This document shows positions 1 through 64,000 of a stretch of 64,000 nt of DNA, one piece after another; positions within the stretch are counted from its first letter, which is position 1, and the number at the start of each line of letters is the position of its first letter. A program made the position numbers and the translations under genes. Source of the DNA: Arbacia lixula (lineage: Eukaryota; Echinodermata; Echinoidea; Arbacioida; Arbaciidae); NCBI GenBank assembly GCA_963669155.1, contig OZ022576.1, positions 9,922,710-9,986,709 on the forward strand, read 5' to 3'. Under the pieces are notes generated by a model, which made no database searches, was not told the DNA's origin, and saw nothing but the letters and a program-made list of their open reading frames with translations.

Positions 1-701
1 GATATCTTGTTGCATTTTCTGTTGGATTCATTCTTTCATATTTCCACATATGGGGTAGATAGCCCTGCCCACACATAATTTTATGTGTTTTTCTTTTGTC
101 TGGAACACAAACGGTTAACCACCATTAGGTAGACTCCCCCCAACGCTCCTCGATGCGACCATGAGCAAATTAATATTGTACAATGAAATGCAGTAAGACA
201 TGAATTAAGGGGTAAGAAGGAAAGGTAAGGATAAGCTAAGAAAGATTGTGATCATATTGATTACGGTCCATAATTATGGCAGGAACGCTCTGCCGACATA
301 ACCAAGTCCGAATTTCGGTTGATTTCAACAAGGCTATCATTTACAGAAGACTCCTTTCTCGAAAGCTGAGATCAACGAAGAATGGGACCCATGCTCATTG
401 CAGAATGACATTTATTACGGGTCCCAAAAAATGATGCTCATTATTATATGAAAAACATAAGACAAAACCAGCAAAAAAACGAGAAGAAAAAAAAGATAGG
501 AACAAAAAGAAACGCGGGGAAAGGGGTTACATTAATGCTGCAAAGGATTGCGTAAGAACAAATAATGATCTTTTTTTTCATGAAATAATGAGCATAATTT
601 TTTCTTCATTCATTTACAGGATAGAGCACGCTTTTCTTACTACTACTACTACTGGGTATACTTCTTTGTAAAACCCTTTAACTTACAGATAATGATTAAT
701 T
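1..701. other. No gene recognised (left edge)
   Basis: AT-rich sequence with short A and T runs and a small TAC repeat near 640-655. I see no exon, no long open frame and no RNA gene. It probably belongs to intron 1 of the SLC22 gene whose exon 2 begins at 3179, because that gene's exon 1 is not visible anywhere in 1-3178. Confidence 0.4.
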
Positions 702-903
702 TTCATGTCACGAACACAAATCTTTATTTCAGAAAGATGAATGTATTCTCAAAGAGATAAGAGCGTTTAAGATTATCACGACTGTGATTGTAAATGCTGA
801 TTCATTTTCAGGTCACGAACACAAATCTTTATATCAGAAAGATGAATGTATTCTCGAAGAGATAAGAGCGTTTAAGATTATCACAACTGTGATAGGAAAT
901 GCC
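702..903. repeat. Two-copy tandem repeat, period about 105 bp
   Basis: The block starting with GTCACGAACACAAATC near 707 is repeated with few changes near 812. Both copies run through an AGAAAGATGAATGTATTCTC segment and a TTTAAGATTATCAC segment. The near identity suggests a recent local duplication. No coding content is seen. Confidence 0.8.
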
Positions 904-1017
904 ACCGCAGACGACTCAACAAGTCGTACGACTCTACGATTGGGTGAATCGTAGGAGCCTGTCCTATGACTGAAAGCCGCAAATTATACCATAAAAATCC
1001 TTACGACTGGCACATGT

Positions 1018-1320
1018 GCGCGTAGCTTCAAGACTGGGCGGAAATCCCGGGGGGGGGGGGGGGTCGCGTCCCCCCCCACCAAAAATAGTGTGGGGGGGGG
1101 GGGGACACAATATCAAATTTCCCCCCCCCCCCCCACTATTTGCGTTCGTGTACCCACACGAGACTGGACGGATTAATTTTTTTTTGAAAAACGTCGTAGC
1201 CCCCCCCCCCCCCCACTGAGAGCATTTTCAGAGACTGGGCGGGATAAAAAAAAAAAAAAACATCACTACCCCCCCCCCCCCCCCCCCCCCCCGCTCAGCT
1301 ACTTCTTGAGGAAAAACATG
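1018..1320. repeat. Homopolymer-rich minisatellite (G, C, A and T runs)
   Basis: Three diverged repeats built around GAGACTGGGCGG-like motifs (near 1031, 1160 and 1232) are separated by runs of 9 to more than 20 G, C, A or T. The short open frames here are products of the homopolymers and are not genes. Such blocks are prone to assembly error. Confidence 0.7.
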
Positions 1321-1800
1321 TCCCCTCCACCTTCGGGGAGCGATTTCCGCCCATGCTTCAAGTAATTTATTTTTACCTGTCTCCAATTGGAAAAAAGGAC
1401 AGTCGTTGAGAGGTCCAAAGCGCAAAATCTATGAAGGATGAGGCTTTCTCACGCTATTGTCTAATGACAGAGAGTCAACACTAAATGTTGTATTTCATAT
1501 TTCTTTTCCGTTTCTTATACGAATAAGTGTAAACAAAGAGAAGTTTAGTTCAAGGGGACCCCCTACCCCATTCGTTGTCATACTGTGTAATTTTCTAAAA
1601 AGACAATAAAAAATGTAGGTATGGCCTACAATAGAGGGGTGGCTAAGATGAAAAAAAAATGCAATTATGTCTACAAGCACTAAATTTGGCACACATGTAA
1701 AAAATCATATTTGGAATAATATTAGATATAGAGGTATCTCAAAATATTTTCAAGTTCGCCTGACAGCAGCCCCAAAGTTCCACAGGTTTCCAAAAATATG
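1321..1800. other. No gene recognised
   Basis: Unremarkable AT-rich sequence between the homopolymer block and the LINE relic. I see no exon, repeat or RNA gene. Confidence 0.35.
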
Positions 1801-2160
1801 TTATTAAAAACATCTTTTCGAAAATGCATCGCCGGATTGAAAACAAAAAATTTATAGGAATCATGACTGATCATGTTAAAAATGAAGATGTTTTAGACCA
1901 AGCAAAGTCATCCGGAAAGTTACTTCAAACAATTGCCACAAGACAGATATGTTTCCTAGGCCATGTACTTCGTAAGGATGTTCTTAAGAAAGTCATCTTT
2001 ACTGGTGCTGTTCAGGGACGTAAGTCAAGAGGACGACAGAGGCTAACTTTCCTCTCTTGGCTCAGAGATGCCACTGGCACAAGGCCCCTCAATATCATAC
2101 GCCATTGCCAGCAAAGAGAGGAATTCAATCTGAAACGCAACATCAGATTCTGACAAGCTT
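1800..2160 (+). pseudogene. Relic of the C-terminal end of a LINE reverse transcriptase ORF
   Basis: An open frame at 1824-2153 contains the layout seen at the carboxyl end of many non-LTR retrotransposon polyproteins. A segment like RRIENKKFIGIMTDHVKNED is followed by RQICFLGHVLRKD (the common FLGHVLR motif) and then GRKSRGRQRLTFLSWLRDAT (a basic GRxRxR stretch and a WL segment). No catalytic domain remains, so this is a 5'-truncated copy or fragment. The family assignment rests on motif order only, without a search. Confidence 0.65.
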
Positions 2161-3178
2161 CTCCAATTGATTGATAGTGAACCATTCTTCAAAATGGCTG
2201 CCAAAATGTGACAAAACAAAACGCACATCGTTACATCACTAAGTGATAAATTATGATTTTAATTGTGAAAAAGATAGATGAGATGGAAAATTCGTAAAAT
2301 AATTAAGTGTAAACGGAAAATGAAATCGATGAGCCAATTTGTTATATGCAGTGCTTGAACTAAATGCATCTATGTAATTGCTATTTGTTTTTAATAGATT
2401 CATAGGGATATTCTTTACACGAAATGCAAGACCCTGAGTGAAGGCCTATCATTTTTTGTTTGTTTTCAAATGAGAAATTGATAAACAAAATCGAAGAAAA
2501 AAAGAAATATTTCATTGTATCGTATGATAATGTGGGATTAATAGTATTATTAAAGAGACTGCTCATATATCACAGTTTGAGCTCTCCTGCACCTGGTAAT
2601 TTATCCAATCTTGTTTTTCTTCTAATTCTAGTCTTTGAATTTAAAATTGAATTGTGAGTGCTTGGGAGGATTTTGACTGGGCTTGTAAGTTGACATGTGA
2701 AATAGAGTATGAAGAAAGAGGTTATTGTAACACGATTGTTATTGCATAATATGACATTCTTAACCTATATTTGGAAGCTATTTGGAGATGGATCGTCGTC
2801 ACATTTCCAATTTCATAAATGTTGTTCCTACTACACTACAAGGCGACATGCAAACTAAGTATCTATACGTTCGTATGAAGGAGACTGTTCATCATATACG
2901 CTAACATATAAATTCCTCACAAACAATATAGATCACATCAACATATATTCTTTGAGAGCTGAAAAAATTTTGCTTAACCACCTCACTATAATTGCTCCAC
3001 GGTATGAATAAACGAAGACCAAGTCAGAAGAAAATCTTGGAAGTAGGAAACCAGAGGAATTCCAATCTGCAGCTAGTGCTTACCGGCCAGCGAATTTACT
3101 ATCAGGCCGTTCATTGTGTTTTATTCCACATATTCTAGTTAATACCAGGCACTAAATATTGGTACTCCTTCTCTCTAG
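2161..3178. other. No gene recognised; probable intron 1 of the first SLC22 gene
   Basis: AT-rich, with no recognisable repeat or exon. Its last bases form a pyrimidine tract and CTCTCTAG acceptor directly before the SLC22 exon at 3179. Confidence 0.45.
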
Positions 3179-6100
3179 ATCCCAGAATGGGACTCGACGG
3201 ACTGCATGGCCTACGGCTTCAACACAACCATCGAATGCGATCTGGCCAAGAAGCAAGTCGGCATACCCTGGAACTACACTGCACAAGGCAATCAAACGGA
3301 GAAAGCGTACGCAAAGTGCGAGCGGTATGACGTCACAGATGTAGAGTTTAGCCCCTATTTGGATTTGACGGGGTACAGGACGGTGCCTTGTGATGCCGGC
3401 TGGGACTTTGCCGGCCATCCGCGTTCGGTGATTAATGCGGATGTAAGTAAATTGAGCTGAGACAATGACTAATAATTCTAATGATCAAATATTGAAGTTA
3501 GATCAATAACTAAAATGATAACAATAATCATGGTAATGTAATGATACATACAAAACTAATAGTTCTAATGTAAGATAATAATAATAACATCAGAATTAGA
3601 TTAATGATGACAAAGTGATAATGATGATGTTAATGATTATGATACGGATTATAATCATACTAATAATGATAAGAATGATTATCATCATCTAACATTATAG
3701 CACATATAACTATCAACATCACGATCTTGATCCTCTATATTGATCGTGATAATCAATATCATCGTCATCATTTTCATCATGATTCTTTGTATATGCCAAA
3801 CTTTATATCTCATGTATCGACTAATAAACTAAAAATGAATATTTGGAAGTTTGACAATTAAACTTGATGTTTGGAGAAGTCACCAGGGCCCCGTTGCATT
3901 AAATTTACCATCAATGGTACCTCTGCCATCAGTGGTAACTACCATGGTAACATCGCTTGTCAGCCAATGAATTTTAAGGTTTCCATAGAAATTGCCATTG
4001 TTTGGCAAAGTTACCATCAATGGTATGTTTTATGCAACAGGACCCAGTTGCCCTGAGTGTGAGCAATGATGACCTGTCATAGCTCTCTAGGTTAGTGTCT
4101 GTGTTCTCTAGTCTGAGATGCTGCACCATAGCCATACCGTATCATGTCGAGTTGAACCAACAGGCTCCTGGGGAAGTTGGTGTCTGGAGGTTGTCACCAA
4201 GGAGCAAGGTGTTTAAATGTCTCTGGCATCCTCAAGTTGCAGAATGATGATGCATCGGCGCTGGCTAGGACCCATTAAGATGTTCAGTCTATATATTTCC
4301 ATTTTACGTTTACCACGTTCATGTTCAAGTGTTGACCAACTCAACGCATATCTCTCTCACGTTTCCTACCCCATGTCATTCTCTTTACGTCTTTCTTCCT
4401 ATCTCCTTTCAACCCCCTTGCTTTCCCACCTCTCTCTTATTTCCACCTCCCTCGTCCTCTCTTCCCCACTTCCCCCTCTCCCTCTTTCTCACATACTCTG
4501 TATCTGTATGGCTATCTGTCTCTTTGTATCTCTCCTTGTCCGCCTCACTCACTCTCTGTAGCACTGTTTCCACCTGTCTTTCCCGAGTCCATTCTGTACC
4601 CCTCTCATTCTTCCATTTACCCCTCACCATATCTCACCACCTCTCTCTCTCCCTTCCTCATCTCTCTTCAGTTCAACATAGTGTGCGGTGCGGCCTACCA
4701 GCTATCCTTAGCACAAGCTCTATTCTACCTCGGTAACGCATTGGGCTCCATCGCGAGCGGATACCTATCTGACAGGTAAGGTATCAAGACTTATTCCAAT
4801 ATTTGTACATTGACAACAGTATCTGTATTCTAATATCTCATTCATTGTTTATATACACGGTACCCCAGTTACTTACAAGTGGGATTCTGTGCGTCATTGT
4901 TTTGAAAAATTGACTTTTAAAAAGCTTAAATAAATTATTTTAAATGTTAATTTCAATTTGACCAAAAATCAACATCAACGAAGTATACATTGCACTTATT
5001 TTTTACTTAAACTAACCAGATAGATAACTTACTTTCTATTTACGAGCAAAGTCAGTGAAGGCGCGTTGCATAATTTTATTCAATTATGATAAAAATAAAA
5101 ACAACACGCATTTCATTACATAACACTTGAGAGTATATCGTTGAAAATATACAGATATGGGCGCCAGCGGAATGTCTTCCTGTGTCTCTTTCTCAATGGA
5201 ATATGTGGTACTATCGCCGCTTTCTCCGTGAATATCTGGATGTATATGGCGCTTAGGATAGTCATAGGGGCCGCTTCCCTGGGATTGATACAGGCGTCGT
5301 TTGTCTTGGGTAAGAAATGTAGCATAGATGAATCTTGGTCCCTCCCCCTATCCCACATTGGTGCTTTTCTTGATATTCAGGTTCTTATTTTTCCTTTTTC
5401 TGCTTCTTCCTCAATTTTGTTTCTTGATTTTCTTGTTCTTTTTTCCCCCTTCTTCCTATTCTCCTTGTCATCCGTGCCATTTATGGTAGGCAACATTGTT
5501 CTTCTTGTCCTTCGTTGTGTTGTTTGTCATCCTAAGTTTCTTTTATCATCTTATGCTTGCCCTCGTTATCAAATTAATAAACATACAACTTGAATATTGA
5601 TCGACGTACCTCTACTTATACTTACCCTCATCATTCTCAACGTTCGACAGTAGATGTAGGGTAGTAGCCTGTCCCATACCCGTGCCTGACGATAATATTT
5701 CAAAAGAACGTGTCGCACCCGACCTCCACCTGACCTACCTCCTGTCAATAAAGATTATGTGTCCACATACAATCAATGTCTGTCAAACTTTTCTTCTTGG
5801 CTTTGAATTTTGGTTGTGAGAACTGGTACCTTTGAACCCCTCTGATCGAGGCTTAGACATTTGTAACAAAGTTTATATGAAATGAATGAGATAAACATTT
5901 TTTTTTGATATTTCAAGATATATCACGATTACCACTGAATAAAGAAGACGTCATGCGAATCATACTGTTTCAAATGAATTGTAGTTGCAACAGGTGCAAT
6001 AATGAGAGCTCATTGGCTGTTGGTATGGTAGGTACCATTGATGGTAAGGTGCAATGATTAAAAACGCATGTGCAACATGGCCCAGGAAATTTGTATTGAA

Positions 6101-9100
6101 TTGCTTCTCGTTGCCGGGAGTGTGCTAACAACAATGAATACAATGATAGTGGTATTAATTGTGATATTTGTCGTAATTGTAAAGAAATGCCAATGAAAAT
6201 GATAATATTCGTGATAAAACAATGACATAATAGTTGATAAAACTGATAGCTTGCTTTGTTAAATTCGACGAGAGAGTAGATATTGTTTCTAGTATACACG
6301 TTACTGCTTCCATTACTGATCTAACATGATAGAAGCTTAACACGTTTCAGAAGAAGATATATTCCATTGAAACTGTAAATATTTCGTCATTCGTCTTTCC
6401 CTTGTCTATTCACAGCTACTGAAATAGTCGGTCCGTCCAAACGAAACGTAGCGGGTAATGTGATCTGGGTGTCATATTCTCTGGGCTATATGTTTCTTAC
6501 TCTGATCGCATATTTCATCACGGATTGGCGCCATTTGCAACTAATCATCTCATTGATGCCGTTTACTCTCTTCGCCCTAGTCGTGTAAGTTCGTTTTCTC
6601 ATCGATTACAACTCTAAACAAAAAAAGGAAACAGCTCAATTTTCATCGATTACATCAATTTGGTTGTGTTACAATCTAGTCTATTTGTTATGATTGAAAA
6701 GCTCGTTTGTTTTTGTTGACAATGAAATGGCAACCCATGTATATGATATACGAAAGAATGCGCAGCATGAGAGGAGCAGTACATTTTTCAACTTTTAATC
6801 TTGCTCCATATTCGGGATTGAATACCGCACATTCCATGAGTGCGTAAACAGAACAAATGTGGTATACAGAATATTTAACATGATTCACTATGACTTTTGT
6901 ATGAACATGTCCAGAACCCTTTCCGCCCCAGGGTGTCATGACCCTTGTATGGTTGGGCAGGTATAATGTTATTTCATTATGGAAATCGATACGGTAAAAT
7001 GAGCAACAAGTTTAACAGCAAGTATACTTTTTCATGAAAGAAGTATCAAGTGTCGAACAGAATACCTGTTCTCTACTAAAAAAAAATAGAAAATCTTTCT
7101 TATACTTTAATATGAAAAAGGTGAAATAAGTTGAACCATGTAATCACTATCTTCGGGTCATATCACATTTTATTGTAATGCCTTTTGGTGGTAGGGTCTA
7201 AACAGGCACAAACTTAGCCTACAGGTCCCATATTACATGGAAAGACTTTCAAATGTTGAAAAGAATCCACCCGGCAATCTAATAGGTGGACACTATCTCT
7301 GAATAACACATCAAAGTCCCACGTCCTATCATGAAGATAGTTTGTTCATTCCTATGATCTTGAGTTCCTACCATATCCAAGAGTAATACATATTGCTTGT
7401 TTGCTCGGACAAACAAACTCTGAGTGATGCATATGAATACGTTCAATTATAGATATTAAACAACAAACAAACCTGATTCTGAATCGCTATTTGATCATTA
7501 ATACATGAATGTAGACTGTAAGCAATTTCGAAAAAAAATTTTTAGTTTACATGACATTCCATAGGCAAGTGGAATGTGGAACCTTTGCAAAATATGTTTA
7601 TGTTACATGTTAGTACATATATAAGAAATTTCGAAAATGATTTTCAATCCAGACACTCTACTACTCGAAAAAGACGAAGTAAAGAAATATGATCAATTTG
7701 ATTTGATGTCGAAAGTAATCTAACAAAGTGAGTTATTCGTCTTCGCTCTCTTTGATCATGTTTATTCTAGTGTCATTCCAGAGTCACCGAGATGGTTAGC
7801 TTCAATGGGACGCACCGCAAAAGCAACGAAGATAATGAAAAAAATCGCCAAGTACAACAAAGTCGAATTGCACGAGGCGCTCTCCTTGGAAGATGTGTCT
7901 TCTGATTTAGTAAGAAAATGTGATTTCCCATGTAAAGAAGTATGCCATAGTTCTTTTTAAATGTCCGTATTTTTACGCTAAAGTAATTATTAATATCTCT
8001 TATTAACAGAGTGTATGCTTCATGCAGGGAATTTCACAATGAACAGACGGTCAATTACAAAATGAACTTATATTTCCTTCAATCCTCACAATATTACCCA
8101 TCCATGACGTTCTGAGAAAGCTAGTGTTTGAAGATGTTCCCCTCCAGTGTCCTTGATCTAGTTTAGAATTTATTGCGGTTTTGATCACCTGGAACTCCCT
8201 GTATCTGCACAATATTAGCACATGAAGAGCCAAGGAGCTGATATCATGGAAATGTTATACTTAAGGATCTGATGAAATGCTACTGACTGAGTACCTCACT
8301 CAACTGCTAAACAAGCGCGACTTTGTCTTAGCGTACTGTACACACATTTACAAAAAATCAAAGAAAGAGTATTCAAAATATGAGGTAGGTTTTCGAGTTG
8401 AATGTTCCAATCATCGTTGCCAGAGGTAAAACAGTACGGATGCGTTATGCACACCATCCCACCCACCCACCCAATAACTGGCATCATTCTTTCTCAGGTG
8501 TTACAATTTGCTTTTATAATGGACCTTTCAACGTGCATGATTTCCTCATGTTTATCATCTGTAAATATACAAGGTTTTGTAGTATTGTGTTACTTGACGG
8601 TTGTGTTTATTCTGTGAAGGTTTTATAATGCTGTTAATCAGGCTTAAAATCCACTTACATGCAAGTGATGACCGGCTGTAACCCAACAAATTCATAAACA
8701 TAGAACTAAGAAATGGTGTTCTGATGTCTAAACGTGCATGTGTGGACGTAGTCTTAAGGTCCAAAATGTATTCAATGTATTCGTACAACTTCAAAGACAT
8801 TTTGCGTTGACACCGCAAACATCACTTTAGAGAACAAACAGAATATCATGTTTGTGAGATTAAGTGCCATCTGAAGACGAAGTTAGTATGATATGTGTAT
8901 TTGACTTCCATCTCTATACTGATTAGAGGTACCTTTACTCAAAACATTTTGCATACACCACAAACATAATTTAGTGAACAAACAGGAAGTAAAGTTTGTG
9001 ATATCAAGTGCCATCGGACCTGTCGGAAGACAGAGTTAATATGACATTTGTATTAGATTCTTTCTCCCGAGACCCGTTATGGCCCATGATAAGGTTTTAA

Positions 9101-10645
9101 CCCATATTTTTTGTTCGTTCGTTTGCAGAAGGAACAATCAACGGGGGAAAGTCCACTTGAGTTGATTCGCCGACCCCGTATGCGGCTGTACATGCTGAAT
9201 CTGATATTTCAAATGTGAGTATATACCTTTGGGGTGACCTTTAGACTTTGGTTACGGTCGGCAAAGCGTTGGCAGCATAAATACACAAAGTACTGGCTAT
9301 TTACACGTGGCTTGCAGTGTGTTTGCTAGTCCCGTGTAGTGTTTATGAGGTCGGATTTCAGTCGGATTATTCGCTCTCTTCGAGAGACGCTACTTGGAAG
9401 TCATAAATATCATGTTTAAAGTTTAACTGATCTGTAAATTGCGTGTAAACACAAATAATCATAATACTACATAAGCAAAACGCTTGCAGATATACCGTAA
9501 ACAAATCGCTTCCCTATTTTCCCGCCAGTACCTCTTTCCTTCACCCGTTTCGTTTGCGCCTAGCAATCTCTCTTCGTGCCCTTTCTCATATATCCTCCTT
9601 CCCTCGATTAACCCATCTTTCAATTTGTTTTCTGCTTATAGGCCTCTCACTAAGCCAACTTAAAATTCTTGATCGTCATTTTGTCACGTTAGAGGTCCGT
9701 ATTGTACATTGGAGGATTTAGGACATGCATCACGACATAATCTCTTTTTATGACATAAATCCGTTGCACATTAATGATGCCAGGAATCATGACATGAAAT
9801 CATGATGCAACCATCTTATCATGACATGAACTTATGTCACGATTAAAGTTTACATGGCAACAAAATTGGCTGCTTATCGTGTTGAGGTGGAGGAGGATAG
9901 GGTGTCGAGGGCCAGGGTGGTTTTTCACGGACCCTTGATTTCTGTTCTTAACTCGACGAAATCCTTCTTTAATTGTCAGAATCGCGTGTTCATGGAAATG
10001 AAATCACACTTGACACAAGACCACCAGACACCACAATACACCACCAAAAACATGAACACCATAACAATAACAGCAAACACAAGTAAAAAACACACATTCA
10101 CGTCTTAAAATTATACACTCGTTACGTTTTTTTTATTTGTTTAATTTAAAACAAGAAACTTTCTATACCACGTCTGCGCCTTAGCACGCAGGTAAATTAG
10201 GCAATTTCATACACAGTACGTTCAAATGATCAACTTTTTGGTTTCACAGTGTTAAGTTGCAACATTTTGTGCTCTAGACAATAGAGTTTGACCTCATTAT
10301 ATTCAAAACGAATTACATTACTTTCCCCCCTTTTCTCCAGGGCAATTAACACCATTGTGTACTACGGCCTATCTCTCAGCATAGACTCTCTGGGAGTGGA
10401 TCTGTATATAGCATTTGCTATTGCTGGGGCCGTGGAGATTCCTGCGGCTCTCTGCGTGGTTCACCCTATTGAGTACTGGGGAAGGCGACCGACTTATATC
10501 TTCTTCATGGCGCTGTGTGGAGTATCCATGCTCCTCACCATCTTTGTGCGTAAGTACATTCTCACGAAGATGCGTGTAGTTGCTGAGTGTTCTTTTTGGT
10601 CTGGAGGGTATCGTTTTGGGAAAGGAAATACCCCCCCCCCATGTA

Positions 10646-10686
<41 letters not shown>

Positions 10687-11229
10687 TCCCTTCCCATTTC
10701 TTCCACTTATATCCACGAGTGCAAATTCTAGCCTCTCCCTTCCAAAAGTCCCCTACACCCAACAATGCCCATGACCACGGCGACATTATTTCGTCTTGTG
10801 AGTTCATATGAATAGCAAAAAATATTGCTATAACAGTTCTTTTTGATGAGACAATTATTTATTGAAATGTCAACAATATTTCATCGACTCGGGTGAAAGA
10901 CAAGCAGATGGCTCTCTGTTATGATTCTGCAGCTAAGCTGACAACATGCGTTATCGTCCAACTTTGATTTATTACCATACATAAGTGAACAAGAATTCAA
11001 CTGGGATATACCACCTGTTCTTACTTTATTTGATCTACGAGTTTTTGTCATTTTTCATTGTATTTACCGTGATTTATGGCATCATTTCCTCTATGGTCCT
11101 TTGATATTCATAATTACCAATTGCAAGAGAAAAAAACTACGGCATTAAAATGGAAAAAACATAGTCGTGATTTATTCCAAATATGTATGATGTAATAACT
11201 GACAAATATATATATTTGATTATATAGAA

Positions 11230-11298
<69 letters not shown>

Positions 11299-13847
11299 AG
11301 TCTATATATGAGTATGCGTGTATGAGGATGCAAGTGTTTGGAGGTCTGTATGTGTGTTTATTTGTGTGTATATATCTGTGTTTGTGCGTACGTACATGCT
11401 CGCGTGTGTGTGTCTGTGTTTGTGTGTGCGCGTGTGTTTGTGTGCGTGTGTGAGCATGTACTATGATAATTGGTTCGGATCCATGATCTTGCTAGCCACA
11501 GATCAAACCAACAGAGTTCAAATAGCAAAGACGCATTGAGACATATATTTCGTTGGTGACCTTGTCATTTGTTGCCCCAATTTTATGTAATTTGAAATGT
11601 ATATATAAAACGGGACAGTAAGACAATCACGTCTCGGCCTAATCCATACAATCCACCTACACAAAATATAAATGAATAAGTCAACAATGAAAAAAAAAAA
11701 ACAATGTTGCAATTGTTGCGATTGGTGCTGCTAGTTAAACTACTCACGTTTTCATCACCCTACAGCATATGGTATTGCCAGGGCTGCCGTAGCCATGGTA
11801 GGCAAGTTTGCCATCACCGCCTCGTTCTGCGTGGTCTACCTACTCGCGTGTGAGATCTACCCCACACCTGTTCGGTGAGTAGACCTATTCAGGGGTACGT
11901 ACCATAATTCAATGTCAATTTCATTTTAATTCAAATTGTGTTTGAAAAAGTCAAAACCTTGTTTGCAGCACACAGCTGAATTGCACAAAAATACAATAAA
12001 TACACATATAAGAACTATTCAAATTTTCCAAAATATTACGAAATGCATTCAAATGACATACCCATACACGAATTAGAACACAACTGCTTAAACAATTAAA
12101 AATATATACGAAAAGAAAAGAAAAGCAAATTGGATTGATTGTGTTTTGCAGAATGCTATATAGTGTCTCGGTATCACTCGGATCTTGGTAGAGCTCCTAT
12201 TGCAGAGTTGCTGATAAAATGGAGGCATCTGTATGAACAGATGTAAAGCGCTATGATGATAAAGGACCTGAGCCATGCTAGTACATCTTTAAAGCCACAG
12301 TTGGTTTCTGACCTGCCTGGCAACTTAGATAATTTAGTTATTTTCGTTTTAAGAGCTTCACGATGTACATGATAAGTAGTACTTTTTGGGTAAAATTTTG
12401 CCCACATAATTTTTCTTTAGAAATTGATTCATGATTTAGAAAAGTGTGTGTGCTTTAAAAATGCAGAATATAAATCACTGATTAAGTCAAATCAATACAA
12501 ATGCTCTTCTTGTTTTCAGTGGAGAGGCTGTCACAACGTAGCGCAAGAAAATTTAACTAACTTGTCATTACTAGGCATGTCATTTTCTTGACAGGAATTC
12601 TGCCCTGGGAATCTCCACGGTGTGTTCCAGCATGGCCAACATCGTGGGACCGTTCGTCCTGCTCTTGAGCAGCGTCTGGAGTCCAATGCCTGTCGTTATC
12701 TTTGGGGCGTTGGCCCTCGCTGGTGGCGCCATATCCTATCAACTTCCTGAAACCAGAGGGAAGAAGAGCCCGGAGACTATGGATGAAGGAGAAAACATTG
12801 GCTGGTACGATACGTCCTTTGGAGGATTCTGTTAATTGGTTAACCCATATCCGATCAGATACTCACGAGCTTATCCGTGCAGCACAAGCATAGAGTAACC
12901 GTTATTTAACAGAGCGAATGGCATGTCATGCACTCTCACTATCTCGACTATGCGATTTTTTCCCCGCACGGTGATTTTGCCCTCCAATATCCTCCAATAT
13001 CATGAATATCAAACCTTTCTGTCATTGCGAAATAACGAGGCAAGATATTTGTCAACAAACTGCCAAAAACAACACCACGTGGTGTCTTCACATATGTCGT
13101 ATACCGCATATTTTCATTTTAAGGTACCGTAAAAAGTCTTTTAAAAGCACAAACTAGACATGCTAGATTAACATCTTGAACGTCTCTTTTTTAGAGAGCA
13201 CACATTGTCTGCAACGAAAAAGTAACATGAGTATTCACGAATCTATCTTAAACAACGCCTCACCTTTTTATGAAATAGATATTCAGGACGAATGATGATG
13301 CGAAATGCGATAGAGGGTACGTTGTTTGACGTGAAAAAACAAATCGTTTACCTACTACGATTAAACAGCTCTTGGGTCGATGATTTGTTCAAACCATTTT
13401 GCGGCTAGCTGGGCTAGTATCTTACATGTACGATTGTATTCGTGCTTTAGCTAATCTAAGTACTCAGTCATTTCACTAACGCATAACCCAATTCTTGCAA
13501 CTTTAATTATCATGAAAATAAATAGATGTCACGCTTACATAAAATTCATCATGTTTATTGTTTGTTAATATGTTCTACATGCTGTCCATGATCTGTTTCT
13601 GAACTTGTTTTACCTTTTGCTATTTAACAATCCGTTACCATTGATGGCGTGTCAACATTCGAACTTATATCATATTTAATCAATTTCCTTTGTATGATAT
13701 TAAGTAAGTACATGTATGTCGATTGTGCATTTCCTCTCGATCTGCAGGAAAGGCGGTCCTCGACTGACGAAGAGGAGCAAGAAAGCGGTGAACGGCTCTG
13801 GCATCGAGTACCACAAGGCCGGGGAATATGCTGGGGAGCCGGTCTGA
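3179..13847 (+). CDS. SLC22-family organic ion transporter, copy 1 (exons 2-11; exon 1 outside the window)
   Basis: Membrane transporter of the major facilitator superfamily, SLC22 type (plasma-membrane uptake of organic cations or anions; substrate unknown). Exons: 3179-3442, 4672-4775, 5155-5309, 6416-6584, 7771-7909, 9129-9214, 10341-10549, 11766-11874, 12595-12804 and 13748-13847 (stop TGA). All have GT/AG borders and join in frame to 514 aa. The first exon encodes the large extracellular loop with several Cys and three N-glycosylation sequons (NTT, NYT, NQT). Family motifs follow in order: GYLSDRYGRQRN across exons 3/4, PESPRWL in exon 6, [10 protein letters not shown] in exon 8, [10 protein letters not shown] across exons 9/10, and [13 protein letters not shown] in exon 10. 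Exon lengths match copy 2 (43162-60094) except for exon 2 (3 nt shorter) and exon 11 (3 nt longer). That predicts a 165-nt exon 1 left of the window and a protein near 569 aa. The C-terminal tail is basic, then ends in Pro-Val. Confidence 0.93.
3885..4046. mobile_element. Fold-back MITE-like element, family A
   Basis: The left end GGGCCCCGTTGCATTAAA is mirrored by the right end TTTATGCAACAGGACCC, and ACCATCAATGGT motifs lie inside. It has no coding capacity. It sits in intron 2 of SLC22 copy 1. A second, partial member of the family lies at 5988-6089. Confidence 0.7.
4380..4671 (+). other. Long CT-rich stretch leading to the exon 3 acceptor
   Basis: About 290 bp of the plus strand is nearly all pyrimidine and ends at the TCTCTCTTCAG acceptor at 4671. 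It acts as an extended polypyrimidine tract or is simply a CT microsatellite. It also creates the long spurious Ser/Leu-rich open frames seen here. Confidence 0.6.
5988..6089. mobile_element. Partial copy of fold-back family A
   Basis: On the minus strand this reads a GGGCCATGTTGCA-type end followed by CTTACCATCAATGGTACC and CAGCCAATGA, in the same order as the element at 3885-4046. It is diverged and lies in intron 4 of SLC22 copy 1. Confidence 0.55.
8797..9065. repeat. Diverged tandem duplication in intron 6
   Basis: A block beginning ACATTTTGC and running through GAACAAACAG, TTTGTGA and AAGTGCCATC occurs near 8797-8911. It recurs near 8945-9054 with substitutions and small indels (period about 145 bp). 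No coding content is seen. Confidence 0.6.
10648..10684. repeat. (CA)n microsatellite
   Basis: About 18 CA units directly after a run of ten C, in intron 8 of SLC22 copy 1. The open frames with Thr-His or Cys-Val runs across it are artefacts. Confidence 0.95.
11231..11296. repeat. (CA)n(TA)n compound microsatellite
   Basis: About 13 CA units pass directly into about 20 TA units, followed by a degenerate GT-rich tract to about 11458. It lies in intron 8 of SLC22 copy 1. Confidence 0.95.
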
Positions 13848-14907
13848 AGGAGAAAATGTCAGATAAACTTAGAGTAGGCTCTGAGGGTCAGCCTTACAAT
13901 GCCAGATTGATGGACTTCCTCGACAGTATTGTTAGCGTATGCTTGGTAACAAGACACGGCTCATAGTCAGATAGGTGGTGGTTCATTTTCTGAAAATAAT
14001 GTAAATAACGTAATGTAAAATTACAGGTAAGGTAGTACAGTGTTGGCACTCACTCACAGAACACATAAGGTCGATGCAAAAATTACAGCCATTATATGCA
14101 TTCATCAAGAGTGTAGGAAGTGGAGGGGTTAACTCTATTGAACTGAAATTGATTGATTGATGCATGTTATATGTATTTACACACGGACTCGCGGAAGAAG
14201 AACGGTCTGCTGAACCAAGTACGCCGTGATCAAATGAATACATTCAATTCAATTCAATTAAAAAGGACAATAATTGTTATGGACGGAAAGCTCCACTACT
14301 ACCCAGCTGTTATGGCTGCTAATGTCGAGGCAAGCCGGTGTTGTAAGGCCGCAGCCTGTAATTATTTCTCACACATGAAAATGAACAAAAAACATGAACA
14401 AAAGGTGTTGATCATATTGATAATAAGGCTATAGAGTATCCAAAATTTGTGCAAAATTATTGTGCGATTCTAATTAAACAAATGAGGGCAATGCGGGTTC
14501 TTAGACTTTTCAGTGTTTTTTTTTCATTCGAATGTTCGCTTTGGTGTTACGTTTTCACGAAATGAAGCGTTATTTTTAATAAAATATTACGCTGCATTTA
14601 CACGCGATAACAAAACCGAACGTGTTGGTGTTTCGTTTTCATTTTCGGTGATTTATGTTTCGTCTTTGTTGATAACTTTTACAAGTTTACTTTTACAAGA
14701 TAACTTTTTTTTTATCTTGAATAATTTTAGACATATAAGACATAATTATGAGGAAGCAGAAACGGGGGAATAGGGATATAGAATTCAATACGGCAAGCGA
14801 TCACGAAGTACACATTCCTCTCTTATATAGTTTGTTTTATATATGTGTGGGGCAACACAATGGTATTCATGTAGCATGCGCGTTGTATTAAGAAATATGT
14901 AAGCATT
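13848..14907. other. 3' flank of SLC22 copy 1; no gene recognised
   Basis: Probable 3' untranslated and downstream sequence. AATAAA hexamers occur at 14578-14583 and 14932-14937, but no evidence picks one as the polyadenylation signal. Short open frames show no recognisable protein. Confidence 0.4.
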
Positions 14908-15560
14908 TCTTTATTCTTGGTTCCACAAACAAATAAAATGTATAATCATGCGACATATTCATATTTAAGTACGTATTAAGATACATTAAGTGAAAATATT
15001 TTACACAATTGAAGAATGATTTATAATCAGGTAACATTTAATCATGAAAGGTGAACTAATAGTTACGGAACATTTAAATAAAAACGTTGGATCCCTCCCT
15101 ACCATTAATTGTTCCTTTCCATGCCTCCCTCCCCTCCCCCGACTAAAGCCTAAGCCCTCCCACCCCACCCTACACTTGCCCCACTTTAACCATATATAAC
15201 AAGTATATAGCCACCTAACTCAATCTATTCTACATACCCACCCCCACAGTTTTTCCTCAATAATCTTTATTCTCGATTCCATAAACAAATACATTTAAAC
15301 AAAAATTTTGAGTGTGTTAACAAAATCAAATAGCACAGTTATGCGATTCTTTGATATCTAAGTAGAAAAATTGATTAAAATATATTTTACATAATTTATC
15401 ACTTAGTTATGATCAAATAGCATTTAATAATGCATTGTGTATAAATATAGTAACGTAATCATGTAAATACAAACGTCAAAACCCTCCCTACCCAGTATTG
15501 TTACCCCACCCCCCATGACTTACCGGTAATCCTAAGCCCTCCCAACCCCTGCGACACTGA
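14908..15560. repeat. Diverged tandem duplication, period about 355-390 bp
   Basis: Two blocks share the same landmarks in order. Each has a TCTTTATTC...CACAAACAAAT-type start (near 14909 and 15265), an AT-rich middle, and a C-rich end with CCCTCCCTACC (near 15092 and 15479) and CCTAAGCCCTCCCA. They are well diverged and non-coding. Confidence 0.6.
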
Positions 15561-18500
15561 GGGCATACCACATACATGTCATATCACCCCACATATTCAC
15601 GCAAAAACACACACGTGATTTGCGTATGTAGGAATTAACATATACAACTCTTTTCATTGGTTTTATTTCATGATCCATGATCCATCACTTTTAAATCCCC
15701 CAGCGTCTTTATAGTAGGCGTTCCTCATTTAAGTATTCACATTTTTAATTCATGCTATATTTTCACGATCAATGTGTTAAAATGCGTCATAGGCCTATTC
15801 ATGGGCAAAATGTGGACTTTACATCATGTATTTTATTTCTCGTTTTAATTATGTTTGTATGTGTACTTCATCATTTTTCATTATTCATTCATATCCTAGA
15901 AGGTATACTTTATATTGTTATTATCAGTCCATAAACAGACATTATGTTATTTATCACGTACGACCGCAACTGTATTGAAATAGGAACGGTCTCTCACGTT
16001 TAACATGATCTTCTGAAGAAGACATGATTTTGGATTTCGTTGGCCGGGGGCCGTTAAGCTATAAAGCCTTTTTAGATTGCAACTTATGTGAAATGTGGTC
16101 AGATTATTGACTACACAGATTAAGATAAGGGGCGAGGTTGATAGACATGTCAAATGTCCCAGCTGTATGTGTGTATGTGTTCTTATATACACCACTTTTA
16201 TCACTAGCGCAAATGATTGGCTGTTTATCAGTGTATCGGCTGTTTCTTCTACCCAATCCCCAAGTTCTTATTGGGGCAACAGATAGTTAATCAAATCAAG
16301 TATCGATGCGATGAATAGAGTGCCGATGTCGTCATACCATTTGTTATGCAGGCTCTGGTTCTAAACATCATCCCTCAAGAGAGAGAGATTTACTTGTCCG
16401 ACATTGCCTATACCATCGTATAGTATCAATCGAATCTGATCTTTAGACTAATGTACATTTTAAAATGGCTTGAAAACTGCTAAGGAAAAGTATGCAATAC
16501 AATGACCACGGACATGGTCATGTTTTTGTATCCGTAAACGAATTAAATATAATATCTTTGTCTATATTTCGTTCACTATTCACTGTGCTCCAACATTCTC
16601 TCTTCCATCAAATCGTGAATAAAGTAATACATGTACATGTACATGTATTGTTGTTTTATACTGTTAAGTTTGACCTAAATGTTTTCCAATGATACTTTTC
16701 AGGACTGTTGCTTAGAAGCTCAAACTTCGTACAAAACGCTGCAATTTTCTATCTTTTTATATCTTATTGTATGTACAATATAATGTGTTAATACAACATA
16801 TGCATCAGCATATTATATTATATACTAGATGGAAACAAACCATATTCCAAGGAATACACGATGTGTCAGTATTTGTTCCAATTTCAGGCAACCTGCGAAA
16901 AACTCAAATATACATATACTGTATTTATTTGTTGTTTGATTATTGATTGCAATGTGTAATTGTGATAAAATAGTATTTGTTCAACACATTACTGTGAACT
17001 TTGGCTTGTATCTAAACTGCGCTGCAGTATATATCGCACATGAAATATACATTGATCAAATTATACGATGATTTGCATTATCACACTGAAAATAGCGTTG
17101 TCGGTTTTGTTATTTTATCATTTGATTTGTATGGACATTTTCTAGTGAGTCTGTCGGTGATTTTGTCCTAGATCTACTTAACGGCTTCGGGCTTCCGGCT
17201 TAATTAAAAACTAATGCTCTTGACAAGCACACTTATTGTCTGCTTCGTGATGCTTTAGCATCAACTCGAAATGTCTGCAAAAAGGAAACACTGTCTTTGA
17301 AAAGTCTACATACCTGGACATTGATATTCAGTCACATTACTGTATAACATTGATTTGAGACAGGTAGATGGAGCTCTTCCAAATATATTCCGTCTTATAC
17401 ATTCGTTACACAAAGTAACCCAGTAATAATCTGCATAGTAACATACCTCAATGACATTTACGTTGTGCATACCATTCCCAGCACATACTTGAAACAGTTC
17501 AGTTTTACTGCGCACGATTTAAAATGACACAAACAACCACAACACATTTATAATCCAATAATTATATTTCATTGATAAAATATACGTCATTATCCACATT
17601 TTATACCGTACTTAAATAAAATACATCCACAAGCAATTGAGATTTCAATCTCGGATTCTGTTGAAAACAAAATTACGATAACATGAAAAATTACATTGGC
17701 ATGGTTTAATTTTGCTTCAGAAATGGCAATTTCATTTTGAGGTGCATGATATCTTTTGTACCATTAATAAGCCGCACATAAAAACCTGTATTTACAACGG
17801 TGGTTTAACTTAAAACGTGTAATAACCCTGGACTAACTTTATGGAACGACAAATAATGCAACTTGGAACACTATTGATTCAATATGCATGTACATGTAAT
17901 TGATTTTGCCCTCAGAATCACTGTGGTAATTGAGTTTGAAAATTACAAGAGATTACGTAAATCACCCGCTTTTGTATTCTATGATGAAAATCAATAATCT
18001 TACAGAGCATCCGATGATTTATTTTGGGCCCTATAGAGTTAGACTAGGTTTAGTACCCGTATTGAGTTAGAGCACCGTTGAGAAAACACACCACACACAA
18101 TACCACACACACAATCCACAATACCACACATACACTCTAATCAATGACAAAATAAGGTAATATATGTACCATGGTGCAGAATGACTTGAGATTCTCTTCC
18201 CAAAGGAAAACCTCACCCCCTCAAAATAATATTGCATAATGTGACGACTATGAGAGCAAATGTGAATATAGAGTCCCCACAACATAAAAGTGAGGACATC
18301 AGGACAGGTGTATGCACTTCAATTCTTGTTCATCCAATACAGGTAAGAGTATTCACTGTTGACGTCTTGTCACACTAACAGTAATATTCCCAATCTTTGC
18401 TGCAGAGTGGGCAAGTTCCTGAAGCGAAAAGCAAACACTCGCATTATTAGCAAAAATCATGCATATTTCATTCCTGCATATGTATGGTGAATCAACGTAT

Positions 18501-19430
18501 ATCACACATCCATGGATCTGTATTATGTCATAGGTGTACTCCATTTACATGTTCCTGATGACATCATGATATTGAATGAATGATTTAATATATGAATGAA
18601 TGAATGTGAATTATAAAATGTCAAACACGTATAAGCCGAAAGCGGCATTTCTATCCAATAACCCAACCATGTTGCTGCGCACCAATAACTTCATAAGTAC
18701 TTTACAAGGAAGACATTATTGGGAGTAGTACAGTAGTACAAAGTGAATGTTCAGCAATTCTTAAATTAACAAATGGTAATCAAAAACTAATCTAATACAC
18801 TGTAAAGCGTGCATGCATTTCCCATTTTTTTTTTAATACCGGGTAATGCAGAAGTCAAGTAGTGATCTGCATCAAATTTCAGTAAAAACAAAATGTAAAA
18901 TTAATTTGTTGTCAACTTGTTTGAAAAAAACTTTGCAATACCGACCAATATTTTGTTTTCTTCTCTTGTAACTTAATACAAAATACAGCTCAATATGTGA
19001 ACTTTCTGAATACATAGTTTAAGTAAATAATCTGGCATTGAAAATGCCCTTATACTCCCATAACTTTGAGTAATTTGTGTATTTTCTTATATTAAAGTCA
19101 AGGTAGCCCTTTTGCAGGTGAAAAATTGAACTTGGTAAAAAACAGAGGAAAAGAGAGAAACTACTGTTTAAGAATTTCCCTCTCAATAATAAGACTAGAG
19201 AATGAAACTCAGTTGAATTATAGTGATCGCGAATTATCGCAGAAGTTTTGGGTGGGTCGTAGAAAACCGCAGATCACTATCCCTTACTGTCCACATCAAT
19301 TATTATACATTTGAAAGCACTTGCAACTGACTGCACATCATGTAAGGCAGTGCTGTAATTAAATGAATAAGTAAACAAAATAAAACAAAACAAAGAAAGG
19401 TACAATGTTGACCTTACAAGGACCAAAATA
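15561..19430. other. Intergenic; no gene recognised
   Basis: AT-rich, with a CA-rich patch near 18090-18135 and short ATG-repeat runs. None of the open frames (all under 90 codons) resembles a known protein or shows convincing splice context. I see no RNA gene. Confidence 0.4.
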
Positions 19431-19656
19431 TATACTACAGCTCAAAGGAATTGGCACGGGTAAAGGGAAAAAGAAGAAAGGGAAGGAGCCGCAGTTTTAA
19501 ACCGCGGTATATTTTGCCCAGTTGAGCATGAAACACGATGCTTTAGCCTTAAAAGCATCTTGTTTCATGCTCAACTGGACAAAATAAACCCCGGTTCAAC
19601 ACTGCAGCTCCTTCCCTTTCCCTTTACCTGTGCCAATTCCTTTGCGCTGTAGTGTA
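19431..19656. mobile_element. TA-flanked hairpin MITE
   Basis: Long inverted arms: the left CTACAGCTCAAAGGAATTGG matches the reverse complement of the right CCAATTCCTTTGCGCTGTAG. Pairing continues through AAAGGGAAAG, GAGC and the GTTGAGCATGAAACA centre. The arms are bordered by TA on both sides, as expected for Tc1/mariner-type insertion. It is about 222 bp, non-coding, and would fold into one near-complete hairpin. Confidence 0.8.
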
Positions 19657-20251
19657 TGTATCCGTACAGTTTCAAATCTTTATCCATCACAGTGAATTAT
19701 TTCGGTAAAATTCAGCCACATAATCAATCAATGACCCAATAAGAACAACATTTATATGGCAGTAATGAATGGGGTAATTGATGAAAGGATTACAACAGAT
19801 ATCTGACTTCTTCCTAAAAACCCCACCCATAGAATGAGTTGACATATGATAAATCACAATTTTGTGCCTCCTACTCATTGGGAGCTGTCCACCCAAATGC
19901 CATACCTCAAGCAGAACCCATCACAAACATGCATTTTTGTTACTGGCTTAGCCTACATGCGGTCTGACAGAAATGTGAAGAGTCATTAACATGTCCATTG
20001 GTCAAGGAAAAAGTCAGGCAAGGCTTACACATTGTCATTGACGGTCATTGTGAAGCAATTCAGAACACCACTTGAACATGTCAGAAGACATTATTCCAGA
20101 CACTTCAATTGATCCTATAAAACTAGGTCACAGAATGTCAAAACCCAAATCTGTTACCAAGCCACATTATGCTTTCGCGAAAACTGAACTCCATTGTAAA
20201 TGACCACTTGAATCATCTTGAATCATACTTCTATTATGATAAAATACCTCC
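19657..20251. other. PEX11 3' flank; no other gene seen
   Basis: Sequence downstream of the minus-strand PEX11 gene. I see no repeat or exon. Confidence 0.4.
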
Positions 20252-20257
20252 TTTATT
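20252..20257 (-). terminator. Candidate PEX11 polyadenylation signal
   Basis: TTTATT on the plus strand reads AATAAA on the minus strand, about 110 nt past the PEX11 stop codon. It is a plausible hexamer and not proven. Confidence 0.45.
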
Positions 20258-20367
20258 CAAGACTTTTCCAATATTCGAATCACAGCCTGATCGCTCTTGT
20301 TTGCACAATATAAAAGATCACTGAAATTTTAAATGCTCAATGCACATGGCATGGCTTTGATCACAGT

Positions 20368-23300
20368 TTATTTACTCGGTACAGTCTTCTGCCAGACTAG
20401 ATACAGTCCAATCAGCGAAGCTACGATCCCTCCTCCAGCTCCCACACCCTTGTTGACGTACCCTAGCGAGGCGAGGGGGATGAACACATCACAGAAGTCC
20501 AGGACGAACTGAAGCCGAGCCTTGGTGATGTCCGACTCCAGACGCTGACGAGGCACAGGCTCCCCAGCCCGCTTGAGCTCCCTCAGACTCAGGGAGAGCT
20601 TCTGCAGCTTGTAGAGATCTCGGAGGGTCAGCGCCAGCAGGCCAATCAACCAGAACCAGGCGGAGCTCTCAGACCAACGCTTGCTATTCACCTGTTGAAA
20701 ATTTATATTAAATCCATAGATTAGAATAAACAGTCTACTCCCGTTATAATAAGCACAGACAGCAGATCATAATGTAATGAGGTCCCATTTTCACATTTGC
20801 GCATGTGTGTCTACATGTTCCTTTATGTTACATATAACAGAGTTTTCACTATAAAAAGGGAATTTACTTCATCTGAAGGGCCTTGTCTATCCTGATCTAC
20901 ATATATAGATGTGCAGAGTGAAAAAGTATGGTGTGCCAAATGCCAATGTGAATGAAAATTTGAGCCATTTCGAGTACTGGCATAGTCGGAGCTCATGGGG
21001 AGCGAGAACCATGCCTTGTTCTACGTAAAGGCAGCAGCCAGGTGTGCCTATGTGAATGAAAAATTGAGCTTACTAGTCGATACACTCACCATCAGTACAA
21101 TCAGAGAGCAAACCCACACAGTTACATAATGTGAATAAAAAGCCTATTGTACAATCCCTTTACATGTGACAGGGCTGTGTAAAGACGCATAACTTACATC
21201 GATGAGCTTGACCTTGTTGAGCCAGATGACATGGTCTGTCAGAAGCCAGAGACCCTTCATTAAGTAGCCCACTAGCTGTAGGCTGGCCTCAGTGCTATCA
21301 CTAGCTGCTAAGGAGTCGAGCGCTCGCTGCAGAAACTCTATCGACCTGAGCATCCGAAACACTGCAAAAAATAATAGTATAATTAACTTGTAACCTGAAC
21401 ACTGTAACAGGGTAAATATCAACTCGCAACCCCCTCTCGAGGTTGAATATGATACTGAATTAGGCAGTTTGTCATTATCAGATCTGAGACACTGTATTTT
21501 CAATGATCCTTTACGATTGGTGAGGAAAACAACATGTATTCTGAACGTACTTGCCAATTTCCTATAAAACATGTTTACTTCTATTTGATACATCTCAAAT
21601 TCACTTGTATATATACTTACATTTTCTAGAAGATGTGATCGTAGACTCCAGACTTTGAATCTTCGCTAGGGAGATCATGCCAGCCTGGCTTCCGCCATAG
21701 TACCATAGGAGAAACCTTGTAGTATACTGAGTGACTCTGGATGCATAATTAATGAGATGAAACATGCAAATACAGTGACGGGTTTCATGATGCCAATACT
21801 TTAAAGAATACGTAAAAAGAAGAAAAGAATAGAAGAGTTTCGACAGCCATGTAGTCATGACCACGTAGTCACAGCGGAAATACTGATAAAAACATCATAG
21901 CCCTAGTACCAATAGGCAAAAATATATATCACTAATACGATTTGTCCACATCCCTCTACTCCACATGTACAGTCTACTGAAATTGCTAGGTGTGTCTTGG
22001 ATGGATAGAGTTACAAATGATGAAGTACAAGAGGAGGAGGAGCATATGTCGTTGCTAGAAATTATTAAAACACAACATAACAACTGGATATAAAGGACAC
22101 ATGCCAGATTACTGTTCAGTCATAGAAAATAACTTGTAAAAAGTAAAACACAAGTGATCTAGTGACAAGGTTGACCCTGCAAAGCCATCTTTGACGATGT
22201 CTTGACAATGTTGTTTGAAGGGGGTGCTGCGTTCCGCGGTGGTCCTATCAGCCCCACCATAAAGATAGGTAAAACTATGACAGTCGTGATCTCGCATGAT
22301 ATATCAGAAGCAATCTTTGATAGGCTCTTCGCATTGATTGGTTGACAAGGTACTGTGTACATTGTTAATGAAGGTGCAAGGTCAAGGTTTATTGGTCGAT
22401 CAAGGGATTATGTCAAGCGTGATAACGCGGGGATTTTGCTCGCTCGTAGCGTGTTAATGTTATAACGTGATGCAAAGTACACCAGTGTGTACTGTATGTA
22501 CAGTACATGTGTGGGCACGTGTGTGATAGCCATGGAGCCGAACCTTTCTGTACCTTCGGTCAGCTTCTTGGAATGCAATCTTTTATTGTTGCCAGACCGA
22601 CAAGCATGTAATACGTGCAAGTGATGTGTACAGGTGAAAGGGCCTCTTGCAAAACCAGTATGCATCTCTGCCAGGGAAAAAAATACACGGGGGCTCGGGG
22701 CAATTTTGCCCCCAAAATGCTTACAAGATCCCTCGAAAATGTTAAAAAAGCACCCTAAATTCCCATAGACACAATGGAAAATTATACCCAAATCAGCCAA
22801 TGTGATAAAAAAGTAGCCCCCCCAAATTTTGAATTAATTTTTTCCCTGAATTCTCTACTCATCGATAGTGATCCTCGATCACTTTTCAGTTTCAGTTTCA
22901 GTTTAGTTTATTTCATATTTCACATATAAACAAAAAAATGACATGACATTACAGAACAGTACAAGGTACAGATTACACAGAAAACAAAGAAAATTCAATA
23001 CAGGGTATATTCATTCATTCTTTGTATGAGCTTAAAATGACAAGTTGAGGAGAAGAAAAGACAGAGTTAACAGTGAAATATGTGGAAATCTATTGAAAAG
23101 CTACTGTAAGCTTGTACTGTATAGAAGTCAAGTAGATTTTAATAAAAACAAAAACATGAAAGAAACAAGAAAGTGAAGGTCTGGGGGAGGGGGGGGGGGG
23201 GGGGGGCATTCCGAAAACGAACTTAGGAAAAATTTTATTGTATCTCAGGGACTTAGGAAAAATTTTATCTTTTGGTATTCCGAAAAGCCAACTTACAATA

Positions 23301-25395
23301 AAAGATAAATATTTTTATTCAAATGAGCTAGAGATAAAATTTTTATGTAAATGAGCCTCCGAGATAAAATTTTTATGCAAATGAGCTAAATCGGTATTCT
23401 GAAACGCACTTAGGAAAAAAAGTTAGAATAAAAGATAAAACTGCTCCCAAGCAATTTTATCTCCAGACGTACGCGCCTAGGCCCATAGCATTACGTGCAA
23501 ACAATAATTCGCGCATTCAACTTTTTGCACATGTGCGCATCAAATGCAATAAGGCGCGCTGATAGACATTGATGCGCAATGTCCCTTTCAGTTTCATGAC
23601 ATCACTTTATCAGCTTGATGGTGTTAATGTATGCAAAAGACATGAACGGACGTTTATTACTGGCTGCCTCTGGGATAGGAGCGCAGTGCATGCGCTCATT
23701 AATATTGGTTAAAATCTTCCTAAAATATTTTTCGGAATACCAAAGATAAAATATTTTAAGGACATTGTATCTTAGAGGAGATAAAATTTTTATCTCTGTG
23801 GATTTTCGGAACACCGCCCCTGACCAATATCCGTCAACTGGCGGGTGTTTCACCAAGCTGTTCGCAAGTTATGAACGACTGGTGATCCCTTCTTGTGCTT
23901 CTAAATGCGATACCACACTTTGTTCATTGAGAATCTGATTTAGCACAAGAAGGGATCACCAGTCATTCGCAAAGTCGTTCGTATCTTACGAACAGCTTGG
24001 TGAAACATCCGCCAGGGAAATGATCTTTTAAATTGTTTATTTTTTGACGTCACATGCTAGGTGCTCTCCCATTTGTTGTGTGCTGTATGATTCCATGAAT
24101 TGCTCTTCTTCTGATTTGGATGGAGAAATAAATCTCTTTCATAGAGGTATGTGTATAGAGATGAGTCTTAAAGATACATCAAATGCACAGGTAAAATGAT
24201 GCATATATCCTTTTGAAAAACTGAGGAAAGAGTTCCATATGCACCCCCCCCATAATCTTTTTTTTTGGAATAGCCAACTGTCTAAAAGAGGGTGATTCTT
24301 TTGATGGGGGATGAGTAAAAAATGGGGGGAGGTATTTTTGGGGGGTTAAAAGTGAAAAATAAAAAAATAAAAAATAAATAAATGAGCGTTAAAAAGTCAA
24401 TTACTGATGTGTTTATCTCCCTCTTTGTCTCTCTCTCTCTTCCCATCCTTCACTCTCTCTAGATCTGCCCGTTACATGGTACTTCATATTAGTTTCCAAG
24501 TCACATTTCACACACATAATCGCTTAGAAAGTTTTATGAATATTTTATGAATTCGAACTCTAAACCTAACCCTGACCCTAACCCTAACCTTAAACCTAAC
24601 CCTGACCCTAACCCTAAACCTAAACCTGACCCTAACCCTCACCCTAGACAAGGCTTAGCCGTTGAATTCGTCCAAAAAAGTGATTTCTAGGTCTGCATTA
24701 GCACCCGTCATTAGCTAGGCCCTAGCCCCGGGAGTCTATGCGCCTAGCTACCCTTGACGTTTAACCCTAAACCTAACCCTAAAACTAACCCTAAACCTAA
24801 TTTTTGTCACTTCCCCCTCCTAATTATGCTATATTATGATGATATATATAAAATTATGTATATATATATATTTTTTTAAATTTTTATGGGGCATGGGGGG
24901 TGCATATGGAACTCTTGCCAAAACTGACATGTGATGTCACAAATTCAAAACTGTACAAAAATATTGTAACTTTCTAATATTTTGGTGGATTTTCATCAAA
25001 CCTTCACTTTTTCATGTTTCTGCTTTAATTAAAACCAACTTAACTTCAGGGTCGACTTTCCCTTTAACTGAACTTGACTGCGTCTTTCTAAACAAGTGTC
25101 TGCATCTCTGCCGCATACCTGTAACATGTGTAATACACTTGCTGCAATATACTTGCTGTATATTGCTGCCCGTTCAACACGAATATAAGCACCACAACAC
25201 ACACTAAAAAACGGGCCAGGGACTCGTACAAAATACAAATACAAGCGTGCAGCCACAGGTGTACGACATGACAGACAACCATATATACTAATTTACTATT
25301 TTTACAAACCTGTATATCTTGTCTCTTCCCTCAGTATAACTGAGATACTTGATCAGGTCTCGGACAGCATCTGGGGATCCAGTTTTTTTGGCCAT
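20368..25395 (-). CDS. PEX11: Peroxisomal membrane protein PEX11
   Basis: Membrane-elongation factor of peroxisome division. Exons on the minus strand are 25395-25310, 21736-21621, 21361-21198 and 20691-20368 (stop TAA). They have GT/AG borders and join in frame to 229 aa, slightly shorter than most animal PEX11 alpha/beta proteins. The N-terminus (MAKKTGSPDAVRDLIKYLSY, then GRDKIYRVTQYTTRFLLWYY) has the family's DKxxR and amphipathic-helix region. SSRKLFRMLRSIEFLQRAL matches the conserved RKxFRxxR segment. Two hydrophobic segments, SSAWFWLIGLLALTLRDLYKL and a Gly-rich GVGAGGGIVASLIGLYLVW near the C-terminus, fit the two membrane spans. The start is the only Met in frame before exon 1 and lies in a short first exon, as is usual for this family. 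Intron 1 (21737-25309) is filled with repeats. Whether it is the alpha, beta or gamma paralogue cannot be settled here, though an alpha/beta-like form is more likely. Confidence 0.93.
22865..23206 (-). mobile_element. 3' end of a LINE on the minus strand (with poly-G boundary)
   Basis: Read on the minus strand, the block ends in AAACTGAAACTGAAACTG repeats after ATAAACTAAACTG. That is the style of 3' tail seen on several invertebrate non-LTR retrotransposons, preceded by AT-rich untranslated sequence. No coding part remains. A run of about 18 G lies at 23189-23206. The assignment rests on tail structure only. Confidence 0.5.
23207..23819. mobile_element. Inverted-repeat element with GATAAAATTTTTAT motifs
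   Basis: The left arm (ATTCCGAAAAC ... TTGGTATTCCGAAAA, 23207-23288) is matched in reverse complement by the right arm (TTTTCGGAATACCAAAGATA ... TTTTCGGAACACC, 23729-23816). Short AGATAAAATTTTTAT motifs recur inside both arms and beside them. The middle carries no recognised gene. It is a non-autonomous fold-back element in PEX11 intron 1. Confidence 0.65.
23840..24013. mobile_element. Hairpin MITE
   Basis: GGCGGGTGTTTCACCAAGCT at the left end pairs with AGCTTGGTGAAACATCCGCC at the right end. Pairing continues inward (GACTGGTGATCCCTTCTTGT against ACAAGAAGGGATCACCAGTC). It is 174 bp, non-coding, and lies only 20 bp beyond the previous inverted-repeat element. Confidence 0.8.
24229..24916. mobile_element. 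Inverted-repeat element enclosing telomere-like DNA
   Basis: The left arm AGAGTTCCATATGCACCCCC (24229-24248) is the reverse complement of the right arm at 24893-24914 (GGGGGTGCATATGGAACTCT). The interior contains poly-T, TCTCTC and TATATA runs and two clusters of CCCTAA-type repeats. No coding content is seen. It lies in PEX11 intron 1. Confidence 0.65.
24559..24801. repeat. Interstitial telomere-like (CCCTAA)n repeats
   Basis: Two clusters (24559-24646 and 24763-24801) of degenerate CCCTAA, CCCTGA and AACCTAA units lie inside the inverted-repeat element at 24229-24916. The units are too degenerate and too far inside gene space to be a chromosome end. Confidence 0.85.
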
Positions 25396-26493
25396 GGTTG
25401 TTATGATGAATAATAATAATACATTAAAACTACACGCGCTCCTTGCCCAGCAGTGTGACTTACGTAATATAGTATGAGACGGGATCGTGTGCGCTGCATA
25501 GTATGAGACGGGATCGTGTGCATAGCGCATAACCTAGTACCTGCACTGAACCCTGGATGTGGATCGTGTCCTCAGACCACTGATCTCCCCACTATCTCTA
25601 GTGTAGAGATCAGTGCCTCAGACTGAGTTCATTCATGACTATGAAAATGTATGGTAGTGTCAAAGAAGCAAATTAATTTTATAGCGGTCCGAAATATTGA
25701 CGACGATTAGTCAAGCTAACAATTCATAATAGAATACTATGTCCCTTTCTCTAAAGCCTCACGCATTTTCACCTGCCCCTAGTATAAAAAAAACCCTTTT
25801 CAGAGCTATTACGAAAAATAACCCAATCGTCCGTAGATCATTTTTTTTTCATTCAAGTATTCGTAATAAAACCATCTTTAAATATCCTGTCCATATAGTT
25901 ACTGTAATATAACCTATTTAAACACATTAATGTTTACGGGTATAATAACTGGGACTTGGAAATTGCCAAAGACAGAGTTAGCAATTACAAGAATCCCTAA
26001 TCAAAGGCCTGCCTGACCACACAGCTCCCAAGCAAGCTGTACCCAGACGTGCAGATCGATGAGGGCGGTGTGTATTGAAAGAGCACAGAGCCCTTTGCAC
26101 AGATGTGCAGAGCCAACATCGCACATATTATTTCGTTATATGCTTGCTCGACAAAGAATCACGCGCCATGTTGTTACCTATTGAAGCTGAGTTGGCCTAA
26201 ATCTGTATATGTATGTCTCTGCAGCAGGAGCACAACGTAACATAATAATAATAATAATAAAAAAAAAAACGGTACGAACTTGCTTCGATGTTTCGCATCG
26301 ATCCTATATCCATTATTACAAATGAGTAATCATCAAAATGGGAAAGGTGTCCATTTCATTAGAACCTGAAATCACGCCCAATAGAGAACATTGGCGCAGG
26401 CCCACTGTATGCCTGTGTGCGTGTGTGTGTGTGTGGAGGGGGTGGGGGGCGTGGGAGAGGTGGGGTGGGTGGATAGGTGGGAAATACATTTCA
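25396..26493. promoter_or_regulatory. PEX11 upstream region
   Basis: Sequence upstream of the PEX11 start. It contains a 29-bp-period duplication at 25471-25521, where AGTATGAGACGGGATCGTGT occurs twice. No clear TATA box was picked. The rest up to the transposon is AT-rich with an ATA microsatellite (26243-26260) and a GT/GGGT-rich patch (26418-26475) next to the transposon end. Confidence 0.45.
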
Positions 26494-26501
26494 GTCTGAC
26501 C
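26494..26501. repeat. Left target-site duplication of the P element
   Basis: GTCTGACC lies directly before the left terminal inverted repeat and recurs exactly at 32656-32663, directly after the right one. Eight bases is the P-element duplication size. The reverse complement, GGTCAGAC, differs at one base from the GGCCAGAC consensus reported for the Drosophila P element. Confidence 0.9.
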
Positions 26502-26531
26502 CACTGAACTATACCACTACGTGGAACGGAC
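26502..26531 (+). repeat. Left terminal inverted repeat of the P element
   Basis: Thirty bases identical to the reverse complement of 32626-32655. It begins with CA, and the match stops at the next base. Confidence 0.93.
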
Positions 26532-26611
26532 ACCGGACGAACGCACACGCAGAAGCTCCAGAGGAGATTAATTTTACGTGAGGCAGCGCGATCGCAATGC
26601 ATTGTGGGATT

Positions 26612-26626
26612 TATTCACCCAAGAAA
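26612..26626 (+). repeat. Left subterminal inverted repeat
   Basis: TATTCACCCAAGAAA, 110 bp inside the left end, pairs with 32562-32576, which ends 79 bp inside the right end. It is a candidate transposase-accessory site by analogy with the 11-bp internal repeats of Drosophila P. Confidence 0.75.
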
Positions 26627-26757
26627 CCCAACTAGAAAGCGCTTTCGCTGTGATTGATCCACGTTCATTTTATCGCCGAGTTTTTACTGAAATTTCGTTC
26701 GTTATTTTATACTTTGGAAGAATATTTCTCTTTTACGTGATAATATGGTAGAGCAGG

Positions 26758-29700
26758 ATGCCGTCTTGTTCTGCAATCAACTGCACAAATCGAGATGTTC
26801 GTGAAAATCGCGAGAAGGGATTGACATTTCACAGGTAAGGAAAAGAGCCACTTTGTAGTCCCAACCGTAGATTTTTGTGTTAGCTGTGTGTAGAGAACGC
26901 TGATAAAAGTTAAGAGAGTTAATCAGATGCTAATATAAGTCAAAGAGGGATGTGTTGAATCAAGTCTGACATGAAATCACCCAATTTTATTATATACAAT
27001 ATGTGAATAAACTTCAAGAGCTGACTTCTGTTATTTCTGTCGTTGGAATGGCGTTGACTGGAACAAAATACCCAACTCGATCAAATCAAATTCTCAACAG
27101 ACCAAAGACAAGTCAAAGAAAAAATCCAAAAGTACACCAAGCAACGCCTCTCACCTCCATCTAACGACCAACAATTTTGTTAATTAACAATGCAAATTAA
27201 ATGTACAGTAATCACGATAATGTTAGACTTATTTTTAAATTCTCCTGAGTGAATGTGGTGAGCTGAGCTGTTGCTTCCATTCTTTTTGAAAAAATTGAGA
27301 GTGGCGCATATGTATGTTGCATGAGACTAACCTGGTCTACCTTTCTCTTGATCACATTAATTGTGTTTGTCACCATTTCTTCAATTAATTGTAATCACTG
27401 TTTTTTTTTCTTCATTTTTTAGGTTTCCTCACTGCAACCCAGATCTGTTGAGAAAATGGGTGGTGAACATGCGGCGGGACAGATGGATGCCAACTGCCAG
27501 GTCGTTTCTATGTTCCAAGCACTTCACACCAGAGAGCTTCCATAGATTTGGACTACGTGTTAAGCTCCATGAGTCTGCTGTGCCAACAATCTTTGACATA
27601 CCTCGCCATCTACAAAAGGTATGTTCTAACTTGTAGATAATCAATATGAGTGTACATATAAGTAAATACTATTATTAAACACTTCCCAAGTTGTAAAAAA
27701 TATGATTTTGAACAGATAAAGGAAAATCAGACAAACGAACCACTGAGATTTCATCAAAATCAGACAAGGACTAGCAAAATCATCACATTTTAAAGCTTTG
27801 CCTTACTTTAGTGAAACAAGCATGTCATGAATTATTTGCAATGAGCAAACTGATATATCCCCGCTTATTCTTTTGTATCCTATTATTTGAAATGATATTC
27901 ATTCAATGTTGTCCACCATTAATTATTGAATGATAGTAGATCATTTTTTGAGAATATTGACTTTAAATACCTGCTAATGGACACCAGTTGGCAGAAATTA
28001 CTTGTATGATTTTTTTTTCACACAAAAAGACAACAAGCATGATTCTTTCTTTGTGATTAAGGACCACAATTTGAATTTATGGAATTAGCTTATTCTTAGT
28101 GATCAGATTTTTTTTCACTCAACAGACTTTTAAATTGCTGTTTGCGTGGGATATTCCTTTTACATTTTGTATTTTATCTCTTTTCTTGATCATTCAGAAA
28201 GTCAACCAACGGAAATGTCCTGCTGTCCGTGTTTCTGCACCGCCTTTGAAGGAACCAGATCTTCATTCTCGTCCACTGCCACAGCAAAGTACATGTGCTG
28301 ATCCTCTGGCTGAGCACAATTATGCTACAATGGACTCGCCAAGGAAATTGAAGCGCAAGTTAAACATGTCCGAAGAAAGACTGGAAAAATGTAGAAAGAA
28401 ACTGAAAGTAGTACATCAACGAACACGACGTTTGAAACGAAAGGTCGAGACCCTGAAAGGTATCATCGATGAGCTACGTAATGAGAAGCTGATTTCTACA
28501 AATTGTGCAGACTTACTCGATGGGACCATTGACGGCATACCTAAAGAAGTGATGACAAGAATCATTGGATGCAAAAAGGGAAAAAAATCATCTGCTTATC
28601 CTGAGGAGCTGAAGTCGTTTGCACTCACATTACAATTCTACTCAGCAAAGGCTTATGAATATGTCAGAAAGTCTTTTGACTTGTGTCTACCCCATCCGCG
28701 CCAACTCCGGAGATGGTATAATAGGATTGATGGCGATCCAGGCTTCACAAAACAAGCGTTCACCTCACTAGCAGGAAAAGTGACCAGAAACAGAGAGGCT
28801 GGTAAAGAGACTGTCATCGCCTTGATGATGGACGAGATGGCGATTCACAAGCATGTGGAATTTGCTGAAGGCAGATATCATGGCTATGTAGATGTTGGGA
28901 ATGGAGTAACAGATGATTCCACGCCATTAGCTAAAGATGCACTTGTGCTCATGGCAGTTTCAGTGAACGAATCCTGGAAGATACCATTAGGATATTTCCT
29001 GATAGAGGGTATGAGCGGAGCAGAAAGGGCTAATCTAGTTCGAGAATGTCTGCTGAGATTAGATGATGTTGGGGTACGTGCTGTATCATTAACATGCGAT
29101 GGACCTTCCTGCCATCTAGCTATGATGAAAGAACTAGGTGCGAACATGAACATCAATGGCTTGGACCCTTCATTCCCACACCCTGCTGACCCTTCTGTAC
29201 ATGTGCATGTAATACTTGATGTCTGTCACATGCTAAAGCTGCTTCGAAATTCGTTTGCAGATGGTGGGATATTCAAAACTGAGGATGGAAAGACAGTGAG
29301 ATGGAAATACATTGATGAACTACATAAGCTTCAGGGAACTGAAGGGCTACGACTTGGTAACAAACTGAAAAATGCCCACATGCAATGGAGAACTCAAAAA
29401 ATGAAAGTGAACTTGGCAGCGCAGGTGTTCAGTGCTAGTGTTGCGGATGCACTGCAGTATTGTGAAGAGAAGCTACAGCTTTCACAATTCCAGGGCTGTG
29501 GTGCAACTGTAGAGTTTCTTCGACATGTGGACTCGGCCTTCGATGCATTGAACAGTAGAAATCCGTTTGGAAGGGGGTTGAAAGCACCGTTGAAAAGCGA
29601 AAACTGTGCATCAGTTCAGCAACGTTTGCAGAGTGCTGAAGTGTTCCTTCTCGGTCTCAAAGACGGATCTGGCAAAAAAATGTGCGAGGGACCAAGGAAA

Positions 29701-30597
29701 ACTGGCTTTGTTGGTTTTGTTGCCAGCATCAGAAGCATTTTGAACTTGTATGATCTACTTGTAGCACCACCCGATGCCCCACTCAAATATATGTTGACGT
29801 ACAAATTTTCTCAGGATCACATTGAACTCTTCTTTTCCGCCCTCAGAGCGCGAGGAGGATTCAGCAATAACCCTACAGCACGACAGTTTAAGGCAGCATA
29901 CAAACGCCTGTTGATGAGGCATCACATAAAGAATGGTACGGGTAACTGTATTCTCCGTGATGACACAACCATTCTTCCCACCGACAGCGCCAATGATGTC
30001 ACAACTATGAACATTGCGAGAAAGTATGATCTCATCCCCAGACAACCCAGCAGGACAGATCATGACTACAGTGACTTGCCAAATATTGAATCGTTATCAG
30101 ACTATAAAGATGCGGCAGTCAACTACATCAGTGGATACATTGTCAAATCTCTTGGGCCGCGTATGGAATGTATGGAATGTGTCAATGCCTTGTCAGCTTG
30201 TGATGGTAAAGCTCATGACTTTGTCACAATGAAAGATCGTGGGAGGCTGCAGAGGCCATCACCTAGCGTCGTGTCCGTATGTAGAGAAACAGAGAAATGT
30301 TTCCAGCGACTTCTAAGAACAACTCAAGGAAAGCTTCCTCAAGGCCATGGAGTGACAACTGCTATCTCTTCCGCAGTTTTGGAGAACACAAGCCGTATGA
30401 ACTTATTTGGTCAGTTGCACCATCACCAGTTTGACACCACAATTGACAACAATCACATTCACAGCATGATCAAGAAAATTGCATCGCGTTATGCTCAGAT
30501 CAAGCTCTACCACTTAGGAAAGGAAACAACAGATGCCGCAACAGGGCCCAAAGTGAGGAAGAAACTAGCCAAAACAATCTTGTTCCGTCATCAATAG
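26758..30597 (+). CDS. P-element/THAP9-like transposase with THAP zinc finger
   Basis: DNA transposase. Exons are 26758-26834, 27423-27618 and 28198-30597 (stop TAG), with GT/AG borders, joining in frame to 890 aa. This is close to the size of vertebrate THAP9. Residues 1-83 form a THAP DNA-binding domain: C5, C10, C56 and H59 give the C2CH zinc ligands, with W38 and the closing AVPTIF at 78-83. Residues about 140-188 are a highly basic, Leu-spaced coiled-coil stretch, likely for oligomerisation. The RNase-H-like catalytic part shows D303 (MMDEM), D392 (CDGPS) and E634 (SQDHIELFF), which fit the acidic triad of P transposases. LDVCHMLKLLRN (432 region) and GGFSNNPTARQFKAAYKRL are family signatures. 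The region between the second Asp and the Glu should hold the GTP-binding insertion typical of the family. VNYISGYIVK (732-741) and a Cys-rich segment follow. No stop or frameshift is seen. The start is the Met that begins the THAP fold (MPSSC). Confidence 0.95.
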
Positions 30598-30784
30598 ACA
30601 TGGAATTCATTGTGGAAAATGAAAATAACTTGAATTTGTCTATGAAGGCATGTATGATCTTAATGAAGTGATGAAAAGAAACTCGCAAAAACAATTTGTT
30701 CCATCATCAATAGACATGGAATTTGTTTCAGAAAATAAAAATAACTTGAATTTGTCTATGGAAGCATGTATGATCTCAATGAAA
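30566..30784 (+). repeat. 116-bp tandem duplication across the transposase stop codon
   Basis: The last codons, the stop and about 70 nt of the 3' untranslated region (30566-30668) recur at about 30681-30784 with a few substitutions. The landmark CATCAATAGACATGGAATT appears at 30590 and again at 30706. The second copy lies past the stop and is not translated. Confidence 0.85.
30734..30739 (+). terminator. Candidate transposase polyadenylation signal
   Basis: AATAAA, 137 nt after the stop. It lies in the second copy of the 116-bp duplication, where the first copy has AATGAAAATAA instead. Confidence 0.45.
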
Positions 30785-31877
30785 ATGATGAAATGATAGC
30801 TTACACATAATTGGTATTTAAATTAGAAGCTTTGAAATTTGGTTGTGTGTTTTGTAGTTTGCATTTTTTTTGTATAAGTAAAGAAAGTTCTTGCCTCACA
30901 TCAGCTCATTTCTGGAATATTTCTTTAACATTGCATGATGACATTTATACTAGTGCACTCTCTATGATGTGTCCATATATGATGCATTTACATGCAGTGG
31001 TGTGCTACACTTTATTTTATATTAAAATACTGTTTATTATGAACTGATATCTGCATCTTATATGAAGTATACACATGTTCAGACAATCTTCCCTTAATTA
31101 CCTCAATTCTACCTTGCAATTAGGCAGCGTTTTACTTTTGTTTTTTGAGCAATTACAATATTATATCTTTTTGAAAAATCTTACATCAGCTAATTACTGG
31201 TCTTTCCGCTACATTGTGTAATATTAGTCAAGATTGGAAAAGATTTTTTTTTCAATTTATGTTTATCAAGTTTTATATTTTTGTACATGTATGGACTGCA
31301 ATCTAAGGGCTATTTTGTGCTTAACTCTGTTTGATATGCTTTTGTGTGCAAGACCACAGCTTACTTCAACTCAACTTTGAAAATTGAAATTTTGTTTGAG
31401 ACAACTGCAGAATTATGTCTTTTGAAATATTTTAGCCTAGTAATGTCAACTCTACCAGAAGTCTATTATTTATATATTTGTGCTACATTACTTACGTATA
31501 ACATTAATCAATCTCAGTTTATGGTGTATCAAGTTAAGTCATGAAGTCATAACCAATTCACAATTGTATATCTGTTTCAGAAAACAATATATTTTTTCTA
31601 CTGCCACATTCACTGCCCTAACCTTCCCCTCCGTTGTTCTAGTGTCTTTGTACTTGAAGTGTTTCGTCCTATACTTAATTTATTACTGATCGATTTTTGT
31701 TTTTTCATTCAAATGTTTTTATCGTTGGGTTTCATTATGTTTTGGTGAATTATTTTTTTTATCAAGTAATATTTTGATGTTACTTTTTATGTTGTTTTTT
31801 GTTGTATTTATTTGTAATTATATTATTTATAGTTAATACTATGTGTGCCAAATGCATTATTTCTGTGTATTGCATGA

Positions 31878-32330
31878 TAAAGAGAGAGAGAGAGGGGGAT
31901 AAGAAGAGGAAGAGAAAATGAGGGGGGAGTAGTAATAAGAGGGAGAGAGAAAGAGAGTAATAAATAGACTAAGAGGGAGAGAGAGATTAATACAAGTGGA
32001 AGATGAAAAGAGGATGGGAGAATGAGTAATGAAAGGAGTAAGAGGAAATTATGGTAAGAGAAAGAGAGTAAGAGGAAATGAGGGAGAGAGTGATAAAAAG
32101 AGGAAGAGAAATAAGGTAGGGGGGATAAAACGAGAATAATAATAATAAATAATAAAGAGATTAAGATAGAAAGATTAATAAAAACAGGAAGATGAAATTA
32201 GGATGAGAGAAAGAGCAATAAAAGGAGTAAGAGGAAATGAGACAGAGTGATAAGAGTCAGAGAAAATGAAGGAGAGAGAAAAATGGACACATGGACAGAA
32301 ACGAGAGATGACTGCATTGATTGAGGGGAA
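31878..32330 (+). repeat. Purine-rich (GA/GGAA) tract in the P element
   Basis: About 450 bp of the plus strand is almost only A and G, in degenerate GAGAGA, AAGAGGAA and GGGAGA units with occasional T (AATAATAA). It is a polypurine tract able to form triplex structures and is non-coding. Confidence 0.85.
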
Positions 32331-32625
32331 AAAAGGTAACAGCCAAATGTTCATGAAGTTATTAAAAACATCAAACTAGAGGCAGTGTTAGAGTCCTAAC
32401 ATTAAATTTCTATAGAATAACCTGTTGCTGTGTGTAACATTGATGATTATGGATTTAAATTTTCAGTATTCTTGCAATGAAAATCATGACACCACTGAAC
32501 TTTACCACGGGTGCATGAACACCTCCATATGTTCACATAGAAATGCATTGAAGGCTTTCGTTTTCTTGGGTGAATAGGATAGGGGGCGCTATACATTGGC
32601 GGGGCTTCGGTGAATCACACGCGCC

Positions 32626-32655
32626 GTCCGTTCCACGTAGTGGTATAGTTCAGTG
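32626..32655 (-). repeat. Right terminal inverted repeat of the P element
   Basis: Exact 30-base reverse complement of 26502-26531, followed directly by the right target duplication GTCTGACC (32656-32663). Confidence 0.93.
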
Positions 32656-33415
32656 GTCTGACCGCGCGAGTGACAGAAGGGGTTGGGGTTGGCCGGGGGT
32701 GGGGGGGGGGGGGGGGGGGGCACATTCGTGCACTCTTTGTCGGATCAAACCCTGAGAACATTCCATCCCTTAGTGTCTTCTTCCTAAGCGGCTACGTTCT
32801 TGTCCATTTTGATTTGTGAAAGACCAATTCATGATTGACGTTACATTTTTCTTGAGTACATCACGCATGACATGTTTTATTAGGAGAGTGCGGCTTCAAT
32901 TCCATATCAAAGATTGAAGATAAGTCTAAAAATAATATTAGACAAACAACTGAACACAAGTGTCCGGACTTACCATGGAAGGCATTTCCGAGAAAAAATA
33001 TTTAGATTCATGAATGCATTGCCATTGAAGGCCAAGGATCACCAGATTCACTTCCGGTAGCTGAGGCTCTGACGGAGATGCATGTGGGCACTTGGATTCA
33101 GATTATAATTCAGATTCCATATTATCCCATGTGCGCCAAAGTTCTTTCTTGGTTGACGTACTCAAACAATTAATGTAATGATATTGTTCTATCCATTTTC
33201 ATACCAGCAAACTGTTTTATCTTCAGATGATTTGATGCATGTTTAAAACATAGGCCTAACCTCCACGCTATAACAGGTCAGTGGCCCGAAGGAACCATCC
33301 ATTTATGCGTTTGCAGTCGATTCACAAATAGAAAGCGGCCTCCGAGGTTCCCCGTTATCATAGCGCCGAGACGAAACACAAGGAACAAACTGAGCCGCGT
33401 GTATGAATGTGTTGT

Positions 33416-33423
33416 GCGTGTGT

Positions 33424-33495
<72 letters not shown>
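33416..33495. repeat. (GT)n microsatellite
   Basis: About 40 GT units with one GA interruption, followed by a G run to about 33508. The Cys-Val and Thr-His open frames over it are artefacts. Confidence 0.97.
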
Positions 33496-33496
<1 letters not shown>

Positions 33497-33744
33497 GGGG
33501 GGGGGGGGCGCATATTACTTTTCTCATGAGAGTCAGTTTATCGCGAGGACACCTTTCCCCCTCCCGCCCCCTCCACATCATAATTGTGATTTTGAATTGT
33601 AAGCTAAATCATGACTTCAAATTATGCTTTTTCTTCAATTATGTAAAAGTTAAGTGTATATACACTGTGTATAATGTATTATGCGCATGACAGTTTGTAT
33701 TAGGACGCTTGACGATAGAATAATATGAGACAGGTAATTGAAAG

Positions 33745-34010
33745 CAGGTCTTCCGCACTTCCTTTCAACTGCCTTAGCCCTATGGTATACATTCCCGCGA
33801 AAAAGAAATATTTTGATTGATAATAAGCACTGCCATTGAAAGTCAGGGACTACAAGGCCAATGTTCTTCCCATATGGCACCGATGTCCACGTGCCTGGAG
33901 CTATTTGGACGACTTTGGTTCACCTTGTACAAGAGACGTCAGATTCCATACAATAATGGTGTTATGAGGGTATGAGTTTCCCATGACAGCAAATTGTCGT
34001 CACAATAAAA
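33745..34010 (+). repeat. Dispersed repeat, copy 2 of 3
   Basis: It shares CAGGTCTTCCG, AAATATTTTGATTGA, AAGCA and TCAnGGACT in order with 39710-39970. It shares CATTGCCATTGAAGG-like and CACTTCC parts with 32957-33120. The copies are diverged and non-coding; the family is unknown. Confidence 0.5.
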
Positions 34011-37000
34011 CACCAGACGCTCTATGATCAACATTCAACCTCACATTTAACGTTTGACAAATAGATTAGGTTTTGATTAATCTAGTCAACCGGATTTGTT
34101 AAGGAATTTTGATGTGAATTTAATATCTTCATGATATTGAGTAGCGATATTCGAAATAATTTAGTATAATGGTTATGATGTCAAGCAACATGACCATTAT
34201 AATGGAGAAGTAATTTTGTTCAAAGAATTATTCATTATTCATATTATTTTCATTACATTGTCGGCTGCAGATTTGGACGCCATTGGAATGAACCTGTATC
34301 TCCCTATCGTGACTTTTTTTGTATCTTCTTCGTCTTCCTCTTGTCCTTTTTTTGACCGAAGTCAGCTCGGACAAAGTATGTCTGCTTTACCGTAGGCGTA
34401 ATAGCGTCATGTAATTAGCGTCATAATTTATTAATTCTGATCATAATATTGTTTATATAATGTGCTAATAAAGGTTATGAACAGTCATTTTTCAGTTTGT
34501 TCCGGTGATATTTGAGTTATGTTTGGACTACCAGAACCGTCAAAATTGCTCTTTCTTCAAGGAAAATGAAATCATAAAATTGATTTGAATGAAAGAAAAT
34601 CAAATTAGTCAAAACGTGAGGAAAATCAGTCATGATACAAGGAACTTGCGAAATTTTGGAAAATCACGTATTCTAGCCCTGGTTGCAAGTAACCTTCAAG
34701 GGCAACTTTCTTGGTCCGAAATGACGGAGAGTACTGGTTTGCCGTTGACCTTGTGTACCATGTGTAAACAAAATAATACACATAGCATCACTGGCCACCC
34801 TTTAGAGAGCAGAACTCATGCCTATTGATTAAGAATGGTAAACACTTATAAGTTATTAATGATATGTCTGTCTTTATTCAATTTTTTGATTGTAAAGTGC
34901 ATAGAGATTATCAATGTTATGTGATATATAAATTTATGATTATTATTATCATAATTATTATTATTATCTCATTCTCTATATTTCTTGAATTTGTTAAATT
35001 CCAAGGAATAATGGGAATTGAATTTGCCTATTTCTACGAAAACAACACAACATTCTTCACACACGTGCTATTCTACAGCGAATGAAAAAATCGGGCCGTC
35101 GAAGCGGAATGTAGGGTTAACGTGATCTGAGTCTACTCCGCACTGGAATACGTGTTCTTGGCGCTAATCGCAGATTGACGCCATCTCCAATGATCACCTC
35201 ATTGGCGCCACTTTGTCTCTACATCATACGTGATTTTCACCTTCTTTAATGTACGTATAGGTTAACCTCATTCCTAGAACAAGTTTGGTATCCCAGTCAT
35301 ACACAAAATAGCCACCTTTTTTACTTTCCGCATGTGCTTTTATTAATGATCTTTTTGTACACTTCTTCAGTTCTGTGCCTTGTCTGAAATGTGAATTATT
35401 GTACGAATTAATATACGTATTAGGTTTCCATTGTGAAAAAAATGTAATAAGAACATGTATGAGATGTCCAGTTCACACCATCGTGGAATTTATCACAAAT
35501 ATTTGGACAGATGGATATCTATAAAAAAAGATTTATTCCGCTATTACCAACACATCCATTTGAGTTCTATAATCACACATTCGGTGGAGCAACTATATTT
35601 CTTTAAAGCTTCCCATAACAATATTTGAAATCTAAGTCTTTGGTTGGAAAATATCACTTCTTTCATAAGTAAGACACACACTTGGCATAGAGCAGCAGGT
35701 TATCCGACACGCAAAGGATTAATAAAACAATCTATGTCAACTAGAATTAAGTCGAGGATTGATCATCTGACTGAACTTATGCAGAGTTCTGTATTTGTTC
35801 AAGAATCACACCCGAGCCACCGAGATGATTATTATCAAAAGAACACGCTAAGAAGGCAACCAAATTATGAGGACCCTGGCGAAGTACAACGGAGTAAGCA
35901 AATATGAAACTTAAGGGCATATCTCAAAACTAGTTTGTAGCTGTATCATTGTGTTTTGCAAAGTTAGTCGTGATAGGGGCAGAACTGCCAAGTGTTCGAG
36001 TGACATGACTGGTGCCAAATAGTTTCATTGAAATAAAGTGATTCAATCATTCAAGCAATTCAAGGGTTTGTATATACAGTGAGGTGGTCACGTCAGTTCA
36101 CATCAAAGTCGGCCATAATATTGTCATACACATGCGAAGAACAAAGTTCGGCTCATTGCATGAATTCCTTAAAGTGAAAAGTATATTGACATATTACAGA
36201 GGGTTGCATTGTGTAAAAAATGAAATGTCTCTTATACTTCAATTGAACCCACATTCTTTTTTGTAGACAGACGATTAGAAGAAGGAAAGTCCAGTCGATT
36301 TCTTCCGTCAGCCTCGCTTAATCTTATGTGTCAGTTCTATGTAAATATTAAACTACTTATGTCGGGTTTTTGGACTTTGATTCATGGCATTTGAATAAGC
36401 AACGTCAGCAATGTCTGTGTTCAAACATATATTAAACTTTATGAAACAAATTCCGTATGGTTATATTTGTTTGTCTAAAAACATGAAAAACCACAGTGAG
36501 CATGCCATTGACGCCATTTTATACATACTTTATAAATATTATAGCGTAAGGTCTATGATCATGACAATGGCAGAATTCAAAATCATACATTTTGTGTAAC
36601 ACTTCAAGAGAAGAATAATTGTAAATTGTATACATGTACAAAGCAATAACATTGCTCACCGTTCTCCACCATTTCCCGTCAATTCATTTGTCTTCCTTCA
36701 TCCTTCCTGCCGCCCGTGTGTTATTTCCTTTCTCTCATTTTTCTTTCTGAACTCATTTTCTTCATTCCATTTCATACTTTAATCATCCATTAAAAATGCA
36801 ATAACTGAAGATGAGATACATTCCAGTTTGTATAGTCCAAATCAATTTTAGACCAGGTCATAATGGGAAGCGGGAGGGGGGGGGGGGTTCCTTTCCTCTA
36901 TGCAAAACCACATACCTACCTCCTGCACCAACTATTATGTTAAAGAACTTGATAAGAACCCTATCCATTCAGAAACTATCTCCTTGAGGCGGGTGAGGGA

Positions 37001-37302
37001 GGACCGGGGTGTGTGTGGGGGGGGGGGGGGGGGGAGTTCTTCCAGGTAACTGTTAAAGTCTCAATACTTTTTTGGTGTAAATTTTGATTACTTCCTTATT
37101 TCAGTGCAACATATTTGTATAGCACTTCATAAACAGAGTTCAAAGTATAATTTTGCACAATAACGTGACGACATCAAAGTACATAATTCAATAAATATAC
37201 TGGTAGCTGAGTACAAGTGAAAATTATTTGAGATTCTTCCATTTCTGTAAATGAATAAAAATTGTTTTTTTTCTGGAAGTTTCACATTTTTCGATTTTTC
37301 AC

Positions 37303-37441
37303 AATCATTTGAGAGCAAATGATTTTCAGCAAGTTTCTAAAATTGAGATTACATGAATTTAACACCATTGACAAAAAGATTGCTCATGATCACCTTTTTG
37401 AAGGCTTTTTGTCTTCCTAGTATAAAGTATATTCCCGTTAA
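37303..37441. mobile_element. Half copy of the TTAA-flanked inverted-repeat element (family F)
   Basis: The order TTTGAGAGCAAATGA, TTTTCAGCAAGTTTCTAAAA, ATGAATTTAA, AAGATTGCT, GAAGGCTTTTTGTCTTCC matches the right half of the element at 50345-50717. It ends at a TTAA (37438-37441). It sits in intron 8 of the SLC22 relic, next to where exon 8 is missing. Confidence 0.75.
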
Positions 37442-37746
37442 CATAAAGTGTGGCCACTGCAGACTGTCGTGAACTTGCAACTAATTTGTGGAAAAGAGAT
37501 ACACCACACTTGAAATAATGACAAGAAACTTCACGTTCTCCCCACCTTCATATTTTTTGTTTAAAAGGGTTAAGTCATTAGATCAGTGCGATGTTGGTGT
37601 TGAATACATAAAATATGGTAATGCTTAATTCGTGATTATGACGTAGGAATTTTCCAGTTGGTTTGAGAGTCCCCTGGCTACATCTAACTTGGTGGCGTGC
37701 AGATGCATTTGTTAATTGATTAGTTTAAGAGGGGCGAACGACCGAT

Positions 37747-38526
37747 TTGTAGCCTGCTCGGTCGCTGCTGGAAATTAGGCATCGCTCAGCGATTTTTTGG
37801 AAACATTGAGCAGGCTGCAGAGCACACGCGATGTCTGGGCGGTTCCCTGTCGATTTCCCGTCGGTTGCTGGTCGATTTTAGGTAAAAACTGGGCGAAATC
37901 GGGGAGCTCCTTCGTGCGGCGTCCCAGCAGTGACCATGGTGACCGAATGATGACCCACCAATTCCCGGGGGTCTCCCACCGACCTCCGGCTGATTTTAAA
38001 GAAAATGTTCGGCGACCGGCCGATGATCGACGGTGCATCTGCAGGTGTCTCGAAGGCGTACCTGCGGCGGTCCGCCGGGCTCCGCCGCTCAACGCTGAGT
38101 AGCGCTGTATATACTCAGCCATGAGCGGGCAGACGCCGCGGTAAATCGAGCTGGCCGCGCTGCCCGGTCGCGTAACGAATTTGAACTCGCCGCCCAGTGA
38201 CCGGCTGATCTCCCAGCGGTGAGCGGGTGGCGACCGGGCGGCGACCGCTCGTCAGCCTTTGACCTAGCGGCTTCAATTCTGTTTTTACTTAACTCGCTCG
38301 ACGGCAAATGCTCGATTAGGTCGGTGCCCGGGCGGCCACAGCCCGGGCACTGAGCGTATTTTGGGCGGCGAGTGAAAAGTGAGCAAGCGCCGCCCGAATT
38401 TAACTCCGCGCTAAAACTTCAGCGGCGACCGCTTGCCATGAAAACAAGCGGTGCCCGAGCGGATACTGCTCGGTGCCCGTGCGACATTGGCTAAAAGCTC
38501 GCTGCCCGGCCGCCGAGCATGCTACA
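37747..38526. mobile_element. GC-rich block with short terminal inverted repeats
   Basis: About 780 bp of strikingly GC- and CpG-rich DNA in AT-rich surroundings, made of degenerate GGCGACCG, CCCGGGC and GAGCGGGTGGCGACC motifs. The ends GTAGCCTGCTCGG and CCGAGCATGCTAC are near-perfect inverses, flanked by ATTT on both sides (possible 4-bp duplication). Long open frames on both strands follow from base composition and resemble no protein. It is probably a non-autonomous element of unknown family. A CpG island is the alternative, but no gene starts here. Confidence 0.55.
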
Positions 38527-39527
38527 TTTTGGGATTGTGACCATAGCTTTACATAGCTCACGAGTGTGATCCATAGCATACACTGTTGATTTCATTCTCA
38601 AAATGTCCTCACATGACAATTAAGAATTTAATTATATCTCTTTTCTATACGCCATGCTTATGGATGTCCTTGATTAACTTGTCACTGCACTTCACATGAT
38701 CATCTGTTACGCCAGGAACAGTCTAGCTTTCCATCCATTACTATTAATGGTTTTAGTGTATTCAAAGAGTAAAAGTTCAAATGGCCAATTGTTATACATC
38801 ATATGTAAAGAACGAAAAAGGGATGTCTTGATATCAGGTGAATCAGATGAATACATGGCAGATGTTTTGATGTCCCAAGCGGTCTGACTTCTACATACTA
38901 CAATAACAAGATGTACTTTCATTTGTAATGGGTTATTATGACACTAAATCTAATATAATAAATCAGGAACCATATATTGATTTGCAAAATCGATGTCAAA
39001 ATGAATGTCTTACAATATTTGTAACTAAAAATCAATATGAGAACGAAATGAAATGAATGAGCACCCATAATTAATTTTATAATTCATAATAATTCTATAA
39101 TTATTACAAGTAAATATACATTTGTTTAAGCACATATGCGTAGGGCTGCGTTTTCTAAACTGAATCTTACAGTTATTATTAATTTTTCTTCCATTCAAAT
39201 TGTGTTTTCTTAATGAAGTCTTCAAATTATTCAGATCATTAAATGAAAAAAATGTTTTTGCGATGAAGCCGCTATACATCTGCAAATATTCACAATCATA
39301 TTAACTCAACTCAAACATTCGCTCCTGATGCTCCCGCTGCATGCATTGCATGTATACGACAAATTAAGTCCTAATCCATGTATCCGTTCAAATCAAATCA
39401 CATGGAATTTGTTTGACTCCTCATGTCAATTACAGATCATTCATATCAACCTGTATAACGAAGTTTATAAATCTGAGAGAGCACGGACTTGGGAGAGCTG
39501 CCGTGGCCATGGTAGGGAAGTTCGCCA

Positions 39528-42500
39528 TCGTGGAGCTACAAGCTCCCTCAGAAGGATTGCTTCTGTTTTGCTTTGAAAATTTAAAAATTGAAGGGAATTG
39601 ATGCTCGACTTAATGTGCTGTTTCATCACTAACATCAACTCCTTATGTGAATGTACAATTTCAAGTCAAAGTTTGGCGATAGAATGTTCTCATACATGTA
39701 ATCGAAAACAGGTCTTCCGGATTTTCTATGGGAGACATTTCCTCGATAAAATATTTTGATTGACAAAAAGCAGTATAATCAAAGGTCATGGACTGCACGA
39801 CACACTTCCTTCATATGACTATACATACATGTACGCGGCTACTCGGTTTCAGCTTGTGCGAAAGACTTCATATTCCAGAGATGTCTTTTTTAGGATGCAG
39901 ATACGTTGGTGTCATGAGAGTACGCAATTTATTTTCTCATGATCGCAAGTTGCCGTCGTATTGCAATACTCAGCACGGTAGGTTAAGCATCGATAAGCAA
40001 ACGGAAAGAGCATGATTAGCCAAATTGTCAAAATGGCTGCCACTTAAAGTTAAATATTTTCTCCCATTTAAAAATTAACATATTATAGAAATATACTTTT
40101 TTGGTACAAAAGTCTAACATTATTTTTTTCTAACAACTTTAGGAACATATGTGAAGAAAGAAAATCACAAGAAATTGAATTTTCTTCGACTAGGCATTTC
40201 TTTATTAAAAAAAAAAATCCCTCTCACTATTGAAATATTTGAAGAAAAATCCCCATAAAAAGGCTTATGTTAAAAGACAGAATAGCCAATGTTCAAACGT
40301 TATTCAGAAATATACCATAACGATACAAAATTTAAGTCATAGCTTAACAAACCTTTTTCAGCAATATTCTTCATTCATATACCACATTTTGTCCACCTTT
40401 TTTTTTTTCGAAAATGCAATCCACTATTCATCTTCCTCAGAATATCAATGTTTGATACAGCGATGGTTCGGTCAATGTAATGAAGCTATATATCCTATTA
40501 ATGTCATGCAGCTATATTTATGCTGTTATCATTTTGGGAGGATAATCATGTGGACACTGATGTTGACCTAATCAGTGTCTTAAGAACAGACGCAAGAGAC
40601 CATGAACACCTAGAAAGCTAGTAAAGGGATGATTCTGAAGGCTTTAACACGAGTAGTTATTAACGCCATTCACACTAACATATTAATATTTGATTGCAAT
40701 TATAATGTGTATGGGGGAAAGCCTGGAACAAAAAAAAAAACCACACATGAAACGATGGTCGCACTAGGAACTTCTTAATATTCTGCCAAGCCTGTCATGA
40801 TCCATCCCTTCAATCACTTTTGAAGTGTCCTTACTTCTTCAGCGACAAACCTGGTTCAAATCCGTCTTCAGTTGAGATTATATTCATTTTTGGAAGACTC
40901 TCTTAGAAATACTAACATTGTATCGGGGACATCTTTCAGCAGGCAAGGACCGCACTTCAACCCTTACCCCTCCCACGCATCCCACGCTAGATGGAATCTC
41001 TGGGTTCTCTGCGTGATGAGCATTTCATATGATTATCCATGGGTTAAAATGGCTTAGACATTGGATGTTCTTTCGAATGTGTCTATTTATACTTACTGTG
41101 CAATGTTAAAGTATACTTTTTTGAAATTAAAACATATAGCTTTCTCTTTACTTAAATCTACATTGCAATAATACAACATTGCGTAACATGATACATAGCT
41201 AGAATTGAGAGATGAAGCCATAAATATATCAGTTTACAACTGACTTTAATTGAATGAACAAATATGCAAACAATATCTAAACTGAATTGATAAAACACGA
41301 AATGATCCAAACACTTCTCTTTATATTTAATGTACATTTCTGGCCATTTGTGTTTGTTTGTTGGAATTACCTACACTATAGTAATGATAATCAACAAACA
41401 TTATCGTGTTTGTATAGCGCATAATACATAAGCAGAATTGCGCGTCTCTATGCGCTGAACAGAACATAATGCTTTGAAGAGTAGAAATAGTGCACTGGGT
41501 TCATAGTCGTGATATTTACAAAGAACGATACAGATATGTTTTCCAATTACTTCTAAACCTTTCGTACGTTTTTAATTTTCATAGGTAATCGGGCAAATTA
41601 CTCCGTGAAACAGTTGCCTCATGTGAAAATGAACTTGAAAATGAAAATGACATAGAATAATGACTTTGACCTAGAACGGAGTGTTCTTTATGGTTTGTAC
41701 TGTCTTAACAATTCAGTGTGAGATAATGGATCAAACTTTTGGAAACATTGATAAGTTACTGAAAGAACTTTCAATTGCACGAGACTGTATGGGCAGCCAA
41801 TGTAAATGTGCTAAGACTGGGGATATTGATTCGTTTGTCTTCGCTTAATGTTATGAGTTGTGCTGCTGAAGTTTGGATGAGATTAGTCGTATCGTACTCT
41901 TTGTGGATTAAACTTGAAAGCTTAAACATAACTATTTTGTTGTTGTTAGACCCCCTATAACTTAATGATTTTGTTAGGCTGTGTTTCTGGTTGTGGCAAT
42001 ATACATGCGGCTCCTGTGCAATATTCTCATTCAGACTGTTATTTGCCAATGAAGAAAACAATGTCGTGTGGAAATGTAAAATGGTACAGGAAAATGATGC
42101 TACCTATGAATGCTTATCATACGATTCAGTAGCAGACACTCAGGTAGTGATGAAGAAACAGTTCTTGGATACCAACGTTAGGGAGATCTGCTCATCATGG
42201 CAGCTACATAATCTGTGAAATCATAATGTGTATTAAGCCTAGTGCATAGGCTATACGTATAACCTCAAGGTGATATGTAGTGCACAAAATATATTGCACG
42301 ACTACATAATCAGAATATGTTTCATTTGTATCTTGTACAAGGAAATTGTATCTCATTTTGCCTTTTCAGTGCATTGTGTTAGGCTCGCATGTATATAACC
42401 ACATTGGAATTATACATTTCTATACTAAACCGTGACACATTTTATGTGATTTATGATGTAATACTATTATAGAATGGTAAAAGGAAAAGTAACTGTGAAA

Positions 42501-43070
42501 CGCAAGTATTTTTCATTATATGTACCACCCTGCCTGACGGTGCACTTTTTTGAAATTCAATAGCCCTCGAAAATTGAACGGATTTTCGTTTGTATATAGG
42601 GTGACGTCACGCAGAACGTGCGTAGTCTTCTGTCCATACCTCTACCGCTAATTGGGCCGATTTCAAGACCAAATTGGCGGATATAATAAGTTCAATAATG
42701 AAGATTGATAGCCTTTTGCATGAATTTACTCTACGTAGCGTCTTGCCAGCAGACTACACTAGAGCACTTGACATTGTCCTATATAACGACGCAGGATAGG
42801 CAAACAATGCTTCGAACTTTTGAGGGCTAAGTTCAACCCTATCTCTGAGTGTGGTCCCAATAAAAACAAAATATGATTCTGTCCTTCGAGTCCCCTGTCT
42901 CCTCCCAATAAAATCATATTCGTTAAGCGACGTCTTAATCTTCTGGCGTTATGTAGAGTCGGGTCGTGTGTCAACAAGAGGGAACATTCAACTCTACCCC
43001 TTTTTATTTCAACCACCTTAGTACGCCGCTTAAACGATGAACCGACGCTTGTCACACTGCCCAGGGTCCG
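39528..43070. other. Intergenic; one dispersed-repeat copy, no gene recognised
   Basis: At about 39710-39970 lies the third copy of the dispersed repeat also seen near 32957 and 33745. The rest is AT-rich with short open frames that resemble nothing. No relic of SLC22 exons 10 or 11 was found. Confidence 0.4.
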
Positions 43071-43074
43071 TGGG

Positions 43075-43080
43075 TATATA
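43075..43080 (+). promoter_or_regulatory. Candidate TATA box of SLC22 copy 2
   Basis: GGGTATATACT lies about 85 nt before the start codon. An initiator-like TCAGTC follows about 37 nt downstream. The spacing fits a short 5' leader. This is an inference from position only. Confidence 0.45.
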
Positions 43081-43161
43081 CTAGTGCTGAACGAACATAC
43101 GACATCATTCAGTCTCGTGTGCCCGTATCTCCATGCTTGTCAATAGTGCTTGATCAACATC

Positions 43162-46100
43162 ATGTCGGTGGAAAAAAGAAAGTTTGACGATGTTCTGGTG
43201 GAGTTGGGCGAGTTTGGACGCTATCAGATTGGGATTTATAATCTGATTTGTTTCTTCGAGTTTATCGCCCCCTGGCAATATCTCGTTAGCGTGTTTCTAC
43301 AAGGGGAGCGAGATCACTGGTGCAAGGTAGGGATGGCGCAAGACTCATAGAGATAGAGAACTCCTAGTCTGTCGGGAATATTCCTGTGTAATCCTGCTAT
43401 CCTTTGCTCTGACCGGTTAATACGATATTTCAGATAACCCTGTTCGACAGATTACTTTGCGATTTATTAATTAACTTGTGACTGCTACATCTTCATTTGG
43501 GTAAAATAAACATCGCTCCTAAATTTGTCATTGAACCTTGCTCTGTGACTGTTACACATTGGCCTCTGCCAGTATATACCTGCAATCAGCAATATTCTAC
43601 ATTTTACAGGAGGAGCTAATATCTTTAACCCCTAATTTTGGAGTGTTTATGTCAAACTAGCCATTGTATTTGAACATTTGAACAAACTCAAAGCCTTCTA
43701 TTTTGGTTAGTCTATTATATGTTTAATATGTTCTGTGTTTAATGTTGTTTGTGGATGTGTATGTGCTTGATCGTGTATGATATTGTTCTTGCATGGATAG
43801 ATTTGAATGCAATTTTCCTTTTAATGCTGTAAGTGATAAAGAGTTTCAGCAAATTGTAGATGGTGTGCAAAGTAAATGTAATAGTGATGATACCCATTTT
43901 AATAATGTAATATGTAATAATTATGTAAATGAGGATGATGATGATGATTATGATGAATTAGAATCTGACGATAGTTTCTTGGTAACAAATAACCCTACAA
44001 AATACTGGCTTCCTAAGGACTTTAAGAAAGATGTTGACGTTGTAAGTAAAAATATGAATTTTAGTATGCTCTACTTTAATTCTCCAAGTTTGTATCGAAA
44101 TGTTGATGACATTAATCAGTTGGATTTTCAATTCATTTATGGATTTAGTGAAACTTGGATATATGATAAGACTCCTCTATTGTTTGATTTGGATGATTAT
44201 ACAGTTTATCATAAAGATAGACTGCACAGGAGGAGTGGAGGTGTAGCACATTTAGTTCATAATCAATTTGATATTAAAGTCCGGAATGATATATTATTAC
44301 CCGATTCTCTCTGTGAATCCCTTTTTATTGAAATAGAATTAAATCATAAGAAAAATATCATTGTTGTTATAATCTATCGAGACCTAGTAAATCAATTCAT
44401 GAATTTAATTATAATATGAATATATGTTTTGAAGGTCTGGTGAGAGAAAATAAGAATATGTTTATAATGGGAGATTTTGATATAAATTTGTTGAATTCAT
44501 CGGTGAGCAAGTTTATTAATGATTTTATCAGTATTGTTTATAATAGTTCATTCCGTCCTTTGATTGATAAACCAACAAGATTAACTAAAAGATCTGTCAC
44601 TCTGATAGATAATATTTTAACTAATGTATATAATAAAAGTATCCAGTCGGGTTTATTCTATAGTGGCTTGACAAATCATTTACCTATCCTTGAACAAATC
44701 GATCTTATTCCGTTCCTGTAAGCCCCACATATTCCTATATAAAACAAAATGACCCCTGGTGTTAAATTCATTTAAAAAAGATTTACTAGCAACAGAATGG
44801 AATGATGTTTTAACCAATCTAGATATAAATGAAGCGTATATAATATATTCACATATACACATGAATATGAATAATCTATTGACAGATTCACAATATGGTT
44901 TTAGAAGTAACTTCTCTTGAGACCATGCTTTAATTGACCTAAATAATCATGTTCTAACAGCATTAAATGATAAATTATACACACTTGGTATATTTCTTGA
45001 TCTTTCAAAAGCTTTTTATGTCATAAACCATGATAGCTTACTTGCAAAACTTAATCATATTGGTATTATTATTAATCATATCTAATATTACCATTATAAA
45101 TTATTCATATGATCGTTATCAATTTACATCTCATAATACCTTTGTTTCTAATAAGGAAAGAATTCAACACGGAGTCCCACAAGGCTCAGTACTCGGTCCT
45201 CTATTGTTTCTTGTATATATAAATAAACTTTGCTCTGTTTCCTCATTTTTTCACTTCATTCCATTTGCTGATGATTCAAATATTATTGCATCACACACAA
45301 ATTTTGATAAACTTATATCGGAAACAAATAAAGATTTTAAAAAGATAGTCGATTGGTTTAATGCAAATGAGTTAATAGTGAATTATGAGAAATTTCTTTT
45401 ATTATATTTCCATGGCTAAAATAGTAAATATCCTAAAAATGATGTTAACATAATTATGAATGAAATCACTTTAACTGTAAGCTCGTCATTTCAATTTCTT
45501 GGTGAAATTTTAGATGGCACTTTATCCTTTGAAAATCATAGATTGTTTATTAAGAATAAGATTTCAAAGAGCATTGGTATCCTTTGTAAATCACGCTTAT
45601 TGTTACCAGAAAGGGAATTGTTTATGTTGTATAATTGCTTATTTTTACCATTGTAATATTACTAGGGCCAGTTTTGGAAAAACTGAATTAGATACTTTAT
45701 TTAAACTTCAAAAGAAAGCCCCAAGAATCTGTACTAACTCAAATTATCGAGCTCACTCACTTCCTTTGTTTTTCCGTTTGAATACTCTCAATATTTATGA
45801 TATTCATGAGATAAGAACTGCCACATTAATGTTTTTTGTTTTTAATAATTTATCACTAAACCTATCTCTAAAATGTTCCTTTGTAATAATATAGTGCATT
45901 CTTATAACACTCACTCAAGTAAAAAAAATATCATTTTCATAAGGTCAATAACCAAACTTTGTTATACTCTGTCAGACATACATGACATAATGGTCCTCGT
46001 ACATGGAATAAATTATCAAATGAATTAAGAAGTTGTAAACTGCAGTCCGCATTTAAAGCCAAACTAAAGAGATCACTAAACTCTTCATATTCAAATTAAC

Positions 46101-49100
46101 AAATGTAAACATAGCTTTGTGTTAATACCCATACAGTGTATGAGTGTGGGCATGTGTGTTTGTGGATGTATGTATGTCTAGTAATTTATCGTGTATACCA
46201 TGTGTCAATTTTGGAAAATCATATAATTTGATATTTATAAGGGGGCTACTGCTTACAAGTATTTTTCTTTTTTGTAACCTCCTATTCCACCATATGTATT
46301 GATGTGATTGATACATGACATGTATTTTATTGCTGTTTTTATGATTTGAAATTAATGAAAATAAACTCGAACTTGAACATTAGCTGCGGATGTGGATGGG
46401 ACATAATCATCTCCCTGTAGCTGGCGATTATTAGGGGTTAAATAATTGTTAATAGTCATATGTCATTGGCTTATTGGGAAACATTTCAAGATAATGGAAC
46501 GTTTTGCAGACTCCGTAAAAGATTAGCGCTGCTTGATCATAACTAACATTTTGTTTTATAAAAATCAACATATTTTCTGGAATTCGATTTGCTTTACAAA
46601 TTAACATTTTCATTGATTGATTTCGAACTTCCAAAAGAAAACGCAAGGATTCGTCAACTTATCAACGTGACTAAGTTTAACATGGTTTAATGCATACACC
46701 AATTTGCTTCGACCTGAAGTTAAATACTGTATTGTTGAAATACTGCAGAGAATTGCAGAAAGCAGGACGGTTTTACTGTAAGTAATTTCACCGAAGTCTA
46801 TGACACGTAAATGTCCTGTAACACACTACCGATGTGCCCGCAGTGAATAAACCGGTCGGATCAAAAAGCAATCGCTTAAAAACCGTCGAAGATTAGGCTA
46901 AAGAGAACTTTAGAAAATCCGCACCATTGCTGTTATGATACCGTTGTTCTACCGTTGTCTTTCAGAGCCGATGTGCTACCAAATACCAATTTGCTGTCAC
47001 CAAAGTGTTGCTGACACATCACAAATGTTCTACCGACGGGTTCCATTAATCGAGCGGTCACAAATAAATGCATCTATATCTTTTGTAATATCTCATCAGT
47101 TTCTTGAAAATTGAAATAAAAACATTGCTTTTAAAAGGAGATCCTGGCCCTTCATACCATGTATTCTTTTGTGAAAACATATCCCAGATGGCATGAGAGG
47201 AAAGGGGGAAATATTTTATGTTTAAATGTAAACTTTTTTTTTTTGGAATTCACGTTTTTGCAGAACGCGGATGGATACAAAAATTCTGATGGCTGTTGAG
47301 GAATTGATGATATTGGCCGTGAAATCAAACATAACTACGAGACGTAATGACGCCAATGGAACGGTTCTGCCACAAGCGGTTCTGCTACATTTGGGCCTCC
47401 TAACCCTCGCCACTACCCTCCATTATTTATTAGAGTTGTACATATTGGTGTTTGACTTATCAAATGCACGCATTACTTTGCAAGTAGAATACCAAGATTA
47501 ATCGTATCTCCCTCTAGATCCCAGAATGGGACTCGATGGACTGCATGGCCTACGGCTTCAACACCACCATCGAATGCGATCTGGCCAAGAAACAAGTCGG
47601 CATACCCTGGAACTACACAGGAAATGGCAACCAAACGGAAAAAGCGTACGCAAAGTGCGAGCGGTATGACGTCACAGGGGTAGAGTTTAGTCCCTATTTG
47701 GATTTGACGGGGTACAGGACGGTGCCTTGTGATGCCGGCTGGGACTTCGATACCAGTGTACCAGGAAGAACAATCAATCAGGATGTGAGTAGTCGTCATC
47801 ATTGAATTAAATTGAATTTGATGAATTGAAGTTATTTTCACATATAAACATAAACATACAACGTACAAGTACATAAAATGATACGTCAACATGCATATAG
47901 AGATAAATAAATGAAGAGGGACATTAACAAGGTAAGTAGAATGCATATAGAAAACAGTATTAAATGACTGCTTGTACACTTCAATAACAGAAAAATTGAA
48001 AAGGGGGTGCAGGGAGGGGGGGGGGGGGAGACAGTTTAAGATGAAGGGCATGTACGTAGGAGAAAATAAACTAAGCATCAGGAGGTGTGCGATGTGCGTC
48101 GATTTGGCTGCGCTTTAGCCTGCGCTTGAATGTATAGATGGTTACGGATGACTGCAGTTCACTGCTCAGTGAGTTCCACAGTTGCGGTCCTTGATATAAA
48201 AATGTTCTCTGGCGACATAATGTCCGTGTCAGTGTGAGATCATAAATGCTTGATTGTCTTGTAGCATAGTTGTGTTCCTTCAGAATATATCAAGGATATT
48301 TCGAGGTAATGTTTCTTGTGCTAGCTGGTACATGAAGGAACTTCAGACTTAAATTGTAGAGATCGTGCTATTTTAGGACACGGTTTTGGTAAAATATATT
48401 GTTTGTATGTTCTCGGCAGCCTGTACCACTGATTATTCCCATTGCTCTTTTTCGTAGTAATACTTATTTGTTTGTGACGTGAAATAAATGCCCCATGCCA
48501 GAATACAAAAATCAAAGTGTGAAAGCACCAAAGCGGAATAGAGGCATAGAAGTGCGTGTTGAGGGAGAAAGTGTTTGAGTTTGTTGATAATTTCGATGTT
48601 ACGTGAGACTTCTTTTTTTGCATAACTTATTAACATGGAGTTTCCAAGTGAGGGCATCGTCAACGTATACCCCCAGGAATTTAGTGGTTTGTACTCTTTG
48701 TAAAGTAGTAGTGTTGAATAGAATGGGGTTAGGGAGAAGTGAGAGAGTTTTGCTGAATAGCATGTAATTCGTTTTGTCAAGGTTGAGAGAGAGTCTATTT
48801 GCATGTATCCAGCTGTTGACATTTTTTTTTTAGTTCATTATTCATGACATTTACAAGTGTATCGGGGTTTGAATGTGAGAAGAATACATTAGAGTCGTCT
48901 GCGAATAATATAAATGATAACAATTCGGAAGATTCACATATTATGTCGTTTATGTACAAAATGAATAGTAATGGACCTAGAATTGAGCCCAGGGGGACGC
49001 CGCATGAAACATTCCTCATTTCAGATTCACAGTGTTTTGTTACTACATAATGTTTCCTGTTGTCTAGGTAACTCCTGAACCACTACAAGGCCTTACCTCT

Positions 49101-52100
49101 GACACCGTAATGCGACAATTTATTTAACAATATGCTGTGGTCAACTGTGTCAAAGGCCTTGGAGAAGTCCAGTAACACACCAATAGTATGTAGCCTATCA
49201 TCCAGTGATTTACTTATTTTGTTTATTAGGGTCAGTAAGGCATGTGATGTGTTGTGGTTTCCGCGGAAGCCAAATTGTGTGTCATTAAGCATGTTAAGAA
49301 TGTTGTTTTGTTACACATTGATTGTTTTATATTCGGCTCATTTTCAGAGTAGTGAACTGTGTCATCCGTTAGAACTGCTGACGCAAAGTCGCGCGTGTTG
49401 AGCGTGAGGAAAGGTAAATTTGATTCACGACGGATATTCATGAGATAAGACACGCTACGTTGTTGTTAAGTAATGGCCGTAAGTGCGAGTAAATTAAAAA
49501 AAAAAGGGAAAGGAAGAAAAGAATTGATAACGTCTAATAAGATGTTTGTGCAAATGTCGAGTAAGTATTTTTTTTGTTCTTTTTAAGAGGTTGTATAAAT
49601 AAAGTATATTGAATTAGTGATAATTACGAATAAAAGGGCGGTTGGAAGTGACATTTATCTACGAGGTACATGATATTCATGTAGACACACAATATGGCTA
49701 GTCAAACATTGACAATATCAACACATTATTACTTGAGTGACAAGCATCCTTCAAAAGATGATTATTTTTCTTAAGTTTGACAAGCTGAAATGCGAAATGC
49801 GAGACAAATTTGTAGTAGAACATGAACAAGTGAGTATTTATTCCAAGTGAAAACATCTCTTTTTTTTTAACCACAGGGACTATATTTTTGTTTTGTCTGT
49901 CTAGGACTTGAAAATATCACACGAGGGATCAACAATGCATTTATATACTTTTTTAATGCATGATGGATTGGTGTTGGTGATTTAACAATACAATGGTTTC
50001 TCTCTCATTCAATGGACAGAAAACAACATGTTGTTTACGTATCTAAATGGTCTACTTAAATGTTGTTTACGTATCTAAACGGTTTACGTAAATAGATGGC
50101 GCTCCCGAGTTGGCAAGTTCTGAGAACTATTAACGTAAACAATATTTTCGTAAACCATTTAGATACGTAAACAACATTTAAATAAACAATTTACATCCGT
50201 AAACAACATGTTGTTTGCTGTTCATTGAATAAGACAGAAACCATTGTATTGCTAAATCACCAACATCAATCCATCATGCAGCAGTGTCACGTTTCCATTC
50301 ATCGGGATAAACTGCAGAACCAAATGACAAATTGATCATTTGAGTTAAAGGGCATATACTGTACTGGGAAGGCAAACAAGCCTTCAAAAGGTAATTGTTA
50401 GCAATCTTCTTTGCCAATGGTCTTAAATTCATGTATTGTCTATTTTAGAAGCTTGCTGAAAGTTATTTGCCCTCAAATGATCCACATATGGAGTAATTAA
50501 TTATTAATGATTAAATCTTCAAAATGTTCGGCCCGAACATTTTGAGGATTTGTGATTTAATCACTCATTACTCCAAATGTAGATAATTTGAGGGCAAATA
50601 ACTTTCAGCAAGCTTCTAAAATAGTCAATACATGAATTTAAGACCATTGGTAAGAAGATTGCTAACAATTACATTTGGAAGGCTTTTGGCCTTCCCAGTA
50701 CAGTCTATGCTCTTTAAAAAGGAACGATGCTTGTACTTACTTCAATTAATCATTTAACACTAATATTATCTGCTCCTGTAGCTTTCAATGCGTCCAGTTG
50801 TTCACAACTTACGGAAGCTTACGGAAGTAAAGCTAAACGATTGAGAAATTGAGCACGAATCAATATGTTATATCACATAATACTAACATTATCACTATGA
50901 AAATTTTTTTAAGAAAATCCAGAACTGACTTAATAAAGAAATCATTAAACACCTTTGCTATCATAAAATCATCAGAACATAGATATTCACTAACACTGAT
51001 TATGCGAGGCATGCCCAGAATCACTTTTCCTGGGTAATAAATGACGTTAAATTTTTCACATTTTATTCACGTTGTCATGGTTGTTAGAGCTCCTTGCAAT
51101 TTCAGTTTTAGAATAATCGGCTTTACTTTCAGCCATCAGATTGTTTACTGGATTGCGAATTGCGATTTTGCAATTTATATTTGTCCCACATTTAATCATG
51201 TAGTAATACACACCCGAATCCCCGTTATCTGTTATCTGTTTAATTTTGATGTAGATGATATAAAGTAAAAGATCTTGTTGATTTCATGTGTTCTTTCGAC
51301 CTGTTTTCCCTTATAACTAAACCGACTCGTGTGACGTTATTTTCAACTACCCTAATTGATAACATATTTGCAAAGTGTGTCAAGGACCATTTCTCTTCTG
51401 GAATGGAATATCTTGTTCTGATTTCTTTGATCGAATATACATAGCGTTAATAAAGGAAATGTGATTATACTACAGCCAACGTGTGATTACCAATGAGAGA
51501 ATAATTAATAACTTCAGACAAGATCTTGATGCAGATTGATCCAGTCTTTCTTGTCTCATGTGAATATCTCTTATGATGATTTATTGCACCTTTTCTAACT
51601 TGTATAAGTTATATTTCCCTACTCGTTAAGTTAAGTACAAAGAAGAAATGAAGGAAACCATGGATCACCCTATAGTCTGTTGAAATCTATATCAGAAATT
51701 GTATTATGTATATAATTATTAAGAAACAAAATGAGGTTACTTGACAAGTATATGCAAAATGATCAAAATTTATTGACAAAGTAAAAAAACTTTTTCGAGC
51801 TTTTTAGAATGGTATCACAAACAATTGGTCCCATATTAATGAATTCGAAGAAAACAGCACTTCCAAATAATATGTGTCATAATGAAGTACTTTAAAAATC
51901 AACATCGTAAACATTTTAATTTATTGATGTTTAGTAATGTTTAGCAACTAATTAAGTCCCATATTCGGCAGCAGCTTGATGCTGACCCAAAAAACTAACA
52001 CTCCGTCCTAGCTCTGCATGATTGCTCATCTTCTGCGCATCTCTTTCCTATTCTGTCCTCACTTTATCGACAGTTCAGCGTTGTCTGCGGCTTGACATAC

Positions 52101-52274
52101 CAACTCTCACTGGCACAGTCTCTCTTCTTTGCTGGAACCGCCATCGGCTCCTCTACCAGTGGCTATATGTCTGACAGGTTAAGACACCATTTTGTTCTTG
52201 AATACTAGGTGAATTCCCGCATTGGAACAAAAATTATCATCAAGAGAAAATAAGAGAGGGTTAAGAGAGAGAGT

Positions 52275-52306
<32 letters not shown>

Positions 52307-55300
52307 AAGAGAAAGAGAGAGAATGGAGTGAAAGGTCGGGGGAGATAAATAATGAGGGAGTTGTAGGTGTGTCATACGCAAATCATTATTTTGAACGTCA
52401 ACATCAAATGTCCTCATTTCATTGTCTGCAGATTTGGACGCCACTTCAATATGTTTCTGTGTCTATCTGCCCTGATTTTAAGCGGGACAGTGTGTGCCTT
52501 CTCCGTCAATATTTGGATGTACATGGCCGTACGCGTTGTGATAGGAATCTCCACTATAGGCATGCTACAGTCAGCATTTGTACTTGGTAAGACAGCTGCA
52601 ATTTGTTTTCCTTTTCAATTCTGCACCTTCATCATGTTTGTTCTTACTCCTACTCCGTTCCGTCATTTCTTTATTTTCTTCACTTTCTTCCTACTTTTTC
52701 CCACGTTTTTCCTGTAACTCTCCTTGCTCTTCTTGATGTCCTTTTTTAAGCGGTGTTATGTCACATTTTTTTCGCATTTTGTTCTCCTGTCTTCTCATTC
52801 GTCTTCTACTACTTCTTCCCCCCTTTATTTTCCACTTTCATGTTCCTTTCGTTAGTCATGGGCCGTACTTTTTCCGGACTGAATACAATAAGTATGTTTG
52901 ATTTACCGTACAATCATAAATCATCGTTGATCAAGCATTAAGTCAATAGTATTGGTGTATGTGTCAATACAGATATAAACCTTATAAAGTGTTGAAAAGA
53001 GTAATTGTGCATTTTTTCCAATGTTTTTGTATAAAATGCAAGCAAATGGTACAATCAAAGTGCCCTTTCTGAAATTATACCTATTAAAACGAAACAACTA
53101 CACCATTTTCTATTATCCGTCATATTTAACAGCGAATGAAATGATTGGGCCGTCGAAGCGGAATGTGGCGGGTAACGTGATCTGGATCTACTTTGCACTG
53201 GGCTACATGCTTTTGGCGCTAATCGCTTATTTCATAAGAAATTGGCGCCATCTGCAACTTGTCATCTCATTGGTGCCGCTTTCTCTCTTTATCATATACG
53301 CGTAAGTTGCTTTAATCCTCACCCTGAAGTACGGTGACGTACGTATGTACGTACGTATGTATGTGAACAAATTTGATGGCTCTCATTATTCACCGCACGT
53401 GAAACAATGTCACACCCCTCTTTTTAGTTCTCCTTGTGCTTGTTGTAATATTTTTATTGATTTTTTCCCCCGTGTTGCTTTTTTGCCATGTCTGAAATGT
53501 TTGTATTATTAAAAATTGTTTATACACATGAAGTAAACATACGTATCGTGTGATATCGAATATCTATGTGAACATTTTTAGATGTTAGTACAATTGCAAT
53601 CGAACCTAACGCCCTTTTGATATTTCTAAAAAACATGTACAGATATAAAGCAATATTATACCGCTCTGACAACTATATACATTTTTGTTTTATCATATTG
53701 CATTTTCCCTCAAACTTGAACATGATAACACCTGTACATTTAAACTGATAATTTGTTGTAATAAGGTTGTAATAATCGATAATAAATTGATGGTGACTAT
53801 CTGACTGAAATTCATGCAGAGTTCTGTGTTTGTTCCAGCATCGCGCCTGAGTCACCGAGATGGTTACTATCAAAGGGACGGACTAACAAGGCCACCAAAG
53901 TCATGAGGACATTGGCGAAGTACAACAGAGTGGAAATAAGCGAGAAGTTCTCCTTGGAAGATATTGCTCAAGATACAGTAAGGAAATACGCATGAAAGAT
54001 AGTTACATGTATTTTTTTTTTAGCTGCACACAAAACTATACAGCCAATAGCTCTTTTAATGTGCCTTCCCGTGAATATGTTCGATTCCTTATGCCTCCGC
54101 CACGAAGTGGCCGGAGGCATTATGTTTCCGGGTTGTCCGTCCGTCCGTCCGTCTGTACGTCCGTCCGTCCGTCCATCTGTCCGTCCGTCCGTCCGTCCAT
54201 CTGTCCATACGTCCGTCCGTCCGGCCCGAATCCGTTTAGGCAATATCTTGAGAACCGTTAACCAGATTTGCTTCAAACTTGGTATATGCGTGTATTGCGT
54301 TAAACTAATTGAGTGTGTAAATTCGGGGTCAAAGGCCAAAGATCAATGAAATTAATGAAAAAATGCCCCAAATTGATCTTGTTCACATAAAATCCAAATC
54401 CAAGGATGCAAAACATGGTCCAACGATGGATCACTACTAGGGGGTAGACTGGTGACATTTTTGGTAAAATTCCTGAAAGGTCAGAGGTCAAAGGTCAATG
54501 AATTTTGTGAAAAATTGCAAAAAAGTGACCTGTTTCACAATAAATCCAAATACAAGGATGCAATTCTCATTAAACATGGTACACAGATGGATCACTATTT
54601 AAGGGTAGACCGTTAACAATTTTTTAGAAAAATTCCTGAAAGGTGAGATGTCAAAGGTCAATGAACTTTGCCAAAATTGGCTAAAAACTGCCCCAAACTT
54701 TATGTTTTTCCCCAAAGATCCAAATCCAATGGCGCATTTCCAACCAAACATAGTGAAAAGATGGATTACTACTTGCAGGTAGACTGGTAACATTTTTGGT
54801 AAAAATGCTGAAAGATCAGAAGTCGATTTTTTTTTTATATTTTTCAACATAAACCCAAATCCAAATCCAACGGTGCAATTCCAACCAAACATGGTACAGA
54901 CATGTATCACTTCATGGAGGTTAACTAGGGAAAGTTTGGGTAAAATTCCTGAAAGTTCAAAGTTCGAAGGTCAATGAACTTTTGCAAAATTTGTTAATTT
55001 AAAACTTGATACAAGGATGGATTTAGGCAGACCGTTTAGATTGGAAGTCAAAGAAATAAGAGGTCAAATGTCAATGAACATTGTCACACTTGGCTTAACA
55101 TGGAAAAACAGAATATGATATTTTCATTTGACATAGTAATTTAATGGTACATTGGCCACCAAACATACAGATTTTCTGAGAATAAATCTAAGTAGAACTA
55201 GCAAAGAGGCGGAGGCATATTTATCGACTGCGTGGCAGTCGAATTGCTCTATTTATCAATGTTTTAAAGATTTGCACTGCAAAATTAAAGGTGTGATGGG

Positions 55301-58300
55301 TGTACAGAGAACAACATTTTCACTTCACTGTGGTGCAACAATCATGAGGTTGCGTCGAGGCGTGCCGTTACCCGGAATCTGGACACGTTTTCTTTGTAAC
55401 TACACCAACAGTACTCCAACATTTTGAGTAAGGACATAGACCTGCAACAATCGGTGAAGCGCCAAACTCCTCTCGAAAAAAGTGCCCCCAATCCTCATTC
55501 CCATTTCTCCCTTTACTTAGTACAGTCCAAATTCACTTTGATATAGCTGCACACAGTTATGTATACATCAAATCGAATTATGACTGTGTGCTAGCAATCT
55601 GTCTTGAAAGGGTCAAAACTTCCATTAGCATAAGTGGAACCAAATAGTTTCAATAAAAACACAACGCATTCAAGCGTTCAGGCACTTCAAGTGTTTGTAC
55701 ATACAGTAAGATGGTCATGTGATAAATCTACTCCTCGTTTGACATGAAGCCTACTCACAATATTGACACGCGAAGAGCAAAGTTCGGCTCTTAATTAAAT
55801 CCTTGAAGAGAAAAGTATATTGACATATAACTTTTATGAAGAAAAATCAAACGTCTTTTAGCAGACTATTCCATACTTTAATGGAACCTACATTCTTGTT
55901 TGTAGACACACGAATCAAAGAAGGAAAGTCCAGTCGACCTCTTCCGGGAGCCTCTATTGAGACTTTACGCGCTAAATCTCATGTGTCAGTTGTAAGTACT
56001 CAAAAATCCACTTCTCACTGTTTTTTTGGACTTTGAATCATTACATATAAATAAGCACTGTCATCAATGTGTATTTACACATACGTACATTAAACGTCAT
56101 TACAGCAAGCTCATAAAGTTATTTTCGTTCTTCTCAAAACAGTTCCTCATTATTTGGAGTGATTAATGGTCGTGATCTTATTACGATAGAAAGACATATG
56201 TTCCATTCTGCCTTACCCGTTAACAGATGAATTGTCAAATAGCATTCATGCAAAAAGAACAGTTTTCACATTTCCTTTCTTCTTTTCGTCACTTCTTTTC
56301 CTTCCTGCAGACGTCCTGCTGCCCCTTCCTATATGTCACTTCAACTTTCATTTCCTGCTTTTCTTGATCCCGTATCGTACTTGAATCGGCGAGTGCAATG
56401 TAATAACTGAAAATAAGGCAATGACCATACCATAGTGTTCAAATTACATTCAGAACAGTCATTCCCTTTATGCTGCACTAACTCAATATGTTATCAACTA
56501 TTGAGAAGATTTCTTTTAAAAGCATTCCTTTTATTTATATGTTATTTCAGCACTGGCTAGAACTGAAACTTAACAATATGTCATTGATTCATCTTGGTTT
56601 TTATTTGGAAGACAAGCACTTCCATCAATGACCTATAATAATAAAAATAATGTGTAAGCATATCCTTTGTTGTAACAGGGCAATAAACACCGTTGTCTAC
56701 TACGGAATATCGTTGAGCATAGACTCTCTGGGGGTAAATATGTATGTGGCATTTGCCATTGCCGGAGCCGTTGAGATTCCTGCATGCATTGCTGTCGTTC
56801 ATCCTATTGAATACTGGGGAAGGAGACCGAGCTATATCTTCTATATGATGCTCGGCGGAATATCCATCCTCGCCACGATATTCGTACGTAAGTACACACT
56901 TAAAACATGATTTAAAGTGGCTGTAAAATTGTGTATTACCTTTGCAGGTGTTAGATGTACAATAATGCATGTAGCAGCTTAACATAAAGGAGATGCCGTT
57001 TAAGTATTTCCCTTATCATAACAAATAGTGACTTCTATTGACTTATATTTGCCGTTAAATGTTAAACAATTTTAATCTTAACCATGTCAATATAAAATTC
57101 ATTCTGCACTTGACAGCGAAAAGCAGTGGACCGACCGACATCATTTACACCCTTCCATATTTTAGCTCCACGGAATCGTATTAATTTGAGACTAAATTAA
57201 TTAGATACATTATAAAGATGAACTCTATCTGCATTTTGAGTATCTGGAGCATCTGGAATCACGTATTTTGCTGGCAACCTTATAATCAAAGCAGCTCTCT
57301 CTTTTTACTCTACATGGTATGCATGGACCAGCATTTTGTTTTTAGAATGGCCTTATAACATAAGTGACAATGTCTGCAGCAGGGACACCCTACATTTAAA
57401 ATAATGACAAGAAACGTCACGTCCCACGTCCTCCACCACTCCTGTCAAGAACAGGGGAAGGAATGAAGTATAAATGTAAAAAAAAAATGTTTAAATGTAA
57501 AACGTTAACCAAAGCTCGAATCACAATTGTGCCAAAATGATGCTTTTAATTGTCTAAATTTACTTTAACTAAAAGGGCTTATTTTTTTTTGCATGCCAAA
57601 TTGATGACAAAAGTTGACAAAAATTGACAATTTATGCCAAACTCTACTGGTATTTGAAAAATGGTGAACAACCACACTTTGGCGGATATATGGGTTTGGG
57701 TGGGGATGAGTGTGGGTGTTAAATACCCCCTTGGGATCTCAAACAAATGATTAATAAGGGGCTTTAAGGGGCATAAACGCCCCCATTGGATCTCTAAAAA
57801 AGAAAAGGGGTAAAAATTACCCGAGAGGACAAAACACAAACCACCACTACCTCTCCTCCGCTCAGCGACTCCAGGCCCATTTGAAATCACATGAAAATTT
57901 CACGCGTGGGATCCCCCTCCCCTCCTTGACAAAAAGCTAGATCCACCCCTGTCATATACACTTGGTCGTCTGATGATAAATTATATGATTTCTGTTTTAT
58001 CATTATCATTAGTTTGGCTGTCAGCACAATAGCTTTCAGTGTATAAGAAGGGTAACTTATATATCCGTTGTCTACAGAAGCTTCGTCCAAAACCATCTAG
58101 GTCAGCAGATAAACACATCAATACATATCAATTATCTCGTATACATAGCACATGCCAATGTTCAGGTCTGAACATTTGACATATTTGAAGCGTTTCGTAT
58201 ATCAATGAACCCATCCAACAAAAAGATGAATAAATACATCACCCAATATTTCCAAGGTCAAGAAATACTTTTTAGCTTACATCTATGTGCAGAAAAATCA

Positions 58301-60094
58301 ATAAGTTAATGAGAGTAGAACGCAGAAATGTACACTTGCAATGTACTGTAAACAAACATTTAAGCTCCCTCCCCAAACTAGTAAATCTAACGTGTAAAAA
58401 ATAATATTTGAGCTTTTAACTTTGCCGAAATAGAATAACTTGTCAACCTGATACTTGTACTGTAAAACGATGTTTTTTTCGTTTTTTCTGATAACCTTTA
58501 CTGTGCTCTAAAGTGCGATTTCAGTACATCATTTTAAACACAATTACCCCGCCGCTGAAGGGGTTCACCCCCTCCCACACCTTTCCCTGGCTGGGTGGTT
58601 CTTTTCTCTCACCGGGAATTTATAATACTAATCACAACAAGAAATCGACACATCATATACGTTCAGTTTCTGCTTGTATCACATATAAGAAATAGAAACC
58701 ACCCCATATAACTTCTAAATAATGATTTACTTGTGTATTTATTTAACAGCATACGGACCTGGGAGAGCTGCCGTGGCTATGGTAGCAAAGTTCGCCATCA
58801 CCGCCTCGTTCTGTGTCGTGTATCTGCAAGCTTGTGAGATTTATCCTACACCCGTCCGGTAAGTATGGCAACCAGGCATCAGAAAAAAACACTTCGGAAA
58901 CGAATAAATCACGCACGTCAATAAAATCTACACTGTACTGGTGTGTGAAATATCGTAACATGTGCAGTATAAAATGAACATCTGTGTTACCGTTTAGACA
59001 ATATCAAATTGATTTTGATGGTTCTCCAAACTTAATATTCAGGGATAACATAATTAATTTCTACCTTCGTGTTTCGCCCCATTCGGTCCATCAGTAGTCA
59101 CATCAAGGCCTTGTAATACTAGTTATTGGTACTCCATTACTACAAACACAAACAATACCCATTACACCCTCGCATTTCATATCGATGACATTATGCTAAG
59201 TTGATAATATCTATTTAAATGGTCCCCTTTTGCATTACGGCTTCCAGTGAGGGGCAATTACCCAAGGCCCCGATGTTTCCATATTGTTAACCCAGGCTGC
59301 TAAAAGCTAATGATCATACCCTAAATACTACCAGCTACAATGCTCAAATGTCACTGGCTGTGTCCATGATCATAATGATACTGTATATTCATTATATATT
59401 ATCTGGACAGGAATTCTCTCCTGGGAATCTCGACGGTATGTTCCAACATGGCCAACATCGTAGGTCCGTTCATTCTGCTGCTCAAAAACGTTTGGGATCC
59501 TCTTCCTTTCGTTATCTTCGGTGCCATGTGCTGCATTGGTGGCGCTATCTCCTATCAGCTGCCCGAAACCAGAGGAAAGAAGATCCCCGAAACGATGGAA
59601 GAAGGGGTGAACATCGGCTGGTACGTGGTGTTTTTAATATCAATGTTCCTTGTGTATTTGCCTATCACAGGTTATATCCTGGGACGGTACTCACGGACTA
59701 TCGTAAAAGCCTGACTTACAATTGTAGCTGCTGTTTTGTTGCTGCCATTTAGGAGATAGAAGAGAGGATTATCTTACATTGTTCATCTTTCCTTGAGAGC
59801 CCTTGTCGAATGGCATAATGTATAATGGCGTACCATCGTCTTTTAGATTGAAAAGTCAAATCAAAAGTTCTGATAGCTATCGACCGATATGTGCTGTGTT
59901 TGTTATGATGCCTCCTTCCCATCTGTCCCGTGTACATAAAACTTCCGTTAACGCCCAATTGAGTAAATTCTTTGTCATATTTACATCTGATCAACAGGAA
60001 AGGGGGACCACGCACAAAGAAGAGCAAGACTACGGGGCGCAGCTCTAATATCCAATACCACAAGGCCGGGGAGGACAACGGGGAGATGATCTGA
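43162..60094 (+). CDS. SLC22-family organic ion transporter, copy 2 (complete, 11 exons)
   Basis: Major facilitator of the SLC22 family; substrate unknown. Exons: 43162-43326, 47518-47784, 52074-52177, 52432-52586, 53133-53301, 53839-53977, 55906-55991, 56679-56887, 58750-58858, 59411-59620 and 59998-60094 (stop TGA). All have GT/AG borders and join in frame to 569 aa. The N-terminus has KFDDVLVELGEFGRYQ, the typical SLC22 start, and then the first membrane span. Residues 56-144 form the extracellular loop with Cys residues and sequons at N70, N87 and N93. Motifs are GYMSDRFGR (174-182), [27 protein letters not shown] and [13 protein letters not shown]. The cytoplasmic tail is Lys/Ser-rich. 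The start is the ATG at 43162; an upstream in-frame TTG is not needed. Compared with copy 1, exon 2 is unusually similar while other exons are well diverged. Introns 1, 2 and 6 contain large transposon insertions. Confidence 0.95.
43790..46379 (+). mobile_element. Degenerate LINE (endonuclease + reverse transcriptase), + strand, in intron 1
   Basis: A non-LTR retrotransposon of the CR1/L2/jockey type, broken by stops and frameshifts. 43793-44417 holds the start of the ORF and the endonuclease (YFNSPSL, GFSETW, RRSGGVA). 44416-44721 continues it (MGDFDINLL, LTNHLPI). 44880-45410 holds the reverse transcriptase (QYGFR, FLDLSKAF, HGVPQGSVLGPLLFLVYINK, and the FADD catalytic pair). 45456-45890 is the thumb and C-terminal region. 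The 3' end has a polyadenylation-like GAAAATAAACTCGAACTTGAAC tail at 46355-46379. It is transcribed in the same direction as the host gene but is not part of its mRNA. Confidence 0.88.
47805..49453 (-). mobile_element. Degenerate LINE reverse transcriptase, - strand, in intron 2
   Basis: Minus-strand fragments are colinear with a non-LTR reverse transcriptase. 49292-49083 has QFGFRGNHNTSHA and LLDFSKAFDTVDHS. 49019-48795 has CGVPLGSILGPLLFILYIND and LFADDSNVFF. 48822-48433 has the thumb and end (LSTLTKRITCYSAKL in a shifted frame, then LSHFDFCILAWGIYF). The reading frame is broken several times. The 3' end reaches TTCAATTTAATTCAAT-like repeats only about 20 bp after the exon 2 donor at 47784. 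The 5' part, including the endonuclease, is missing. Confidence 0.85.
49957..50280. mobile_element. Large hairpin element with GTAAACAAC repeats
   Basis: TGCATGATGGATTGGTGTTG at the left end is mirrored by CAACATCAATCCATCATGCA at the right end. Pairing continues about 60 bp inward, through AATACAATGGTTTCT. The interior carries several copies of TTGTTTACGTATCTAAA in both orientations. It is non-coding, in intron 2 of SLC22 copy 2. Confidence 0.8.
50345..50717. mobile_element. TTAA-flanked inverted-repeat element (family F, complete)
   Basis: The arms run from GGGCATATACTGTACTGGGA (left) to TCCCAGTACAGTCTATGCTC (right) and pair over about 170 bp, meeting at a palindromic TTCGGCCCGAA centre. 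TTAA stands at both outer edges (50345-50348 and 50714-50717), the target of piggyBac-type insertion. It is non-coding. A half copy lies at 37303-37441. Confidence 0.8.
52262..52325. repeat. GA microsatellite
   Basis: A GAGAGA/GAAAGA tract in intron 3 of SLC22 copy 2. The Glu-Arg and Leu-Ser open frames over it are artefacts. Confidence 0.9.
54086..55245. mobile_element. Element with TCCG microsatellite and 150-160-bp internal repeats
   Basis: It begins with TATGCCTCCGCC inside a small palindrome (GCCTCCG...CGGAGGC) and ends with GGCGGAGGCATA followed by a second palindrome, CGACTGCGTGGCAGTCG. Inside are a TCCG repeat (54134-54223) and four or five degenerate tandem units with AAGGTCAATGAA, AAATCCAAATCCAA and GATGGATCACTA landmarks. 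It is non-coding and fills most of intron 6 of SLC22 copy 2. The family is unknown to me; similar conserved 12-bp ends suggest a mobile unit. Confidence 0.65.
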
Positions 60095-60134
60095 ACATCA
60101 AATTGTGCATGCTGGGGATGATTAAGGGAAATAC

Positions 60135-60140
60135 AATAAA
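60135..60140 (+). terminator. Candidate polyadenylation signal of SLC22 copy 2
   Basis: AATAAA 41 nt after the stop, followed by a run of A. A second AATAAA is at 60328-60333. The first lies close to the stop, and the second gives a more usual 3' leader length. Neither is proven. Confidence 0.4.
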
Positions 60141-61787
60141 AAAAAAAACAACTCTGCGGAACACCGAGCACTAGAACGGCATATAAACTATTCAATCAGG
60201 AATTACATCTGGAATCTACACCTTTAAAATTAGAACATCTGGCACTGTGGTTTGTAATCGTACAGATCGTACATTATATCATGTTTACACTGACACATCG
60301 GGATTACATTTGTCAATAGTAACAGAAATAAAATATAACAAAGTAGTTACACCGATGATGTAAAATCGACCCCAATCGGTAGCTCGTGAGAGAATGTATA
60401 AAATGTTACAAAATCACTGTAGACTGAGGTGGCTTATATGGTGTCAGTATATGATTGCGAAGTCCATCTGAGGGCAGTTGTCTCCGACGAAAATAGCGTC
60501 GCATTCTGCTCGGGTCGTACAATGTGAGATGTGCATTGAGTCTACACGTTTTTGAAGGCATGCGTGAACAGTTGCACAAATTAAAGCAGAGACAGGTTTT
60601 CACCCTCTACGTACTCTCATGTTGGATTTCTACATTCCACCTTGAAAGCTAATGTACTAACGTGCTAGTTTTCAAACACTGCGACGGGTATTCGGTGCTC
60701 TGTTCTTTTCCCCTGTTAATTTTTCACATCCCATTTGCGCATTTGTGCCCCCCAAATACGCACAATTTTTGAACAGCACAATTTCTTTCCAGGCATAGAA
60801 TGAGATAAGCAAAATAATCATTTCATTTTACAATTGCTATTTGGGGTAATGAGTCAGTGATAATTGAATTAAAGTAGTCAGAAAATGCAAGTCTAAGTTT
60901 TTGATTCTGTGAAAACACTGAGGATGATGCAATATGTATTTGCTTTTCGGCTAGGCATTCAAAGGAAAAAGAAAACTACTCCACTAGATAATGACTCTGA
61001 AACACGAGCAGTTCTTTAATACACTGCATGCAGATATGAAGTATATTGCATCGAAAAAGACGATTGCAAAAGTTGTAAAAAAGGAGTTATCACATTTTTA
61101 AATGGCATCGAATTAGATAATCAAAAGTAACACAGAGGATCAAAATGACTGAGCTCCAGAAAAGCTTAAAAGAGCCACATTAGGAATTTATTGTCATCGT
61201 TTTTATTAGCCATTGAATTTCAAATGGACTCTAAAACTACAGACCTTTAATGAAAAACTTATCTTGAACATCAAATTTTAAGCAATCAAATTCGATCAAT
61301 ACTTTTTTCATGGATGTTCCTTGTCAGATTTGTGATAAGATGGCATTTATAACTTCAAATTCACTTCGAATTTGAAACGGAAGGTGAACCTGAAAGACAA
61401 ACCACAAATTAAGAAGGTACAGGCATATATAATCGTCTTTACCGGTACCATTCATATTAATGAGATCGAGTTATCAATCTCTTATGAAATATGCAGAGAA
61501 AATAAGGCATGGATTTAATCCTTGCACCAAATCACCACCAGGCTGTTGCTGGCTCCTGACTATGGCACGAAACTTTAGCAACTATTACATCAAGATTCGT
61601 TTCTTTTGCTCATTGATATTCATGAGTCCTCAGTAAATTTAATAAATAGATTTAATGTTTTTGCGCGAAGACAATATAGGTTTATAACGTAATATTTATC
61701 TTACTTATACTGTTACTTATACTGTCCTTCGTAATAAGATTTCCTAAACAATGTGTTGAAAAGAAAAAAGAAAAGCAGAGAAACTGG
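60141..61787. other. 3' flank and intergenic; no gene recognised
   Basis: AT-rich sequence without recognisable coding, RNA or repeat features beyond short A/T runs. Confidence 0.4.
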
Positions 61788-61866
61788 GGACCAGGCGGAG
61801 ATCTGAACCATGCATTTACCGTGTCTACTGCCTGACGGGCAGCGACATTGCCACCACACTTCTTCT
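61788..61866 (-). ncRNA. tRNA-like sequence (tRNA-derived SINE head or tRNA relic)
   Basis: On the minus strand, GTGTGGTGGCAATGTCGC resembles a polymerase III A box. GCTGC-CCGTCAG-GCAGT can form an anticodon-like stem and 7-base loop. GGTTCAGATCTCCGCC resembles a B box. A T-rich run (CTTTTCTTTTTTC) follows as a terminator-like end. The T-stem and acceptor stem do not pair well, so it is not a functional tRNA. Confidence 0.4.
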
Positions 61867-61981
61867 GGTAAATGCTAGATACTTAAGGAAACAAGACTCC
61901 CAAATTTCCTTCTCTTGCCTTTTAACCCTTCGCATGTCACATGTGAATTTGTTCACAAGTAATACGTACAAATCCCATAGA

Positions 61982-62102
61982 GCAGGGGCCATATTCATGA
62001 AATCTTACTAAGCCCTAGTTAGTTGCTAAAGAACATTCAGATACATGCATTTTAAGTAACTAGCTAGGCTAGTATTAAGGTTTCATGAATATAGCTCCTG
62101 CA
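61982..62102. mobile_element. Small fold-back element
   Basis: GCAGGGGCCATATTCATGAAA at the left end pairs with TTTCATGAATATAGCTCCTGC at the right end. Inner CTAGTTAGTTGC and GTAACTAGCTAG parts also pair. It is about 120 bp and non-coding. Confidence 0.7.
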
Positions 62103-62989
62103 CTTTATGTGGCACACAAAGAGTTAACATTGATTCCCTCTTTCATGTCTTTTGATCCGTTTATTTTTTAACAGATTTTTCAACCAGTTCTGTTACTCAA
62201 CATGCTGTATTTGAATTCTTCGTCACTGTTTAAGTTTTGTATTCCATTATGCAGCATACCTCAGCTTAATGTTGCACGTGTGCTTTATGCAAGGTTTTTA
62301 TTTGGTCAATAAATCCAGGCATTTACGGGCTAGTAATATATTCACTACTAACATGATTTATCTCTCTAGAGATAAATATACTGAAATATTGCTGTTGCAT
62401 TAAAGTTTATTTGTTTTCATTTCGTTGTTTTTCGTTGTAAATACAGAGTCGACAAGGCAGGTCTACACATCATTTTGTTATAAATCATAACTGAACTATT
62501 TGGAGTGCCTGCACGTGTTGTTTAAAATCTGTTTTTAAAATACCCCGTTCTCCCTTTTTATACCTAGTCAGTCAAACTTACAATCTGTCCACCACTTATT
62601 GGACGAAATGTGTTTTTATAAACTCATTACCATAAACATTTATTTGTCTGCATCATATACATCCTCTCATTAACGACATCACATCCCTCTATGTCAGACT
62701 GAATTTCATCACCTGTACATGATTGTCCTTTCTTCAGAGTTATCAAGTCACTCTATCATAAAAGTTAGTTTACGAGAGACGTAATGTATCCGTCAGTGGA
62801 CAAGCATGATGAAGAATGCAGCTGATTAGTATTGCTTTATGTTAAAATAGGTACAAGGATTTTCTGAAATATTAGTGTGTTATCATATTAAATAATTTGT
62901 AGACTGTATATACATTATAATCATACATATAATCTGAAATATTTGTGTGATCTCAGAATATATATAGGTTTAGTTTGCACTTGTAGATA
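62103..62989. other. Intergenic; no gene recognised
   Basis: AT-rich sequence with nothing recognisable. Confidence 0.35.
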
Positions 62990-64000
62990 AATATGTATAT
63001 TTTTCGATATATCCCCACCTTTTGCGAATTGGCTTGTTAAACATAGCTGACGAAGCTGGTCCAATTTTGACGGGTGAAATTTTGGAATGGGAATAATTTG
63101 GCCCCTCTTCCACTGGCATGGAACTATGCCCTGTTGGAATGATGCGTTGAGAATAACAGCAAGAGATTGATTCACAAGCGAATTCACGAGCAACGCGTGG
63201 GGGTACGTCAGCGGATAATCCTGCTATATTACATTTTCTTTTTATTTTACATAGTTTTAAGTAAACTTCATGAGGTACATACAGATGGTGACGGTGAGTA
63301 TGCTGGTAAACCACTCCTATTAAAGGGCGGAAGGTCTGATGCTACCGAGATGAAGTGCTCATTGATAGCGTCTGTCGTTTTTTTTTGTATTTTCAGTATC
63401 ACCACGTTCGACGTTTGGAACAGCAATACATAGTGAATTTGTATATCTTTTTGTTAGAATTTTGATTTGCTTTTACCACGTTGCTGGGTTTGTTAGCTTT
63501 AATTGTGATTGTAATAATATATTTTAGTATATATCATCATCCGATCAACTTTGTTCCGTAGACGGCACCACATGGTTTTATCATTGACTAAATAGGCATT
63601 TTCCCTTTTATCGAAAACATTTTTTAATTCAGGTGTCATTCAAAGTTTATTATTATCACACATTTTAATTTCTTTAACAGGTAAAAATTTATCCAGCTCA
63701 ATCATGGTAGTATCAATAAAAATACCACACTTTTCTGATGGGTCTGAAATGTGTGGTAGTTCATTCCATGAATAACCTGTGATCCATTGATTAAATAAAG
63801 TTAAACGACTGTCTGGAATTACATGGCGAACAAACTTTTTCTTAATTTCCTTCTTTCTTCTGAATATATATTTCAATGGAGCTAGTAATACACAATTATT
63901 GGCACTCCTACAAGAGGCGACATCATTTTTACAGGTGAATACAATCTACTGTATATCTTATCTATGATATTATTCTCTCTCGTGGGTAAATGTATCACTT
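62990..64000 (-). mobile_element. Degenerate LINE, - strand, running off the right edge
   Basis: 63876-63640 on the minus strand reads the linker between endonuclease and reverse transcriptase (TGYSWNELPHISDPSEK, then TTMIELDKFLPVKEIKM). It is followed by a TPELKNVFDKRE-like segment near 63610. 63193-63020 reads the start of the reverse transcriptase (PCQWKRGQIIPIPKFHP, LRQLCLTSQFAK). The two are colinear but broken by stops. The reverse transcriptase core after the LTSQFAK segment is missing, so the copy is truncated or interrupted near 62990. The endonuclease would lie beyond the window. Confidence 0.75.

Follow-up and report, generated by a model that had tools for sequence, protein, structure and literature searches.

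A presumably autonomous P-type transposon and candidate P excision scars in the Arbacia lixula genome

The P chemistry described in the literature consulted, that is, the 17-nt stagger, GTP and the GTCCGGAC targets, is fly-derived in those parts of the sources that were available (PMC10983969, PMC7776569, PMC3276498, PMC10299278, PMC13228809, PMC13317027, PMC1562414). In these parts, a review reports that the fly P transposase cuts 17 nt inside the terminal inverted repeat (TIR), the terminal length requirement of the fly element is given as 138 and 216 bp, and GTCCGGAC is given as the target consensus from larger samples; a table of fly targets has GTCCGGAC under P and GTNCGNAC under hobo. 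Zebrafish Pdre and Anopheles P elements have been published as well, which runs against the premise of a preliminary description of the present locus that most P-type transposases outside Drosophila are immobile. The locus lies in a window of 64,000 nucleotides, meaning the whole stretch of DNA that was analysed, which is part of contig C1 of one haploid assembly (607 Mb, 590 contigs).

The element in the window and its transposase

The window contains a P-superfamily transposon of 6,154 bp at positions 26502-32655, here called family A. Perfect 30-bp TIRs, an 8-bp target site duplication (TSD) and an unbroken 890-aa transposase had been reported for it, and all three were confirmed at 26494-32663. 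Its description as a complete P-type element also stood, on the evidence of its protein domains, an aligned D/D/E triad and the perfect TIRs and TSD. The features are as follows.

26494 to 26501, no strand: left TSD, GTCTGACC
26502 to 32655, plus strand: complete family-A P-type transposon, 6,154 bp
26502 to 26531, plus strand: left TIR, 30 bp
26612 to 26631, plus strand: left subterminal inverted repeat, 20 nt, 90% complementary to its right partner
26758 to 26834, plus strand: transposase exon 1, start of the THAP domain, with a GT donor
27423 to 27618, plus strand: transposase exon 2, remainder of the THAP domain
28198 to 30597, plus strand: transposase exon 3 including the stop, with HTH, RNase H and GTP-binding insertion and a weak THAP9-like C-terminus
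32491 to 32508, plus strand: TIR-like word in the subterminal region, 18 nt with 94% complementarity to the right TIR end
32557 to 32576, plus strand: right subterminal inverted repeat
32626 to 32655, minus strand: right TIR, 30 bp
32656 to 32663, no strand: right TSD, GTCTGACC

The two TIRs (26502-26531 and 32626-32655) are 100% complementary over 30 bp, and the repeat search gives 31 nt, as it also counts the matching C/G pair that flanks them. Further inside, the window copy has a subterminal inverted repeat pair (26612-26631 and 32557-32576, 20 nt at 90%). A short-word search found a 13-nt word of this repeat at one end in all ten other copies and the matching 8-nt word at the opposite end in four of the ten, so the pairing may be weakly conserved. 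The TIR-like word at 32491-32508 is a possible foldback candidate. Two other repeats were seen within the element: a 98-bp duplication, 86% alike, at window 30570-30667 and 30686-30783, which spans and follows the transposase stop, and a purine-rich degenerate repeat tract at window 31874-32290 that has weak matches at many genome sites. Elsewhere in the window, at 43793-44419, a 208-aa open frame gives the impression, on reading alone, of a candidate retroelement endonuclease fragment.

Joining the three exons (26758-26834, 27423-27618, 28198-30597) at GT/AG sites gives a frame of 890 aa with zero internal stops. Pfam finds in this protein the THAP domain, the P-element HTH, the N and C parts of RNase H and the GTP-binding insertion, together with a weak THAP9 C-terminal domain (25.2 bits, cut-off 24). 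The fly P transposase structure 6p5a aligns to the protein with an E value of 2.9e-23. In the alignment, D303, D392 and E634 (residue numbers counted by hand) stand opposite D230, D303 and E531 of 6p5a, which we take to be the catalytic residues of the fly enzyme. The predicted protein, a P-type transposase with THAP, RNase H and GTP-binding insertion, places the element in the P superfamily, as do the aligned D, D and E. The element also has the TIRs and the 8-bp target duplication of this superfamily, and internally deleted non-autonomous copies share its ends. The window locus is presumably an autonomous P element, family A being one of several such families in this genome.

Deleted copies and other P families in the genome

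When the 30-bp end was searched across the genome with at most 3 mismatches, 17 matches were obtained, 16 of them perfect, against 0 for the reversed control, which argues that they are element ends and not chance matches. The preliminary description had pointed to a search for further full and deleted copies; eleven family-A copies were found besides the window copy, all deleted or relic. Comparison of the coding region at 28198-30700 with the 607-Mb genome found no second complete family-A coding copy. A family-A fragment on contig C224, 90% identical, contains frameshifts and a stop.

The copies examined comprised nine loci from the first search and four later stretches, among which one covers a locus of the nine again at greater length. 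Six other copies have the 30-mer at both ends (one end of locus L011 with a mismatch) and TSDs identical at 8/8 positions, so that with the window copy included 8/8 TSDs accompany paired 30-mers in 7/7 cases. Loci L016 and L037, where the TIR of one end is shortened to roughly 18 bp and 20 bp, respectively, also have 8/8 TSDs; perfect 8-bp TSDs were found in nine family-A copies, the window copy counted. Among the remaining loci, L014 has a single end, L035 and L036 are relics and L038 is a short internal match alone. The relic L036, on C22, measures about 130 bp; in it the right end of the element meets a TIR piece of about 18 bp, one outer end being lost.

Divergence among the copies is 2-7% with gaps ignored, and the median window identity of the copy bodies is 94.45% (90 windows of 30 bp, including the first window, in which the L014 and L016 ends are badly cut and which was excluded from the TIR conservation). 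If each lineage is taken to have diverged by 2.8%, the 17 ends should together hold about 14 mismatches, whereas 16 of them are perfect (P about 1e-5). A deletion junction at element positions 1094/4490 is common to 7/9 loci, and this shared deletion stops close to where the THAP domain ends. In the alignment, the THAP frame is broken in 7/8 deleted copies. Broken THAP frames beside intact ends suggest that the deleted copies relied on transposase acting in trans, and copies without an intact reading frame would have been mobilised in this way. A KP-like repressor was considered as a conserved product of the deleted copies and was rejected, the THAP frame being open up to the junction in 1/8 aligned copies (L015).

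That the window copy is the sole complete family-A coding copy found in the assembly would also be expected of a fixed, domesticated host gene of the THAP9 type. A gene of this kind is very unlikely here: the copy has perfect TIRs and a TSD, deleted relatives have the same ends, and the scars described below contain its own TIR.

Family A is accompanied by other P sequences. The P RNase-H domain matched 39 stretches of the genome, several of which are pieces of one locus, and was not found in 14 control genomes (make-up unspecified). Among eleven P transposase loci compared with one another and with the window, a set of four, each from a different contig, shows 100% identity over about 1 kb, a second set of four 99.6-99.9% and a pair 99.3%; these stretches, with groups 99-100% identical over 1 kb, tell further against the premise of immobility. 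The four 100%-identical loci (C10:25002630, C14:376701, C5:4567205 and C56:24935; L143-L146, with L154 and L155) contain open frames of 784 aa. Two of the four are 99.92% alike over 5.0 kb, a stretch that does not extend to an end, so that they may be either one large element or duplicated segments.

A second family, B, was recognised on C8. A pair of B ends there, separated by 8.95 kb, has an 8-bp duplication in common and a P transposase with a stop between them; the family B transposase is 48% identical to that of A. The ends of eight B elements were examined and the TSDs of six were scored as pairs from the same element, the two on C4 being left out because their flanks are exchanged. These two elements (C4:5623520-5629003, L091-L093) lie 104 bp apart with their flanking 8-mers exchanged and reverse-complemented, as if recombination had inverted the intervening 104 bp.

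Joined end remnants, cut position and target choice

In the fly, P excision products keep TIR remnants. Here, at locus L035 and at a site beside L011, two end remnants were found joined between duplicated 8-mers. A genome-wide search with the pattern CACTGAACT-N{0,30}-AGTTCAGTG returned 309 sites, compared with 1 for the reversed pattern. Flanks were compared in the first 50 distinct sites listed, which run from C1 to C3 and are not a random sample. The 8-bp flanks are identical in 33/50 and match at 7 or more positions in 39/50, the other 11/50 falling below 7/8, and shuffled pairing reaches 7 of 8 in about 1.9%. A second search for joins of 39-69 bp gave 38 sites, 23 at 39-48 bp and 15 longer. 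Because 23 sites fall at 39-48 bp and the limit of the first pattern is 48 bp, 286 of the 309 scars are at most 38 bp long. Three of the 38 longer sites were already among the first 50, which leaves 35 matches; flanks agree at 7/8 positions or better in 26/35, and 9/35 fail this criterion, three of the nine being one unrelated repeat. The pairs L039/L065 and L131/L132 each have common flanks and are thus not independent events. In the open-access literature, among the titles and abstract openings of the matches listed, no report of genome-wide P excision scars was found.

The remnants in the 50 scars fall into classes: 19/50 are type A and equal the window element's own end, 17/50 are type B and belong to the second family with a related TIR, and the other 14 are ambiguous or of type C (CACTGAACTAAAAATAACC), the owner element of which was not found. 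The joined remnants have the appearance of scars left by excision, with two or more P families involved. Together, the nine perfect 8-bp TSDs and the hundreds of likely scars make past movement of family A by cut-and-paste well supported, a statement limited to the past. The assignment to P can be compared with an origin from a hAT-type element with chance-similar ends. Such elements likewise make 8-bp duplications, and the target of hobo, which is a hAT element, is similar (GTNCGNAC). The A and B remnants, in contrast, match the TIRs of elements that encode P transposases, by which the hAT origin is largely refuted for A and B; we give it next to no weight.

Whether the scars speak for recent activity of family A itself is a separate matter. 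It may be that scars and copies are real and that family A is now dead, with current movement due to other P families. The window copy is the only complete coding copy, the A fragments on C224 are frameshifted, and other P transposase groups, 99-100% identical over 1 kb, look younger. Set against this are the intact frame, the perfect ends and TSD and the 8/8 flanks found in 12/19 A-type scars. A dead family A is a serious possibility, although at somewhat below even odds.

The remnants also bear on the position of the cut. Intact A and B ends extend beyond position 21, whereas among the 170 remnant ends of the 85 matches examined none matches the TIR past 21 nt (A) or 20 nt (B). The match reaches at least 18 nt in 71/170 ends and at least 19 nt in 55/170, unrelated and ambiguous matches counted. 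As no remnant end goes further, the scars imply a stagger of about 19-21 nt; for A, the cut may lie anywhere between 19 and 21 nt because the ACGT there is self-complementary. The estimate for B rests on few full joins: B-like 19+19 joins occur at three sites, one of them altered at the join, and a search for 20+20 B joins gave a single match, which is a 19+2+19 scar. Exact C-type 19+19 joins were found at two sites with common flanks.

A 38-bp A-type product recurs at 89 genome sites with at most 3 mismatches, 41 of them perfect, copies of duplicated segments possibly included; these sites far exceed both the A copies and the full B joins. Eight of them are among the first 50 scars, and the flanks match at 7 or more positions in 7/8 and are inverted in one. 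In the latter, L054, the flanking 8-mers are inverted (GGCAATCA / TGATTGCC) rather than direct. One 38-bp sequence at 89 sites, 41 of them perfect, resembles an amplified unit, and the near-palindromes could be seen as tiny MITE-like elements, each inserted with its own duplication. This is improbable, because lengths and interiors vary (18 different lengths in 50 sites, with fillers that often copy TIR sequence), because the A and B remnants have the same architecture with a ceiling of 20-21 matching TIR bases, and because 38 bp is short of the terminal needs of fly P, 138 and 216 bp in the sources as far as available. In the A-type scar L129, bases 1 to 15 of the family B end lie in the filler, so that a B end may have acted as repair template.

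The preferred target can be read from the 39 scars with flanks matching at 7 or more positions. Symmetrised, these flanks give the 8-mer G (69%) T (49%) Y (75%) N N R (75%) A (49%) C (69%), that is, GTYNNRAC, with a weaker G two bases outside it. Applied to 15 element TSDs (nine A and six of the eight B), the scar matrix gives a mean of 1.73 compared with -3.45 for random local 8-mers. With random 8-mers as reference, it puts the window TSD in the top 0.17% and fly GTCCGGAC in the top 0.02%; the TSDs of L009, L010 and L012 lie at the level of random 8-mers, and those of L037 and L089 are unremarkable. The target preference is close to fly GTCCGGAC, similar though not identical. The preliminary description had placed the window TSD one base from the Drosophila consensus, which holds against the reverse complement of GGCCAGAC but becomes three mismatches against GTCCGGAC. 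Its suggestion of a conserved target preference agrees with the 39 scar duplications, but the GT...AC part is not P-specific because the hobo target is GTNCGNAC.

Targets were used repeatedly, as scars nested in or adjacent to one another indicate. An extra end word was found in the fetched stretch of 8/84 scar loci, within the matched span in L113, L118, L129, L139 and L140 and outside it in L070, L083 and L127; the former five come from the longer class, so sampling favours nesting. Scars lie nested or side by side at L113, L127, L139, L140 and L011. At L113, two scars are flanked by three copies of one 8-mer, and at L011 a second insertion lies one base offset from an older scar. Local hopping was considered and set aside, scar clustering along C1-C3 being weakly non-random (5 neighbour pairs closer than 100 kb compared with 2.0 expected, p 0.045).

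The reading that we favour, at a probability of roughly 0.85, is that of an intact cut-and-paste P transposon whose scars are end-joined excisions, with a stagger of about 19-21 nt and GTYNNRAC targets. By homology, the THAP transposase would bind the ends and cut the 3' strand at the duplication junction. The scars suggest that the other strand would be cut about 19-21 nt inside each TIR, which would leave long 3' TIR tails on the broken chromosome. The element would reinsert with an 8-bp duplication and the preference for GTYNNRAC seen in scars and insertions alike, and end joining between the tails would often close the donor break. Repair of this kind would give the structure seen at the scars, a short near-palindrome of two TIR remnants between duplicated 8-mers. 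The tail ends of family A would be self-complementary (CG or ACGT), and the 38-bp A product may be so frequent because such tails would anneal. The TIR-copying fillers would fit end joining with templated synthesis. We lean, with rather less confidence, towards the further proposal that the stagger of this transposase exceeds that of the fly enzyme and that its germline breaks are mostly end-joined at self-complementary tails, which would leave the genome with far more scars than elements.

Comparison with known P systems

If this reading is true, the genome is a natural archive in which P excision, the choice of targets and their reuse can be read. It would hold several hundred excision products formed in nature in an animal other than the fly, and these would allow cut position, repair route and target preference to be read off and compared. 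The scar record points to P systems suited to laboratory tests, and it turns the copy-number puzzle of many scars and few copies into a testable one.

Known P systems were compared through structures and through those parts of the literature that were available. The Drosophila melanogaster P element (PDB 6p5a/6pe2) is like the window element in its THAP domain, HTH, RNase H with GTP-binding insertion and aligned D/D/E and, in the published account as far as available, in a TIR of about 30 bp, an 8-bp TSD and a target near GTCCGGAC; the subterminal inverted repeat of the window copy, seen at both ends in four of ten other copies, may be a further likeness. It differs in TIR sequence and in size (2.9 kb in the fly, 6.15 kb here), and the window protein differs by its weak match to the THAP9 C-terminal domain. 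The stagger probably differs as well: the fly element is described with 17 nt, and the 19-21 nt that the remnants imply here would depart from this Drosophila value. Human THAP9 has the same P-type transposase architecture but is described, in the text available, without flanking TIRs and without internally deleted copies. The several P families of Anopheles gambiae, with P-MITEs as non-autonomous derivatives and an 8-bp TSD, are similar in the partial descriptions from which, rather than from sequences, this likeness was drawn; the word footprints had 0 occurrences in the portion of the Anopheles P text searched. The zebrafish Pdre2 / zfTHAP9 system, as described in the parts consulted, is similar in having a full-length THAP9-type gene between TIRs, an 8-bp TSD and internally deleted copies. 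Its TIR, however, is 13 bp long and of another sequence, whereas the sea urchin element combines a 30-bp TIR with a large scar record.
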